From Rhodospirillales bacterium (GTDB lineage Bacteria > Pseudomonadota > Alphaproteobacteria > SMXQ01): 64,000 nucleotides of DNA. The notes beneath the pieces were generated by a model, which ran no database searches, was not told the origin of the DNA, and was given only the letters and a program-made list of their open reading frames with translations. The DNA lies in NCBI GenBank assembly GCA_018666775.1, contig JABIXC010000008.1, forward strand, positions 1 to 64,000, written 5' to 3'. This document shows positions 1 through 64,000 of the stretch, one piece after another. The position numbers were made by a program, and so were the translations under genes. Position 1 is the first letter of the stretch, and every line of letters begins with the position of its first letter.

Positions 1-139
1 AATGGTGATGCCTGGAGATAATGTGTCGGTGACGGTTACGTTGATTAACCCCATCGCCATGGAAGAAGGACTGCGTTTCGCCATTCGCGAAGGTGGCCGC
101 ACTGTTGGCGCCGGCGTCGTCTCTAAAATTATCGAATAA
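1..139 (+). CDS. tuf: Elongation factor Tu, C-terminal end (partial)
   Basis: Only the last 46 codons are present; the gene enters from the left edge. The translation reads through [24 protein letters not shown] and ends KIIE, the conserved third beta-barrel and C terminus of EF-Tu, the GTPase that brings aminoacyl-tRNA to the ribosome. rpsJ starts 26 bases downstream, the usual tuf-rpsJ order in Alphaproteobacteria, so this is probably the tuf copy in the str/S10 cluster. The family match is clear from the tail alone. Confidence 0.95.
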
Positions 140-165
140 GCGTGATCTGAGGACGGAAAGAGATT

Positions 166-474
166 ATGGAAAACCAGAATATCCGCATCAGGCTGAAAGC
201 CTTTGACCATCGCTTGCTGGACCAGTCCGCAAGTGAAATCGTCGGCACGGCCAAGCGTACAGGTGCTCAGGTGCGGGGACCCATTCCTTTGCCGACCAAA
301 ATTGAAAAGTTTACATTGCTGCGTTCACCCCATGTTGACAAAAAATCTCGGGAACAGTTCGAGATCAGAACGCACAAACGCCTTTTGGATATCATTGATC
401 CAACCCCGCAGACGGTAGACGCGCTGATGAAGCTCGACCTAGCCGCCGGCGTGGATGTTGAGATCAGGCTTTAA
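166..474 (+). CDS. rpsJ: 30S ribosomal protein S10 (NusE)
   Basis: A 102-residue protein of normal S10 length. It starts [15 protein letters not shown], carries the [19 protein letters not shown] block and ends in a conserved VEIRL-type tail. S10 is a 30S head protein and, as NusE, also takes part in transcription antitermination with NusB. It opens the S10 operon; the next gene follows within about 30 bases, so co-transcription is expected. A GGA-containing ribosome site lies just upstream of the ATG. Confidence 0.98.
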
Positions 475-503
475 GCGAATATTGGAAGATTGTGGATAAC
501 GCC

Positions 504-1304
504 ATGCGCACCGGATTGATCGCAGAAAAAATGGGTATGACCCGTATCTTTACGGATAAGGGACAAGCTGTGCCCGTGACCGTGCTTCGCCTTGATAATT
601 GTCAGGTCGTTGCTCAGAAGACCCAGGAAAAAGATGGCTACACCGCCCTGCAATTGGGTGTGGGTACTGCCAAGGTCAAAAATGTATCGAAACCAGCCCG
701 TGGGCACTTTGCCAAGGCAAAGGTAGAGCCCAAACGCAAAGTTGTTGAATTTCGCGTGGCCGAAGATGCCATGGTGGATGTTGGTACCGAAATTAAGCCA
801 AGCCATTTTGTTGCTGGTCAAAAAGTTGATGTTGTCGGGACCTCCATTGGTAAGGGTTTCGCAGGCGCCATGAAGCGTCATAACTTTGCTGGCCTCGAAG
901 CATCACATGGTGTGTCAATCTCCCACAGGTCCCATGGGTCTACGGGTAACTCTCAAGACCCAGGCCGTGTGTTTAAAGGCAAGAAAATGGCCGGCCATAT
1001 GGGTGACACCCGGATCACAACTCAGAATTTGGAAATTGTTTCCACCGATGATGACGAAGGCCTGATTTTGGTCAAAGGTGCAATCCCCGGTTCAAAGGGT
1101 GGGTTTGTCCTTATTTCTGATGCCATTAAAAAGGCGCGTCCAGATGATGCACCTTATCCTGCAGGTGTCGTTTCAGTGGCAAGTGCCGAAGAAGCCGCAC
1201 CAGTAGAAGCAGCACCAGAAGAAGAAGCAGCACCAGAAGAAGCAGCACCAGAAGGTGATAATAATGAATCCGCCGAAACCGGCGATGAGAAAAAAGAGGA
1301 TTAG
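504..1304 (+). CDS. rplC: 50S ribosomal protein L3
   Basis: L3 is an early 23S rRNA assembly protein that reaches towards the peptidyl transferase centre. The body shows the family features [16 protein letters not shown] at the start and SHGSxxSHRxxGS and GxKMAGHMG further on. I chose ATG 504 because it gives the conserved N terminus; an in-frame GTG at 492 would add four residues. The gene gives 266 residues, and about the last 41 form an acidic Ala/Pro/Glu tail of AAPEE-like units. This tail is not part of the L3 fold and is encoded by repetitive GCA/GAA codons. Confidence 0.97.
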
Positions 1305-1309
1305 GGCCG

Positions 1310-1930
1310 ATGAAGGTTGATATCATCAATCTTGAAGCAAAGAATGTCGGCTCCATTGATTTGGTTGACGCAATCTTTGGTGTCACCGTCAGACGTGATG
1401 TTCTCCAACGTGTGGTCAACTGGCAGCGTGCGAAAAGCCGCGCCGGCACCCATAAGACAAAGACTGTGTCTGAAGTCAGCGGCACCACAAAAAAGCCATT
1501 TGCTCAAAAGGGCACTGGTCGTGCCCGTGCGGGTACATTGCGTGCCACGCAGCATCGTGGCGGCGCAACCATGTTTGGCCCAGTTGTGCGTACCCACAAC
1601 ACCAAGCTGACCAAGAAATTCCGCAAATTGGGTTTGCGTACCGCACTTTCTTCAAAGCAGGCCGCTGGCGAACTGGTGGTTCTGGATGAAGCCAAAATGA
1701 AAGATGCAAAGACCAAAATTCTTGCATCGCACGTTGAGAAATTGGGCTGGGGTTCGGCGCTTATTATTGATGGTCCAGAGGTAGATAGGGACTTTCTTAA
1801 AGCCGCACGGAACATTCCCGGAATTGATATCCTGCCCAGCAGCGGTGCCAATGTTTACGATATCATGCGCAGGCAAACCCTGATCCTGACCAAGGATGCG
1901 GTAACCGCGCTGGAAGTGAGGCTGAAATGA
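1310..1930 (+). CDS. rplD: 50S ribosomal protein L4
   Basis: The 206-residue product has the L4 body with the loop that lines the peptide exit tunnel ([14 protein letters not shown], then RGGATMFGP). In E. coli L4 also represses its own operon; nothing here shows whether that holds. The start is five bases after the rplC stop, and the end overlaps rplW by an ATGA, so translation of the two is probably coupled. Confidence 0.97.
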
Positions 1931-2253
1931 CCAAACGGTTAAGTGCGAAAGACGTACGCGTCGGTGAAGGCAAGCAATACGATGTCTTGTTGGCTCCGGT
2001 GATTACAGAAAAATCAACCCAGGGCTCAGAGCACAACCAGGTAACCTTCCGGGTTCCCTTGTTGGCGACCAAGCCTGAAATTCGGGTTGCAGTTGAAAAA
2101 CTGTTTAAGGTCAAAGTAAAAAACGTTAATACCCTGCGCCAAACTGGCAAGGTAAAGCGGTTTAGAAACACCACAGGCAAGCGGAACGATTTCAAAAAAG
2201 CAATCGTGACGTTGGCCGAAGGCGAAAGCATCGACGTGACGTCGGGTTTGTAA
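1927..2253 (+). CDS. rplW: 50S ribosomal protein L23
   Basis: 108 residues. It contains the L23 motifs VITEKST near the start and [16 protein letters not shown] in the middle. L23 sits at the tunnel exit and is the docking point for trigger factor and SRP. Its ATG overlaps the rplD stop (ATGA), and rplB follows after 21 bases with a GGA-type ribosome site. Confidence 0.97.
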
Positions 2254-2274
2254 GAGAGCGGACAAGGAAAAGAC

Positions 2275-3117
2275 ATGGCACTCAAGACCCATAATCCAAC
2301 GACCCCATCCCAGCGCCAGCTGGTTTTGGTTGACCGGTCGCATCTGCATAAGGGCAAGCCCATTAAGGCTTTGACCGAAGGTAAGAAGCGCATCAGCGGT
2401 CGCAATAATGCAGGCCGGATTACAATGCGCCAACGTGGTGGTGGCCATAAGCGCCGCTATCGCATCATTGATTTCAAGCGTCGTAAATTCGACGTTGAAG
2501 CGACCATCGAGCGTTTGGAATATGATCCAAATCGCACGGCCTTTATTGCGCTGATTAAATATGAAGATGGTGAGCAGGCCTACATTTTGGCGCCCCAACG
2601 CGTAGAGCCCGGTGATAAGGTTATTGCCGGTGAACGGGTTGATGTGCAGCCAGGCAATGCGATGCTGCTGAAAAACATTCCAGTGGGCACCATTGTTCAC
2701 AATGTTGAAATGAAGCCCGGTCGCGGCGGACAGATCGCCCGTTCTGCTGGCACCTATGTCCAGCTGATCGGTAAAGATTCCGGTTATGCCCAGTTGCGGC
2801 TTGGTTCTGGTGAAGTTCGGGCCGTTCCTGAACAGTGCATCGCAACAATTGGTGCCGTATCCAATGCGGATCAGAAAAATATTAATCTCGGTAAGGCCGG
2901 GCGCAAGCGGTGGTTGGGCCGTCGCCCAACGGTTCGTGGTGTTGCCATGAACCCGATTGATCACCCCCATGGTGGTGGCGAAGGCCGTACTTCAGGTGGG
3001 CGTCATCCCGTTACACCTTGGGGTAAGCCGACTAAGGGTGCGCGGACGCGAAATAAGAAGGCCTCATCAAACAGGCTTATTATTCGCAGTCGTCACCGTT
3101 CGAAGAGCAAAAGGTAG
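2275..3117 (+). CDS. rplB: 50S ribosomal protein L2
   Basis: 280 residues, normal for L2. [16 protein letters not shown] is the RNA-binding region, and [12 protein letters not shown] near the C terminus holds the universally conserved histidine close to the peptidyl transferase centre. L2 is needed for subunit association. Spacing to rpsS is 14 bases. A long open frame on the opposite strand (2026-2970) is a coding shadow. Confidence 0.98.
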
Positions 3118-3131
3118 AGGGTAGCAAGGCT

Positions 3132-3410
3132 ATGTCACGTTCAGTCTGGAAAGGTCCCTTTGTGGATGGTTATCTTCTTAAGAAAGCAGATGCCGCACGG
3201 GAATCAGGCAGCAAGCAGATCATTAAAATCTGGTCGCGCCGTTCAACCGTTCTGCCGCAGTTTGTGGGCCTGACTTTCGGGGTCTACAACGGTAGGAAAT
3301 TCATCCCGGTACTCGCAACCGAGGATATGATCGGACACAAGTTCGGTGAGTTTTCGCCTACGCGTTCTTATTACGGCCATACGGCCGATAAGAAAGTGAA
3401 GAGGGATTAG
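3132..3410 (+). CDS. rpsS: 30S ribosomal protein S19
   Basis: 92 residues beginning [17 protein letters not shown] and containing [16 protein letters not shown] and [11 protein letters not shown], all S19 signatures. S19 sits in the 30S head with S13 and contacts the A-site region. It lies in the normal S10-operon position between rplB and rplV, and rplV starts four bases after its stop. Confidence 0.98.
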
Positions 3411-3414
3411 GACC

Positions 3415-3795
3415 ATGGGAAAGAAAGCAAACAAGCGCCGCGCTCAGGAAAATGAAGCCATGGCGCATGGCAACATGATCCGCGTCAGCCCCCAGAAATT
3501 GGGGTTGGTTGCAGGCTTAATCCGGGGCAAGGCCGTTGGCCAGGCATTGGCCGACCTTACGTTTTCAACCAGACGTATTTCTAATGATGTGAAAAAAGTG
3601 CTGCAATCGGCGATCGCCAATGCAGAAAACAACCACGACCTTGATGCGGACCGGCTTTATGTATCTGAAGCGACCGTTGGCAAGGCGTTGGTAATGAAAC
3701 GATTTAGGGCACGTGCCCGAGGCCGTGCGGGTTCTCTGTTGAAGCCTTTTGCAAAAATTACGGTCGTGGTGCGTGAACGTGAGGAGAAGGCGTAA
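3415..3795 (+). CDS. rplV: 50S ribosomal protein L22
   Basis: 126 residues. [17 protein letters not shown] is the L22 N-terminal signature, and the C-terminal hairpin ([18 protein letters not shown]) is the loop that reaches into the exit tunnel and is associated with macrolide response in other bacteria. Its stop overlaps the rpsC start by one base. An alternative in-frame ATG lies about 14 codons in; the first ATG has the better upstream site. Confidence 0.97.
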
Positions 3796-4526
3796 TGGGT
3801 CATAAGGTTAATCCAATTGGGTTCCGTCTTGGTATCAACCGCACCTGGGATTCGCGGTGGTATATGGATGATGGCTATGCCGATCTTCTGCTCGAAGATA
3901 TCAATATCCGTAAGTACCTTTTGAAGGAACTGGCTTCGGCCGGCATCGGCAAGGTAGTTATTGAGCGCCCTGCAAAAAAGGCACGGATCACAATTCATAC
4001 AGCACGTCCCGGTGTTGTCATTGGTAAAAAGGGTTCCGATATTGAGCGCCTGCGTACGGCAATCACAAAGATGACCGATGCAGATGTGCACGTAAATATC
4101 GTCGAAATCCGTAAGCCTGAAATTGATGCCCAGTTGGTCGCCGAGAATATTGCTCAGCAGTTGGAACGCCGAATTGCTTTCCGTCGCGCCATGAAGCGTT
4201 CGGTTCAATCAGCCATGCGTTTGGGTGCTCAAGGCATTCGTATTAATTGCGCTGGTCGTTTGGGCGGTGCAGAAATTGCGCGGACCGAATGGTATCGTGA
4301 AGGCCGTGTGCCATTGCACACACTGCGTGCCGATATTGATTATGGCGTTGCAAGGGCAGCAACAACGTACGGCATTTGCGGGATTAAGGTTTGGATTTTC
4401 AAGGGTGAGATCATGGAACATGATCCAATGGCGCTTGATAAGAAAATTATGGAACAGCAGGTTGGTCGTGCAGGCGCGGGTGCGCCAGGTACACCAGCTC
4501 CTGCAGGGGCGCAGGGCCGAGGATAA
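3795..4526 (+). CDS. rpsC: 30S ribosomal protein S3
   Basis: 243 residues, starting [13 protein letters not shown]. It contains the KH-domain signature [14 protein letters not shown] and the C-terminal domain with [42 protein letters not shown]3 lies at the mRNA entry site and contributes to helicase activity. The last ~20 residues are an Ala/Gly/Pro-rich flexible tail ([15 protein letters not shown]), commonly variable in this family. rplP follows after six bases. Confidence 0.97.
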
Positions 4527-4532
4527 AGAGCA

Positions 4533-4952
4533 ATGTTACAGCCAAAACGTACTAAATATCGCAAGGCCCATAAGGGCAGAATTCATGGCAATGCCAAAGG
4601 TGGCACCAGCCTGAGTTTTGGTTCTTTTGGATTGAAGGCCCTGGAGCCAGAAAGACTGACGGCCCGCCAGATCGAAGCCGCACGGCGTGCAATGACACGT
4701 CATATGAAGCGTGCCGGTCGTGTCTGGGTGCTTGTCTTTCCTGATCTTCCGGTCAGCCAAAAGCCTGCAGAAGTTCGCCAAGGTAAGGGTAAAGGTGCTC
4801 CTGAATATTGGGCGTGCCGTGTTCACCCCGGGCGCATTATGTTTGAAATTGATGGTGTCCCCATGGATGTCGCCAAGCATGCATTTGAATTGGCCGCAGC
4901 AAAATTACCTATTCGGACCAAATTTGTTAGCCGTATCGGTCTGGGAGAATAA
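4533..4952 (+). CDS. rplP: 50S ribosomal protein L16
   Basis: 139 residues. [15 protein letters not shown] at the start and [16 protein letters not shown] are diagnostic. Later blocks include [26 protein letters not shown] and the [19 protein letters not shown] strand. L16 helps position the A-site tRNA on the large subunit. rpmC begins two bases after its stop codon. Confidence 0.98.
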
Positions 4953-4954
4953 TC

Positions 4955-5152
4955 ATGAAGTCAGATGATCTTCGGGCAAAATCTCTCGATGAACTCAAGA
5001 CCGAATTGGTCACGCTGAAGAAGGAAGCCTTTAATTTGCGTTTCCAGAGTGCCAGTGGCCAGCTCGAAAATACAGCGCGAGTGCGCTATGTGCGTCGCAC
5101 AATTGCACGCATTCAGACTATTTTGAACCAGAAGGTTGCCCAAAGCGCTTAG
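4955..5152 (+). CDS. rpmC: 50S ribosomal protein L29
   Basis: 65 residues, almost all helical. It has the [13 protein letters not shown] start and the L29 signature [32 protein letters not shown]. L29 packs next to L23 at the tunnel exit. It keeps the standard position between rplP and rpsQ. Confidence 0.97.
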
Positions 5153-5178
5153 GCGCAGGGCAAGATTGAGGACCTGAA

Positions 5179-5415
5179 ATGCCGAAGCGCGTAATGCAAG
5201 GAACGGTGGTCTCCGATAAGGGAGATAAAACAGTGGTCGTGCAGGTTGATCGCCAGTATATCCACCCGTTGGTCAAGAAAGTTGTGCGGCGCTCCAAGAA
5301 GGTTGCGGCTCATGATGAAGGCAATAGCCACAAGATCGGAGACAAGGTGCGCATTCAAGAATGCCGCCCGGTTTCAAAGCGTAAATGTTGGGAAGTTATT
5401 ACCGGGGACGCCTAA
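5179..5415 (+). CDS. rpsQ: 30S ribosomal protein S17
   Basis: 78 residues. The OB-fold protein shows [49 protein letters not shown] and W in the usual positions. S17 binds 16S rRNA early in assembly. A 31-base gap separates it from rplN. Confidence 0.97.
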
Positions 5416-5446
5416 GGCGCCGGTTTAAAGTGAAGGGTTTATAACG

Positions 5447-5815
5447 ATGATCCAGATGCAGACTAACCTTGAAGTTGCCGATAATTCAGGCGCGCGACGG
5501 GTCCAGTGCATCAAGGTGCTTGGTGGCTCCAAGCGCATGATTGCGGGAGTGGGCGACGTTATTGTCGTGTCCATTAAAGAAGCCATTCCCCGTGGCCGTG
5601 TGAAAAAGGGCGACGTCCAGAAGGCGGTGATCGTGCGCACAGCGAGCGAAATCCGGCGCAAGGATGGCAGCATCATTCGCTTTGATCGCAACGCTGCGGT
5701 GTTGATTGATGGTCAGGGCGAACCCATTGGAACGCGTATTTTTGGCCCCGTAACCCGTGAATTGCGGGCCAAGGGTTACATGAAAATTATTTCCCTGGCT
5801 CCAGAAGTTCTGTAG
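5447..5815 (+). CDS. rplN: 50S ribosomal protein L14
   Basis: 122 residues, starting [17 protein letters not shown]. It contains [11 protein letters not shown], the [13 protein letters not shown] strand, [10 protein letters not shown] and [13 protein letters not shown], all standard for L14, which forms part of the intersubunit bridge and is the binding site for the silencing factor RsfS. The spc operon order (rplN, rplX, rplE) continues without interruption. Confidence 0.98.
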
Positions 5816-5836
5816 CGGCTGGGATGGATGAGAGAT

Positions 5837-6178
5837 ATGCAAAAAGCTAAAAACACAGCAAAGATCAAGAAGATCAAAAAGGGCGACACCGTCATGGTGT
5901 TGACCGGCAAAGACAAGGGCAAACAAGGCGAAGTGCTTAAGGTCCTGCCATCTGATGGTCGTGTCTTGGTCCAGGGCGTCAATATGGTCAAGCGCCATTC
6001 CCGGGGTGGACAAACCGAAGCACCTGGAATCAAGGAACAGGAAGCAAGCTTGCATATTTCAAATGTTGCCGTATTGGATCCCAAAGACAACAAGCCCACC
6101 AGGGTGACGTTTAAGGTTCTTGACGGTGGACGCAAGGTTCGAGTGGCCAAGCGGTCCGGAGAAGTAATTGACGTCTAG
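5837..6178 (+). CDS. rplX: 50S ribosomal protein L24
   Basis: About 113 residues with the KOW motif [19 protein letters not shown], then VNMVKRHSR and a conserved C-terminal region. L24 initiates 50S assembly. I prefer ATG 5837, which is nine bases after a GGGATGG element; the ATG at 5828 is also in frame but sits directly against that element. The stop codon is inside a 19 bp tandem duplication (6164-6201), so the intergenic stretch repeats the end of the gene. Confidence 0.95.
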
Positions 6179-6201
6179 CGACGTAATTGATGTCTAAAGA
6201 C
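6164..6201 (+). repeat. 19 bp tandem duplication over the rplX stop codon
   Basis: Copy one is 6164-6182 and copy two 6183-6201, with 16 of 19 positions identical. Each begins gtaattga and continues with gtcta. The TAG stop of rplX lies in copy one, and copy two carries TAA at the same place. This looks like replication slippage that copied the gene end. Confidence 0.85.
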
Positions 6202-6223
6202 GTCGGGTATTGAGGAAGAGAAG

Positions 6224-6787
6224 ATGGCAGACGCCAGTGAAAATTACGTTCCACGGTTAAAGGAACAGTACAATTCTGTTGCCAGGGCGGCTTTGATCGA
6301 AAAATTCGGTTACAAGAGCGTCATGGAAGTGCCGCGCCTTGCAAAAATAGTCGTGAATATGGGCGTTGGCGAAGCGGCAGCGGATTCAAAGAAGATGAAT
6401 GCCGCCATCAACGAGCTATCCATCATTTCCGGCCAAAAACCGTTTATTGCGCGGGCCAGAAGGTCTGTCGCTAACTTCAAGCTACGTGAAGGCATGCCGA
6501 TTGGTTGCAAGGTTACGCTCAGGCGCACCCGCATGTATGAATTCATGGATCGGCTTGTAAACATTGCCATGCCACGTGTTCGTGATTTTCGTGGGGTGCC
6601 GGGAAAAAGCTTTGATGGATTGGGCAATTATTCGCTTGGACTGAAGGAACAAATTGTTTTTCCAGAAATTAATTATGACGACATTGATGCCGTGCGCGGA
6701 ATGGATATCAGCATTGTCACCACGGCCAGAACCGATGAAGAAGCTAGGGTGCTTCTTGAAGGTTTTGACTTTCCGTTCGAAAAATAA
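6224..6787 (+). CDS. rplE: 50S ribosomal protein L5
   Basis: 187 residues. Family blocks include [47 protein letters not shown] and GRGNYSLG-like [19 protein letters not shown]5 binds 5S rRNA and contacts P-site tRNA. A GGAAGAGAAG ribosome site precedes the ATG. Its normal neighbours rplX and rpsN flank it. Confidence 0.98.
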
Positions 6788-6809
6788 CGGAAATTAAGGA
6801 GACGTTTTA

Positions 6810-7115
6810 ATGGCTAAAAGTAGTGCGGTTCAAAAAAACAAAAGTCGGGAACGGTTGGTGGCTAAATTTGCCAATCGTCGGGCGAAGCTGAAGGCCATTG
6901 CCAAGGATGGATCCTTGCCGATGGAAGAACGCTTCGCAGCCCGGCTTAAACTTGCTGAATTGCCTCGCAATTCAAGCCCGGTTCGTGTTCGGACCCGGTG
7001 TCAGATGACTGGGCGCCCTCGTGGTGTTTACTCTAAATTCAAACTTGGCCGCATCTCGCTGCGTGAATTGGCATCAAGTGGCCAAATTCCCGGCATGGTT
7101 AAGTCGAGCTGGTAG
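6810..7115 (+). CDS. rpsN: 30S ribosomal protein S14 (zinc-free type)
   Basis: 101 residues. It shows [15 protein letters not shown] and the C-terminal [26 protein letters not shown]. Only one cysteine is in the usual zinc-binding area, so this is the long S14 form without the CxxC pairs, the normal type in Alphaproteobacteria. S14 lies in the 30S head near S10 and S19. Confidence 0.97.
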
Positions 7116-7133
7116 GGGAAGGAGGGCTAAAAT

Positions 7134-7532
7134 ATGTCCATGAGCGACCCCTTGGGGGATATGTTAACACGGATCCGGAACGCACAGGGCCGGAAGCTTT
7201 CAAGCACAACCACGCCGGCTTCAAGCCTGCGTGCCAATGTTCTTGAAGTCCTGCAAAAGGAAGGCTACATCCGGAGTTACGAACGTCATGAAGTGTCACC
7301 TGGCATTTCAGAGATAAAGATTGAATTGAAATACCATGAAGGTGCCGGCGTAATTCGGACCATTAAGCGGGTTTCCACACCCGGCCGTCGTGTCTATTCA
7401 AAGATTAAAGATCTGCCTCGGCCCTTTAATGGGCTTGGAATTGCGGTCTTGTCGACGCCCCGTGGCGTGATGTCAGATATTGAGGCTCGTGAAGCCAATG
7501 TTGGTGGCGAAGTTCTCTGCCAGGTCTTTTAG
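7134..7532 (+). CDS. rpsH: 30S ribosomal protein S8
   Basis: 132 residues beginning [18 protein letters not shown]. It continues with KEGYIRSYE, the [36 protein letters not shown] core and ends [10 protein letters not shown]8 binds the central domain of 16S rRNA and in E. coli represses the spc operon by binding its mRNA. Whether that applies here cannot be read from the sequence. Confidence 0.98.
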
Positions 7533-7564
7533 ATCTGGTCTGGAAAGTTTTGAAGGAGTGAATA

Positions 7565-8098
7565 ATGTCGCGCATCGGTAAAAACCCGATTCCTGTACCA
7601 AATGGCGTAACGGTAAACGTCTCTGGTCAGGAGCTTTCAGCCAAGGGCAAACTTGGCGAGCTCAAGATCGTGCTCGTTGACGAAGTTCTGGCAGAAATGA
7701 ATGGGGATGAAATCAAGGTCCAACCCCGTGATGATTCCACTCGGGCACGGACCATGTGGGGCATGAGCCGCACCCTGGTTAGCAATGTCGTCCTTGGCGT
7801 TTCAGAAGGATTTTCAAAGAATTTGGAAATTGAAGGCGTTGGCTATCGTGCGCAAGTGCAGGGTAAAAAACTGATTTTACAGCTTGGGTATTCACACGAT
7901 GTTGAATATCCAATTCCTGAAGGCATTCAAATCAAATGTGAACGGCCCACTGCAATCACTATTTCCGGTGCAGATCGCCAAAAGGTTGGTCAAATTGCCG
8001 CAGAAATAAGGGGTTTCAGGCCACCAGAGCCATACAAAGGCAAGGGTGTGCGTTATGAGGGTGAATATATCTTCCGCAAGGAAGGCAAGAAGAAGTAA
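7565..8098 (+). CDS. rplF: 50S ribosomal protein L6
   Basis: 177 residues. It starts [11 protein letters not shown], has the duplicated L6 fold with [20 protein letters not shown], and a C terminus with the signature [25 protein letters not shown]6 lies near the sarcin-ricin loop and the EF-G site. rplR follows after 12 bases. Confidence 0.98.
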
Positions 8099-8110
8099 GG
8101 AACGGATATT

Positions 8111-8470
8111 ATGTTAACCAGTAAAGACCTCTATAACCGCCGCCGGGACCGGACGCGCACTGCGCTCCGTCGTCGCTCTACGCGCCCCCGCTTGTCGGTG
8201 TTCCGTTCGTCAAAGCACATTTATGTGCAGGTGATCGATGACGTAAAGGGCATCACTGTCGCTGCAGCATCGAGCTTGGATAAAGAACTTAAGGGCAAGC
8301 TGAAAACCGGCGCCGATCGCGCAGCCGCGATTGAAGTAGGTAAGCTTGTCGCCGCCAGGGCCAAAGCCGGTGGCGTCGAAGAAGTTGTATTCGACCGTGG
8401 GGGCTATTTGTTCCACGGTCGGGTGAAAGCGTTGGCAGATGCCGCGCGTGAAGGTGGATTGAAATTCTAA
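8111..8470 (+). CDS. rplR: 50S ribosomal protein L18
   Basis: 119 residues. [20 protein letters not shown] is the typical core, followed by [44 protein letters not shown], the L18 C-terminal signature. It binds 5S rRNA with L5 and L25. rpsE follows after ten bases. Confidence 0.98.
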
Positions 8471-8480
8471 AGGGGCCAAC

Positions 8481-9068
8481 ATGGCACGCAGACCAGGTAG
8501 ACAAGGGCAAGGCAGACAAGCAGACCAGGAAAACGAACTGGTTGATAAGCTCGTCGGGATCAACCGCGTGGCCAAGGTGGTCAAGGGTGGACGACGGTTT
8601 GGTTTTGCCGCCATCGTCGTCGTAGGCGACACCAAAGGCCGTGTCGGTTATGGCGCAGGTAAGGCCCGTGAAGTGCCAGAAGCAATTCGCAAAGCCACCG
8701 AACAAGCCAAGCGTAAAATGATCAGAGTGCCCATTCGTGATGGACGGACACTTCACCATGATGTGGAAGGTCGTTTTGGCGCAGGCAAGGTTGTTCTGCG
8801 TGCAGCACCTGCGGGTACCGGCATTATTGCTGGTGGTCCAATGCGCGCCGTTTTTGAAACCGTTGGCATTCATGACATTGTCACGAAATCCATCGGATCT
8901 TCAAATCCGTACAACATGATCAAGGCAACGTTCGATGCCCTGCAGAAATTAAGTGCACCGCGTTCGGTCGCAGCGCGGCGTTCAAAGAAGGTCAGCGAAT
9001 TGTTTGGCACCAAACCAGTTAAGGCCGGGGCAAAAGAAGCTCAGGCAGAGGAATCGGTTGATGGCTGA
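8481..9068 (+). CDS. rpsE: 30S ribosomal protein S5
   Basis: 195 residues. The N-terminal dsRNA-binding-like domain has [23 protein letters not shown] and [23 protein letters not shown]; the C-terminal part has the [21 protein letters not shown] block. S5 sits at the mRNA entry tunnel and affects decoding fidelity. Its final codons overlap the rpmD start by eight bases, so the pair is probably translationally coupled. The first ~15 residues ([12 protein letters not shown]) are a short polar extension. Confidence 0.97.
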
Positions 9069-9249
9069 TACACTTCGCGTAACCCAAATTAAAAGTGCTA
9101 TCAGGCGTCCCAAGGACCAGTTGGCAACCCTTATTGGGCTGGGTTTGAATAAGATAAATCGCACCCGCGAGCTGGAAGACACACCTTCCGTGCGGGGGAT
9201 GATCGATAAAGTTTCGCACCTCGTCAGGGTGGAAGAAGAAAGCAAGTAG
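9061..9249 (+). CDS. rpmD: 50S ribosomal protein L30
   Basis: 62 residues, starting at the ATG inside the end of rpsE. Reading from that ATG gives [30 protein letters not shown], the L30 signature with its two strand-helix units. Longer in-frame starts within rpsE would add unrelated residues and were rejected. It is normal for L30 to lie between rpsE and rplO. Confidence 0.96.
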
Positions 9250-9284
9250 TCGGCTTTGTCCGACCGTATCAGAGGTTTAAAGTG

Positions 9285-9869
9285 ATGAGACTGAATGAAA
9301 TCAGCGATAAACATGGTGCCACCAAAGCGCGCAAGCGCGTTGGCCGTGGCATTGGTTCAGGCACGGGTAAAACCGCCAGTCGTGGTGTCAAAGGACAGAA
9401 GTCAAGGTCCGGTGTAGCCATCAAGGGGTTTGAAGGTGGCCAGATGCCAATCCACAGGCGTTTGCCAAAACGTGGTTTTCATAACTATACGGGCAAGCGC
9501 TTTTCTGAAATTGGTCTTGATACACTTCAAACAGCAATTGATGCCAAAAAAATTGATGCATCGAAGCCTGTCACTGAAAAAGGCCTGAAAGATGCAGGTA
9601 TTATTACGCATTTGCGTGATGGCGTTCGTGTCCTTGGAAATGGCGTGCTGACGGTAAAGGTAACGCTGGAAGTTGCCGGGGCGACAAAATCAGCCATCGC
9701 TGGTGTTGAAACTGCGGGTGGAACCATCACCATTCTTCAGCCCAAAGCAGATAAATCTGCCAAGACCGAACGACGGAAAACCAAGGGCAAAAAAGACAAG
9801 GCTAAACAGCCTGCAGCGGCCCCCACAAAAGATGCCGGTAAAGATGCCGGTCCGGAAAAGGCCGAGTAG
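9285..9869 (+). CDS. rplO: 50S ribosomal protein L15
   Basis: 194 residues from ATG 9285 (an in-frame GTG lies three bases upstream). The core has [44 protein letters not shown] and a typical C-terminal domain. The last ~45 residues are a Lys/Ala-rich tail ([11 protein letters not shown], then KDAGKDAG) beyond the usual L15 end of about 145-160 residues. L15 is a late-assembly 50S protein. Confidence 0.96.
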
Positions 9870-9932
9870 CCGGCTTCATATATTGTGGCTCGATTGAGGG
9901 CTTGTTAGGCGTAGTCAACGGGTGTAGCCCGG

Positions 9933-11300
9933 ATGGCTGGAACCAGGAGAAAGAGTGTGGCATCTGCCGCCGAGCAGTTAGCAGCCAATATCAATTTTGG
10001 TGCTTTTTCCAAGGCCACCGAACTGAAGAAGCGTATCTGGTTCACCCTTGGGGTTCTTATCGTTTACCGCCTTGGCACCTACATTCCGCTTCCAGGAATC
10101 GATTCTCAGGTTATTGCTGATATTTTCCGCCAACAAGCAGGCGGTATTCTTGGCATGTTCAATATGTTTGCCGGCGGTGCGCTGGAACGTATGACCATCT
10201 TTGCCTTGTCCATTATGCCCTACATCTCTGCGGCCATTATCATGCAGCTGATGTCCAGTGTTTCCCCGAAATTGGAAGCATTGAAGAAAGAAGGTGAGCA
10301 GGGACAGAAAAAAATCAATCAATACACCCGTTATGGCACCGTTATTCTTGCCACGGTCCAAGCCTATGGCATTTCCGTTGGCATGGAAGGGATGACATCA
10401 TCCACAGGGCCCGTGGTTTTGGATCCCGGCGTATTTTTCCGGGCTTCTACGGTCATTACCCTGGTTGGCGGCACCCTGTTTTTGATGTGGCTTGGTGAAC
10501 AAATCACTGCACGCGGCGTTGGCAACGGCATATCGCTGATCATTTTTTCAGGCATTGTTGCCGAGCTGCCATCTGCGCTGGCCGCAACCCTGGAACTAGG
10601 CCGTACCGGTGCAATCTCTGCACTGGTGATTGTGGGCATTTTGGTCATGGTCGCAGCGGTCATCACGTTTATCGTTTTTGTAGAACGCGCCCAACGCAGG
10701 CTTATTGTCCAATACCCCAAACGGCAAATGGGCAATCGCATGTATGGTGGGGAAAGTTCCCACTTGCCACTGAAAATTAATACACCGGGCGTCATTCCGC
10801 CGATCTTTGCATCCGCGCTTTTGTTGATGCCTGTTACCGTTGCAGGTTTTAGCGCCGGACAAGGGCCAGAATGGATGACCATGATCACGGCCCATCTTGG
10901 CCGCGGACAGCCTGTGTTTCTGATCCTTTATGCATCGCTCATCATCTTCTTTGCCTTTTTCTATACGGCAGTGGTGTTTAACCCCACCGATACAGCCGAT
11001 AATCTGAAAAAATATGGCGGGTTTATTCCCGGCATTCGTCCGGGTAAAAATACGGCGGATTATCTTGATTATGTGCTGACACGGTTGACGGTAGTGGGTG
11101 CCAGCTATTTGACATTGATAAGTTTGCTGCCAGAAATGCTGATTTCAAAATTTGCAGTCCCGTTTTATTTCGGCGGCACCAGTCTGTTGATTGTTGTCAC
11201 CGTGACCATGGATACGGTGGCTCAGGTCCAATCCCATCTTTTGGCCCATCAATATGAAGGCTTGATCAAAAAATCACGTCTTCGGGGGCGCCAACGATGA
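9933..11300 (+). CDS. secY: Protein translocase subunit SecY
   Basis: 455 residues with ten predicted membrane helices. Typical stretches are KKRIWFTLGVLIVYRLGTYIPLPGID in the first helix region, GGALERMTIFALSIMPYISA (plug and helix 2), the GEQITARGVGNGISLIIF loop and the cytoplasmic loop with FVERAQRRLIVQYPKRQ. SecY forms the Sec protein-conducting channel with SecE and SecG. It follows rplO, as in the spc operon of most bacteria, and its stop overlaps the adk start by four bases. Confidence 0.98.
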   Translation: MAGTRRKSVASAAEQLAANINFGAFSKATELKKRIWFTLGVLIVYRLGTYIPLPGIDSQVIADIFRQQAGGILGMFNMFAGGALERMTIFALSIMPYISAAIIMQLMSSVSPKLEALKKEGEQGQKKINQYTRYGTVILATVQAYGISVGMEGMTSSTGPVVLDPGVFFRASTVITLVGGTLFLMWLGEQITARGVGNGISLIIFSGIVAELPSALAATLELGRTGAISALVIVGILVMVAAVITFIVFVERAQRRLIVQYPKRQMGNRMYGGESSHLPLKINTPGVIPPIFASALLLMPVTVAGFSAGQGPEWMTMITAHLGRGQPVFLILYASLIIFFAFFYTAVVFNPTDTADNLKKYGGFIPGIRPGKNTADYLDYVLTRLTVVGASYLTLISLLPEMLISKFAVPFYFGGTSLLIVVTVTMDTVAQVQSHLLAHQYEGLIKKSRLRGRQR

Positions 11301-11959
11301 ATTTGATCCTGCTTGGGCCACCCGGAGCAGGGAAAGGCACCCAAGCCCAGCGGCTGGAGGATGATCGCGGCCTTAAACAACTGAGCACCGGCGATATGCT
11401 GCGCGCAGCAGTGGCTTCGGGAAGCGAGCTTGGGTCTCAGGTTAAGGGCATTATGGAACGTGGAGAATTGGTCTCTGACGATATTATCGTCGCCATGATT
11501 GCGGCCCGCATAAAAGAACCCGATTGTGGTGATGGGTTCATTCTTGATGGTTTCCCTCGCACCGTGGCCCAGGCTGAAGCGTTAGACATTATGTTGGTCG
11601 AAAATGGCCTTAGTCTTGATTTTGTGATCGAGCTGCAGGTTGATGATGGTGCACTGGTCGCTAGAGTTTCGGGACGATTTACCTGTTCTGGCTGTGGTAT
11701 TGGCTATCACGATACGAACAAGCCCCCAAAAGTCGCAGATGTTTGCGATTCTTGTGGTGGTACAGAATTTATTCGGCGTCCAGATGATAACGCCGAAACC
11801 GTAGCGACCCGGCTGGGGGCTTATCATAGCCAAACAGCACCGCTTTTGCCCTATTACGGGGCGCGGGGGGTCTTAAAAACAGTTAATGGAATGGGTTCTA
11901 TCGGGGCGGTGTCCCTGGCCATCGATGGGATCATGGAAAGTATTGAAAATGGGGCTTAA
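11297..11959 (+). CDS. adk: Adenylate kinase (zinc-lid type)
   Basis: 220 residues. The Walker A loop GPPGAGKGTQ is at residues 7-16, and DGFPRTVAQAEAL is the NMP-binding signature. The lid domain carries two CxxC pairs (CSGC and CDSC), so it probably binds zinc, unlike the E. coli enzyme. The enzyme interconverts ATP + AMP and 2 ADP. Its ATG overlaps the secY stop, the common secY-adk arrangement. Confidence 0.97.
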   Translation: MNLILLGPPGAGKGTQAQRLEDDRGLKQLSTGDMLRAAVASGSELGSQVKGIMERGELVSDDIIVAMIAARIKEPDCGDGFILDGFPRTVAQAEALDIMLVENGLSLDFVIELQVDDGALVARVSGRFTCSGCGIGYHDTNKPPKVADVCDSCGGTEFIRRPDDNAETVATRLGAYHSQTAPLLPYYGARGVLKTVNGMGSIGAVSLAIDGIMESIENGA

Positions 11960-11963
11960 GTAG

Positions 11964-11991
11964 TTGACTTGACGGTCTGTTTTTCTATAAT
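11964..11991 (+). promoter_or_regulatory. Sigma-70 type promoter for rpsM-rpsK-rpoA-rplQ
   Basis: TTGACT at 11964-11969 and TATAAT at 11986-11991 are separated by 16 bases, close to the housekeeping consensus. It lies in the only sizeable gap inside the ribosomal block, between adk and rpsM. It probably gives the alpha operon its own transcription start, about 85 bases before the rpsM start codon. Confidence 0.75.
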
Positions 11992-12083
11992 CGCTCGCCC
12001 TCCGGTAAGGATCTGGTCGGGGGCAGCTGACCACTATGGTTGGGCATTTTCGTCAGAGCTATTTTACATTGGGAGTCAAGGGC

Positions 12084-12455
12084 TTGGCACGTATTGCTGG
12101 CGTTAATATACCGACCGATAAGCGGGTCGAAGTGGGTTTAACCTACATTCATGGCATTGGTTCCACCTTTGCTAAACGAATCTGTGACAAAGCAGGGATC
12201 ATTGACACCCAAAGGGTGCATCAGTTGACCGATGATGAGGTCATTCGGATCCGTGAAATCATAGATAGCGATTATTCCGTCGAGGGTGATTTGCGTCGCA
12301 CAGTGGCTATGAACATCAAGCGATTGATGGATCTGGGCTGTTATCGCGGGCTTCGCCATCGCAAGGGACTGCCTGTTCATGGACAGCGTACCCACACCAA
12401 TGCGCGTACCCGCAAGGGTAAGGCGCGGCCGATCACCGGCAAGAAAAAAGTTTAA
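12084..12455 (+). CDS. rpsM: 30S ribosomal protein S13
   Basis: 123 residues starting from TTG 12084, which gives the conserved [25 protein letters not shown] start. A GGGAG ribosome site lies eight bases upstream. A longer in-frame ATG at 12036 would add 16 residues absent from the family. The C terminus has the typical [26 protein letters not shown]13 sits in the 30S head, contacts P-site tRNA and bridges to the 50S. A TTG start on such a highly expressed gene is unusual. Confidence 0.95.
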
Positions 12456-12480
12456 GTAATTCAGATAGACAGGACTGGCA

Positions 12481-12870
12481 ATGGCAACACCTCCAGCACG
12501 TACACGGCGTCGTGACCGAAAAAACATCGTTTCCGGTGTGGCTCATGTGAACTCGACGTTCAATAACACCATGATCACCATCAGTGATGCACAGGGGAAT
12601 ACAATTGCCTGGTCATCTGCTGGGGCTCAGGGTTTTAAGGGGTCAAGAAAATCAACCCCCTATGCCGCTCAAATGGCCGCTGAAGATGCGGGTCGTAAAG
12701 CCATGGAACACGGCATGAAAACCTTGGAGGTTGAGGTCAAGGGACCCGGTTCAGGGCGCGAATCAGCACTTCGTGCGTTGCAGACCGTTGGTTTTACCGT
12801 CACCTCCATTCGTGACGTAACACCAATTCCCCATAATGGCTGTCGCCCACCAAAGCGTCGCAGGGTTTAA
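12481..12870 (+). CDS. rpsK: 30S ribosomal protein S11
   Basis: 129 residues. It contains [22 protein letters not shown], the [23 protein letters not shown] block and the C-terminal signature [19 protein letters not shown]11 forms the platform near the E site. It lies between rpsM and rpoA; rpsD is absent, which is usual for Alphaproteobacteria. Confidence 0.98.
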
Positions 12871-12887
12871 CCAACACTCGTTTTTCC

Positions 12888-12945
12888 CTCTGTTCAGGGC
12901 CCATGTTTGGGGGAACAGAGTTTCAATTTAAGGCGGAAGACCGCC
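12888..12945 (+). promoter_or_regulatory. Two hairpins in the rpsK-rpoA intergenic region
   Basis: The first stem is ctctgttc at 12888-12895 with gaacagag at 12913-12920, eight paired bases and a 17-base loop. The second is ggcgg at 12932-12936 with ccgcc at 12941-12945 and a four-base aaga loop. No run of T follows either, so they do not look like ordinary terminators. They may be a processing site, an mRNA stability element or a protein-binding leader for rpoA. Confidence 0.5.
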
Positions 12946-12964
12946 CAACCAAGAGGTCGCATTC

Positions 12965-13981
12965 GTGATTCAGAAGAATTGGACGGAACTGATCAAACCC
13001 AGCAAACTCAGTGTTGAACCGGGTGATGTGCCCGAACGCATCGCTACTGTGGTTGCAGAACCGCTGGAACGTGGCTTTGGCTTGACGCTTGGCAATGCAC
13101 TGCGTCGGGTGCTTTTGTCATCGTTGCAAGGTGCAGCGGTAACCGCGATTCAGATTGAAGGAATTCTTCATGAATTCTCTTCCATTCCAGGGGTTCAGGA
13201 AGATGTCACCGATATCGTTCTTAACGTCAAGGGCATTGCGATCCGCACCATCAATGATGGTCCGTCACGGCTTGAACTTAAAGCAACGGGCCCAGGCGAA
13301 GTAACTGCCGGCCAAATTGAATGCCCGGGCGGGGTGGAAATTCTCAACCCTGATCTGGTGATTTGTACACTGGATCAAAATGCGAAGCTGTCCATGGAAT
13401 TGCAGGTCGATATTGGCATGGGCTATGTGCCTGCCGTACAAAATCGCCCCGAAGATGCACCCATTGGTCTGATTCCCATCGATGCCCTGTATTCACCGGT
13501 GCGCAAGGTTGCGTATCGCATTGAAAACAGCCGCATCGGTCAGGTGACGGATTATGACAGGCTGAGCCTCGACGTTGAAACCAACGGAACGGTAACACCC
13601 GAAGACGCGGTGGCTTTGTCTGCGCGTATTCTTCAGCATCAGCTTCAGCTGTTTGTGAATTTTGAAGAACCCGAAGGTGAAGCGGTTGAAGAAAAGCCCG
13701 AAGAACCTGCTTTCAACAGAAATCTGTTGCGCAAAGTAGAAGAACTGGAGCTTTCTGTCCGTTCAGCCAATTGCCTGAAGAATGACAACATCATTTATAT
13801 CGGTGATTTGGTCCAAAAATCTGAAGGGGAAATGTTGCGCACGCCTAATTTCGGTCGCAAGTCCCTGAATGAAATCAAAGAAGTATTGGCTCAGATGGGT
13901 CTGCACCTCGGCATGGAAATTCTCGAGTGGCCGCCAGAAAACATCGAAGATCTTGCCAAACGACTCGAAGAACCATATTGA
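12965..13981 (+). CDS. rpoA: RNA polymerase alpha subunit
   Basis: 338 residues from a GTG start, preceded by an AGAGG site. The N-terminal dimerisation domain shows [28 protein letters not shown], and the C-terminal domain (about residues 250-330) has [26 protein letters not shown] and ends in a helix before the tail. Alpha dimerises to nucleate core polymerase and contacts UP elements and activators through its C-terminal domain. It has the normal position between rpsK and rplQ. Confidence 0.98.
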
Positions 13982-14020
13982 GGATCGCTTCCAAACCGGA
14001 AGCATGAAGGAGATAAGTAA

Positions 14021-14446
14021 ATGCGCCATCGTCTGAGCGGCAGAAAGCTGAACCGGACCTCTTCTCATCGTAAAGCCATGTTAAGCAACATGGCTCAAGC
14101 GCTGGTGAAGCACGAACAAATCAAAACAACTTTGCCCAAGGCAAAGGAGTTGAAGCCATTTGTCGAAAAACTGGTAACCCTTGGCAAACGGGGCAGCCTC
14201 CATGCCCGTCGCCAGGCTTTGTCAGTGCTTCAAGACACAGGCCTGACCAACAAGCTGTTTGATGCTCTGGCCACGCGCTATGCAACACGCAGCGGTGGGT
14301 ATACCCGGGTTTTGAAAGCGGGCCAGCGTTATGGTGATGCGGCCCCTATGGCCTTGATTGAACTGGTTGATCGCGATGAAGCAGCCAAGGGTCTAGATTC
14401 AGGCCCCGTTCAGGAAAAGAAAGAGGCTGTTTCCGAAGAGGAATAA
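14021..14446 (+). CDS. rplQ: 50S ribosomal protein L17
   Basis: 141 residues starting [20 protein letters not shown]. It contains [31 protein letters not shown] and the [26 protein letters not shown] region. The final ~20 residues form an acidic extension. It is the last gene of the alpha operon; a perfect hairpin terminator follows 38 bases after the stop. Confidence 0.98.
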
Positions 14447-14483
14447 GCACGGTTATTTAGCCGTTTCTGCGGGCTATGATTTC

Positions 14484-14513
14484 AGAAAAGGCAGCCCTAG
14501 GGCTGCCTTTTCT
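14484..14513 (+). terminator. Rho-independent terminator after rplQ
   Basis: A perfect 14-base stem (agaaaaggcagccc paired with gggctgccttttct) with a two-base loop. A/T-rich flanks on both sides mean it could act in both directions. It closes the ribosomal superoperon and separates it from the degP-like gene. Confidence 0.9.
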
Positions 14514-14571
14514 ATTCCCGGATGCTAAATTTAGCGCCATATTCAAGCGCTCTCTACCCAGGATAAGGCTT

Positions 14572-16023
14572 ATGGCTGCGACCCGACCTCTAAAATTACG
14601 ACTTCAGGCAGGGATCATTGTTCTGATCGGGGCAATGATGTCGATTGCTGGCATGTCCATGGCATGGGCAGAGGGCCTACGCGAAATTCCCAAAACGAAG
14701 TCTCAGGTGACCCTGTCTTTCGCGCCGCTGGTGCGCAAGGTGGCACCGGCGGTGGTCAATATCTATACCCGCAAGGTGGAATTCGCCCGATCCCGGTCTC
14801 CCTTGTTCGATGATCCATTTTTCAGGCGGTTTTTTGGGGAAGACTTTGGCGGCGCAGGCCCGGTTCGGAAACGGGTTCGCACTTCTTTGGGCAGTGGCGT
14901 CATTCTTGATCCCAAAGGCTTGATTGTTACCAACGTCCACGTGATCAAGGGTGCAGATCAAATCCGGGTTGTGTTGGCCGATCGCCGGGAATTTGATGCC
15001 AAGGTCATTTTGATCGACAAGCGCACAGACCTTGCGGTGCTCAAGATAAATGCCGCAGGTGAAGAATTGCCGCATCTGGTTATTCGTGATTCCGATGCTC
15101 TGGAAGTAGGCGATCTGGTGCTGGCCATTGGCAATCCATTTGGGGTAGGGCAAACCGTCACCAGTGGCATTGTATCGGCACTGGCCAGAACATCCATTGG
15201 TGTTACCGATTATCGCTTTTTCATTCAGACGGATGCTGCCATTAATCCCGGCAATTCCGGGGGTGCGCTGGTCAGCATTGATGGCGGGCTTGTGGGCATT
15301 AATACGGCCATTTATTCAAAATCTGGCGGGTCTATCGGGATTGGGTTTGCAGTGCCATCTGCCATGGTTCGAACGGTGCTTGCAGGTGCTTCTACCGGGC
15401 GCGTGGTACGGCCATGGTTTGGTGCAAAAAGCCAGCGCGTGACGGCGGCCATTGCTCGCTCCCTTGGTCTTGCACGACCCCAGGGTGTGCTGGTCAACAA
15501 GGTGTACGCAGCCAGCCCTGCCGCATCAGCGGGATTGCGAACCGGTGATGTGGTGATTGCCGTCAATGGCCATGGGGTCAATGATCCAGAGGGTTTGCGT
15601 TTTCGCTTCGCAACCTTAAGCGTGGGCGGGACGGCAAGATTAAACATTCTAAGGAGTGGCAAGGCAAAAAAATTGATGATTGCCCTGAACCCCGCGCCTG
15701 AAATACCACCGCGCAACCTTATGTCTGTTTCCGGTGAAAACCCGCTTTCAGGGGCGGTCATCGGAAACCTGTCTCCAGCCCTTGCCGATGAACTGTCAAT
15801 GCCGCCTGATCTTTCGGGCGTCGTTGTCATTGGCTTAAAACGTCGTGGCTATGCCCGGCGCGCAGGTCTGAAACCAAGAGACATCATTCGTGCCATCAAT
15901 GGCGATACCATCAAAACGGTAGAGACATTGGGCCGCGTTCTTGCGCGCCAATCGGGCGCACCTGCTTGGCGCATCTCGTTGGAACGCAAAGGCCGCCTCA
16001 TTACCTTGGCGATCGGGGGCTGA
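14572..16023 (+). CDS. Periplasmic serine protease, DegP/DegQ family
   Basis: 483 residues from ATG 14572, which follows an AGGATAAGG site; a longer frame reaching back into the rplQ terminator was rejected. A signal peptide is clear (hydrophobic residues ~13-32, ending MAWA). The trypsin-like domain holds the catalytic triad: His123 in TNVHVI, Asp153 in RTDLAVLK and Ser229 in PGNSGGAL. Two PDZ domains follow (around residues 290-375 and 395-480). DegP-type proteins degrade or hold misfolded envelope proteins. rarA starts two bases after the stop. Confidence 0.95.
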   Translation: MAATRPLKLRLQAGIIVLIGAMMSIAGMSMAWAEGLREIPKTKSQVTLSFAPLVRKVAPAVVNIYTRKVEFARSRSPLFDDPFFRRFFGEDFGGAGPVRKRVRTSLGSGVILDPKGLIVTNVHVIKGADQIRVVLADRREFDAKVILIDKRTDLAVLKINAAGEELPHLVIRDSDALEVGDLVLAIGNPFGVGQTVTSGIVSALARTSIGVTDYRFFIQTDAAINPGNSGGALVSIDGGLVGINTAIYSKSGGSIGIGFAVPSAMVRTVLAGASTGRVVRPWFGAKSQRVTAAIARSLGLARPQGVLVNKVYAASPAASAGLRTGDVVIAVNGHGVNDPEGLRFRFATLSVGGTARLNILRSGKAKKLMIALNPAPEIPPRNLMSVSGENPLSGAVIGNLSPALADELSMPPDLSGVVVIGLKRRGYARRAGLKPRDIIRAINGDTIKTVETLGRVLARQSGAPAWRISLERKGRLITLAIGG

Positions 16024-16024
16024 T

Positions 16025-17353
16025 ATGACCTTGTTTGAGGCCGATGCCCCACGCCCTTTGGCAGACCGCCTGCGCCCCGCCGTGCTGGGGGATGTGTTGG
16101 GTCAGGACCATTTGTTGGGGGATGTGCAGGATGCTGGTGCATCAGGTCCGATTGCCCGCATGGTCAAGGAAGCAAGGCTTTCCAGCATGATCCTGTGGGG
16201 GCCGCCCGGTTGTGGAAAGACCACCATGGCCAGACTTCTGGCCGATGCCACCGATATGATTTTTGAGCCCTTATCGGCCGTCTTTTCAGGCGTTGCTGAT
16301 CTCAAACGGGTGTTTGGAGACGCCAAAAAACGTCATGAAATGGGGCAGGGGACGTTGCTGTTTGTGGATGAAATCCATCGCTTTAACCGTGCACAACAAG
16401 ACGGTTTTTTGCCCTATGTCGAAGATGGCACGGTGATTTTGATCGGCGCCACCACGGAAAATCCATCGTTTGAATTAAACGGCGCCCTGCTGTCGCGCTG
16501 TCAGGTTTATGTGCTCAAACGCCTTGATGGCGTGGCCCTTGAAAGCTTGCTTGCCCGCGCAGAGACCGAAAGCGGAATTGATCTGCCACTGGATGACGGA
16601 GCCCGGGAAACGTTGAAAGCCATGGCCGATGGGGATGGGCGCTATCTTCTTAATCTGGCAGAAGAACTTTTTACGCTTGCGCCATCGCTCTCTGCCCCTC
16701 TGGATGGGGCTGATTTGGCCAATGCGGTTCAAAAACGGGCACCGATTTACGATAAATCCCAAGATGGCCATTACAACCTGATCTCTGCGCTGCATAAAAG
16801 CCTGCGCGGTTCCGATGTGAATGCGTCCCTGTACTGGCTGGCCAGAATGTTGGTCGCGGGTGAAGCCCCGCTTTATATTGTTCGGCGTCTCGTTCGCTTT
16901 GCATCCGAAGATATTGGTCTTGCCGATCCCGCTGCCCTGACCCAGGCCTTGGCGGCAAAAGAGGCTTATGATTTTTTAGGCTCTCCCGAAGGGGAGCTGG
17001 CCATTGCCCAGGCCGTGATTTATCTGGCGACTGCGCCGAAATCAAATGCCGCCTATAAGGCGGAAATGGCCGCCAAAAAAATGGCCCGCGAAACCGGCTC
17101 CTTGATGCCGCCAAAGCATATTTTGAATGCGCCGACCGCATTGATGTCGGATATTGGTTATGGTGATGGGTATCAATATGACCATGGCACCAAAGATGGA
17201 TTTTCCGGGCAGGATTATTTTCCTGACGACTTGGAACGCGTAAACCTTTATGACCCCAAAGATGTTGGCTTTGAAAGAGACGTTGCAAAGCGACTGGCCT
17301 ATTGGGAAAAACTGCGGTGCAGTAAAAACGGGCCAGAAGAAAAAAAGGAATGA
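16025..17353 (+). CDS. rarA: Replication-associated recombination protein A (RarA/MgsA)
   Basis: 442 residues from ATG 16025; an upstream in-frame extension lies within the degP-like gene. AAA+ features are Walker A GPPGCGKTT at residues 59-67, Walker B LLFVDEIHRF at 111-120, and GATTENPSFELNGALLSR (sensor 1 and arginine finger region). The C-terminal part has ALHKSLRGSDVNASLYWLARML and ASEDIGLADP, typical of the RarA tetramerisation domain. The family acts at stalled replication forks with SSB. It is followed directly by crcB. Confidence 0.96.
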   Translation: MTLFEADAPRPLADRLRPAVLGDVLGQDHLLGDVQDAGASGPIARMVKEARLSSMILWGPPGCGKTTMARLLADATDMIFEPLSAVFSGVADLKRVFGDAKKRHEMGQGTLLFVDEIHRFNRAQQDGFLPYVEDGTVILIGATTENPSFELNGALLSRCQVYVLKRLDGVALESLLARAETESGIDLPLDDGARETLKAMADGDGRYLLNLAEELFTLAPSLSAPLDGADLANAVQKRAPIYDKSQDGHYNLISALHKSLRGSDVNASLYWLARMLVAGEAPLYIVRRLVRFASEDIGLADPAALTQALAAKEAYDFLGSPEGELAIAQAVIYLATAPKSNAAYKAEMAAKKMARETGSLMPPKHILNAPTALMSDIGYGDGYQYDHGTKDGFSGQDYFPDDLERVNLYDPKDVGFERDVAKRLAYWEKLRCSKNGPEEKKE

Positions 17354-17357
17354 AGCC

Positions 17358-17738
17358 GTGAAAATGTTATTTTCCATTGCTGCCGGTGGTGCCATCGGTG
17401 CCACCCTTCGGTATCTGGTGATGTCGGGCGTTGGCAATGTTGTGGGTCTAGCTTTCCCTTGGGGAACGATGGCTGTCAATGTTGTGGGCTCTTTTGTTCT
17501 GGGCGCATTGGTGGAAACCATGGCCCTTGTATGGTCACCGGGGGCAGAATTGCGGGCTTTTTTAGTTGTCGGCATTTTGGGGGCTTTCACAACTTTTTCC
17601 ACATTCTCTTTGGATGTTGTGACCCTTTATGAACGCGGCGCCTTTATGGAAGCCGGGTTTTACGTGATCGCCTCCATGGTGGTTTCCATTGCGGCACTTT
17701 TTGCGGGCTTGGCGATTGCCCGTGGGGTGATTGGTTAA
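17358..17738 (+). CDS. crcB: Fluoride channel CrcB/Fluc
   Basis: About 126 residues with four hydrophobic helices. Signatures are GGAIGATLRYL at the start, WGTMAVNVVGSFVLG and GILGAFTTFSTFSLD, the core of the dual-topology fluoride channel family. The start is GTG 17358, seven bases after an AAGGAA element; ATG 17364 is the alternative. It lies four bases after rarA and overlaps the start region of the next gene, so it is part of that operon. No fluoride riboswitch is possible in this spacing. Confidence 0.93.
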   Translation: MKMLFSIAAGGAIGATLRYLVMSGVGNVVGLAFPWGTMAVNVVGSFVLGALVETMALVWSPGAELRAFLVVGILGAFTTFSTFSLDVVTLYERGAFMEAGFYVIASMVVSIAALFAGLAIARGVIG

Positions 17739-17739
17739 T

Positions 17740-18735
17740 ATGGCAATGCTTTCAAATTTAACCGTCACCGAAGACGAAATGGGCATGCGTCTGGACCGTT
17801 GGTTCAAGGCCCATTATCCGGCATTGGGCCATGGGCCTTTGCAAAAGCTTTTACGCACCGGACAGGTTCGGGTTGATGGTAAACGCATTAAAACCAGCTT
17901 CAGGGTCGAGCCTGGTATGGAAATCCGGGTACCACCCATGGCTGTGGAGGCCGCGGAGGTTGCGCGGAAAATGGGGCCACGAAAGCCCATGCCCCAAAAA
18001 ATGGATGATGCCAAAGTGCAGGAATTGCGCGATCGCGTGATTTACAAAGACAAAGAAATCATCGTTTTCAACAAACCCGCTGGCTTGGCAGTCCAAGGGG
18101 GCACAGGAACCCGGGTGCATCTGGATGGCATGCTGGATGCGCTACAATTCGAAGCGCCTGAGCGTCCCCGGCTGGTCCATCGATTGGACAAAGACACATC
18201 GGGCGTGTTGGTGCTGGCTCGATCGAGAGTAGCAGCGCGCGCCCTGACCGCAGCATTCCGCGACCGCACGACCCGAAAAATTTATTGGGCCGTCACCGTC
18301 GGTTGCCCCAGCCCCACAAAAGGCAAAATTTCGCTGAAGCTGGCCAAGGGGGGAACCCGGGGGGATGAAAAAATGCGCGCTGATCCAGAAACGGGTCAAA
18401 ACGCGGTGACGTTATATGCCGTTTTGGATGAGGCACGGCCAAGATTGGCACTGGTGGCATTGATGCCCCTGACCGGGCGCACCCACCAATTGCGCGCGCA
18501 CATGTTGGCCCTTGGCACGCCGATTTTGGGGGATGGAAAATACGGCGGCTATGATGCCTTTATCGATGGCATTGATCTTGATAAAAAATTGCACCTCCAT
18601 GCCCGGTCATTGGAAATTCCAAAGCCATCGGGGGGAATTTTAAAGGTTGAAGCACCGTTGTCGCCACACATGGAAAAAACCATGGCGGCCCTTAACTTTA
18701 CGGTCTCAGTGGCAGACCCCTTTCCCAGGGATTAA
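17740..18735 (+). CDS. RluC/RluD-family 23S rRNA pseudouridine synthase
   Basis: 331 residues from ATG 17740, which lies one base after the crcB stop codon. The N-terminal S4-like domain (RLDRWFKAHYP, LLRTGQVRVDGKR) is followed by the synthase domain with catalytic Asp150 in HRLDKDTSGVLVLARS and the LTGRTHQLRAHM motif. It probably isomerises uridines in 23S rRNA (RluC positions 955/2504/2580 in E. coli), but C versus D specificity cannot be decided by eye. Confidence 0.9.
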   Translation: MAMLSNLTVTEDEMGMRLDRWFKAHYPALGHGPLQKLLRTGQVRVDGKRIKTSFRVEPGMEIRVPPMAVEAAEVARKMGPRKPMPQKMDDAKVQELRDRVIYKDKEIIVFNKPAGLAVQGGTGTRVHLDGMLDALQFEAPERPRLVHRLDKDTSGVLVLARSRVAARALTAAFRDRTTRKIYWAVTVGCPSPTKGKISLKLAKGGTRGDEKMRADPETGQNAVTLYAVLDEARPRLALVALMPLTGRTHQLRAHMLALGTPILGDGKYGGYDAFIDGIDLDKKLHLHARSLEIPKPSGGILKVEAPLSPHMEKTMAALNFTVSVADPFPRD

Positions 18736-18737
18736 AG

Positions 18738-19433
18738 ATGATGGATGACCCTTTGCGTCTTGCCGTTTTCGATCTTGATGGCACCCTGGTAGACAGCCAG
18801 CATATGATTTCTGCCGCCATGGGCCGGGCCTTTAAAGCAGCTGGTCTGGCTGTGCCCCCCAGAGAAGCCGTGCGGCGCATTGTGGGGTTATCACTGGATC
18901 ATGCCGTTGAACAATTGTCTCTTGATATGGGGATCGAGCATGATTGCCACGCCGAAATTGGTGAAGGCTATAAGAAACATTTCTTTGAACTGCGTGATTC
19001 AGGTGAACATCCAGAAGAATTATTTTCAGGGGTTCGCGAAGTCCTGACCCATCTGGATGGGGCGGGTTGGTTGTTGGGCATCGCCACGGGAAAAACGGCG
19101 GATGGGCTTCATTCAACGCTGGATCATTTTGATTTGGCCGGGCATTTTCTGACCCTGCAAAATGCCGATGGGGGCCCCGGAAAGCCCGCACCCCACATGC
19201 TGGAACGCGCCATAACGGAGGCCGGGGCACGTGCGGAAAATACAGTGATGATCGGGGACACCAGTTTTGATATGGAAATGGCTTGTGCGGCCAAGGTCGC
19301 AGGCATTGGTGTCAGTTGGGGCTATCATGAGCGACAGGATTTGGTGAATGCCGGTGCCGGGTGCATCATTGATGATTTTTCTGATCTGCCCAAAGCGGCT
19401 GAATTGGCCCTTATTAAAGGTGCCAAAGCATAA
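18738..19433 (+). CDS. HAD-family hydrolase, phosphoglycolate phosphatase-like
   Basis: 231 residues. Motif I FDLDGTLVDS (nucleophile Asp12, acid Asp14), motif II GIATGK, motif III GKPAPHML and motif IV MIGDTSFDMEMACAA are all present, with a four-helix cap between residues ~20 and 85. This is the Gph/PgmB-like subfamily; the substrate is unknown. Position and overlap (TAATGG) with the ATP12 gene fit an operon. Two in-frame ATGs lie together at the start. Confidence 0.88.
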   Translation: MMDDPLRLAVFDLDGTLVDSQHMISAAMGRAFKAAGLAVPPREAVRRIVGLSLDHAVEQLSLDMGIEHDCHAEIGEGYKKHFFELRDSGEHPEELFSGVREVLTHLDGAGWLLGIATGKTADGLHSTLDHFDLAGHFLTLQNADGGPGKPAPHMLERAITEAGARAENTVMIGDTSFDMEMACAAKVAGIGVSWGYHERQDLVNAGAGCIIDDFSDLPKAAELALIKGAKA

Positions 19434-20176
19434 TGGCTGGACCCAAAAAACCTGACCTTAAAATCGGCGTTGATGCCAAGGGCGATGGTTTCTTGATCAC
19501 GCTTAATGGCCAGCCCGCAAAAACCCCGGGTGGCAGGGGCATTGCGTTGCCCAACCGGGCCTTGGCCGATGCAATTGCCGGTGAACTGATAGATGATCCC
19601 GCACGGCTTACCGGCAAAGGACTGAATGATCCCGGTGTTGCGCCTAATTTTCGTCTGGCAACGGGTGCCATTGATGTGGTCGAAGGCAAGGAAGCGGGCA
19701 GATCAGGGATCGTTACTGATTTGATCGGCTATTGTGAAACCGATCTTGTTTTATTCAGGGCAGAAAACACCCCTGATCTTAAAGCGAGAGAAGATGCGCT
19801 TTGGAATCCCATCGGAGATTGGTTCAAATCGCGCCACGGGGTGGCACTTCGGGTGACAACAGGGGTTCTTGCGGTGCCCCAGGACAGTGCCGTTCATACG
19901 GCCGTTTCCAATACCATAGAGGCCTTAACCCCCATGCGCCTTGTGGCGCTTTCGGCCGCAACCCATACGGCAGGGTCCATTATGATCGGTCTTGCACTTT
20001 TGGACGGTGCCATAGATGCTGATCAGGCTTATTCAGCAGCGTGTCTGGAAGAACGGTATCAGGCCGATAAATGGGGTGAAGATGCAGAAGCAACCGTGAT
20101 GCGTGAAGGCAAGCGTCTTGACCTTGTCCAGACCGCAGCGTTTCTAGAACTTTTATCAAAGGACGAACATCCATGA
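19433..20176 (+). CDS. ATP12-family F1-ATPase assembly chaperone
   Basis: 247 residues. It has the family pattern: LNGQPAKTPGGRGIALPNRALADAIAGE near the start, DLIGYCETDLVLFRAE and WNPIGDW in the middle, and LVALSAATHTAGSIMIGLALLDGAIDADQAY with EERYQADKWGED in the second half. In mitochondria Atp12 binds the F1 alpha subunit before assembly; alphaproteobacterial homologues are the presumed ancestors. It overlaps the genes on both sides by a few bases, so it is co-transcribed. Confidence 0.9.
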   Translation: MAGPKKPDLKIGVDAKGDGFLITLNGQPAKTPGGRGIALPNRALADAIAGELIDDPARLTGKGLNDPGVAPNFRLATGAIDVVEGKEAGRSGIVTDLIGYCETDLVLFRAENTPDLKAREDALWNPIGDWFKSRHGVALRVTTGVLAVPQDSAVHTAVSNTIEALTPMRLVALSAATHTAGSIMIGLALLDGAIDADQAYSAACLEERYQADKWGEDAEATVMREGKRLDLVQTAAFLELLSKDEHP

Positions 20177-20496
20177 ATGCACCCATGAATGATGTACCCG
20201 AACAGATAGCCCGGCATGTCCGTATCAAGGGCAAGGTCCAGCGTGTATTTTTCCGCAACTGGATTGTGGAAGAAGCAACCAAACGTGGGCTTCGGGGCTG
20301 GGTGCGCAATCGTTCCGACAATATTGTCGAAGCGGTGTTTGCAGGCGAGGTTAGCGCCGTTCGCGCCATGGCCAAGGCCTGCTATAAAGGCCCGCCAAAG
20401 GCAGAAGTCACGGATGTGATCCAGTATCCCGGTGAATTCCGCCCGACCGATGATGATTTTGGGGAAGCTTTCAAAAAGCTGCCCTCAATCGCGTAA
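20173..20496 (+). CDS. Acylphosphatase
   Basis: 107 residues. The two catalytic residues are visible: Arg28 in VQRVFFRNW and Asn46 in GWVRNRSDN. The usual VQGVFFR glycine is arginine here. The end shows the YPGEF region of the family. The enzyme hydrolyses acyl phosphates. It overlaps the ATP12 stop and converges on lipB, whose stop lies 12 bases away. Confidence 0.93.
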   Translation: MNAPMNDVPEQIARHVRIKGKVQRVFFRNWIVEEATKRGLRGWVRNRSDNIVEAVFAGEVSAVRAMAKACYKGPPKAEVTDVIQYPGEFRPTDDDFGEAFKKLPSIA

Positions 20497-20508
20497 GCAG
20501 GCTTTTAT

Positions 20509-21192
20509 TTAAAGCAGCGGGTCTGCATCGGTGGTTTCGCGGCCAAAGGTTTCTTCGAAACAGGTCCGCAATGCGCGGTCCAGTTCTGCCATGGAAATAT
20601 CAACGCCCTGTTTGGCAAGGGATGTCACCCCAAATTCTGAAATCCCGCACGGCACAATGCCCTCATAATGTTTGAGGTCGGGTGCATTGTTGATGGCGAT
20701 GCCGTGATAGCTGACCCAGCGGCGCACGCGCACGCCAAGGGCCGCAATTTTTTCTTCGCGCCCGTCTTTGCTGACAACCCAAATGCCGATGCGTCCCTCC
20801 CTGCGTTCACCGGTCACCCCAAATTGGGCCAGGGTGGCAATAATCCAGCTTTCCAGATCCCGGACATATGCCCTGACGTCTGATCCGCGTTGTTTAAGGT
20901 CCAGACACGCATAGGCAATGCGCTGGCCCGGTCCATGCCAAGTGATGCGCCCCCCTCGGCCGGTTTGAAAAACCGGCAGATCACCGGGGTCCAGCAGTTC
21001 TGATTTATCGGCACTGGTGCCTTCGGTATAAAGTGGTGGGTGTTCCAGACACCAGATCAATTCAGGTGCCTTTTCCCCATGAATGGCCGCTACCCGGGAT
21101 TCCATGGCGCATACGGCTTCCTCATAGGGCACAAAGCCGGCACTTAAGGCCCACTGAACCGGTAATTTCTGCGATTTTTGAGCTTCTGCCAT
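20509..21192 (-). CDS. lipB: Octanoyltransferase (lipoate biosynthesis)
   Basis: 227 residues. The catalytic Cys182 lies in [12 protein letters not shown], and Lys148 lies in [33 protein letters not shown] is the conserved RGG..T.HGPGQ motif. LipB moves octanoyl groups from acyl carrier protein to the lipoyl domains of 2-oxoacid dehydrogenases. It is transcribed towards the acylphosphatase gene and away from the tRNA gene. Confidence 0.97.
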
Positions 21193-21268
21193 TGACGAAG
21201 CGCCCCTCCATTTGCTATCCCCATGCGACCCTGAGGAAGCGTATTTGGGGTATTCTATCAGTAATTTT

Positions 21269-21355
21269 GCGGCCGTGGCGGAATTGGTAGACGCGCAGCG
21301 TTGAGGTCGCTGTGGACGAAAGTCCGTGGAAGTTCGAGTCTTCTCGGCCGCACCA
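21269..21355 (+). tRNA. tRNA-Leu (anticodon GAG)
   Basis: 87 bases with a complete cloverleaf: acceptor gcggccg pairing with cggccgc, anticodon stem cagcg/cgctg around a loop ttgaggt (anticodon GAG), a long class II variable arm (tggacgaaagtccg) and a T arm with ttcgagt. The 3' CCA is encoded. It reads CUC and CUU codons. A weak TTGACG (21192-21197) with TATCCC 18 bases later may be its promoter. Confidence 0.95.
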
Positions 21356-21365
21356 TTATTTTTTT

Positions 21366-21403
21366 AAAAGGACCCGTGATACACTCATGGGTCCTTTTAT
21401 TTT
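21366..21403 (+). terminator. Terminator after tRNA-Leu
   Basis: A ten-base stem, aaaaggaccc at 21366-21375 pairing with gggtcctttt at 21389-21398, with a 13-base loop and a T-rich tail. It ends the tRNA transcript 24 bases before mgtE. Confidence 0.85.
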
Positions 21404-21426
21404 GATCTCAATCCGGAGCACGGCCT

Positions 21427-22857
21427 ATGTCGGAAAATCCATCCCCCACCGATGCGCAGCCTGTGACCCCAGAGCTCAGTGATGCTTTGGGTGAAGAACT
21501 TTATGGTGCCACCCCGGGTCAGATAGAGGGTCTGAAATCAGCCCTGGCATCGGGGGACGCCGATCAATGTTTGGCCATCAGTCACGGGCTGCACGGGGCC
21601 GATCTGGCGGATATGGTGGAAGACCTGTCCAGTCTGGAACGCCACCGCTTGATCGATTTGATCGGGTCCGAGCTTGAACCGGAATTTCTGACCTTTCTGG
21701 AAGACCCGGTCCGCGATGATGTTGTGGGCAGCATGGAAACGGCCACGGTTGCCGCCGCGATAACCGAACTTGAAACCGATGATGCGTTGGATGTCGTCGA
21801 AAGTCTGGATAAACCGGAACAAGACGCGGTTCTGGAACGCTTGAAGGCGGGGGATCGTGCCTTTCTGGAAGAAGCGCTGTCATGGCCAGAGGATTCCGCC
21901 GGGCGTTTGATGCAGCGAGAATTCGTATCCATGCCATCCTTTTGGACCGTGGGCGATGCCATTGATTTTCTGCGCGACGAAGCAGACAGGGGTGGCGGCG
22001 CACTGCCCGATGAATTTTTTGATCTTTACGTGGTCGATCCGGCCCACCATCCGGTGGGGTCCATTCCGCTGGGTCGCCTGTTGCGCAATCGTCGCCCGGT
22101 ACCACTGGAACAATTGATGGGGGATGCCCCCCACACGGTGCCAGTGGAAACCGATCAGGAAGAGGTGTCGTTGTTGTTTCGCCAATATGGTTTGGCATCG
22201 GTGCCGGTGGTTGATGAGGGCAGGCGGCTTGTCGGGGTGATCACCCATGATGATATTTTGGAAGTGGTCCATGAAGAAGCCGAAGAAGACATCATGCATC
22301 TGGGCGGGGTGCGCGAAGATGATCTGTATCTGGCGGCACTGAAAACATCGCGTTCGCGTATTTCATGGCTGATCTTTTCCATGATCAGCACGATGATGGC
22401 ATCGGTGGTGATCTGGCAGTTCGAAGCAACCATCAAGGAAATCGTCGCCCTTGCCATTCTTTTGCCGGTGGTGGCCGCCCTTGGGGGCAATGCCGGAACC
22501 CAGGCCATGACGGTGGCCGTGCGCGCATTGGCCATGAAGGAACTCCATGGCGGCAATGCCATGCGGATCATGGGCAAGGAAATCATCGTCGGCGCCTTCA
22601 ACGGCATCATTTTGGCATCAATGGTGGGCGTTGTTGTCAGCGTATGGTTTGGCTCATCCGCGTTGGGGCTGGTCATCGGCGGGGCTTTGGTGGTCAATCT
22701 GTTGATTGCTGGATTGATGGGGGTGTTTATTCCACTGGTATTGGACCGCGCAGGGGCAGACCCGGCCTTGTCTTCGGGGGTGTTTTTGATCACCGTCACC
22801 GATGTGGTCGGGTTTTCAGCATTTTTGGGATTTGCTGCCCTGTTTCTGGTTAAATAA
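21427..22857 (+). CDS. mgtE: Magnesium transporter MgtE
   Basis: 476 residues. The order is an N-terminal cytoplasmic helical domain (residues ~20-155), two CBS domains (~155-285, with WPEDSAGRLMQREFVSMP and VSLLFRQYGLASVPVVDEGRRLVGVITHDDI), then five membrane helices from about residue 310 with LPVVAALGGNAGTQAMTVAVRAL. MgtE channels are gated by internal Mg2+ through the N and CBS domains. The gene ends with a conserved TVTDVVGFSAFLG helix. The next gene starts four bases after its stop. Confidence 0.96.
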   Translation: MSENPSPTDAQPVTPELSDALGEELYGATPGQIEGLKSALASGDADQCLAISHGLHGADLADMVEDLSSLERHRLIDLIGSELEPEFLTFLEDPVRDDVVGSMETATVAAAITELETDDALDVVESLDKPEQDAVLERLKAGDRAFLEEALSWPEDSAGRLMQREFVSMPSFWTVGDAIDFLRDEADRGGGALPDEFFDLYVVDPAHHPVGSIPLGRLLRNRRPVPLEQLMGDAPHTVPVETDQEEVSLLFRQYGLASVPVVDEGRRLVGVITHDDILEVVHEEAEEDIMHLGGVREDDLYLAALKTSRSRISWLIFSMISTMMASVVIWQFEATIKEIVALAILLPVVAALGGNAGTQAMTVAVRALAMKELHGGNAMRIMGKEIIVGAFNGIILASMVGVVVSVWFGSSALGLVIGGALVVNLLIAGLMGVFIPLVLDRAGADPALSSGVFLITVTDVVGFSAFLGFAALFLVK

Positions 22858-22861
22858 GCCC

Positions 22862-23542
22862 ATGACAACCGTTTTAATCACAGGGGCAAACCGGGGCATT
22901 GGGCTGGAATTCGCCCGCCAATATGCCTTGGATGGCTGCCGGGTCCATGCCACCTGTCGTGATCCTATCGCTGCCCGTGAATTGGCGGCAATTTCAGGCG
23001 ACATAACGGTTCACAGCCTTGATGTGACCGACATCAATGCCATTGATCGGTTTGCGGCCAGCCTTTCGGGTGAGGTGGTGGATGTTTTGATCAACAATGC
23101 CGGCATTATGGGGCGCAACTAGACACTGGATGCCATTGATTATGAGTGGTGGGAAAAGGTTATGGCGGTGAACACCTTGGCGCCATTGGCGGTGGCTGCG
23201 CGGTTTATCCCCCATCTGGAACGGGGCAAGGACAAGCGCATTGCCTTTCTGACCAGCCGCATGGGGTCTATTGCCGATAATTCCAGCGGTGGGTTTTATG
23301 CCTATCGTGCCTCAAAGGCGGCATTGAACGCGGCAGTCAAAAGCCTGAGCTCAGCGCTTGAACCAAAGGGCATCATCGCTTTGTTGCTGCACCCGGGCTG
23401 GGTCCGGACCGATATGGGTGGGCCCAATGCGCCTTTGGATGTGGCGGCATCGGTGACAGGCTTGCGCGGGGTGATATCTGGGGCAAAAATGTCGGAATCT
23501 GGGCATTTTATGGCCTATGACGGGACGGAGATTCCTTGGTAG
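22862..23542 (+). pseudogene. Short-chain dehydrogenase, interrupted by an in-frame TAG
   Basis: Reading through one stop codon gives a 226-residue SDR: NAD(P)-binding TGANRGIG (residues 7-14), LDVTD and NNAGIMG, then TAG at codon 87 (23120-23122), and in the same frame TLDAIDYEWWEKVMAVNTLAPL, the catalytic YRASK (Tyr148, Lys152) and LHPGWVRTDMGG. The stop sits where relatives usually have a sense codon; a CAG-to-TAG change would explain it. The upstream piece alone lacks the active site, so the gene is probably inactive unless TAG is read through or is a sequencing error. Confidence 0.85.
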
Positions 23543-23637
23543 TTTCTGTGGCAGGCCCTTTAGGGCTGGCAGAGGCTGCGTTGCCCCTATAAAACATCCA
23601 AATAAACAACAAATACAGAATATTTCAGGGAGTTCTC

Positions 23638-25359
23638 ATGGCCAAAAAGAAAATCTCCAATGGTGTCGTTGCCGATGCTTATTTGACCCTACTTGCCGAT
23701 CGCGGCGTTGATTATCTATTTGGCAATGCGGGCACTGATTTTGCGCCCCTTATCGAATCCTATTCCAAAATGCGCGCTAACGGCACAAAGGTGCCAGAGC
23801 CCATCACATGCCCCCATGAAAATGTCGCCATGGGCATGGCGCAGGGTTATTACGTTATGACCGGGCGGCCCCAGACGGTGATGGTCCATGTCAATGTGGG
23901 CACCGCCAATGCCGTGTGTGGGTTGGTCAATGCCTATAAGGGCAATATCCCGGTTCTGTTTTCCGCTGGTCGCACACCGTTCAGCGAAACCGGTGATTTG
24001 ATGGGCAAGCGTTCCGGGGAGATTCATTGGCCCCAGGAAATGTTTGATCAACGCTCCATGGTTCGCGAAGTGGTCAAATGGGATTATGAACTGCCCAATG
24101 CCGAAGTGGTGGAAACCGCCATTGATCGGGCGCTTAATGCCGCAATGACCCACCCACGGGGCCCAGTTTACATGACCCTTCCCCGCGAAGTGCTGGCAGG
24201 CCCTGCGGGAGACTTTGTCTATGATTCGCCCAGCACGCGGGCGTATCCCACCGCGCCCATGCCAGACCCCAATGCCATCGATGAAGCAGCCAATCTGATT
24301 GCCGGGGCAAAAAACCCGGTGATCATTACATCTGCTGCCGGTGCTGATTTTGAAGACGTTGCCGCGTTGAGCGCCCTTGCAAACCGGTTTGCAATTCCTG
24401 TGACCCAACGTAAACCCCGTTATGTGTGCATCACCACCGATGATCCCATGAACCTTGGCTATAACCCCGATGCCTTTTTAGAAGATGCCGATCTCATCAT
24501 CGTTGCCGATTGTGATGTGCCGTGGATTCCCGGCAACAAATCACCAAGCGATGATTGCAAGGTGATCCATCTGGGGGCCGATCCGTTGTTTTCGACTTAT
24601 CCGATCCGGGGCTTCCGTTCAGATATGGCCATAACGGGTTTGTTGAAATGGACCTTTAAGGCGCTGGATGATGCATTGGCCGGCCACGAAAAATCTGCCA
24701 AATCGCGCATTGATGCCCGGCGTAAAAGTCTGGGTGACTTGCGGGCAAAGCAGGCAGAAAACAAAAAGGTCGCGTTGGAAAAAGCATCAAAGGATTCTCC
24801 GGCCCATCCTGTGTGGATCAGCCATTGTATTGATCAGGTAAAAGATGATGACGGTATTGTTGTCAAAGAAAGCCAATTGCCGCCTCAGCACATGACCTTC
24901 AACAAACCGGGCACCTTCTTTTCTCTGGGTCAAGGCGGCGGGCTTGGCTGGGGGCTGGGCACGGCGCTTGGTATTAAACTGGCAGATCGGGATCGCCAGG
25001 TGATCTGTACACAGGGTGATGGGGCCTACATGTTCGGCAATCCCATTCCGGCCCATTATATTTCAGCGGCAGAAAATCTGCCCATGTTGACCATTGTTTA
25101 CAACAACAGCATGTGGAACGCCGTCAAACGGAACACCCATGGAGTCTATCCCGATGGCTATGCGGCCAAGAGCAACTGGGAACCGCTGACATATTTTCAG
25201 GAAGGCGCCAAATTTGAAAAGGCCGTGGAAATTGCAGGCGGTTACGGCGAACGGGTGGAAGACCCCGCCGATCTGCCCATGGCACTGGATCGGGCATTGA
25301 ATGCCATGGCCAAAGATGGCCGGCAGGCATTGTTGAATGTCGTTTCCAAAAATGCCTGA
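23638..25359 (+). CDS. Thiamine pyrophosphate-dependent enzyme, acetolactate synthase/benzoylformate decarboxylase-like
   Basis: 573 residues with the three-domain fold. The N-terminal Pyr domain has the activating Glu61 in PHENVAMGMAQGY. The C-terminal PP domain has the ThDP motif GDGAYMFGNP at 460 and ends YNN at residues 489-490. The central domain lacks an obvious FAD signature. The sequence is closer to the loosely characterised ThDP-requiring group than to the valine-pathway IlvB, and no small-subunit gene is nearby. The substrate is unknown. A GGGAG site precedes the ATG; no operon partner is clear. Confidence 0.85.
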   Translation: MAKKKISNGVVADAYLTLLADRGVDYLFGNAGTDFAPLIESYSKMRANGTKVPEPITCPHENVAMGMAQGYYVMTGRPQTVMVHVNVGTANAVCGLVNAYKGNIPVLFSAGRTPFSETGDLMGKRSGEIHWPQEMFDQRSMVREVVKWDYELPNAEVVETAIDRALNAAMTHPRGPVYMTLPREVLAGPAGDFVYDSPSTRAYPTAPMPDPNAIDEAANLIAGAKNPVIITSAAGADFEDVAALSALANRFAIPVTQRKPRYVCITTDDPMNLGYNPDAFLEDADLIIVADCDVPWIPGNKSPSDDCKVIHLGADPLFSTYPIRGFRSDMAITGLLKWTFKALDDALAGHEKSAKSRIDARRKSLGDLRAKQAENKKVALEKASKDSPAHPVWISHCIDQVKDDDGIVVKESQLPPQHMTFNKPGTFFSLGQGGGLGWGLGTALGIKLADRDRQVICTQGDGAYMFGNPIPAHYISAAENLPMLTIVYNNSMWNAVKRNTHGVYPDGYAAKSNWEPLTYFQEGAKFEKAVEIAGGYGERVEDPADLPMALDRALNAMAKDGRQALLNVVSKNA

Positions 25360-25364
25360 GCTTG

Positions 25365-25814
25365 ATGGCGCTTCATCTTCTTAAATACGCGGTTGGTATA
25401 GAATCGGTTGCCCATATGGCAAAGGTTCAAAAGGAACGCCGTGCCCGCCGATTGGCCAATGGTGAGGGGAAGGGGACGTGGCATTTCACCCGTAATTTTC
25501 CACGCCGTTCAACAGAAGTGCTTGATGGTGGGTGCTTTTATTGGATCATTCACGGTGAAATCACGGCCTGTCAGAAAATCATGGGTCTGGAAAGAAGAGA
25601 ACGTGAAAATGGCCGAAAACAGTGCGCCATTCGCCTTTCTTCGAAGATTATCCGGACCCAGCCCGTGGTGCACAGGCCCATTCAGGGCTGGCGCTATCTT
25701 GCCCCTGGGGATGCGCCGCCAAATTTAAACGCCCCATCCAAAATGGTTAAAGAATCCGGCACTTCATTGCCCCCGGCCCTTCGCGCAGAACTGCGTGCCC
25801 TTGGCTTGCTTTAG
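25365..25814 (+). CDS. DUF1489-family protein
   Basis: 149 residues from ATG 25365. The pattern MALHLLKYAVGIES, PRRSTEVLDGGCFYWIIHGEITACQKIMGLE and a C-terminal PIQGWRYL with DAPPNL fit the alphaproteobacterial DUF1489 family. Function is not known. It has no signal peptide or membrane segment and is basic in its first third. It starts a few bases after the ThDP enzyme and may be co-transcribed with it. Confidence 0.75.
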   Translation: MALHLLKYAVGIESVAHMAKVQKERRARRLANGEGKGTWHFTRNFPRRSTEVLDGGCFYWIIHGEITACQKIMGLERRERENGRKQCAIRLSSKIIRTQPVVHRPIQGWRYLAPGDAPPNLNAPSKMVKESGTSLPPALRAELRALGLL

Positions 25815-25994
25815 GCGGGTTCCCTTAATCCATTGAAATTGATTAAAAAATTCTAGAAATGAATAGATCAAATTTTAGATAAAGTGGATTCGAAAGCCTT
25901 GAAGGATTAACCGCCCCGGATGCCCCCACGCCTATCATAGGGCATCAATTAATTGCCCCGACATTGATTTAGGGGCGTCACGGGAAACGGTTTA

Positions 25995-27026
25995 ATGGCT
26001 TTGCAATTGGCAACAGGAATTTCGGGGGGGCTGGCACAAATGCCGGGCGTGCGGAGCAGTGCCGCTGCTTCCAGCATCCCGAAACCCACAGCCGGTTACC
26101 AGCGTGAACTTGGCGCATTGCGCACGGCGGGGCAGCGGGCGGTTCAAATTGCCAGCGTCGATGCCGGAAAGCTTGGCATTGCCAGCGCCCTGACCGATCT
26201 TGCCAAGGCACAATCGGGTGTCAGCGAAATTTCCGACATTTTGGACCAGATGAAGGCCCTGACCAACCTTGCCACGCAAAAAACGGTGGCGTCGGCAACC
26301 GGCATTGAAACCAGTGATTAAGATATTTTATTGGCCCAGGGGCTGTCCACCACGGACCGGGCCCATTTGAATCACAGTTTTGATAATTTGCGCGATGAAA
26401 TCACAGCAATCGTTGCGCGGACCACCAATGATGCGGGCACCGTGTTGCTGGATGGTGATGGTGGGGCTTCCAGGACGCTGACCTATACCGTTGGCGGGTC
26501 GGATGGGGGCGGTGAAACCTTGTCTGTCTCTATTGCGTCAGCCACGGTGGCAAAGCTTGCCACGGGGCTTGATAGTGCCGATTTGCTGACAGCATCCAAT
26601 GCAACCACGGGCGATACCCTAACAAGCGATGCACAGATTGCGGCCGCCGCCATTGCTACGGCCATACGGGCGCAACAAAACCACGCCAGCGGGGCAAATA
26701 GCCTTGTGGTTGGGTATGGTGCCGCCGCGGGTACAGAAAAGAATACAAATCTTGAATTAAAAGGTGTTGTGGATATTTCAAGTGAGGTGGCCGCCATGAC
26801 CACCCGGAATATCGGAAGCAACGCTATTGGCCAGAATTACCAAAAGGCTCTCGGGCTTCTTGGTGGGCTTACCAGCCCCGTTTCCCAAGCCCGCAGCGAT
26901 ACCAGCGCGGGCATTGGTGGAAACGATTCTGGTTCATCTTCCAGCGCGCCATCGAGCGCACCATCGAGCGCACCGGCCAGTCCACCATCAAGCGCACCCA
27001 GCGGTGGGGTAGATATCTCTGCGTAA
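25995..27026 (+). pseudogene. Flagellin-like gene, interrupted by an in-frame TAA
   Basis: Read through one TAA (codon 109, 26319-26321), the frame encodes 343 residues. The first part has GVSEISDILDQMKALTNLA and the part after the stop LNHSFDNLRDEITAIVARTT with GTVLLDGDGG, which resemble the helical N-terminal domain of flagellin (LA.ITNILQRMRELA, then LQ..F..L..EI..I). The C-terminal flagellin domain is not recognisable; instead the end has AQNH-type sequence and a Ser/Ala/Pro repeat (SAPSSAPSSAP). The family call is tentative. The stop makes it a probable pseudogene. Confidence 0.6.
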
Positions 27027-27034
27027 AGCCAGCG

Positions 27035-28141
27035 TTATGCGCCTTTGGCCAGACCTGCCACATATTCCCCAATAGCCAGCGAAGACGTGAGCCCCGGGCT
27101 TTCAATCCCATAGAGCGCGATCAATCCGTCTACGCCGTGAACATCCGGCCCTTGAATAATGAAATCATTGTCAGCGGCGCGGCCTGGGTTGGTTTTGGGG
27201 CGGATGCCGGCATAGCCCGGTTCCAGATCGCCATCTTTTAAGTCAGGCCAGAACAGGCGGGCGGCATCATAGAAAAAGGATGCGCGCGCGGGATCAACCC
27301 AATAATCAATTTTGTCCACGTCTTCGGTGTCTGGCCCAAAACGCATTTGGCCGCCCATGTCCGGGCTGACATGCACTGCTTGGTGGTGCGCATCCGGCAA
27401 AGGATAGATCAGCCGTGAAAAGGGTGCCTTTCCGCGCAGGACAAAAAAGCAGCCTTTGACCAAAACTTGGCCGGGAATTGTGTTTTCCGGAATGCCATCA
27501 ATGGTTCTGGCAATGCCCTGTGCCCCAATGCCTGCGGCATTGATACAGAGATTACACTGGATGGTGGTTTGTTCCTTCCCGCCGATGGAAAGTTCAATGC
27601 CCCCCTCGATCGCGCGTCCCTTGATAACCGGGGATCGTAATGCCAGGGATGCACCATGGGCCTCGGCATCGCCCAAAAGTGCCAGCATCAGATCATGGGC
27701 ATCAACAATGCCCGAAGAGGGGGAATATAGAACGCCCTTAAAGACAAGTTCGGGCTCCATTTCCCGGACCTCTCCCGCATCCAGCATACGCAGATCAAAC
27801 AACCCGTTGGATTCTGCTTTCAGGCGGTGGGCCTCCAGCTTTTCTGTTTGGGCATCGTTGGTCGCAACAATCATCTTGCCACAGCGCCGGTGGCCAACGC
27901 CGTGGGTTGCGGCATATTCATAGAGCAATTCTTTTCCCCGAAGGGCCAGCCGAGATTTCAGGCTGCCCGGCACGTAATTGATCCCGGCATGAATGCACCC
28001 GGTGTTGCGCGATGAGGTGTGGGTGCCAATGGCGTCTTCGGCTTCAATGATAACAACCTCGCGCCCCGCCATGGCCAGTGCGCGGGCAATGGCCAATCCA
28101 ACCACCCCGGCACCAATGACAATACAATCAGTTTTTTCCAT
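27035..28141 (-). CDS. FAD-dependent oxidoreductase, L-2-hydroxyglutarate oxidase (LhgO/L2HGDH)-like
   Basis: 368 residues. The Rossmann FAD motif VIGAGVVGLAIARALA is at residues 8-23, followed by the DAO-fold marker THTSSRNTGCIHAGINY. SSGIVDAHDLM and the C-terminal GIRPKTNPGR and YGIESPGLTSSLAIGEYV are typical of the L2HGDH/LhgO group, which oxidises L-2-hydroxyglutarate to 2-oxoglutarate and passes electrons to quinone. Substrate is inferred by family only. It is the last gene after five MFS transporters on the same strand, 28 bases downstream of the nearest. Confidence 0.85.
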   Translation of the reverse strand: MEKTDCIVIGAGVVGLAIARALAMAGREVVIIEAEDAIGTHTSSRNTGCIHAGINYVPGSLKSRLALRGKELLYEYAATHGVGHRRCGKMIVATNDAQTEKLEAHRLKAESNGLFDLRMLDAGEVREMEPELVFKGVLYSPSSGIVDAHDLMLALLGDAEAHGASLALRSPVIKGRAIEGGIELSIGGKEQTTIQCNLCINAAGIGAQGIARTIDGIPENTIPGQVLVKGCFFVLRGKAPFSRLIYPLPDAHHQAVHVSPDMGGQMRFGPDTEDVDKIDYWVDPARASFFYDAARLFWPDLKDGDLEPGYAGIRPKTNPGRAADNDFIIQGPDVHGVDGLIALYGIESPGLTSSLAIGEYVAGLAKGA

Positions 28142-28169
28142 TTGGCGTTTCCTTGTTTAAAGGCGGCCT

Positions 28170-29399
28170 TTATTTAAAGGAATTTCGGGATTTGAAGGCG
28201 ACGAAAAGCATCAGTAAAACCAGGAAGCCACCGACCACATAGAACGTCGGGGCAATGCCAATGAATTCTGCCATGGCCCCCATGATCACCGGGGTTACCA
28301 AAATCGACAGGCGATTGACCGTGGTGCGCAGGCCCACGCCCTTGCCCTGTTGGCGACCCGATGATTGGGACATCAGGGAAATCAACAAGGGTTGGCTGAC
28401 CCCCATGAACCCGCCCCGCAGCCCCATGGCGCCCAACAACAAAACAAAGGTGCCCAGCATCGGCGTGATGGCGATCAATAAAATTGCCAGGCAGACCGAC
28501 ACTACCAAAACCCTGTAGGCCGTGAATTTCTTTGCCAGCCACCCCGCCGATATGGAGCCAACACTGCCCAACACGGCGGATGCAGATATCAACGTGCCGA
28601 TCATGGTGCCGGTTAAGCCGATGGATTCAAGCCACACCACATAGAACGAGGTTTGAATGCCATTGGAAGAATGGCGGATCAAGGTAACGGCAATGACAAA
28701 GGCCACGGTCGGGATGGCGATCAACCGGAAGGCCGATGTGTAATCGGTCAGCCGCGGCAGAACTTCACGCACCGTCAGGCGTGAATAATTTTCATCGCCG
28801 CTGCCGATCTCGCCCTTGACGGGTTTGGGCATGGCAAGGCAGGAAAGGGTGAGGGCGATACCCCAAAATCCTAAAAACCCGAAGCCGCCCCATGGTCCGG
28901 CAAAATCCCAGGCCGCCCCGGTTGCCGGTGGCCCCACCAACATGCCGAAGCGGTTAAAGAAGGTGACGCGCCCGGCGTATTTGGGTTCGCCCTTCATGAC
29001 GGCACCAATTTGGGCCTGGGTGCCGATCCAGCCCATGGCGGCAGAAATACCGCCCAGCATTTGTAAAAGGATAACGGCGGCAAAGAACGGGAACAGGGGA
29101 AACAAAAATGGCGTCACTGCGCCCAGAATGGAAAACCAGATCATCACCTTGCGGATGCCGATGCGATCCATAAGCGCGCCGCCATGGATTGACAGCAGCA
29201 CGGGCAATATCTGGCGAGAGCCAAGGGCGATCCCCACCATCAGGGGGGAGCTGTCAACGTGGAGCATCCACAAGGGAACAACCACGGCGGCCAGTTGAAT
29301 GGCCCCATTGGAAAAAATGCCGGCGGCATAAACCGGCAGCTGGCTGCGAAGGGGAATATTCCCCGGTGTCGCCACTTCGGGCGATTTATCCTCACTCAA
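28170..29399 (-). CDS. MFS transporter, array member 1
   Basis: 409 residues, about 12 membrane helices. The loop 2-3 motif is SIHGGALMDRIGIRKVM; the central cytoplasmic loop has LPRLTDYTSAFRLI; the second half has SFYVVWLESIGLTGTMIG and, near the end, GVGLRTTVNR. These four blocks recur in all five tandem genes here. It is last in the transporter run, 61 bases after its upstream neighbour and 28 before the FAD oxidoreductase. Substrate and direction of transport are unknown. Confidence 0.85.
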   Translation of the reverse strand: MSEDKSPEVATPGNIPLRSQLPVYAAGIFSNGAIQLAAVVVPLWMLHVDSSPLMVGIALGSRQILPVLLSIHGGALMDRIGIRKVMIWFSILGAVTPFLFPLFPFFAAVILLQMLGGISAAMGWIGTQAQIGAVMKGEPKYAGRVTFFNRFGMLVGPPATGAAWDFAGPWGGFGFLGFWGIALTLSCLAMPKPVKGEIGSGDENYSRLTVREVLPRLTDYTSAFRLIAIPTVAFVIAVTLIRHSSNGIQTSFYVVWLESIGLTGTMIGTLISASAVLGSVGSISAGWLAKKFTAYRVLVVSVCLAILLIAITPMLGTFVLLLGAMGLRGGFMGVSQPLLISLMSQSSGRQQGKGVGLRTTVNRLSILVTPVIMGAMAEFIGIAPTFYVVGGFLVLLMLFVAFKSRNSFK

Positions 29400-29460
29400 C
29401 GCATTTCCTCCCAGATTGTCTTAAAAGCCAGCGTGACTTTGGTCAAGCCTTGGCCTTCGA

Positions 29461-30684
29461 TCATTTTGTAGCCCCAGAGCGTTTTGCATAAACCGCAATC
29501 AGGGCGACCAGACATAAAAGGGCGCCCCCCATGATGTAAAAGCTGTTTTCAAGCCCGGAAAATTGAACCACTGCACCCATGATGATCGGAATAAAGGTTG
29601 CCGCCAGTCGGTTGGCACTGGTGCGCAATCCCACCGCTTTGCCCTGATTTTGGGACCCCGCACCCCGTGCGGCCATGGTGATCATCAAGGGCTGGCCCAG
29701 CCCATAAAGGCCCCCGTTGATGGCGACGGCCACCATCAACAATGCATAAGAGCCAAGGACAGGCGTGATGGTGACCATAAGGATACAGACAGACACCGCA
29801 AAAATGGCCAGCCATGCGCCCGAAAAACGTTTCATCAATGGACCGGCCAGCAGGGAAGTTCCGCCGCCAAAAAGCGAGAAAACGGTCATCAACAGACCAA
29901 TGGTGGTGCCGGTGTAACCCAGTTGTTCCAACCAGATGACATAGAACGATGACTGCATGGAAAAGCCACCAATTCGGATCACCGCCAGCATAACCACGGT
30001 TGCAATCACGGGGATGGACAACAATGAAAAGGTGGCCATGTAATCAGATAGTCTTGGGATAAAATCCCGTGCATTGATGGGAACATATTGGGTGCCGGGT
30101 TTTGGTGGTGTTTTGGGCAGGGCAAGACACGATGCCATCAATCCAGCCCCCCAGAGCGCCAAGGTCCCAAAGGATAGCCATGGCCCGCCAAAATCCCAGG
30201 CGGCCCCGGTCAGCGGCGGGCCTATCAATGCGCCGATGCGGACTGCGGCGCTCATCCGGCCGGCATGGACGGCACTGCCTTTCAGGGTTTGCCCGATAAT
30301 GGCTTGGGCCCCGATCCAGCCAATGGCCGTGGAATAACCGGCAATCATCTGGATCAACACCAACACCCATAGCCAGGTTGTCAAAGGATAGAAAAAGGGA
30401 ATGACCGCACCAATCCAGGTGAACATGACCATGATGCGTCTGGGGTCCATGCGGTCCATCATGGCCCCGCCATGGATGGAATACAGAAACACAAGAAAAT
30501 GTCGGCTGCCCAACACGATGCCAATCATCAACGGGGATGGATTAAGGGTGATGACCCACAAAGGCACCACCACCATGGTCATGTAGCCAAGAGAATTGCT
30601 GAACATTGCGGCACCATAGATGGCCAGCTCCAGGCGAAGGGGCATCTTTTCAGGCGCTGAATAATCAGGTGTTTTGCTGCTCAT
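29461..30684 (-). CDS. MFS transporter, array member 2
   Basis: 407 residues, about 12 membrane helices. Array motifs: SIHGGAMMDRMDPRRIMVM (the usual glycine and its neighbour after DR are altered to MDP), IPRLSDYMATFSLL, SFYVIWLEQLGYTGTTIG and AVGLRTSANR. Its start codon overlaps the stop of member 3 by ATGA, so the two are translationally coupled. The altered loop motif suggests it may have diverged in gating. Confidence 0.85.
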   Translation of the reverse strand: MSSKTPDYSAPEKMPLRLELAIYGAAMFSNSLGYMTMVVVPLWVITLNPSPLMIGIVLGSRHFLVFLYSIHGGAMMDRMDPRRIMVMFTWIGAVIPFFYPLTTWLWVLVLIQMIAGYSTAIGWIGAQAIIGQTLKGSAVHAGRMSAAVRIGALIGPPLTGAAWDFGGPWLSFGTLALWGAGLMASCLALPKTPPKPGTQYVPINARDFIPRLSDYMATFSLLSIPVIATVVMLAVIRIGGFSMQSSFYVIWLEQLGYTGTTIGLLMTVFSLFGGGTSLLAGPLMKRFSGAWLAIFAVSVCILMVTITPVLGSYALLMVAVAINGGLYGLGQPLMITMAARGAGSQNQGKAVGLRTSANRLAATFIPIIMGAVVQFSGLENSFYIMGGALLCLVALIAVYAKRSGATK

Positions 30685-31928
30685 GATTTTGGGCTTGCCT
30701 TACCAAAAGCCACCCATATTCCCATGCCCGCAAGGATGGATAGCATCAACGTCCCGGTCACATAGAAGGTTGCGTTCAACCCCCAAAATTGGGCAATGGC
30801 CCCCATAAAGACGGGGAGCATCAGATTGGCCACCCGGTTTCCTGTGGCGCGCAGCCCGATGGCGGTGGCCTGGGTTTCGGGGCTAACCGCATTGGAAAGA
30901 ATCCGGTACATCACCGGTTGGGAAATGCCCTGACAAAGCCCCCGAATGCCGATGGCCACAGCCAACACAAAAAAGGCATCGCCATAAAGCGGGGTTGAAA
31001 AGACAAAGAAAATGGAAAGGCAGACCGCGCCTAAAAAGACCCAATTGGGCGGGATGAAGCGCGTCAGGTGGGCTGCCAACAGGGTGCCACAGGCCGCCAT
31101 CATCTGTGACAGGGTCAGAAAGCCCCCAATGGCAGTTGCTTTCAGACCAAGTTGTTCCAGATAAATAATATAAAAGGATTGCTGCATGGTTGCAGACACA
31201 ATGCGCACCGATGATACGACCACCACGAAGGCGACCGCCGGGATCACCAACAGCCCTGCAGCACCAATGTAGTCAGAAAGTTTTGGCATCAGGTGGCTGA
31301 TGCGAAAATCAGGCCGCGATGCGATATCAACCCGTGCAGCACCGACCTCAGAGACTGGGACGGCACGCACCGCAATCAAGAAGGCAATGCCGACAACACC
31401 GATGACGGCAAAGGCAACCCATGGGGCGACAAAATCCCACAACACGCCCGCCATGATCGGGGCAATCATGACGCCGACCCTTGCAAAGAAAGCAAACCGG
31501 CCAACAATGGCGGGCTTGTTTTTACCCGCTTCCACCGCCAGCGATTGCGCGCCGATCCAGGTAAAGGACATGGCGGTACCGACGGCCATTTGCAAAAGGA
31601 TGAGTGCGGGAAACCATGTGCTAATTGCGAAAACGGGTGGCAACAAAGCCCCGGCGATGCCCATCAAAATCATGACCAGCCGGGTGCCGTAGCGGTCCAT
31701 CAAGACGCCGCCATGGATGGCAAGGATACCGGGTAAAAGTGATTTGGCACTGACCAGAAAACCAATTTCCAGCGGGCTTAGTCCAAGCATGACGGCCCAA
31801 AGGGGGATTAGAAAGCCAATCAGTTCTGCCTGACTGTCGGTGAGCATCCCTGAGGCATAGATGGTGAATTCTGCACGCGGTGAAACCGGCTGCTTGCTTG
31901 GCTCTATAGGTTCATCGGCATGGCTCAT
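30681..31928 (-). CDS. MFS transporter, array member 3
   Basis: 415 residues, about 12 membrane helices. Motifs: AIHGGVLMDRYGTRLVMIL, MPKLSDYIGAAGLL, SFYIIYLEQLGLKATAIG and AIGLRATGNR. It overlaps both neighbours by ATGA sequences (30681-30684 and 31925-31928). The N-terminal tail (residues 1-22) is polar and Pro-rich. It is clearly paralogous to the other four but not close enough to be a recent copy. Confidence 0.85.
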   Translation of the reverse strand: MSHADEPIEPSKQPVSPRAEFTIYASGMLTDSQAELIGFLIPLWAVMLGLSPLEIGFLVSAKSLLPGILAIHGGVLMDRYGTRLVMILMGIAGALLPPVFAISTWFPALILLQMAVGTAMSFTWIGAQSLAVEAGKNKPAIVGRFAFFARVGVMIAPIMAGVLWDFVAPWVAFAVIGVVGIAFLIAVRAVPVSEVGAARVDIASRPDFRISHLMPKLSDYIGAAGLLVIPAVAFVVVVSSVRIVSATMQQSFYIIYLEQLGLKATAIGGFLTLSQMMAACGTLLAAHLTRFIPPNWVFLGAVCLSIFFVFSTPLYGDAFFVLAVAIGIRGLCQGISQPVMYRILSNAVSPETQATAIGLRATGNRVANLMLPVFMGAIAQFWGLNATFYVTGTLMLSILAGMGIWVAFGKASPKS

Positions 31929-33190
31929 GGACGGGGTCTTAATCCGAAGGCCTTTGATCTTGCGACCATGATGGCCATGAACAGAACAATACCCAAAAGC
32001 GCAATGCCGGTCAGCAAGAAGGCATTTTCAACCCCGATGGATTCTGCAATGAACCCCATGATAATGGGCAGCACGATGGCACCCAATCGATTGCCTGTGG
32101 TGCGAAGGGCAACGCCGCGCGCCTGATATTCCGTTGGCAGGGATCTGGAAATGAAGGAAAAGGTTGCCGGGTGTAAAAACCCGTGGGCTGTTCCGCGCAG
32201 AATTTGGGCGGCGGCCAACAGGATGAATGCGCCGCCTAAAAGCGGGGTAATGGCCATCATGGTAATGGTCATGGCGGTCATGAATAACAAAAGCCAGTGG
32301 ATCGTAAAGCGTCGCATGACCGGGGCGGCGACCAAGGAACCTATGGCCCCGGTGACTTCCGATGCAGAAATCAAAACACCGATCAGGGTTGCGCTCATAC
32401 CAATGTCATTCAGGTAAGTGATGTAAAAGGATGATTGGATGGTTGATGGCGTATGGCGCAGCAATGCCACGGCAATGCCCAACCCCACAGCAGGGATGGC
32501 CAACAGGCTGAGACAGCTGGTGTAATCACTTAATCGTGGCAGAAAATCTCGCCAGCCAACCTTGGGGGCAGATGTTTTTTCCGGAGGTAGTGCATGTTCG
32601 CCTTCAACCCCATGTTCGGCCCAACGCGGCACCAACCAGGTAGATACCAATAGCCCCAATCCGGCGATGGTCGTGGCGGTAAAGGCTCCCCAATGGCCGG
32701 TTAAATCCCAGATCAGGCCAATCACCATGGGGGCGGCAATGCTGCCAGCACGGGAGGTAAAGGAAAATATCCCAAGATAATGGGGGTCGCCTTTGCCCAG
32801 CCGGGCAATCAGGGTCTGGGACCCAATCCAGCCAAGATTAGTGAAAAGCCCCGTCAGCATTTGCAGCGCAACAAGTGCCGGGAACCACGGACACAAGGGA
32901 TACAGCGGAACAAGGCCTGCGGTGAAAACAGTAAAAATCAGCATCATGCGACGCGTGCCATAGCGATCAATCAGGACACCGGCATGGATGGCCAAAAGAA
33001 ATGGCAAGAAAGACCGCGCCCCTACCATGATGCCAATTTGCGCCGGCGTTGCACCCAACATCAGCGCCCATAAGGGGGCTGCCACCAATAGAAAATCTGA
33101 ATAGATGTTGGCCATTAACCCGGTGCCAAGAACGGGGTAATACGCCCGCTTTGGAATTGAATGGCGTGGGGGAATACTGGATGCGGTCAT
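31925..33190 (-). CDS. MFS transporter, array member 4
   Basis: 421 residues from the ATG at 33190, which overlaps the stop of member 5 by ATGA; a longer frame to 33241 would overlap member 5 by 55 bases and was rejected. Motifs: AIHAGVLIDRYGTRRMMLI, LPRLSDYTSCLSLL, SFYITYLNDIGMSATLIG and GVALRTTGNR. About 12 membrane helices with a short central loop near residues 190-220. Confidence 0.85.
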   Translation of the reverse strand: MTASSIPPRHSIPKRAYYPVLGTGLMANIYSDFLLVAAPLWALMLGATPAQIGIMVGARSFLPFLLAIHAGVLIDRYGTRRMMLIFTVFTAGLVPLYPLCPWFPALVALQMLTGLFTNLGWIGSQTLIARLGKGDPHYLGIFSFTSRAGSIAAPMVIGLIWDLTGHWGAFTATTIAGLGLLVSTWLVPRWAEHGVEGEHALPPEKTSAPKVGWRDFLPRLSDYTSCLSLLAIPAVGLGIAVALLRHTPSTIQSSFYITYLNDIGMSATLIGVLISASEVTGAIGSLVAAPVMRRFTIHWLLLFMTAMTITMMAITPLLGGAFILLAAAQILRGTAHGFLHPATFSFISRSLPTEYQARGVALRTTGNRLGAIVLPIIMGFIAESIGVENAFLLTGIALLGIVLFMAIMVARSKAFGLRPRP

Positions 33191-34452
33191 GTCTTGAACC
33201 CGGGGATGGTGCGCACCCACAGGGCAACGACGAGACAGCAAAAGATGAGAAACCCGCCGATCAGGTAAAAGCTGTCTTGAAGGCCGATGCTATCGACCAC
33301 GACGCCCATGATGACTGGCACGATGACGGATGCAAAGCGGTTTGACGTGGTGCGCAGCCCAATGGATGTACCCTGTTCAGATTTGCTAATGGCGCGCGCC
33401 AAAATGCCGAACATAACGGGTTGGCTCAGCCCCTGTGCATAGCCGCGCCCGACGCTAAACAGTACCAACAGGACAAAAATATCTCCAAGGGCCGGGGTGA
33501 TGGAAACACAGAACAACGACATGGCAGCAAAGATGATGAAAACCCAATGGGGCTTGATATGGCGTTCCCAAAAACCAGCCATGAAGGCTCCGATCAGGCC
33601 AGCGCCTTCGGATATGCCGATCAAAAATCCGATCACCGTTCCGATCAAACCAATTTCCTGAAGGTAAACCACGTAAAAAGAGGTTTGCACGACAGAAGAT
33701 GAGATGCGCAATGCACTCATGGTGATGACAAAGGCAACCACTGGTACGGCGGCCAGAGAAAAGGCATGCAGGTAATCGGACCATTTGGGGGTGAGATCAG
33801 AAAGCTTTCGCCTCGATGCTTCGTTGTCCGCACCCTTCCCTGATGGTTCATGGTCGACCGGCACCAGCCACAGGGCCAGAACCACCAGCCAACTGAACAG
33901 GCCCATAAACACAAACGCCCCCCATGGCCCTGCAATATCCCACATGGCACCAATGGCCATTGGTGCCACCAACGTGCCGACCTTTCCGGCGATGGAAAAA
34001 CGCGACAGCAATATGGTCTTGCCCTTGGTAAAATGAACGATCAAGGTCTGTGCCCCGACCCAGCCCATATTGGCTGTCAGCCCGGTGATCAATTGCAGAA
34101 AGAGCACGGCTGCAAAAAATGGCAGCGCTGGATAAATAGGGGCCAGCACTGCGGTGGTGATGGCATAGACCATGGTGACCCGCCGCGTGCCAAACCGATC
34201 CATCAGTACGCCGCCGTGAATGGAAAGCAGAAACGGCATCAGGGCCGACATGCCAACGGCGATGCCAATTTGGGTGGCAGAAAAATTCAGATGAATGGCC
34301 CACAGCGGCAGAATGACCTTCAGCATCATGGCGACAGAATTGGCCGTCAGCCCAACCCCATAGGTGGCATAGATGGTCCGTGCCGGGACCTGTTCCTCAT
34401 CATCGGTTACGTCTGTGCCATCATGGGGATCGGCACCGGGGGCTTTGGCCAC
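33187..34452 (-). CDS. MFS transporter, array member 5 (first in the operon)
   Basis: 421 residues from a GTG start at 34452. Motifs: SIHGGVLMDRFGTRRVTMV, TPKWSDYLHAFSLA, SFYVVYLQEIGLIGTVIG and SIGLRTTSNR. The first ~25 residues are acidic and polar (DPHDGTDVTDDEEQ). It is the most upstream gene of the run, so the operon promoter should lie in 34453-34657, where I found no convincing element. About 12 membrane helices. Confidence 0.85.
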   Translation of the reverse strand: MAKAPGADPHDGTDVTDDEEQVPARTIYATYGVGLTANSVAMMLKVILPLWAIHLNFSATQIGIAVGMSALMPFLLSIHGGVLMDRFGTRRVTMVYAITTAVLAPIYPALPFFAAVLFLQLITGLTANMGWVGAQTLIVHFTKGKTILLSRFSIAGKVGTLVAPMAIGAMWDIAGPWGAFVFMGLFSWLVVLALWLVPVDHEPSGKGADNEASRRKLSDLTPKWSDYLHAFSLAAVPVVAFVITMSALRISSSVVQTSFYVVYLQEIGLIGTVIGFLIGISEGAGLIGAFMAGFWERHIKPHWVFIIFAAMSLFCVSITPALGDIFVLLVLFSVGRGYAQGLSQPVMFGILARAISKSEQGTSIGLRTTSNRFASVIVPVIMGVVVDSIGLQDSFYLIGGFLIFCCLVVALWVRTIPGFKT

Positions 34453-34657
34453 GAGCGGGGGACCTTTTTTTGGTTTCGCAGCGATTTTGCGCGTTGGATA
34501 TCCGGGATTGGGTCGCGTCCGGAATTTGGGGGGATTTTACCCGGAAACCGGGCGATTGGGTGAACTAATGCGTGCCCGGGGCCTGAAACTTTCAGTCGTA
34601 ACAAAATCGTGAGCAGAGTTCATTTGTGCCAAATTTGGTCATGGTTCAGAGTTAGGC

Positions 34658-35686
34658 ATGACAAAAAGACAAATTAAGGCCTGTGTCGTTGTTTTTGCCC
34701 TGTGTGCATTGGGGGCGGGGACATATTTGCTGACACCAAATGAAAGTATTGGTGCGGATCAGGCCAAAATCCCTAAAGCTGCAAAATCCTGGGTGAATGA
34801 ATGGCCAAAAACCGATTTTTCCCGCCATTCGGTGGATTTGGGAAAAATCCGCTCCGGTGGGCCGCCCAAGGATGGCATTCCACCCATCGATGACCCCCGT
34901 TTTTTGCCCTTGGATAAAATTTCCGATCATATCGGGACTGAGCCGGTCATTTCGATCTCTATCAAAGGTGATTCCCGGGCATATCCCCTTTCGGTGCTGA
35001 TGTGGCATGAAATCGTCAATGACTATGTGGGCGGTGTGCCCGTATCGATCACGTTTTGCCCCTTGTGCAATGCATCTGTGGTGTTCGACCGACGCCTTGA
35101 TGGCCAGGTGCTGGATTTTGGCACCACTGGAAAGTTGCGCCGTTCTGATCTGGTTATGTATGACCGCCAAACCGAAAGTTGGTGGCAGCAGTTTCTAGGG
35201 GAAGGCATTGTTGGCACCTATATGGGAAAACGGTTGAAGATGCTGCCATCCCGGTTGGAATCCCTGAACCGGTTTCGCACGCGCCACCCTGACGGCAAGG
35301 TGCTTGTGCCTAATAATCCGTCCATGCGCAATTATGGCGCCAATCCATATGCGGGGTATGACAGTTTGTCGCGCCCGTGGCTGTATGGTGGAAAAATGCC
35401 TGCAGATGTTGCACCCCTATCCCGGGTGGTTTCCATTGGCAAGGAAGCGTGGGCGCTCGCATTGGTGCGCCGCCATAAACGCATTGTTGCCGGGGATCAT
35501 GTGATTACCTGGGAGGCGGGACAAAATTCAGCCCTGGACAGTCCTGAAATTGCCAAAGGGCGCGATGTTGGCAATGTGGTGGTGCAAAAACGCACGGCTT
35601 CAGGCCTTGTGGATGCAGTTTACGGCATTGATTTTGCCTTTGCCTTTTATGCGTTTCATCCAGATGGAATTATTCACGCTAAATAA
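34658..35686 (+). CDS. DUF3179-domain protein, secreted or anchored
   Basis: 342 residues. Residues ~8-25 form a signal peptide or anchor (hydrophobic [16 protein letters not shown]). The domain starts with [12 protein letters not shown] and contains [39 protein letters not shown] and the [22 protein letters not shown] block, all DUF3179 features; the paired cysteines in CPLC are conserved. Function is unknown. It lies divergently from the MFS array, 205 bases from its first gene. Confidence 0.85.
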
Positions 35687-35721
35687 TCCCAAATTCTGAA
35701 AACTCCGGCTATCATGGGTCC

Positions 35722-36231
35722 ATGTCTTATCTGGTTTTAGGAATAGCGGCCATCGCCGGGTTTTTGTTGTTGGCCCGGTGGCTGACAACCACAAACCCTC
35801 GCATGCTGGCCTTTTTGTTTCGGGTCGTGTTGGGGGTTTTGGTGTTGGGTGGGATTGCCTATGTGATCATGGCCGGGCGGTCGGTCTGGATCGCTTATGG
35901 GTTGCCTTTGGCTCTGCCATTTTATTACCAATGGCGTTCCAACCGCATGCGCCGCCAGAACCAAGATCAGAACCAAAATAATGGTTCCGGTGATGCGGGT
36001 TCAGGTAGCGGCGAGCGTCAGGAAAAAGCCAGGGGCTATGGCGAAGGCAATGGTGGCCCCATGACCCGCAAGGAAGCGCTGGATATTCTGGGTTTGAAGC
36101 CCGGGGTGAGCAACGAAGATATCCGTGAGGCCCACCATAGGCTAATGGCCAACCTGCACCCTGATCGTGGGGGCTCCAATTACCTTGCAACCAAGCTTAA
36201 TCAGGCAAAAGACCTGCTTATGGGGCAGTGA
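35722..36231 (+). CDS. Membrane-anchored J-domain protein
   Basis: 169 residues. Two or three hydrophobic helices lie in residues ~3-75, then a polar Gln/Asn/Gly linker (80-110), then a short J domain: [38 protein letters not shown] with the HPD triad at residues 146-148. The topology resembles Tim14/Pam18 and DjlA-like proteins, which recruit DnaK to a membrane. It follows the DUF3179 gene by 36 bases on the same strand. Confidence 0.85.
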
Positions 36232-36274
36232 TGGCTGCTTGCCTCTGACGGGGGCCTGTGGCACAAAGACCGGG

Positions 36275-36294
36275 CCTTGGCCAATTGGTCAAGG
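36275..36294. promoter_or_regulatory. 20 bp dyad upstream of galU
   Basis: The sequence ccttggccaattggtcaagg is an almost perfect inverted repeat around ccaattgg, with one mismatched pair. It is 35 bases before the galU start, where an operator would sit, and there is no T run after it. I can name no regulator. Confidence 0.4.
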
Positions 36295-36328
36295 GGTTTG
36301 AATCAAAAGGCAAATTGCAGGTAATTTT

Positions 36329-37213
36329 ATGGCTCGAGCCATTCGCAAGGCGGTTTTTCCCGTAGCAGGTCTGGGCACCAGGTTTTTGCCTGCGACCAAG
36401 GCTGTGTCCAAGGAAATGTTGCCCGTCCTTGACCGACCGTTGATTGATTATGCCGTCAGCGAAGCCCGTGCAGCGGGCATTGATACCTTTATCTTTGTCA
36501 CCGGGCGCAAAAGTAGTGCCGATACCCTGAAAGCCTATTTTGAAATGGCCCCGGACCTTGAAGCAGCGCTTCGGCCCAATCATGCGGCGTTGGTCACTCA
36601 ATTAAAAGCGGACGAACCCCCAAAGGGATCGGTCAAATGTGTGACCCAGGATGAACCAATGGGCCTTGGCCATGCCGTTTGGTGCGCGCGTGAATTTATC
36701 GATGATGAGCCCTTTGCGGTCATCCTTCCCGATGATCTGATGGATTGTGAACCGGGCTGCATTTCCCAATTGATCGATGCGCATCAGAAAACGCAAGGTA
36801 ACGTGGTTGCCATACAAGAAGTCCCCCGGGAAAATACCGCGCGTTATGGCGTGCTGGACCCGGGGGTTGAAAAAGACGGACTTGTGGAAGTTCTGGGTCT
36901 GGTGGAAAAACCCAAACCCGAAGATGCGCCCTCTAACCTGACCGTGGTTGGCCGTTATATTTTATTGCCAGAAGTATTTGATCATCTTTCGCGGTTTGAA
37001 CGTGGTGCGGGCGGCGAGGTTCAGTTGACCGATGCGATGGCACAGATGATTGGGGCAGCGCCTTTTCATGGGCATCGTTTCACAGGGCATCGGTATGATT
37101 GCGGATCGCAGCAAGGGTTTGTCGAAGCTCAAATTGGCTTTTCCCTGAAGCAGCCGGAATTGCGTGAAACAATTCGCCGATTTCTGCGCGCATCTGGCGA
37201 AGAATGGGAGTAA
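36329..37213 (+). CDS. galU: UTP-glucose-1-phosphate uridylyltransferase
   Basis: 294 residues. The N-terminal nucleotide-binding signature AVFPVAGLGTRFLPATKAVSKEMLPVLDRPLI is clear, with FVTGRKSSA, GLGHAVWCAR, VILPDD, VEKPKPEDAPSNL and GRYIL later. The enzyme makes UDP-glucose from UTP and glucose-1-phosphate. Next to UDP-glucose dehydrogenase and a phosphohexomutase, it forms a UDP-sugar supply cluster for envelope polysaccharide. Confidence 0.96.
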   Translation: MARAIRKAVFPVAGLGTRFLPATKAVSKEMLPVLDRPLIDYAVSEARAAGIDTFIFVTGRKSSADTLKAYFEMAPDLEAALRPNHAALVTQLKADEPPKGSVKCVTQDEPMGLGHAVWCAREFIDDEPFAVILPDDLMDCEPGCISQLIDAHQKTQGNVVAIQEVPRENTARYGVLDPGVEKDGLVEVLGLVEKPKPEDAPSNLTVVGRYILLPEVFDHLSRFERGAGGEVQLTDAMAQMIGAAPFHGHRFTGHRYDCGSQQGFVEAQIGFSLKQPELRETIRRFLRASGEEWE

Positions 37214-37250
37214 CCGGCGCTGTGTTGTCGTTGGCAATCGAGGATAGATC

Positions 37251-38564
37251 ATGAATGTTGTTATGATTGGAAGCGGGTATGTTGGGCTGGTGTCCGGGGC
37301 CTGTTTTGCAGAATTCGGATTTGATGTTGTCTGTGTCGATAAAGATACAGACAAGATCAATGCCTTAAATGCGGGAAAGATTCCTATTTTTGAACCCGGT
37401 CTTGAAGACATGGTTGCCAGTAACCGGGAGGCGGGCAGGCTTGGCTTTGCGACCGATCTTGGTTCCGCCGTGGCCAGTGCGGACATCGTCTTTATTGCCG
37501 TTGGCACCCCGTCGCGTCGCGGCGATGGCCATGCCGATCTAAGCTACGTTTATGCCGCTGCGAAAGAAATTGCTGCCGCCCTTTCTGGCTATACGGTGGT
37601 GGTGACCAAATCTACCGTGCCCGTGGGCACGGGTAGGGAAGTGGAACGGATCATTCAAGAAACCCGGCCGGATGCTGACGTTGATGTTGCCTCCAATCCG
37701 GAATTTCTGCGCGAAGGGGCTGCCATCAATGATTTTATGCGCCCTGACCGGGTGGTGATTGGCACCACATCAGAAAAAGCCCGAAAAGTTATGGGCCGCC
37801 TGTATCGGCCTTTAAATCTTTTGGAAACGCCGATCCAGTTTACATCCCGTGAAACAGCGGAATTGACCAAATACGCAACCAACGCATTTTTGGCGACCAA
37901 GATTACGTTTATCAACCAAATTGCGGATTTGTGCGAAAAATTAGGTGCCGATATTGGGGATGTGGCCCGGGGTTTGGGCCTTGATGGGCGCATTGGGAAT
38001 AAATTTCTGCATCCGGGGCCGGGCTATGGCGGTTCGTGTTTCCCCAAAGACACCCTGGCCCTTGTCCGTACCGCACAAGAAGCAGGTGCGCCGGTCAGCA
38101 TTGTTGAGAACGTGGTGGCATCAAACAACCAACGCAAGCTGGATATGGCCCAAAAGGTTATCAATGCCCTTGATGGGGAACCCAAAGGCAAGACCGTCGC
38201 TGTTTTGGGGCTGACGTTCAAACCCAATACCGATGACATGCGCGAAAGCCCCGCCCTTGATATTGTGCCGGCTTTGATGAAGGCGGGCATTACCGTGCGC
38301 GCCTATGATCCCGAAGGGATGGCTGAGGCAGCCAAAATGATTGATGGTCTTGAAACCTGTGAGTCTGTTGAAGCAGCAATGACTGATGCGGATGCCCTGG
38401 TGATCATTACCGAATGGAATGAATTTCGGGCCCTTGACCCTATTGTCATCAAGGAACGCCTTCGCCAGCCCGTCGTGGTTGATCTGCGCAATATATTCAG
38501 CCCAGCAGACATGGCGTCTGCGGGCATTCGATATTTTAGTATCGGTCGCCCAGAGGCGACGTAA
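37251..38564 (+). CDS. UDP-glucose 6-dehydrogenase
   Basis: 437 residues. The NAD-binding GSGYVGLVSGACFAEFG is at the start, and the catalytic Cys263 lies in GPGYGGSCFPKDTLAL. SNPEFLREG, TAELTKYATNAFLATKITFINQIADLCE and GLTFKPNTDDMRESP are family blocks. It oxidises UDP-glucose twice to UDP-glucuronate. The stop codon is inside a 29 bp tandem repeat, so the 3' end is duplicated. Confidence 0.96.
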   Translation: MNVVMIGSGYVGLVSGACFAEFGFDVVCVDKDTDKINALNAGKIPIFEPGLEDMVASNREAGRLGFATDLGSAVASADIVFIAVGTPSRRGDGHADLSYVYAAAKEIAAALSGYTVVVTKSTVPVGTGREVERIIQETRPDADVDVASNPEFLREGAAINDFMRPDRVVIGTTSEKARKVMGRLYRPLNLLETPIQFTSRETAELTKYATNAFLATKITFINQIADLCEKLGADIGDVARGLGLDGRIGNKFLHPGPGYGGSCFPKDTLALVRTAQEAGAPVSIVENVVASNNQRKLDMAQKVINALDGEPKGKTVAVLGLTFKPNTDDMRESPALDIVPALMKAGITVRAYDPEGMAEAAKMIDGLETCESVEAAMTDADALVIITEWNEFRALDPIVIKERLRQPVVVDLRNIFSPADMASAGIRYFSIGRPEAT

Positions 38565-38619
38565 TTGGTATTTATCGCCCAGAGGCGACGTAATTGGTAT
38601 TTATCGCCCAGAGGCGACG
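38546..38619 (+). repeat. 2.5-copy 29 bp tandem repeat over a stop codon
   Basis: Copies at 38546-38574 and 38575-38603 are identical, and a third at 38604-38619 is partial (16 bp). Each opens with tcgcccagaggcga, which folds into a five-base hairpin with a four-base loop, followed by cgtaattggtattta. The UDP-glucose dehydrogenase stop (TAA, 38562-38564) is in copy one. There are no spacers between the copies, so it is not a CRISPR array. Confidence 0.95.
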
Positions 38620-38640
38620 GAATAAAAAAAAGGATAAGAC

Positions 38641-40020
38641 GTGAGCGGATATAAATTTAATCCCACCATTCTTAGAGAATATGACATTCGTGGCACCATT
38701 GGCGTGTCGTTGGGCGAAGCCGATGGCGAAGCCCTTGGGCGTGTGCTGGCGACGTGGCTTGCTGCCCGTGGCGGCAAAACTGTTCATGTGGGTTATGACG
38801 GTAGAGACAGTTCCCCAATTTTGGAAACCGCTCTGGTAAAGGGGCTGGTCATGGGTGGCATGGAGGTAACGCGCATTGGTTTGGGGGCGACCCCGATGTT
38901 GTATTTTTCTACCGTGACGTCAGGTGCAGATGCCGGTGTCATGGTGACCGGTTCGCACAATCCACCGGAATATAATGGTTTCAAAATCATGGCCTTCGGC
39001 AAGGCGTTCTATGGCGATGACATTAAGCTGCTGGGCGACATGGCCGAAAGCGGTGATTTTGTGGAGGGCGAGGGCTCAGACCGTGAAGCATCTGTGCTTG
39101 AACCGTATGTTGCGCGTCTTGCGGTTGATTACGATGGCAAGAACGACCTTGCTGTGGCATGGGATAGCGGAAATGGTTCCGCAGGCCCCGCCATGGAACG
39201 ATTGGCGAAGATCCTTCCGGGCCGTCATGTTCTTTTGAATGAAAAGGTGGATGCGACATTTCCGAACCATCACCCTGATCCTACCATTCCTGAAAATCTG
39301 GTGCAGCTTCAGGAATTGGTTGCGCGGGAAAAACTGGATTTTGGCATTGCCTTTGATGGCGATGGGGATCGCATTGGGGCAGTGGACGGCAAGGGACGCA
39401 TTTTGTGGGGTGATCAGATGATCGCGCTTTTGGCGCGCGATGTTTTGAAAGAACACCCCGGTGCCACAATCATTGCCGATGTAAAGGCAAGCCAGGTTCT
39501 GTTTGATGAAGTGGCGCGCATGGGTGGGGAACCTTTGATGTGGAAATCAGGACATTCCCTGATTAAGTCAAAGATGTCTGAAACCAATTCGCCCCTTGCT
39601 GGCGAAATGAGCGGTCATATCTTTTTCGCCGATCATTATTATGGGTATGACGATGGCCTCTATGCCGCTGTCCGGCTGTTGTCGGTGGTGGCCAATTCTG
39701 GCAAAAGTCTGGAAGCCTTGCGCGATGAATTGCCAGAAATGATCAACACGCCGGAACTGCGGTTCCCGTGCGGTGAAATCCGTAAATTTGAAGTGCTCGA
39801 AGAAGTCACCCAACGGCTGAATGATGTCGGGGCTAATGTAAATGACTGCGATGGTGTGCGGGTTCTGACCGATGATGGTTGGTGGCTTTTGCGGGTATCA
39901 AACACCCAGGACGTTCTGGTGGCACGGTGTGAATCCACCACCCAGGAAGGTCTGGATAGACTGAAATTGGCATTGGTCGCAGAATTGGAAGCAAGTGAGG
40001 TTGAGGCGCCTGATTTTTAG
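38641..40020 (+). CDS. Phosphomannomutase/phosphoglucomutase
   Basis: 459 residues from a GTG start preceded by AAGGATAAG. The phosphoserine loop TGSHNPPEYNGFK has the active Ser105; the metal loop is DGDGDRIGAVD, and GEMSGHIFFADHYYGYDDG is the sugar-binding loop. The C-terminal phosphate loop includes LRVSNTQDVLVARCES. It interconverts hexose-1- and -6-phosphates (AlgC/ManB type) and feeds galU. The substrate preference is not clear from sequence. Confidence 0.94.
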   Translation: MSGYKFNPTILREYDIRGTIGVSLGEADGEALGRVLATWLAARGGKTVHVGYDGRDSSPILETALVKGLVMGGMEVTRIGLGATPMLYFSTVTSGADAGVMVTGSHNPPEYNGFKIMAFGKAFYGDDIKLLGDMAESGDFVEGEGSDREASVLEPYVARLAVDYDGKNDLAVAWDSGNGSAGPAMERLAKILPGRHVLLNEKVDATFPNHHPDPTIPENLVQLQELVAREKLDFGIAFDGDGDRIGAVDGKGRILWGDQMIALLARDVLKEHPGATIIADVKASQVLFDEVARMGGEPLMWKSGHSLIKSKMSETNSPLAGEMSGHIFFADHYYGYDDGLYAAVRLLSVVANSGKSLEALRDELPEMINTPELRFPCGEIRKFEVLEEVTQRLNDVGANVNDCDGVRVLTDDGWWLLRVSNTQDVLVARCESTTQEGLDRLKLALVAELEASEVEAPDF

Positions 40021-40038
40021 CCTCTGAATTTTAGCCCC
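40011..40038 (+). repeat. 14 bp tandem duplication over the phosphomannomutase stop
   Basis: Copies at 40011-40024 and 40025-40038 match at 12 of 14 positions, both with the pattern tga.ttttagcc. The stop TAG (40018-40020) is in copy one and a TAG recurs at the same place in copy two. Shorter and less certain than the repeat at 38546. Confidence 0.6.
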
Positions 40039-40051
40039 GGAAGTGACGGTG

Positions 40052-41419
40052 CTATTTTTTCTTTGCCTTGGCCATGCTGGCAATTTTCCCCTGCGGGGTA
40101 ATCGGCACGCAACTCATATTTTTCGTCTTTAGAAGTTCGCATATTTTGTGGGCACGATCCCGGTCAAGGCCGATCAATCGCGCGCGATAAACAACGCCTG
40201 ATTTTTCACGGGTGGGACGGATGTTCATCAACGTGCCATGCAACATTCTGGGCAATCTGCGCAGCGCCCTGCTGGCCGCAAGATGGGCCGGGGCAAAGCG
40301 TGAAAAAGCGCCCACCTGTATGGCCCATGGGCCGTTATCCAATGCATCCCGCGTGGTGGGCGATGCCTTTTTGGGGGCTGGCGCTGAACCCTGATCTATG
40401 ACGATCGGTGTTTCCGATGGGCGTCTGGGTGGGGTCAGGCGGGAAAGACGGATATAGCCTCTGGCGCCACGGGCGCGATGGACCCTGATTTTGGCGTAGA
40501 TGCGTCGTTTTTTGCGGGTGACGTGGATGTTGCGGTCGTAGTCATAGGCGGTATAGCGCCCACCCGTGGCCTTTTCAAAACCGCGTTCCAAAAGCCCCAT
40601 CATGTGCAAATCCCGTGCGCGCGGGGATCGGGTTCCCATAGTCACCCCGATCAAGTGGATGTTTGATCGGGCAGCAGAAACAGCCAAATTAAAACCGGAT
40701 GCGCGAATGTAACCTGTTTTCCCACCATTGGTTCCCGCATAGCGGTCCAGCAATCGATTGTGGTTTGCATGGCGTCGGCCCTGAAAGGTGAAATACCGCG
40801 CTTTGAAGAAGGTATAATATTGCGGAAAATCGCGCTTGAGGGCGCGCAACAGCGTGGCCATATCACGTGCCGTTGTTAATTGGCGGCGATTGGGCAGGCC
40901 TGAGGCATTGCGGAAGCTGGTATTTTTCATGCCGAGCGCTTTTGCTTTGGCGCTCATCATATAGCCAAACTTGCGTTCCGTTCCGCCCAGTTCTTCACCC
41001 ATGGCCGATGCAATGTCATTGGCTGATTTAACAATCAAAGCCATGACGGCATTGCGCACTGTGATTTTTTTCTTGGCTTTTAGGCCCAGCTTTGATGCGG
41101 GCTGGCGGGCGGCGCGCCGCGACATGGTGATGGTCCCATCAAGGCTCAACCGCTTGGTTTTTAGGGCCTCAAAGGTCAGATAAAGGGTCATCATTTTGGT
41201 CAGGGATGCGGGGTAATGGCGCCCATCGGGGTTGACGGCATGTAACACACGTCCGGTTTTTTCATCAATGACGATGGATGCATATTTGGCCTGTGCCGGA
41301 TTGACGGCAGCCGTAATCCCACCCAGAAGAGAGAAAACACCGATGGCCAACGCAAAGGCGCGGACCGACACACAGGCTTGGCCTGACAGATGAATTAGAG
41401 AGAATTGCACAGGCGCCAA
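40052..41419 (-). CDS. D-alanyl-D-alanine carboxypeptidase with a C-terminal SPOR-like region
   Basis: 455 residues. A signal peptide (residues ~20-44, ending AQA) leads into a penicillin-binding transpeptidase-like domain with SLTK at 72-75, SAN at 132-134 and KTG at 234-236, the S11 peptidase triad. The C terminus, from about residue 360, shows WAIQVGAFSRFAPAHLAASRAL and YRARLIGLDRDRAHKICELLK, which looks like a SPOR peptidoglycan-binding domain. Such enzymes trim the terminal D-Ala of muropeptides at the septum. It converges on the phosphomannomutase gene. Confidence 0.92.
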   Translation of the reverse strand: MAPVQFSLIHLSGQACVSVRAFALAIGVFSLLGGITAAVNPAQAKYASIVIDEKTGRVLHAVNPDGRHYPASLTKMMTLYLTFEALKTKRLSLDGTITMSRRAARQPASKLGLKAKKKITVRNAVMALIVKSANDIASAMGEELGGTERKFGYMMSAKAKALGMKNTSFRNASGLPNRRQLTTARDMATLLRALKRDFPQYYTFFKARYFTFQGRRHANHNRLLDRYAGTNGGKTGYIRASGFNLAVSAARSNIHLIGVTMGTRSPRARDLHMMGLLERGFEKATGGRYTAYDYDRNIHVTRKKRRIYAKIRVHRARGARGYIRLSRLTPPRRPSETPIVIDQGSAPAPKKASPTTRDALDNGPWAIQVGAFSRFAPAHLAASRALRRLPRMLHGTLMNIRPTREKSGVVYRARLIGLDRDRAHKICELLKTKNMSCVPITPQGKIASMAKAKKK

Positions 41420-41531
41420 ATGACCCTCAAGAAGGCGGTTCCAATTGGGTCTGCATGCTAGGGAATACTACATTTCCTGTCTACCTTCGATTTTCATACT
41501 CCATTTAGGGGTTCTTTGGTAAAAATGATCT

Positions 41532-42245
41532 ATGAATTTAAAAGGCTTCCATGGGCACAACTTTTTTCAGCCCAGCTTGCGATGTGTGCGGATCACCTTG
41601 GCGGTCTCCGTGCTTGGGGTGTTGGCTGCATGCAGTTACCAGCCGGGCGATAAAGACAATCCGATAACGCGCGCCTTTTCCTGGTTCAGCTATCTCAATG
41701 GGGATGATCTCAGGGCGTATTGCAGGGGCGGTGGGCCAGACCGGTATCGCATCGTCTATAACGCGACATGGCATGAACAGGTGCGTACCTATGACATAAC
41801 CGCTGATTTTTCTGGTGCTGATTTGGTGGTTCAGGTGCGCGGCACACCTGATTTCACAAAAGCCATTCCGCTGGATGATCTTTTGAAACCGTGGCGCGGG
41901 GTGACCCTTCGGGATCGGATTACCACCAAGGACCTGAATGGGGTTCGGTCAAGATTGGCAATGAGTGATTTCTACATCCCGCCCGCCAATGGCACGCGGG
42001 TCCGATCTGATCATTTCTTTTGGGTGGTCATGGCATGTGAAAAGGGAAAATTCAGGTTCAATGCCTGGGAACACCCATCCAAGGCTTTCGCAAAGGTGAC
42101 GCTTATTCCTGCCTTAAAGCCCATTGATCGGACCGGGATTGCTTTTAATGCGCCCCACGGCCTGAAAGAACGCCATGAAAATGACAAAGATCAGGAGGAT
42201 CATTACGAATTGGTGGTCAGGGACGGTAAATTCGGTGTTTTTTAA
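41532..42245 (+). CDS. Lipoprotein of unknown function
   Basis: 237 residues. An N-terminal hydrophobic segment ends LGVLAACSYQPGD, so Cys34 is the likely lipidation site. The rest is a soluble domain with WHEQVRTYDITADFSG and FFWVVMACEKGKFRFNAWEHP, which I do not recognise. It is transcribed away from the D,D-carboxypeptidase, 112 bases apart, and may share an envelope role, but that is a guess. No repeats or coiled coil. Confidence 0.7.
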   Translation: MNLKGFHGHNFFQPSLRCVRITLAVSVLGVLAACSYQPGDKDNPITRAFSWFSYLNGDDLRAYCRGGGPDRYRIVYNATWHEQVRTYDITADFSGADLVVQVRGTPDFTKAIPLDDLLKPWRGVTLRDRITTKDLNGVRSRLAMSDFYIPPANGTRVRSDHFFWVVMACEKGKFRFNAWEHPSKAFAKVTLIPALKPIDRTGIAFNAPHGLKERHENDKDQEDHYELVVRDGKFGVF

Positions 42246-42351
42246 GGAAATTAGCGTCGAATCAACGGGCATTTTGAGGTGGATTGGCCTAACATATTGT
42301 GGTCGACTTCGTTACAGTCACAACATATAGATTTTAGTGCATAGGAAGAGA

Positions 42352-42798
42352 ATGCAGCAAACCGTAGACATGAACACATTTGAGAATATCTGGTTTAGCC
42401 GGGGGGAAAATCGGCCTGTTTCTTATGCCGTAGAAAAATTTGTGATGCCTATAATTTCTGCAGGCGATGATGATGGTCCCGGCAGAAATGGTGGCGGAAA
42501 CGGTGGCGATACCGGGGTCATTGTTGAAACCGCGCCCAAGACCAAAAAACCCTCCATGTACAAAGTTCTTTTGCTGAATGACGATTATACGCCCATGGAA
42601 TTCGTCATTTATATTCTGGAGCGGTTTTTCAACAAAGCCACTGAAGAAGCCACTAAAATCATGCTTCATGTCCACCAGCGAGGGGTGGGCATTTGTGGTG
42701 TGTTCCCCTATGAAATTGCCGAAAGCAAGGTCACGCAAGTAATTGACTTTGCACGCAAGCACGAACACCCCCTACAATGTACCCTTGAAAAGGAGTAG
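42352..42798 (+). CDS. clpS: ATP-dependent Clp protease adaptor ClpS
   Basis: The conserved ClpS domain starts at [20 protein letters not shown] and continues [38 protein letters not shown] to the C-terminal [10 protein letters not shown]. ClpS binds N-end-rule substrates and hands them to ClpA; the DDYTPM region forms the N-degron pocket. The start is uncertain: ATG 42352 follows an AGGAAGAG element closely, but ATG 42445 gives a protein of more usual length (118 residues). clpA begins five bases after the stop. Confidence 0.93.
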
Positions 42799-42803
42799 GC
42801 CTC

Positions 42804-45146
42804 ATGTTGTCGCGTAATCTGGAACAGACTTTGCAACGCGCCCTTTCGCTCGCCAATGAACGAAAGCATGAATTTGCCACTCTGGAACATCTTCTTTTAG
42901 GGTTGGTTGATGACAAGGACGCGCTGGCGGTTATGCGGGCTTGTGGCATTGATATTGATCGCCTTCGCGATGATCTGGGCGGCTATCTGGATGAGGAACT
43001 GGAAAGTCTGGTTTTGGAACACCCCGAAGAAGCCAAACCGACGGCAGGTTTTCAGCGTGTTTTGCAGCGCGCCGCCATTCATGTTCAATCATCGGGCCGC
43101 GAAGAAGTAACCGGCGCCAATGTTTTGGTGGCCTTGTTCTCCGAACGCGAATCCCATGCCGTGTATTTCCTTCAGGAACAGGAAATGACGCGTCTGGATG
43201 CGGTCAACTATATTTCCCATGGCATTGCCAAGGTTGGGCGTTCAGAAGAGCGCAATGTTCGGGGCGAATCTGAAGAACGGCGTTCATCATCTTCTTCTTC
43301 TTCTTCTTCAAAAGAAGAAAAAAAGGACAGCGCGCTGGATGCCTTCTGTGTTGATCTGAATAAAAAGGCAGTCGATGGTAAAATTGACCCCCTGATTGGC
43401 CGTGGCGAGGAAGTGGATCGCACCATCCAGATTTTATGTCGACGCACCAAAAACAACCCCCTTTATGTCGGTGACCCCGGCGTTGGCAAGACAGCCATTG
43501 CCGAAGGCCTGGCCCGTCGCATCGTGAACAAAGAAGTGCCCGATGTTTTGTCTAATGCCACCATTTTTTCATTGGATATGGGGTCTTTGCTGGCGGGAAC
43601 GCGGTATCGGGGTGATTTTGAAGAACGCATCAAGGAAGTGCTGTCCGAAATTGAAAAGCATGAGAGTGCGATACTGTTCATTGATGAAATTCACACCGTC
43701 ATTGGTGCCGGTGCCACATCGGGCGGGTCTATGGATGCATCCAACCTGTTGAAGCCGGCCCTGCAATCGGGCTCGCTGCGCTGTATTGGTTCCACCACCT
43801 ATAAGGAATACCGGAATTATTTTGAAAAAGACCGGGCCCTGGTTAGGCGTTTCCAAAAAATCGACATCAATGAACCGTCAATCCCCGATGCCATTAAAAT
43901 TCTGAAAGGGTTGAAGCCGTATTACGAAAAACATCATCGGGTGCGCTACACCAATGATGCCATCCGGGCGGCAGTGGAATTGGCGGCACGCCATATTCAT
44001 GATCGTAAGCTGCCGGACAAAGCCATCGATATTATTGATGAAGTGGGGGCGGCACAGATGCTGTTGCCAGAATCGCGCCGGCGCAAGGTTATATCGGTAA
44101 AAGACGTTGAAGGCATTGTTGCAAAAATTGCACGCATCCCGCCCAAGACCGTTACCAATTCAGACAAGGAAAGCCTCAAGACCCTTGATAGTGATCTGAA
44201 GTCTGTCGTCTTTGGACAAAATGAGGCGATCGATGCCCTTTCAAGCTCTATTAAGCTTGCCCGCGCCGGGCTTAGGGAACCTGAAAAGCCTGTTGGCAAT
44301 TATTTGTTCTCTGGCCCAACCGGTGTTGGCAAGACAGAGGTTGCCCGTCAGTTGTCTCGGATTATGGGGGTAGAGCTGATCCGGTTTGATATGTCGGAAT
44401 ATATGGAACGCCATACCATATCGCGTTTGTTGGGAGCACCTCCGGGTTATGTGGGCTTTGATCAAGGCGGCCTGTTGACCGATGCCATTGACCAGCACCC
44501 CCATGCGGTACTGTTGCTGGATGAAATTGAAAAGGCCCATCCGGATCTGTTCAATGTTTTGTTGCAGGTCATGGACCACGGAAAATTGACAGACCATAAC
44601 GGCAAGACCGTCGATTTTCGTAACGTGGTCTTGATCATGACCACCAATGCCGGTGCTGCTGAAATGGCCAAGCCAGCGATCGGGTTCGAACGTTTATCGC
44701 GTGTCGGTGATGATGAAGAAGCGATCAAACGCATGTTCACCCCGGAATTCCGCAACCGGCTGGATGCGGTTATTTCCTTCGCAGGCCTTGGCCCGGAAAT
44801 TATTGCCAAGGTGGTGGACAAGTTTGTGATCCAGCTGGAAGAACAACTGGCAGATCGCAATGTGCAGATCGAAATGTCGGCGGATGCCCGTAAATGGCTT
44901 TCTGAAAAGGGCTATGATGAGGCCTTTGGCGCGCGGCCATTGGCCCGGGTGATTCAGGAAAACATAAAGCGGCCATTGGCTGATGAATTGTTGTTTGGAA
45001 AGCTTGCCAAGGGTGGCGTCGTCAAGGTCACGATCAAGGGCGGCAAGCCTGATTTTAAAATTTCCCCATTGCCACCAAAGGGTAAGCCTAAAAAACCAAA
45101 ACAAATCACCAAGCGCGATCCCAAGGTGCCAGCGCTGGTTGAATAG
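42804..45146 (+). CDS. clpA: ATP-dependent Clp protease ATP-binding subunit ClpA
   Basis: 780 residues. N domain with ClpN repeats (1-145), a Ser-rich linker (SSSSSSSSS before KEEKK, near 160-170), first AAA module with Walker [10 protein letters not shown] from residue 223, and second module with GPTGVGKTE from residue 504. The ClpP-binding IGL-type loop is not obvious to me but the M domain of ClpB is absent. ClpA unfolds substrates for ClpP. The last ~25 residues are a Lys/Pro tail ([12 protein letters not shown]). The serine run is encoded by repetitive TCT/TCA-type codons. Confidence 0.96.
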
Positions 45147-45160
45147 GGTATCATTGATAA

Positions 45161-45201
45161 AAATCAGGGCTGACCCATAGGGTTGGCCCTGATTTATTTT
45201 T
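45161..45201 (+). terminator. Terminator after clpA
   Basis: Stem aaatcagggc at 45161-45170 pairing with gccctgattt at 45186-45195 (ten bases), with an inner accc/gggt stem, then a T-rich tail. It ends the clpS-clpA operon. Confidence 0.9.
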
Positions 45202-45214
45202 AACGGGAGTTTTC

Positions 45215-45658
45215 ATGGCATTGCCCAAAGGCAAAAAAAAGAGTGTGCCCATTACGCTCGCGGTTTTAGCCGTGGGTGGCGGATATTATATGTTCTCTGA
45301 ACCCGCACATCAGGATGTGAAAACCCCTGCCGCCATTTCCAGCCCCATAGAATCACCCGCCGATTTTCGCCGTGGAAAATTGCGTACGGCCATAAAAACC
45401 ATCGTGCTGGATGGGTCTGTTCTGAGCATTAAACGGGGCATTTCTGATTACGAAGCACGGATCAGCGTTGGAAAAGACTGGCACGACCTTGCCTATGACA
45501 TCCGCCTTGGCATGGGGCGTCAAATCTGGAAAAAATGGTCGCAATCGTTCCCACCCCATGCCCGCGACCGGGCCCGCATTGTTATCGTCAATGAAAAGGG
45601 CCGCAAAGTCGGCGGTTCCCGCATGCTCGGCGCCTTCGACATCTGGGTCCGGAAATAA
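45215..45658 (+). CDS. Small anchored protein of unknown function
   Basis: 147 residues. A basic start (LPKGKKKSV) precedes one hydrophobic stretch (residues ~11-28), so it is secreted or inner-membrane anchored with the rest outside. The domain shows TAIKTIVLDGSVLSIKRG, GKDWHDLAYDIRLGMGRQIWKKWSQSFPPHARDRARIVI and a final WVRK. I do not recognise the family. It starts right after the clpA terminator and converges on the FemAB-like gene, whose stop is one base away. Confidence 0.65.
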   Translation: MALPKGKKKSVPITLAVLAVGGGYYMFSEPAHQDVKTPAAISSPIESPADFRRGKLRTAIKTIVLDGSVLSIKRGISDYEARISVGKDWHDLAYDIRLGMGRQIWKKWSQSFPPHARDRARIVIVNEKGRKVGGSRMLGAFDIWVRK

Positions 45659-45659
45659 T

Positions 45660-46910
45660 CTAAAACCCTTCTTCGTCTTCAATGCTTCTGGGGGCGGCGC
45701 CGTCTCGGTTGTTATTATCGTCTTTTTTGAAGGGTGCGCGGGTGGCAAGGGCTTGGCGTTCGGAATCGACTTCGCGACGTTCCTGGGTCAGAAATTGTTC
45801 GACGGCGTTGCTGAAACCGGAATCTGCAATCCAGTGGGCAGAGTAGGTGGCTTCGGGCATATAGCCCCGGGTGATTTTGTGGTGGCCCCCGGCTCCGGCC
45901 TCAACCCGGCTTAGGCCACGTTCGATGGCAAAATCCATGGCTTGGTAATAACAGCATTCAAAATGCAGGAACGGATGGTCTTCAAGGCAGCCCCAGTTGC
46001 GCCCGAACAGGGCATCATCGGAAAATAGATTAAGCGCACCGGCAATGGCCAGGTCTTCGCGAAAGGCCATGACCAGCAAGACACGGTCCGCCAGTCTGGC
46101 GCCTAGTTCGTGGAAAAATTCATGGCTGAGATACGGATGCCCCCATTTGCGTGCTGCGGTGTCCATATAAAAGCTGTGAAACGCATCCCAGTGTTCGGGC
46201 AAAATATCGCTGCCGGTCAGGCGTTTGATCACCACGCCATCTTTCGTGGCCTGGGCGCGTTCTTTGCGGATGTTTTTGCGTTTGCGCGAAGAGAGCGCGC
46301 TTAAAAAATCATCGAAATCATGAAAGGGTTGATCATCAGAGCCTTTGTTTTGCCAATGAAATTGCCGGCCTTCGCGTAGCAGGTATCCTTGTTCGCCTGC
46401 AATTTCCCATTCGTGCTTGGTTGGAAAAATAATATGGAGCGATGAAACCTGCAGTTTTTTGGCAACCTCTTTCAAGGCACCCATTGTGGTTTTAATATTT
46501 TTGCCATCACTACCGGGGGCGCTATCAGGGGCGCACAGAAGCCTCGGTCCTGTGACCGGGGAAAAAGGCGCTGCTACAAGAAGTTTTGGATAATAATCGC
46601 CTCCTGCGCGTTGATAGGCATCGGCCCATGCCCAATCAAACACGTATTCACCATATGAATGGCTTTTTTGGAACATCGGCGCGGCGGCAATCATCGCCCC
46701 TGTTTGGTCGCGGATTACCAAATGGCGGGGAATCCAGCCCGCTTCGGTGCCGGTGCACCCAGATGCTTCCATGGCTTTTAGAAAGGCGTGGGTCACGAAA
46801 GGATTATTGGTGGGGTCCACGGCGCGTGCCAGCGCATCCCAGTCTTTGGGCGCAACATCGTCCATAGAGGACAACAGCGAAAAATCTATGGCATCGGACC
46901 CATCAGGCAT
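45660..46910 (-). CDS. FemAB/GNAT-like acyltransferase (DUF482-type)
   Basis: 416 residues from ATG 46910. It has the repeated acyltransferase fold of the peptidoglycan-recognition group often labelled DUF482 or FemAB-like: NPFVTHAFLKAMEASGCTG, VFDWAWADAYQRAGGDYYPKL, PFHDFDDFLSALSSRKRKNIRKERAQA and FYMDTAARKWGHPYLSHEFF. Function has not been shown for these proteins. It is eight bases after the RidA-like gene and converges with the small anchored gene. Confidence 0.8.
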   Translation of the reverse strand: MPDGSDAIDFSLLSSMDDVAPKDWDALARAVDPTNNPFVTHAFLKAMEASGCTGTEAGWIPRHLVIRDQTGAMIAAAPMFQKSHSYGEYVFDWAWADAYQRAGGDYYPKLLVAAPFSPVTGPRLLCAPDSAPGSDGKNIKTTMGALKEVAKKLQVSSLHIIFPTKHEWEIAGEQGYLLREGRQFHWQNKGSDDQPFHDFDDFLSALSSRKRKNIRKERAQATKDGVVIKRLTGSDILPEHWDAFHSFYMDTAARKWGHPYLSHEFFHELGARLADRVLLVMAFREDLAIAGALNLFSDDALFGRNWGCLEDHPFLHFECCYYQAMDFAIERGLSRVEAGAGGHHKITRGYMPEATYSAHWIADSGFSNAVEQFLTQERREVDSERQALATRAPFKKDDNNNRDGAAPRSIEDEEGF

Positions 46911-46917
46911 GGCGGCC

Positions 46918-47409
46918 TCAGTTAATTTCGAACAAGCCTTCAACCTCAACGGCCGCGCCTAAGGGCAGGGTGTTGACCCCGACGGCGGCCCGGGCATGAC
47001 GGCCCGCATCGCCAAAGATATCGACCATCAGGTCAGATGCCCCGTTGATGACCTTTGGCTGATCGGTGAAATTATTATCGCTGGCAACAAAACCGCCCAG
47101 GCGCACCACACGCACCACGCGGTCCAGATCACCATCGCAGGCGGGTTTAAGCTGCGAAATCAGGTTAAGGGCACAGACCCGGGCGGCATCGATGGCTTGC
47201 TCAAGGGAAACGCCATCATCCCCCCCTGCACCAACCTGGCCCACACAGGTGAGTTTCCCATCCACCATGGGCAATTGACCCGAAATAAAAACCAGATTTC
47301 CAGATTGCACAAACGGCACGTAATTGGCGGCACTGGTGGGCGCGTTGGGCAGGGTGATCCCCAATGCCTGAAGCCGTGCATCGATATCTTTAGAGTGTTT
47401 TTGGTTCAT
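46918..47409 (-). CDS. RidA/YjgF-family protein
   Basis: 163 residues. It matches the longer RidA form: NYVPFVQSGNLVFISGQLPMVDGK, then DRVVRVVRLGGFVASDNNFTDQPKVINGASDLMVDIFGDAGRHARAAVGVNTLPLGAAVEVE at the end. RidA removes reactive enamines or imines made by PLP enzymes; the long forms have other, unsettled roles. It lies between nrdJ and the FemAB-like gene on the same strand, with a terminator between it and nrdJ. Confidence 0.88.
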   Translation of the reverse strand: MNQKHSKDIDARLQALGITLPNAPTSAANYVPFVQSGNLVFISGQLPMVDGKLTCVGQVGAGGDDGVSLEQAIDAARVCALNLISQLKPACDGDLDRVVRVVRLGGFVASDNNFTDQPKVINGASDLMVDIFGDAGRHARAAVGVNTLPLGAAVEVEGLFEIN

Positions 47410-47480
47410 GGTCTTAATGGTGCCTTGTTTTGCATCTATCAGACAACAGGTTTGATTGTAGCTTTGATGGTTTTAGACAA

Positions 47481-47509
47481 GAAAGAAGGGGGTGCCCGAA
47501 GACACCCCC
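47481..47509 (-). terminator. Terminator after nrdJ
   Basis: On the minus strand gggggtg pairs with caccccc around an eight-base loop (tcttcggg), followed by ttctttctt. It lies about 40 bases past the nrdJ stop. Confidence 0.85.
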
Positions 47510-47550
47510 AAGTTTCAGGGAGAACCTACATCACTAGGTACTAACTTACG

Positions 47551-50500
47551 CTAGCTACAGCCACTGGTACTGCCACAGGTGTTGCATTTGAGACAGGTCC
47601 CGTTTCGTACCAGGGTGAAGTTGCCACATTCACCACAGGCATCGCCCTCATAGCCTTGCAGACGCGCTTCACGCACCAGGTCCAGCTTTGAATTGCTATG
47701 CGCCGTGATGGCGGCACTGACGGTGACGGAATTGGCAGAGCCGTCACCGGTCAGGGATGAAGGGGCAGAAACCGCATCGGCAATGGATGCCATGGCTTCC
47801 TCAACTGTGCTTTCTACGCCAACCACCGTGTCTTCGACAATTTCACGGGCAGTGGCAGCACCCCCTTGTAAGACATAGAGGTTCGAGCGCACATACCCGG
47901 TGCTGGCGAGCCTCTTTGCGGCTTCCAATTGGACGTCTTCAACGGCATTAGGAAGATTGCCCTCTTTATTCCCCCGTCCTACCGCATCAGGCAGGATATC
48001 GGCGGGTTCCACGTGGGCAAGATCAGATCGTCCAAGATAGGAAACAGCGAGTTCACGGAAAATATAGTCAAGAATGGATGTCGACATTTTGATGGCGTCG
48101 TTGCCCTCAACAATGCCGGATGGATCGAAGCGGGTGAAGGTAAAGGCTTCGACAAATTCTTCCAGCGGCACCCCGTATTGCAGGCCGATGGAAACAGCGA
48201 TGGCAAAATTGTTCATCAACGACCGGAAGGCAGCGCCTTCTTTGTGCATGTCGATGAAGATTTCGCCAATGGTGCCATTTTCATATTCACCGGTGCGCAA
48301 ATACACCTTGTGGCCGCCAACGATGGCTTTCTGGGTATAGCCCTTTCGCCGTGGCGGCAGGGTGGACCGTTCAGAGATCATGCGTTGAACGATCCGCTCA
48401 GCGATGACCTTTGCCTTTTCGGCTTGGGGTGACTCGACAATTTCGGCGATGGCTTCTTCGGTGTCTTCAACATCATCGTCAAGAATTTGCGAATTCAACG
48501 GTTGGCTCAATTTGGAACCATCCCGATACAGCGCATTGGCTTTCAATCCCAACTGCCAGGAAATTTGATAGGCATCCTTGCATTCTTCAACGGTGGCGCT
48601 GTTGGGCATATTGATGGTTTTCGAAATGGCCCCGGAAATAAAGGGCTGGGCTGCGGCCAACATGTTGATGTGGCTTTTCCAGCTCAGCGCGCGTTTACCG
48701 TTTTTGCCGCAAGGGTTGGCACAATCAAAGATGTGCATGTGTTCTTCTTTGAGATGCGGCGCCCCTTCAAGGGTCATGGCACCGGCGCAAAAGGTGTTGG
48801 CGGCTTCGATATCATCCTGGGTGAACCCGATGGCGGCCAACAGATCAAACGTTGGGTCATTCAGGTCTGCATCGGTCAGGCCCAGCGTCTTCATGCAGAA
48901 ATCATCACCAAGGGAATACCGGTTAAAGGCAAATTTGATGTCAAAGGCTGATACCACGGCTTCATCGACCTTTGCCAAAACGGCATCATCGAACCCTTTT
49001 TTCCGCAAACGATCATGGTTGACCCCGGGCGCACCCATGAGTGTTCCGTGACCAACGGCGTAATTGGCAATGGCCTCAATTTCTTCGGCGCTATAGCCAA
49101 GGGTCCGAAGGCCAATCGGCACGGTGCGGTTGATGATTTTAAAATAACCCCCGCCGGCAAGTTTTTTGAATTTGACCAGCGCAAAATCAGGCTCAATCCC
49201 GGTGGTGTCACAATCCATGACCAGACCGATGGTGCCTGTTGGCGCGATAACCGATGCCTGGGCATTGCGATAACCGTGTTTTTCACCCAGTTCCAATGCC
49301 CGGTCCCATGCCCGCCCGGCGGCAACCGCCAGATTGATGTCGGGGCAGTTTCCAATGTCCAGCGGCACTGGCTTAATGGTCAGGCCTTCATAGCCTTTGT
49401 CTTCACCATAAGCAGCCCGACGATGGTTGCGGATGACCTGCAGCATGGCATCGCGATTGTCTTCAAAGCCCGGGAACGTACCCAGTTCTTCGGCCATTTC
49501 TGCGGATGTGGCATAAGAGGTGCCGGTCAGGATCGCCGTTAATGCACCCGCCAAGGCGCGCCCATCATCAGAATCATAGCCCATGCCGCCGGCCATCAAG
49601 AGGCCACCGATATTGGCATAGCCAAGACCAAGGGTGCGGAATTCGTATGACAGCTGAGCAATTTCGCGGGATGGGAATTGGGCCATCAGCACGGAAATTT
49701 CCAGAACAACGGTCCATAAACGAATGGTGTGTTCATAGCCCGGAATGTCAAAGCTGCCATCTTCGGGGTTGCGGAAATTCAAAAGGTTGATGGAAGCAAG
49801 ATTGCAGGCGGTATCGTCCAGAAACATATATTCAGAACAGGGGTTAGATGCATTGATACGGCCAGAATTGGGGCAGGTGTGCCATTCATTGATGGTGGTG
49901 TCGAACTGAATCCCGGGATCAGCGGATGCCCAGGCGGCAAACCCGATCTGGTCCCAAAGTTCGCGTGCGCGGATGCGTTTATGCACGCCGCCATCGGTGC
50001 GACGGATCAGTTCCCATTCACCATCTTCCAGAACTTTTTGCAGGAAATCATTGGTGATGCGGACAGAATTGTTCGAATTCTGCCCCGATACCGTGAGATA
50101 GGCTTCGGAATCCCAGTCTGTGTCGTAGGTCTTGAAATCAATTTCCGTGTATCCCTGTTTGGCGAATTGAATCACCCGCTGGATATAATTTTCAGGGATG
50201 TGGGATTTACGGGCACCAATGATGGCCTTTTTCAGGGCCTTGTTGCTGCGTGGATCAAAGATATCTTCGCCAGCCACATCACCATTTTCGTCGCAACACG
50301 CAGCGATGACGGCATTGAGGTGGATATCGGCTAGTTTGGAACCGGCAACAAGGGCTGCCACTTTCTGTTCTTCCACAACCTTCCAGTTAACGTAGTTTTC
50401 GATGTCTGGGTGATCGACATCAATGGTGACCATTTTTGCCGCGCGCCGTGTGGTGCCACCAGATTTGATGGCCCCGGCTGCGCGATCACCAATTTTGAGG

Positions 50501-51270
50501 AAGCTCATCAGGCCCGATGATTGGCCGCCGCCTGAAAGGGGTTCTTCTGAGCCCCGGATCTGGGAGAAATTGGAACCCGTACCTGAACCATATTTGAAAA
50601 GGCGTGCTTCGCGAATCCACAGATCCATGATGCCACCTTCATTCACCAAATCATCGCTGACCGATTGAATGAAACAGGCATGGGGCTGGGGATGTTCATA
50701 GGCTGATTGCGACGCCACCATTTTGCCGGTTTCGAAATCGACATAGAAATGCCCTTGGCTTGGCCCGTCAATGCCATAGGCCCAATGCATGCCGGTGTTG
50801 AACCATTGTGGCGAATTGGGAGCGGCCATCTGGTTGGCCAGCATGTAGCACATTTCGTCATAGAAGGTTTTTGCATCTTCCTCCGCATCGAAATAGCCAC
50901 CCTTCCAGCCCCAATAGACCCATGTGCCGGCCAAACGGCGGAACACTTGCTTGGCGCTGGTTTCGCCGCTGTAACGTTCATTTTCTGGCAATTCTGCCAG
51001 GGCTTCTTCATCGGGGATGGAACGCCACAACCATGAAGGAACGGTTTCTTCTTCAACCGTTTTCAGCTTTGCGGCAATGCCTGCTTTGCGGAAATATTTC
51101 TGAGCGATGATGTCGGTGGCAACCTGTGACCAGTGTTCCGGTGCATCAAAATTTTCAAGCCGAAAGACGATGGACCCATCGGGATTGCGAATCTCACTGG
51201 TGGATTCCTTGAATGAAATCCCGTGATACGCAGACTGATCTGCCTTGGTAAAATGACGCGCAATACGCAT
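47551..51270 (-). CDS. nrdJ: Adenosylcobalamin-dependent (class II) ribonucleoside-diphosphate reductase
   Basis: 1239 residues, typical for the long class II enzyme. The catalytic barrel includes [46 protein letters not shown] and the glutamate-cysteine loop [21 protein letters not shown], and the C terminus ends in a zinc-ribbon-like CGECG...[13 protein letters not shown]. It needs adenosylcobalamin rather than a radical-generating partner, so it can work with or without oxygen. No nrdR, B12-synthesis or class I nrd genes are in the window. A 5' leader of about 135 bases and possible NrdR sites precede it. Confidence 0.95.
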
Positions 51271-51415
51271 TTAAAACCCCCAAATTTATGCGAGCCCCCC
51301 GTGGTAATACGCTTCGGACCCCTGATTATCGACTGAACTGCTTGCAGTCCTTCCCCCAAGTTTGCGCCCCTTTTTTCGAATTAGGGACTACATATAGGTA
51401 ACTACAAGGTTACAA

Positions 51416-51489
51416 ACTCTAGATATGGGGGGTGGTTGGTGTCAACAACAAATTGTGTTTTAGGGGCCTCGATCCACAAGATATTGTGG
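51416..51489 (-). promoter_or_regulatory. Putative nrdJ promoter with NrdR-like boxes
   Basis: On the minus strand TTGACA (51445-51440) and TAGAGT (51421-51416) are 18 bases apart. A palindrome CCACAA-N4-TTGTGG lies at 51474-51489, and a weaker copy, aacaacaaattgtgtt, at 51444-51459, just above the -35 element, with centres 30 bases apart. This resembles the paired NrdR boxes of reductase genes, but I could not test it. Confidence 0.4.
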
Positions 51490-51734
51490 TTTATCCGGGC
51501 GAGGTTGGATCAAATTTAGTGCAAGTGCTGGTTTTAAATGGTCGAGCAACCCTATGGAATGGCTGTATAAATTTTTGAAGATGAAATGCCGGCCTGAAAA
51601 TTTTACGAAAAAGCCGGCTTAATAATATTTTATTCATACATGGCATTTAATAGCGGGGCTGGACGGATGGGGCGCCCAGTGGCATATTCCCGCGACGACC
51701 ATTTTAACCAACTTGCCCGAAGGCTTTTTGTTTT
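51490..51734. other. Gap between nrdJ leader and NDUFA12, with two tiny frames
   Basis: No standard gene. A 22-residue frame (51554-51622) has no ribosome site. A second frame, 51667-51738, encodes 23 residues starting MGRPVAYSRDDHF and overlaps the NDUFA12 ATG by an ATGA; a gacgg element precedes it. Copies of gccggc near 51590 and 51615 could form a hairpin. I see no promoter that stands out. Confidence 0.4.
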
Positions 51735-52097
51735 ATGACCCTTGGTATCCGCCTTTTGACCTGGTTTCGTGGCGCCTATGTTGGCGAAGACGAATACGGC
51801 AACCGCTACTATCGCGAAAAAAACCGCACCCATGCAAAGAACAACGGCCGTGAACGCCGTTGGGTCCTTTATCATGGTGATGCAGAAGGTTCGAAAGTGC
51901 CACCGGTGTGGCATATCTGGCTTCACCACACCACCGATCAGGTGCCCAATGCGTCCACCCTTGCCCGCAAGCCGTGGCAGAAACCCCATCAGGCCAACGG
52001 GACGGGGACTGCGTCGGCTTACCGGCCATCGGGGTCTTTGTTGACGCGCGGACACCGGGCACCCGCCACGGGTGATTATGAACGCTGGACCCCGTAA
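51735..52097 (+). CDS. NADH:ubiquinone oxidoreductase NDUFA12 (17.2 kDa)-type subunit
   Basis: 120 residues. GAYVGEDEYGNRYYREKN and RRWVLYHGDAEGSKVPPVWHIWLHHTTDQVP are the family features of the accessory complex I subunit found in mitochondria and Alphaproteobacteria. It has no membrane helix and sits on the matrix or cytoplasmic side in known structures. The other nuo genes are not in the window; mlaD and DUF2155 follow, as in many related genomes. Confidence 0.92.
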   Translation: MTLGIRLLTWFRGAYVGEDEYGNRYYREKNRTHAKNNGRERRWVLYHGDAEGSKVPPVWHIWLHHTTDQVPNASTLARKPWQKPHQANGTGTASAYRPSGSLLTRGHRAPATGDYERWTP

Positions 52098-52167
52098 GGT
52101 TTCTGCATGATAAATGTAGGGCACCGCCAAAAGGCCGGTGCCAAAAGGTGTGTGAAAGGATTTTTAG

Positions 52168-52671
52168 ATGCAGCGTAATATGATTGAAACCGCTCTCGGC
52201 GCCGTTGTTCTGGTAGTGGCAGCGGTGTTTATTGTATTCGCCTATTCAAATGCCTCTCTCAGGACCTCTGCCGGTTATGTAATCACGGCAAAGTTTGATC
52301 GCATCGGGGATCTTAAGGAAGGTGCCGATGTAAAACTTTCGGGCATCAAGGTGGGCTCGGTCACCAACCAAACCCTGGACCCAAAGACCTATCAGGCGAT
52401 TGTTGCCATGACCATTGAACACAGTATTAAAATTCCTGTGGATACATCGGCAGAAGTTTCTACCGAAGGGTTGCTTGGGGGAAGCTATCTTCTTTTGACC
52501 CCGGGGGCTGAAGACAAGGTTTTTGCCGATGGCGGAGAGATCACCATTACCCAAGGTGCGGTTAACCTGATGGACCTGATTGGCAAAGCGATGTTCTCTG
52601 CCAAAGATGGCTTGGGCAAAGGTGAACCGGCGGGTGGTTCTGGCGGAGGCCTTGGCGCCCCGCTCAAATGA
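52168..52671 (+). CDS. mlaD: Phospholipid transport protein MlaD (MCE domain)
   Basis: 167 residues. One N-terminal membrane helix (residues ~8-26) precedes a single MCE domain: AKFDRIGDLKEGADVKLSGIKVGSVTNQTLDPKTYQAIVAMTIE and LLGGSYLLLTPGAED. MlaD forms a periplasmic hexamer bound to the MlaFE ABC transporter, which moves phospholipids between membranes. The other mla genes are elsewhere. The last residues are Gly-rich. The DUF2155 gene overlaps its stop by ATGA. Confidence 0.93.
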   Translation: MQRNMIETALGAVVLVVAAVFIVFAYSNASLRTSAGYVITAKFDRIGDLKEGADVKLSGIKVGSVTNQTLDPKTYQAIVAMTIEHSIKIPVDTSAEVSTEGLLGGSYLLLTPGAEDKVFADGGEITITQGAVNLMDLIGKAMFSAKDGLGKGEPAGGSGGGLGAPLK

Positions 52672-53117
52672 TGGTGAGGATGCCCCGGTTTTCTGGCATG
52701 GCCATCCTGTTTTTAGGGTTCTTTTTTTATTTGATGAACACGGCCGGAGCGGCCACGAACCTTGAAGGAGCCACGAACCTTGAAGGAGACGGTGCGCTGT
52801 TGCAGGGGCTGGACAAGGTAACAGCCAGGATTTCCCCCATTCAGGCACCCCTTTCCAAGTCGGTCCATTTCGGAACCCTGGAGATCAAGGTGCACCGCTG
52901 TGTCAAACATCCGCCAGAAGAAACCCCTGAAAGTGCAGCCCTTCTAGAAATTTTTGATGTTCGTCCCGGGGAACGTCCTATTGTTTTGTTCCGGGGCTGG
53001 ATGTTCGCATCATCGCCCGCATTGAACGCACTGGAACACCCCGTCTATGACGTCTGGGTCAAGGATTGCCTGAATGCCAAATCCCCGCCATCCCCGGCAT
53101 CCAAGTCGCCGCAGTAA
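52668..53117 (+). CDS. DUF2155-family periplasmic protein
   Basis: 149 residues. A signal peptide (residues ~8-28, ending AGA) is followed by a duplicated ATNLEG unit, then the family body [43 protein letters not shown] and [27 protein letters not shown]. Function is unknown; it usually accompanies mlaD. The 18 bp duplication at 52752-52787 is in frame right after the signal. Its 3' end overlaps aat on the other strand by 73 bases. Confidence 0.88.
52752..52787 (+). repeat. Perfect 18 bp tandem duplication in the DUF2155 gene
   Basis: Two identical copies, 52752-52769 and 52770-52787 (gccacgaaccttgaagga), add six residues (ATNLEG) at the start of the mature protein without breaking the frame. 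Confidence 0.95.
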
Positions 53118-53746
53118 AAATTGGCATCGATTAAAAGCGCCTGCTCCAGTTTCAGGTGATAGGCTTCACGGGTGATTTCCACAGCCCCAAGGCTGGTCAG
53201 ATGATCGGTCACAAACTGGGTATCCAACAGGACATACCCCCCCTTTCTGAGCCTTGCCACCAAATGACAAAGCGCCACTTTGGAAGCATCGGTTGCGGTT
53301 GAGAACATGCTTTCACCAAAAAAAGCCCCGCCAAGGCAGACGCCATAAAGACCCCCAACCAGTTCATCTTTGCCCCCATTATCGGGGGTGCCCGGTTTCC
53401 AGCATTCGACCGAATGGGCATGGCCTAGATCAAATAGCCCGGAATAGAGCCTGCGAATTTCGCCATTAATCCAGGTTTCCGTTCGCCCGGGCCCGGGGGT
53501 GGCACAGGCGGTTACAACGGCGTCAAACGCAGTATCAAGGCGGACGTCAAACCGTTTCCGGTTGACGGTGCGTTGCAGGCTTTTGGAAACCCGAAGCCCG
53601 TCCAGTGGCAAAATGCCACGCAGGTCGGGATCGACCCAGAACACGGTTGGGTCATCGGCATCTTCGGCCATGGGAAAGATGCCGGATGCATAAACACGCA
53701 GCAGGATTTCCGGGGTCAGTTCAGAGATGATGCCGTCACGGTCCAT
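53045..53746 (-). CDS. aat: Leucyl/phenylalanyl-tRNA--protein transferase
   Basis: 233 residues. ITPEILLRAYAxGIFPMAE-like [18 protein letters not shown] at the start, [21 protein letters not shown], the [25 protein letters not shown] core and [18 protein letters not shown] are the family signature. The enzyme adds Leu or Phe to N-terminal Arg or Lys, which makes N-end-rule substrates for ClpS-ClpAP, whose genes lie at 42-45 kb. Its last 24 codons overlap the end of DUF2155. Confidence 0.95.
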
Positions 53747-53763
53747 GGTTGATGGGGGCCTTT

Positions 53764-53793
53764 GATTGACAGCGGGGTGATTGACAGCGGGGT
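53764..53793. repeat. Perfect 15 bp tandem duplication between aat and accC
   Basis: Copies of gattgacagcggggt at 53764-53778 and 53779-53793 are identical. They lie in the 54-base gap between accC and aat, next to a hairpin (ggcctga/tcaggcc, 53794-53812) around the accC stop. Confidence 0.9.
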
Positions 53794-53800
53794 GGCCTGA

Positions 53801-55141
53801 TTATTTCAGGCCAACAAATTTTTCAAGCCAGTGAATGTCATAATCCCCATTAACGAAATCAGGATTTTCACACAGCCTTTGGTGCAGCGGAATTGTTGTC
53901 TCAATGCCTTCGATGACATATTCGTGCAAAGCGCGTCGCAGCCGCATCAGGGCTTCGTTGCGGGTTTTGCCATGAACGATCAATTTGGAAATTAAACTGT
54001 CATAATGGGATGGCACCTGATAGCCCGCATAGAGACCGGAATCGACCCGGACCCCCAGCCCCCCCGGAGGATGGTAGTCGCCAATGCGCCCAGGGGACGG
54101 GGCGAAGGTGGTTGGGGATTCTGCATTGATGCGGCATTCGATGGAATGGCCTGTGAAGGCAATGTCATCCTGGGTGTAGGCCATTGGCAATCCTGCAGCG
54201 ATGCGGATTTGTTCGCGCACAATGTCGATCCCGGTAATCATTTCGGTCACGGGATGCTCCACCTGAAGGCGGGTATTCATTTCAATGAAAAAGAATTCGC
54301 CATTTTCATATAGAAATTCAAAGGTTCCGGCACCCAGATAGCCAAGTTTCTTGATGGCTTTGGTGACACGTCCACCGATTTCAGCGCGGGCTTCAGTATT
54401 GAGCGCTGGAGAGGGGGCTTCTTCGAGAAGTTTTTGATGCCTGCGTTGAAGTGAACAATCACGGTCACCCAGATGAATTACATTGCCATGGGAATCAGCC
54501 ATAACCTGAATTTCAACGTGGCGCGGGGCGCCTAGATATTTTTCTATATAAACTTCGTCATTGTCGAAATTGGCTTTGGCTTCGCTGCGTGCTGTGGACA
54601 ATGCATGGGAAATTTCATCCGGATTGTTGGCAACTTTCATGCCCCGTCCACCGCCACCGCCTGATGCCTTGATCAGTACCGGATAGCCGATCTCTTCTGC
54701 TAATTCCCGGGCCACTTTGTCTTCTGTCACAGCTCCTTTAGACCCCGGCACGACGGGAACGCCGAGTTCGATCATCTTGTCTTTGGCTGTGATTTTGTCG
54801 CCCATCATGCGGATATGATCGGCGGTCGGACCGATGAAGATGAATCCGTGTTCTTCGACCATTTGGGCAAAATCAGCATTTTCTGACAGCAAACCGTACC
54901 CGGGATGGATGGCATCGGCGTTGGTGATGGTTGCTGCAGAGAAAATGGCAGCGGCATTCAGGTAGCTTTGTGACGGTGGCGCTTCGCCAATGCAAACGCT
55001 TTCATCAGCAAGGCGCACATGCATGGCGTCTGCATCAATGGTGGAATGGACGGCAACCGTCGCAATCCCCATTTCCTTGCACGCCCGATGGATGCGAAGG
55101 GCAATTTCCCCCCGATTGGCGATCAGTACCTTTTCAAACAT
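53801..55141 (-). CDS. accC: Acetyl-CoA carboxylase, biotin carboxylase subunit
   Basis: 446 residues. [23 protein letters not shown] starts it, the ATP-grasp glycine loop is [12 protein letters not shown], and [13 protein letters not shown]-type [21 protein letters not shown] and [16 protein letters not shown] follow. It carboxylates the biotin of AccB, the first step of malonyl-CoA formation. It is co-transcribed with accB, 21 bases upstream. A small inverted repeat spans its stop codon. Confidence 0.97.
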
Positions 55142-55162
55142 GATGTTTTCCGATACCCGGCT

Positions 55163-55624
55163 TTATTCTAGAATCAGAAGAACTTCGCCGTATTCAACCG
55201 GGGCAGCATTGCCCACAAGAATCTGGGCGACCAATCCTGCGCGTGGCGCGCGGATCGGGTTCATGGTCTTCATGGCTTCAACCAACATCAGGGTCTGGCC
55301 TTCGCTGACGGTATCGCCAACCTTTATAAAAGCCGGGGCACCAGGTTCAGGCGCGCTGTAAGCCGTGCCAACCATGGGAGAGGTTACAGCACCAGGATGG
55401 GATGCAATGTTGGCCGCTGATGTTTCTTCTGCATTGCCGGCACTTGTCGCATCGGTGGCGCTGCTGGTGGGCGCTGCCACATGAACGGCACTGCCGCCGC
55501 TGGCACGTGATACCCGAACATGCCATTTGCCTTCGCCATATTCGAGCTCTGTCAGGCCATTTTCATCAAGGAGTTCTGAAAGTCGTTTGATCAGTTCTTC
55601 GTCAACTGGATGTTTTCTTGTCAC
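55163..55624 (-). CDS. accB: Biotin carboxyl carrier protein of acetyl-CoA carboxylase
   Basis: 153 residues. The C-terminal biotinyl domain has the acceptor Lys119 in EAMKTMNPI, where the usual MKM is MKT; the lysine is intact. An Ala/Ser/Thr-rich linker (~45-75) joins it to the N-terminal helical domain (LIKRLSELLDENGLTELEYGEG). It follows aroQ by 19 bases, giving the usual aroQ-accB-accC order. Confidence 0.96.
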   Translation of the reverse strand: MTRKHPVDEELIKRLSELLDENGLTELEYGEGKWHVRVSRASGGSAVHVAAPTSSATDATSAGNAEETSAANIASHPGAVTSPMVGTAYSAPEPGAPAFIKVGDTVSEGQTLMLVEAMKTMNPIRAPRAGLVAQILVGNAAPVEYGEVLLILE

Positions 55625-55643
55625 GGTGTTTGTTCCGCCCCTA

Positions 55644-55665
55644 TCAGTTTTTGGTCAGTTTTTGC
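55644..55665 (-). repeat. 11 bp tandem duplication at the aroQ stop
   Basis: On the plus strand tcagtttttgg (55644-55654) is followed by tcagtttttgc (55655-55665), 10 of 11 bases identical. Read in aroQ, the sense repeat is CAAAAACTGA; the stop TGA lies in the distal copy, and the proximal TGA is out of frame. Confidence 0.65.
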
Positions 55666-56084
55666 ATTGCATCAAGGGCTAGAAGATAACCCTGAGATCC
55701 GAAACCTGCAATCATGCCGTTGGCAGCTTGGGATACGAATGATTCGCTGCGAAAGGCCTCACGCTGGAAAATATTGGACAGGTGCACCTCGACCACAGGA
55801 ATCTCTACGATTTTAAGCGCATCCAGAATTGCGATGGAGGTATGGGTATAGGCCCCCGCATTGATGATGATGCCGTGAAATCCGGTGCGGGATTCTTGAA
55901 TCCAGTCAACCAGGTCTGCTTCGCTGTTGGATTGGCGAAAGTCGATGGTGATGCCAAGTGGCTGGGCGTGTGCCTTGGCCTTTGCCTCGATATCATCAAG
56001 GGTATCATGGCCGTAAATATCGACTTCCCGACTGCCCAGCATATTGAGGTTGGGGCCATTTAAGATCAGAATGTTACAGCTCAT
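55644..56084 (-). CDS. aroQ: 3-dehydroquinate dehydratase, type II
   Basis: 146 residues from ATG 56084, which gives the conserved start NILILNGPNLNMLGSREVDIYG. FRQSNSEADLVDWIQ, INAGAYTHTSIAILDAL and VEVHLSNIFQREAFR hold the active-site Tyr, Arg, Asn and His of the type II dodecamer. It dehydrates 3-dehydroquinate in the shikimate pathway. The final codons are duplicated (see 55644-55665). Confidence 0.96.
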   Translation of the reverse strand: MSCNILILNGPNLNMLGSREVDIYGHDTLDDIEAKAKAHAQPLGITIDFRQSNSEADLVDWIQESRTGFHGIIINAGAYTHTSIAILDALKIVEIPVVEVHLSNIFQREAFRSESFVSQAANGMIAGFGSQGYLLALDAMQKLTKN

Positions 56085-56313
56085 TGCCGCATCCCCGTTC
56101 GTGCGCTTACCGTCAATTTGTGCCATCAATTTGGCCATTATTTTGCACTATGGGGTTTATAGCACGGTGCCCGATTGTAGCAACGGTGCAAATATGCCCA
56201 AAGATCGCGGGTTTTCACCAAAATGAGAAAAAAATATATTTTCAGATAATTATTCTCTTTACCTGTATTTAACCAGTTTTTGGCTCTTATCATATGGCAA
56301 AAGCATTTAATGC

Positions 56314-56835
56314 ATGAAGGATAACACTTTGAGTGAAACCACAGACCAGTTAGAGCGTCGCTCTGCCGAGACGAATGATCCAAGGGAACGCCGTCTTGTT
56401 TTACGGTTGCTATCGTATTGGCGAGATGTGTGTGGTGATAATGACATGCCATTGCCCGAAGATATCGATGGCAGTGCAATCCCTGATATGTGGGATTACA
56501 GCTTTATCATCAAGGTTGACGGTGACGAGGGCAATTCGTTTGAAACCGTTGGCGATTGGCATGTGGAATTCCATAGCGGGCCTGTGGTCGGTGTTTCTGT
56601 TGGTGAGGTCGGGGATAATACAATCCTTGGTCATTCGACCAGCTACTTGAATGAAGTGATCAAGCGTCAAATTCCCGTCACCTATGGCGGTGAGTTCATT
56701 GATGCGGATGGAAATGAAATTTTGTACCGGAGCATTCTTCTGCCACTGTCTTCAGACGGTGTGAATGTTGACTCGGTAATGGGCGGTGCAAATTGTCGCA
56801 TTACGGCTCCAGACGTAGAGCCATTGGAAGAGTAG
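56314..56835 (+). CDS. PAS_5-family protein (cytoplasmic, putative regulator)
   Basis: 173 residues. RRLVLRLLSYWRDVCGDNDMPLPEDID and the closing YRSILLPLSSDGVNVDSVMGGANCR resemble the PAS_5 family common in Rhodospirillales, whose members have a PAS-like fold and mostly unknown roles. There is no membrane segment or output domain. ATG 56314 has no clear ribosome site; a TTG at 56329, six bases after AAGGAT, is an alternative start. The next gene starts 12 bases after the stop. Confidence 0.7.
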   Translation: MKDNTLSETTDQLERRSAETNDPRERRLVLRLLSYWRDVCGDNDMPLPEDIDGSAIPDMWDYSFIIKVDGDEGNSFETVGDWHVEFHSGPVVGVSVGEVGDNTILGHSTSYLNEVIKRQIPVTYGGEFIDADGNEILYRSILLPLSSDGVNVDSVMGGANCRITAPDVEPLEE

Positions 56836-56846
56836 GGGATTGGGTA

Positions 56847-57254
56847 GTGGCATTATTAAGGGTCTTTGAGATCCACACATACCGATCAGGGACATGGAAG
56901 ATAGATTCAGTCTTCGATGATCGTGATCTTGCATTGATGGAGGCAGAGCGGGTGGACCATTCCAGTCGTTTCCCCGCTGTTCGTGTGGTTGAGGAAACCT
57001 TTGATGACGAAAGTCAGCAAGGCGGTACCCGCACGATATATCGTTCAAACAAAGCCGATAAAATTAATAAGGCAACCCGTGCCAAGCAGGCTGCTGCTTC
57101 AAAAATACCGGCACCACCCCCCAAGGCAAAGCCTAAACCGAAGCCCAAAAAAGGCATGGCCCACCAAGCAGTTTCAGCATGTTTGCTGTTGGCGGTTATT
57201 GTTGGCGGTGGTTTGTTCGTCATCTACCTTCTGAATACGCTGACCGTCGGGTAA
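56847..57254 (+). CDS. Small protein with a C-terminal membrane anchor, unknown
   Basis: 135 residues from GTG 56847, after a GGGGAT site. The first ~70 residues are soluble (VFEIHTYRSGTWKIDSVFDDRDLALMEAERVDHSSRFPAVRVVEE), then a Lys/Pro/Ala-rich basic stretch (PPPKAKPKPKPKKG), then one hydrophobic helix (residues ~113-130) at the end. I do not recognise the family. It probably shares a transcript with the PAS_5 gene just upstream. Confidence 0.65.
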   Translation: MALLRVFEIHTYRSGTWKIDSVFDDRDLALMEAERVDHSSRFPAVRVVEETFDDESQQGGTRTIYRSNKADKINKATRAKQAAASKIPAPPPKAKPKPKPKKGMAHQAVSACLLLAVIVGGGLFVIYLLNTLTVG

Positions 57255-57404
57255 TTAGCGTTTTCCACCCCTCATAATACATTTGTTTCCAGATTAACCC
57301 TGCTTGTCGTGGGTTCTTTGCCTTGGGCGCATCATGGTTTATGATCATGGGCAGAAGCCCCGGCATGTCGTGGGGGCCAAAAAGCACATCAGGGCAGGAT
57401 ACAG

Positions 57405-58400
57405 ATGGACCATCAGATCACCGTCAATGGGGAAGAACATGCTTTCGGCGAAGGCCAGACGGTCAAGGCGTTGCTGGAAAGCCTGGGGGTTGATACCCGC
57501 AAGGTTGCCGTAGAATTGAACCGCGAAATTTTGCCTCGGTCTTGCTATGACGCAACGCCGCTTTCGGGCGGGGATAAGCTGGAGGTTGTTCACTTTATTG
57601 GTGGCGGTGCCGATGATGGTGGGACCAAAAGCGCGGATGCGCTAGAGGTTGCCGGGGTGCAATATGGTTCCCGATTGCTGGTGGGAACGGGAAAGTACAA
57701 GGATTTTGAAGAAACAGCCCAAGCCATTGAGGCCAGTGGTGCTGAAATCGTTACCGTTGCGGTCAGGCGCGTTAATGTCAGTGATCCAACCCAGCCGATG
57801 CTGGTCGATTACGTAGACCCCAAACGCTATACCTATCTTCCCAATACTGCGGGCTGTTTTACCGCCGACGACGCTGTTCGTACGCTGCGGCTTGCCCGTG
57901 AAGCCGGGGGCTGGGATCTTGTTAAACTGGAAGTTCTGGGGGATCAGAAAACCCTTTATCCAGACATGCCCGAAACCTTGAAAGCGACAGAGATACTGGT
58001 CAAGGAAGGGTTCAAGGTTATGGTCTATTGCGCCGATGACCCGATTCAGGCCAAACGATTGGAAGACATGGGCTGCGTTGCCATTATGCCGCTTGCGGCA
58101 CCCATTGGTTCCGGGTTGGGCGTCCAAAACCCGGTTACCATCCGCATTATCAAGGAAAATGCCAATGTCCCCGTTTTAGTGGATGCCGGTGTCGGCACCG
58201 CATCAGATGCGGCCATTGCCATGGAACTGGGGTGTGATGGGGTGTTGATGAACACGGCCATTGCCGAGGCAAAAGACCCCATTGCCATGGCCAAGGCCAT
58301 GCGGTTTGCCATAGAGGCCGGCCGGCTTGCATACCTTGCCGGGCGTATGCCCAAGAAACTTTATGCCGACCCATCTTCGCCACTTGCGGGAATGATCTAA
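57405..58400 (+). CDS. thiSG: ThiS-ThiG fusion: sulfur carrier protein / thiazole synthase
   Basis: 331 residues. Residues 1-68 are a ThiS ubiquitin-like fold ([25 protein letters not shown]) ending IGGG; residues ~80-331 are ThiG with the Schiff-base Lys174 in VKLEVLGD and the phosphate-binding GVGTASDAA region. ThiG makes the thiazole ring of thiamine from deoxyxylulose phosphate, dehydroglycine or glycine imine and sulfur from ThiS thiocarboxylate. Here the ThiS glycines are followed by ThiG rather than a free C terminus. An AGGGCAGGA site precedes the ATG. Confidence 0.9.
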
Positions 58401-58460
58401 GCTGTCTGGTTGGAAGCAGGCTGGCAACAGCGTTGCGGCCCTGTTTTTGGATGGCCATCA

Positions 58461-59594
58461 ATGAACGATAAAATCCAGCAATTTCTCGCCTCGCAAAATC
58501 CGGAAACACCGTGTCTGGTTGTCGATGTGGATAGGGTTGTCGATCATTATGCAAGCTTGCGCCAGAACCTTCCGGGGGCTGAAATTTTCTATGCCATGAA
58601 GGCAAACCCGGCGCCTGAAATCATCCGGGCCTTGATGGATGAAGGGGCCAGTTTCGACGTTGCCAGCATTTATGAAATTAGACAGTTGATGGCCCTTGAA
58701 AAAGGGGTTCATGAACGGATTTCTTTCGGCAATACCATCAAAAAAGAAGGCGATATCGCTGAAGCCTTTGCCCATGGCATTCGTTTGTTTGCCTTTGACA
58801 GCATAGAGGAATTGCAAAAACTGTCCCGCGCTGCCCCCGGTTCAAAGGTGTATTGCCGGCTGCTTATGACCAATGCGGGGGCGCAATGGCCGACGTCGCG
58901 AAAATTTGGCTGTGATGTCGAAATGGCCCGTGACCTTTTGATCAAGGCCCAAAAATTGGGGCTTGATCCATATGGCGTCTCCTTTCATGTGGGCTCGCAA
59001 CAGACCGATGTTCGCCAATGGGATATCGCCCTTGGGGAGGTTCATCAGTTGTTTGTCGAACTGGAACAAGCAGGGGTGAGACTTTCCATGCTCAATCTAG
59101 GGGGCGGGATGCCAATCCGTTACCGCGAAGATGTCGTGGACGAGGTGGAAAGTTGTGCTGCCATTCGGCATGCGCTTGAGCATCATTTTGGCGACCATAA
59201 CCTGCGTATCTGGGTGGAGCCGGGGCGTTCTATTGTTGGGGATGCGGGTGTTATCGAGACAGAAGTGGTGCTGATATCAAAGAAAAGCGCCGATGATGAA
59301 CGCCGCTGGGTTTATCTCGATATTGGCAAATTTGGCGGTCTGCCCGAAACCATGGGTGAATGTATCCGCTATTCAATTGAAACCGATCATGATGATGGTT
59401 TCAAGGGGCCGGTGGTGATTGCTGGGCCAACCTGTGATGAGGTGGATATTCTTTATGATCAGGCAGGGTATCTTTTGCCCCTTGATCTTAAAATCGGTGA
59501 TCGGGTTCGTATTCTTGCAACGGGTGCTTATACTGCGACCTATAGTTCGGTGGGCTTCAATGGGTTTCCACCGTTGAAGGCATATTATATTTAG
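58461..59594 (+). CDS. Type III PLP-dependent ornithine/lysine decarboxylase
   Basis: 377 residues from ATG 58461. The PLP lysine is Lys47 in YAMKANP, followed by SFDVASIYEIRQLM and RISFGNTIKKEGDIAEA. VSFHVGSQ, NLGGGMPIRY, EPGRSIVGDAG and the catalytic Cys325 in GPTCDEVDILYD are the alanine-racemase-like fold features. It makes putrescine or cadaverine. The thiSG gene lies upstream and maiA downstream, with no obvious functional link. Confidence 0.93.
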   Translation: MNDKIQQFLASQNPETPCLVVDVDRVVDHYASLRQNLPGAEIFYAMKANPAPEIIRALMDEGASFDVASIYEIRQLMALEKGVHERISFGNTIKKEGDIAEAFAHGIRLFAFDSIEELQKLSRAAPGSKVYCRLLMTNAGAQWPTSRKFGCDVEMARDLLIKAQKLGLDPYGVSFHVGSQQTDVRQWDIALGEVHQLFVELEQAGVRLSMLNLGGGMPIRYREDVVDEVESCAAIRHALEHHFGDHNLRIWVEPGRSIVGDAGVIETEVVLISKKSADDERRWVYLDIGKFGGLPETMGECIRYSIETDHDDGFKGPVVIAGPTCDEVDILYDQAGYLLPLDLKIGDRVRILATGAYTATYSSVGFNGFPPLKAYYI

Positions 59595-59635
59595 TTTGAA
59601 CCATGTGCCCTGATGTTATGGGCAGGGAGAAAAAA

Positions 59636-60280
59636 ATGAAGCTTTATGATTACTTTCGATCCTCGGCAAGTTTCCGGGTGCGGATTGGCTTGAATCTCAA
59701 AGGCATTGAGGTAGAGCGGGCCACCATCCATCTGACCCGCGATGGCGGTGAACAGTTTTCTGAAGCGTTTACCCAGCTTAATCATCAGCAACTGGTTCCG
59801 GTTCTGACCGATGGCGATGTGGTGTTGACCCAATCGCTGGCAATCCTTGAATACCTGGATGAAACCCAGCCTGAACCCCCTTTGTTGCCCGTTTCTCCGG
59901 CGGACCGGGCCAGGGTTCGTGGGTTGGCTCAAATCATTTCCTGTGACACCCACCCCGTGAACAATTTGCGCATCTTAAATTATTTGAAAACCAAAATGGA
60001 CCAGCCCGATGATGACCGCAATGCGTGGTACCGCCATTGGGTCGATCTTGGCCTGTCGACCTTTGAAAATCAGTTGGTGGAAAATGCTGCGACTGGAAAA
60101 TTCTGTCATGGTGATCTGCCGGGGCTTGCCGATATTTGTCTGGTGCCCCAAATTTTCAATGCAAAGCGGCTGAAATGCCCCTTGGACGGATTTCCGGTGC
60201 TCATGAAAATATTTGAAACCTGCATGGAACACCCCGCCTTTGATGCGGCCCAACCGTCCAATCAGCCAGACGCCGAATAG
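59636..60280 (+). CDS. maiA: Maleylacetoacetate isomerase (zeta-class GST)
   Basis: 214 residues from ATG 59636; an upstream in-frame extension lacks family sequence. The signature SSASFRVRI with LNLKGIEVE gives the active-site serines, and QSLAILEYLDE and a C-terminal helical domain with DLPGLADICLVPQIFNAKRL complete the zeta GST fold. It isomerises maleylacetoacetate with glutathione in tyrosine breakdown. No other gene of that pathway is visible here. Confidence 0.9.
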   Translation: MKLYDYFRSSASFRVRIGLNLKGIEVERATIHLTRDGGEQFSEAFTQLNHQQLVPVLTDGDVVLTQSLAILEYLDETQPEPPLLPVSPADRARVRGLAQIISCDTHPVNNLRILNYLKTKMDQPDDDRNAWYRHWVDLGLSTFENQLVENAATGKFCHGDLPGLADICLVPQIFNAKRLKCPLDGFPVLMKIFETCMEHPAFDAAQPSNQPDAE

Positions 60281-60282
60281 AC

Positions 60283-61635
60283 TTAATTGGCACCCATCGT
60301 GCGAAGGGTTCGTTTGATGTCCTGGGCCCTGACCCATCCCGCCGATCCCTTGACCAATTTTTTTTCTGCACGCCAAATATGATAGCGGGCATCCTTTGGG
60401 TGGCCACGGATCAGGGCGGCTTCGGCAAGGGCAAGGGCAGCGAACCCCAATTGGCCGTTCCGGCCATAGGCGACGGCCAGTTGGCTCCAGGCAAAGGCGG
60501 AATTGGGGTTAGCCTGGGTCGTGAGCAAAAGATTGCTAATCGCTTTTTTGACCAATGCCGCGTCGTTGCTTTCTAATTGTGCCCGGGCCAGCCCAATGCG
60601 GATCAGGGGGGCATTGGGACTAATCTGGATGGCTTTGGTGTACGGGACGATGGAGTCACGTATGCGCCCGGTTTCAAAAAGCATTTGCCCCTTCATTTCA
60701 TAAAAATAGGGGTTTTTGGGTTCGGCCTTGATCAGCCCATCTATCAGGGGAATCCCCTGTTTAAGGTCCGCCAGACGATAATAGGCGATGGCCCGGGCAT
60801 AGCGTGCGGCAATGGCGGAATCAGTTTTTTTGTAGCGGGCGAAGGTCTGGTGCACTGGTTTGATAAAGGCGAACAATTTTGCCTGCATTCGTTTGAATTT
60901 TTTTGCGTGTTCAGGCGGCGGCGGTGTCCGGGTGTAGCGGGATTTTTTGAGATGGCTATCCACATGCCGCATACGGTTTCGGGTTATGGGATGGGTTCGG
61001 ACATAGGCATCTTGCCGGGTGCTGGCCAAAAGTTCCTGATCTTCGATGGCACCAAAGAACGAACGCATTCCCAAAGCCGATTGTCCGGTGCGGTCCAGCA
61101 GTTCCAGCCCAGCCTGATCAGCCGCCGATTCCTGTGCCCTGGAATAATTGAGCAATGATCCAACCGCCAGGCCTTGGCCCCCTTGGGCAACCGCCATGCC
61201 CGCACCTGCGTTGCCACTGGCAATGGCTGTCACAACGCCTAGAACCGTTGCCAGCATAGCTGCGGTGTTACCGGTTTCTATCTGTTTGGAAAACCGGACA
61301 AGGTGGCCACCTGATATATGGCCGGTTTCATGGGCCAACACCCCAATGAGCTGGTTTGCGTCTTTAACGCGCATCAATAGACCGCTATGAATGAATAAGT
61401 TCATCCCACCAGCGACAAAAGCATTGAGGGCGGGGTCGGAAATGATAAAAAGGTCTATGTCAGAACTTCGAAGTCCTGCCGCTTCAAAGAGTGGCGTGCT
61501 AAAGTGACGGATGGTATTTTCTATCTCTGTGTCCCGAATTAAATTCGCTGCTGCCACATGTCGCCATGTGGGCAGCAGAAACATAAAGGCAAGCGCCAGT
61601 ATGATTATGGCCCGAATTCGTATGCATTTTAACAT
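60283..61635 (-). CDS. M48-family metallopeptidase with tetratricopeptide-like repeats (BepA/YfgC-like)
   Basis: 450 residues from ATG 61635. A signal peptide (residues ~9-29) precedes the peptidase: zinc motif HETGH at 102-106 and the third ligand Glu169 in ESAADQAG. Helical repeats follow in the C-terminal half (IAARYARAIAYYRLADLKQGIPLIDGLI, then DSIVPYTKAIQISPN). BepA-type enzymes help LptD and BAM assembly or degrade stalled outer membrane proteins. The gene is divergent from the GGT-like lipoprotein, with only 16 bases between starts. Confidence 0.85.
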   Translation of the reverse strand: MLKCIRIRAIIILALAFMFLLPTWRHVAAANLIRDTEIENTIRHFSTPLFEAAGLRSSDIDLFIISDPALNAFVAGGMNLFIHSGLLMRVKDANQLIGVLAHETGHISGGHLVRFSKQIETGNTAAMLATVLGVVTAIASGNAGAGMAVAQGGQGLAVGSLLNYSRAQESAADQAGLELLDRTGQSALGMRSFFGAIEDQELLASTRQDAYVRTHPITRNRMRHVDSHLKKSRYTRTPPPPEHAKKFKRMQAKLFAFIKPVHQTFARYKKTDSAIAARYARAIAYYRLADLKQGIPLIDGLIKAEPKNPYFYEMKGQMLFETGRIRDSIVPYTKAIQISPNAPLIRIGLARAQLESNDAALVKKAISNLLLTTQANPNSAFAWSQLAVAYGRNGQLGFAALALAEAALIRGHPKDARYHIWRAEKKLVKGSAGWVRAQDIKRTLRTMGAN

Positions 61636-61651
61636 GTTAAAGCTCAAATCC

Positions 61652-63274
61652 ATGCCTAGACATACCATAAAACAAGCCACAGGCACTACCGGACGCTTTG
61701 CAAACGTCTTGCCAGTGCTTGTGTTGGTATCGTTGCTGCTTGCGGGTTGTGATTCCATGGTGATCTTTAAAAGAGAGGCAAGAGACTATGTTGCCGGTTT
61801 TGCGGGTGGCGTTGCCGGGGATGAACCTTCGGCAGTGCTGGTTGCGCAGAAAATCCTTAAAGGTGAGGGCAGTGCGGCAGATGCCGCGATCGCGGCTTAC
61901 TTTGCCATGTCGGTGACTTTGCCATCAGCGGCATCCCTTGGTGGTGGGGGGGCATGTTTGGTCATTGATCGTGAAAAAAATAAAGTGGAAAGTCTGACTT
62001 TTATGGCCGGCGGCATGGATGGAAACCGCCCTGTTGTGCCTGCTAACGTTCGGGCCATGTATGCACTTCATGCAAAATATGGCCAATTGCCATGGCGTCA
62101 ATTGGTTGCTCCTGCTGAAAACATGGCCCGGTTTGGTGCCCCTGTTTCCAGAGCATTCGCGCGTGATCTTGTCGCGGCCCAGGGCCATATAACGCCATCT
62201 TCGGATATGGGACGCACCTTTGCCAATCGCCAGGGCAGGCTGGTTCGTGAAGGCGACAATCTTCGCCAGCTTGATCTGGCCGCAACGCTCAGCATCATTC
62301 GTGGCCGCCCCGCTGCATTTTTCAGTGGCCCCGGAAAACAACGCATTATCCGGGCCTATGGTGCGGCAGGCATGCCCATTTCAAGCGCCGATGTTGATCG
62401 TGCCCGCCCGGTCTGGAAGGCCCCCATCACGGTTCGTCGTGGTAATCAGGCAGCAGATTTTCTACCGACCCCTGCAGGGCTAGTTGGTGCGCAGGCATGG
62501 GCCATGATGTACAGGGATGGTGCCTGGAAAAGTGCAAATAATCGCGAAAAGCCTCATTTAATTGCTGAGGTGTCGCGGCGTTCCATGGCCGGTGCAGGGC
62601 GGTGGCTTCATTCCCCAGCAGAGCTTGAAAAGGCAGCGCCATCGGTGGTTTCTGAAAAACGAACCGAGGCATTGATGGCCAGTTTCGATTCTGGTCGTAA
62701 AACCAAATTTGCAATCCCTGAAGGTGGGGGGCACCCAGCACCGGTAGACCAAGGTGGCGCCAGTGTCATTGCTGCAGACCAGTTTGGCCAAGCCGTTGCG
62801 TGCAGTTTTACCATGAATGGTCTTATGGGCTCGGTGCGCATCGCGCCTAAAACGGGCATCATTATTGCTGCACGACCTGATCCGGCAATGCGGGGCATGT
62901 CTTCGGGTTCGCTTATGGTGTTGCGCTATGATGATCAGAATCAGCTGGAATTTATGGCTTCTGCCACCGGAGGTGCTGCAGCCCCGATTACCATGGTGAC
63001 CGTGGCCCTTCGGGCAATGCTTGATAAACAGAATTTGGAGAAGGCATCAAGGGCCCCACGACTATTTGCGCCCATGATCCCAGACCAGGTGTTGATGGAA
63101 TCTGGCAATAGGGGGCTGGCTAAAACGCTTGAGAATGCTGGCCACCGTGTTGCCCCGGTTTCAGCGATGATCCGTCTTAATGGGTTCTTCTGTCCAGCCG
63201 GGTTCGATGGCCATCGGTCTCGGTGCGAATTGCGCACCGATCGCCGGGGCTTCGGGTTCGCCAGCCAGTTATAA
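61652..63274 (+). CDS. Gamma-glutamyltransferase-like lipoprotein, probably without the catalytic Thr
   Basis: 540 residues from ATG 61652. A hydrophobic signal ends LLLAGC, so Cys33 is a probable lipid anchor. The N-terminal half keeps the GGT pattern: EGSAADAAIAAYFAMSVTLPSAASLGGGGACLV and KYGQLPWRQLVAPAENMARFGAPV. At the autoprocessing site, where the family has a T-T-H-x-S-V nucleophile motif, this protein reads DQGGASV (Asp366-Val372), so the nucleophilic threonine is absent. The protein could not self-cleave or act as a normal GGT. The role is unknown. The aminotransferase starts four bases after its stop. Confidence 0.8.
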   Translation: MPRHTIKQATGTTGRFANVLPVLVLVSLLLAGCDSMVIFKREARDYVAGFAGGVAGDEPSAVLVAQKILKGEGSAADAAIAAYFAMSVTLPSAASLGGGGACLVIDREKNKVESLTFMAGGMDGNRPVVPANVRAMYALHAKYGQLPWRQLVAPAENMARFGAPVSRAFARDLVAAQGHITPSSDMGRTFANRQGRLVREGDNLRQLDLAATLSIIRGRPAAFFSGPGKQRIIRAYGAAGMPISSADVDRARPVWKAPITVRRGNQAADFLPTPAGLVGAQAWAMMYRDGAWKSANNREKPHLIAEVSRRSMAGAGRWLHSPAELEKAAPSVVSEKRTEALMASFDSGRKTKFAIPEGGGHPAPVDQGGASVIAADQFGQAVACSFTMNGLMGSVRIAPKTGIIIAARPDPAMRGMSSGSLMVLRYDDQNQLEFMASATGGAAAPITMVTVALRAMLDKQNLEKASRAPRLFAPMIPDQVLMESGNRGLAKTLENAGHRVAPVSAMIRLNGFFCPAGFDGHRSRCELRTDRRGFGFASQL

Positions 63275-63278
63275 CGCC

Positions 63279-64000
63279 ATGGCCATCAAGGTATCAGCGC
63301 GCGGGTCCATCCCACCCTTTATCGTCATGGATGTCATGCGGGCGGCCAATGACCGTGCGGCAAAAGGCCATGATGTTGTGCATCTGGAGGTCGGCCAGCC
63401 ATCCACAAGCGCGCCAGGCGCCGTTAAATCTCTGGCAAAGTCCGCCCTGGATTCGGAAAACCTGGGCTACACAGAGGCATTCGGTTTGCCCGCCCTGCGT
63501 GCGCGCGTCGCCGCTTATTACCGGGAAATTTATGACACGGATATTGATGCTTCAAAGATCGCCATGACCACGGGGTCGTCGGGGGCATTTGTTCTGGCTT
63601 TTCTGGCAGCATTTGATGCAGGGGACCGGGTTGCTTTTGCTGCACCGGGATATCCCGGTTATCGCAACATTTTAACGGCCCTCGATATTGACCCCGTGGC
63701 GATTCCAGTTGGGCACGCGCAAGGCTTTCAGATTAGCGTAGAGCATTTGGAACGCCTTGAGACACCGATAGATGGCTTGATTTTGGCAAGCCCCGCCAAT
63801 CCCACCGGGGCGATGATTGATCCCGCGATGCTGAAACAGATTGCCAATTGGTGTGCCGCTAACGGCGTGCGGTTGGTTTCTGATGAGATTTATCATGGGA
63901 TTACCTATGGCGCGGTAGCTGAGACCATGGCTGAAATTAATCCTGATGCGATTGTGATCAACAGCCTGTCAAAATATTTTTCAATGACCGGCTGGCGGTT
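63279..64000 (+). CDS. Class I/II PLP aminotransferase (partial)
   Basis: The frame is open to the window edge, about 240 codons. LEVGQPSTSAPGAV, GYTEAFGLPALRARVAAYY, the TTGSSGAFVLAFLAAFDAGDRV loop, PANPTGAMI and SLSKYFSMTGWR (PLP lysine in LSKYF) are the aminotransferase fold I signature. Substrate is not clear. It starts four bases after the GGT-like gene, so the two are probably one transcript. Confidence 0.88.
   Translation, partial: MAIKVSARGSIPPFIVMDVMRAANDRAAKGHDVVHLEVGQPSTSAPGAVKSLAKSALDSENLGYTEAFGLPALRARVAAYYREIYDTDIDASKIAMTTGSSGAFVLAFLAAFDAGDRVAFAAPGYPGYRNILTALDIDPVAIPVGHAQGFQISVEHLERLETPIDGLILASPANPTGAMIDPAMLKQIANWCAANGVRLVSDEIYHGITYGAVAETMAEINPDAIVINSLSKYFSMTGWR

Follow-up and report, generated by a model that had tools for sequence, protein, structure and literature searches.

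A conserved tandem array of MFS carrier genes in a Rhodospirillales lineage

Tandem transporter genes are common, and MFS proteins usually function as single chains. Divergent carriers of one MFS subfamily may also accumulate within a genome, as illustrated by the nine fpt genes of Francisella, which are described as an expanded subfamily of nutrient transporters (PMC8308642). With respect to substrate recognition, the basic cavity residues of OxlT bind a dicarboxylate dianion (PMC10070484). In the literature that was searched, no close precedent was found for MFS arrays or for heteromeric MFS carriers. The locus described here was recognized in a stretch of 64,000 nucleotides (the window) from contig JABIXC010000008.1 of a Rhodospirillales bacterium, the assembly of which (G000) comprises 2.41 Mb on 19 contigs and is 98% complete. 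Sequence comparison with related genomes shows that the array has a greater age, size and regularity than the window alone could reveal.

Genes and junctions in the window

All five MFS genes are read from the minus strand, one after the other from 34452 down to 28170, starting with M5 (33187..34452, 421 aa, GTG start), which occupies a position in the array called slot V. It is followed by M4 (31925..33190, 421 aa, ATG start), M3 (30681..31928, 415 aa), M2 (29461..30684, 407 aa) and M1 (28170..29399, 409 aa, TTG start), each assigned to the orthogroup of the same name. This arrangement and the gene lengths given in an earlier note on this DNA agree with the ORF calls. All five proteins match the Pfam model MFS_1 with 102–124 bits against a curated cut-off of 33.4 (E 4e-29 to 7e-36), and their pairwise identity is 32.7–44.6%. 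The view that the genes are too divergent to result from an assembly duplication is upheld by the identities of 33–45% and by the presence of the same slots in other assemblies. The four motif blocks reported to recur in the five proteins are real, but the 'HGG-MDR' block is motif A, which is found throughout the MFS; the other three are marks of the subfamily and are also present, in varied form, in relatives outside the array.

Exact ATGA overlaps, as noted earlier, join M5 to M4 (33187-33190), M4 to M3 (31925-31928) and M3 to M2 (30681-30684), and 61 nt separate M2 from M1. This space is spanned by a 22-codon ORF (29396-29464, minus strand), the start of which overlaps the M2 stop (ATGA) and the stop of which overlaps the M1 start (TTGA). 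It was considered as a coupled small gene and rejected for want of a counterpart in the relatives G007, G009 and G003, and the reading frame is probably due to chance. The presumed promoter site of the array, placed on the basis of position, is the divergent intergenic region between M5 and a DUF3179 gene (34453..34657). A promoter scan that included this region gave no match on the minus strand, and the terminator-like sites obtained with a terminator scan fall inside coding sequence.

Starting 28 nt after M1, a gene on the same strand (27035..28141) encodes an FAD-dependent oxidoreductase of the DAO family (Pfam DAO, 5e-66) that is L-2-hydroxyglutarate-oxidase-like; its best NCBIfam match is to L-2-hydroxyglutarate oxidase, with 188 bits, below the cut-off of 299. 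Orthologues with 69–70% identity are located after the array in G004 and, in G008, after M1 on a separate contig. It is probable that this oxidoreductase gene is the last gene of the operon. Elsewhere in the window, on the plus strand, a short-chain dehydrogenase gene (22862-23542) carries one in-frame TAG at 23120-23122, after which the frame continues to a complete protein; this is either a pseudogene or an assembly error. A flagellin-like gene (25995-27026, plus strand) has one in-frame TAA at 26319-26321, which falls within a stretch that is missing from the relative G004 (L110:3108-4019, intact).

The array in related genomes

The array is found at one chromosomal place in seven genomes of the family, G000 and six relatives, and in all seven the slots follow the order V-A7-M4-M3-A6-M2-M1 without exception. 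These seven slots are orthogroups with support values of 0.96–1.0 (from a maximum-likelihood tree with 90 rows and a FastTree to which 41 more members were added). All of them lie side by side in G007. Six slots are present in the array of G008, with the seventh, M1, opening another contig; G010 also has six, the last one cut by the contig end. The array of G004 consists of five genes, with A6 and M1 absent inside a long contig. In G003 and G009, pieces of the array occur on short contigs, and the absence of M2 from the G003 array could reflect assembly incompleteness, as its contig is short and the genome is 91% complete. In G000, the array lies inside a long contig; A7 is missing from the genome, and A6 is a solitary gene at contig position 92556, approximately 58 kb from the array. 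Three genes are located at the place in G001 and G005, and one in G002 and G006. All relatives are draft metagenome assemblies, and the arrays of G003, G008 and G009 cross contig ends. The divergent DUF3179 gene, located at 34658-35686 on the plus strand in the window and facing away from slot V, marks the array place in seven of the 11 family genomes; beyond it lie DnaJ-like, galU-like, ugd-like and mutase-like genes, the last three named from sequence reading.

Sequence identity amounts to 51–93% within slots and to 31–51% between slots. Apart from A6 of G000 and one lineage representing an old dispersed duplicate of V, no genes outside arrays were found in the slot orthogroups. According to the earlier note, clustering of the five proteins in one clade would support a dedicated system, and closer relatives elsewhere would indicate independent acquisition. 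The tree does not unite the five in a clade of their own, and this one-clade test is too simple: each member has its nearest relatives in the corresponding slot of the syntenic array of related genomes. A dedicated array is thus supported, and independent acquisition is excluded although a single clade is lacking. A recent tandem expansion is excluded by the slot-wise clades.

The front slots V, A7, M4 and M3 fall in a clade confined to this family (99/96), and the greatest likeness between slots is that among A6, M2 and M1 (43–51%), with A6 and M2 grouping together (96/84). This pattern fits growth through old tandem duplications, which would have taken place in two blocks. Nei–Gojobori dN/dS values range from 0.10 to 0.46 in 30 comparisons that cover all seven slots, where ratios with dS >1 are rough, and from 0.13 to 0.20 in comparisons with the window genes; by this estimate, every slot is under purifying selection. 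The fixed slot order, the identity pattern and the purifying selection together argue for an old, vertically kept array. We estimate the probability that the array was vertically inherited, ancestrally had seven genes and was reduced to five in G000 at roughly 0.93.

As to the expectation that the overlapping genes are made in linked amounts, the overlaps are real and linked translation is plausible from the sequence, but the coupling varies by junction and by genome and is not a strict property of the array. The 4 nt overlap of M4 with M3 seen in the window gives way in relatives to a gap of at least 42 nt. The junction M3-A6 has a 4 nt overlap in all five arrays that possess both genes, an overlap of the same length joins M3 to M2 where A6 is gone (the window and G004), and a 4 nt overlap of A7 with M4 is possible in G004, G008 and G010, with start codons in the relatives being chosen by position.

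The array is part of a larger expansion. Sequence searches of the G000 contigs gave 15 strong members of the subfamily, of which five are in the array and ten elsewhere, eight alone and two adjacent on opposite strands. The total number of MFS genes in G000 is about 40, as estimated from 46 matching stretches, some of which are gene halves. Thus, 15 of about 40 MFS genes in this uncultured, small-genome lineage come from one subfamily. Members occur in all ten other family genomes that were compared (3 to 16 per genome), and matches at E <= 1e-85 were obtained in only five of 289 genomes drawn from the class, G000 included, which belong to the family of the array and one other family. A stretch with about three tandem MFS genes of a different subfamily, having a weak match or none to the array subfamily, is located at G000:C17:515917-520645.

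Carrier function and substrates

A structural model of M5 (pLDDT 92) displays the 12-helix MFS fold and has PDB matches at a TM-score of about 0.7, with sialin, NorA, VMAT2, DgoT and OxlT about equally near in Foldseek. Assignment of a substrate from the fold was rejected, since importers and exporters score alike. For none of the five proteins did an NCBIfam model of narrow function score over its cut-off, every match remaining far below. When motif A and the WD pair are set aside, most of the charged residues conserved inside helices among 79 members are arginines, namely R157 (K in M5), R249 in TM7, R336 in TM10 (N in M2), and R367 and R372 at the start of TM11. No conserved in-helix acidic residue was found in these 79 members besides motif A and the WD pair. 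By analogy with the basic cavity residues of OxlT, the conserved arginines suggest organic anions as substrates, and uptake of such compounds is a tentative proposal to which we assign slightly less than even odds.

The enzymes encoded next to the array differ, with the FAD oxidase in G000, G004 and G008, a serine hydrolase in G009 and an aminotransferase in G006. Genes for an amidase, an amidohydrolase, PdxA, an L-PSP family protein and a dienelactone hydrolase are also found as neighbours of the array or of single members. Such enzymes suit the uptake of small acids and amides. An attempt to deduce the substrate from neighbour genes was abandoned, since the partners differ between genomes and no single substrate follows.

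It has to be considered that the array may instead encode exporters, proton-linked antiporters with a separate spectrum for each slot, through which various related metabolites or natural antimicrobials would leave the cell. A motif-C-like glycine-proline pattern in TM5, G-x3-[GA]P-x3-G, is present in nearly all array members, and the top sequence match in the PDB is NorA, two points that weigh against the uptake reading in that they speak as much for export as for uptake; furthermore, there are sub-threshold matches to H+ antiporter and tetracycline models. NorA, however, relies on E222 and D307, according to PDB titles, and array members have conserved arginines in their helices instead of a conserved acidic residue beyond motif A and the WD pair. 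Since catabolic-type enzymes moreover adjoin both the array and single genes, export appears rather unlikely.

Concerning the division of labour, the earlier note offered either several related substrates or a multi-subunit carrier, and the first is the better reading. In a single hetero-oligomeric carrier of five to seven proteins, linked translation would keep the subunits in proportion, as the short overlaps at several junctions and the fixed gene order might suggest. Yet losses or relocations have affected individual slots (A7 in G000; A6 and M1 in G004; M2 in the array of G003), so that not all subunits occur together in every genome, and in four relatives the place holds one or three genes. 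Moreover, the overlaps vary between genomes and each slot keeps all family motifs, which makes a hetero-oligomer very improbable. A further version, in which five to seven different MFS subunits form one transport machine with its stoichiometry or assembly set by gene order and overlaps, and in which single-slot losses are tolerated variants of the complex, is likewise very improbable. None of the window members looks like an inactive subunit, since all five keep motif A and the WD pair as well as the arginines of TM7 and TM11. In view of the single-slot losses and of the family motifs retained in each slot, separate carriers of different specificity are favoured over one complex and are the probable arrangement.

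If all slots transported the same substrate, the array would serve to raise capacity, which would agree with the single subfamily, the one probable transcript and the tolerance of single-slot losses. In that case, copies would be expected to be alike or decaying, yet the slots are 31–51% identical and each is constrained, with fixed residues of its own. Such a dosage effect is therefore improbable. At ten positions, the residue is fixed inside each of six or more slots and differs from slot to slot, with polar changes in TM2, TM8 and TM10 among them. Their number is too small for statistical testing, but such positions would suit different specificities.

The separate carriers could thus operate as follows. 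The array genes would be transcribed as one message, with the FAD 2-hydroxyacid-oxidase-like gene last, and the short overlaps would link the translation of neighbours. Each product would be a complete carrier that works alone through the usual MFS alternating access, and the slots would differ in specificity inside one class, small organic anions such as carboxylates. The array would serve mainly uptake.

Comparison with described carriers

With all five proteins well over the MFS_1 (PF07690) cut-off, the 12-helix fold of the M5 model and motif A between TM2 and TM3, the array genes belong to the superfamily, but no narrower characterised family fits them. Among PDB sequences, the top match (E 2e-12) comes from the drug/H+ antiporters of the NorA type (DHA1), which share the motif-C-like pattern. 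The fold match to these is no better than that to uptake carriers, no conserved in-helix acidic pair was found among the 79 members, and the antiporter models are matched with at most 54.7 bits where 319.6 are needed (TIGR00900) and at most 26.8 where 131 are needed (TIGR00880). The organic-acid carriers OxlT and DgoT are among the near folds, and the array shares the feature of conserved basic in-helix residues; nevertheless, identity is about 12–15%, and the array arginines appear to be placed elsewhere than Arg272 (TM8) and Lys355 (TM11) of OxlT (PMC10070484).

A likeness in gene organization is seen in the MFS triples of five other alphaproteobacterial contigs (L005, L010, L011, L012 and L014), where a tandem run of three subfamily members has a relative of the FAD oxidoreductase with 52–53% identity downstream. 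These triples have other flanking genes than the array and form clades separate from the seven slots. The triple loci (located at approximately 8.7–12.5 kb, in another alphaproteobacterial group) have conserved flanks, and a Gld-like ABC transporter is also encoded downstream.

Rather than a new kind of system, the locus is a notable case of an ordinary one, namely MFS carriers encoded in a conserved tandem array, and fold and superfamily are ordinary too. What makes it valuable is that seven slots kept their order and identity while the identity between slots fell to 31–51%, so that the array offers a natural series on how MFS specificity changes, with slot-fixed residues that can be read directly. 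As compared by description with the fpt genes (PMC8308642), many diverged paralogues of one MFS subfamily are present in both cases, here 15 in 2.4 Mb, but in the array five to seven of them are adjacent and in fixed order.
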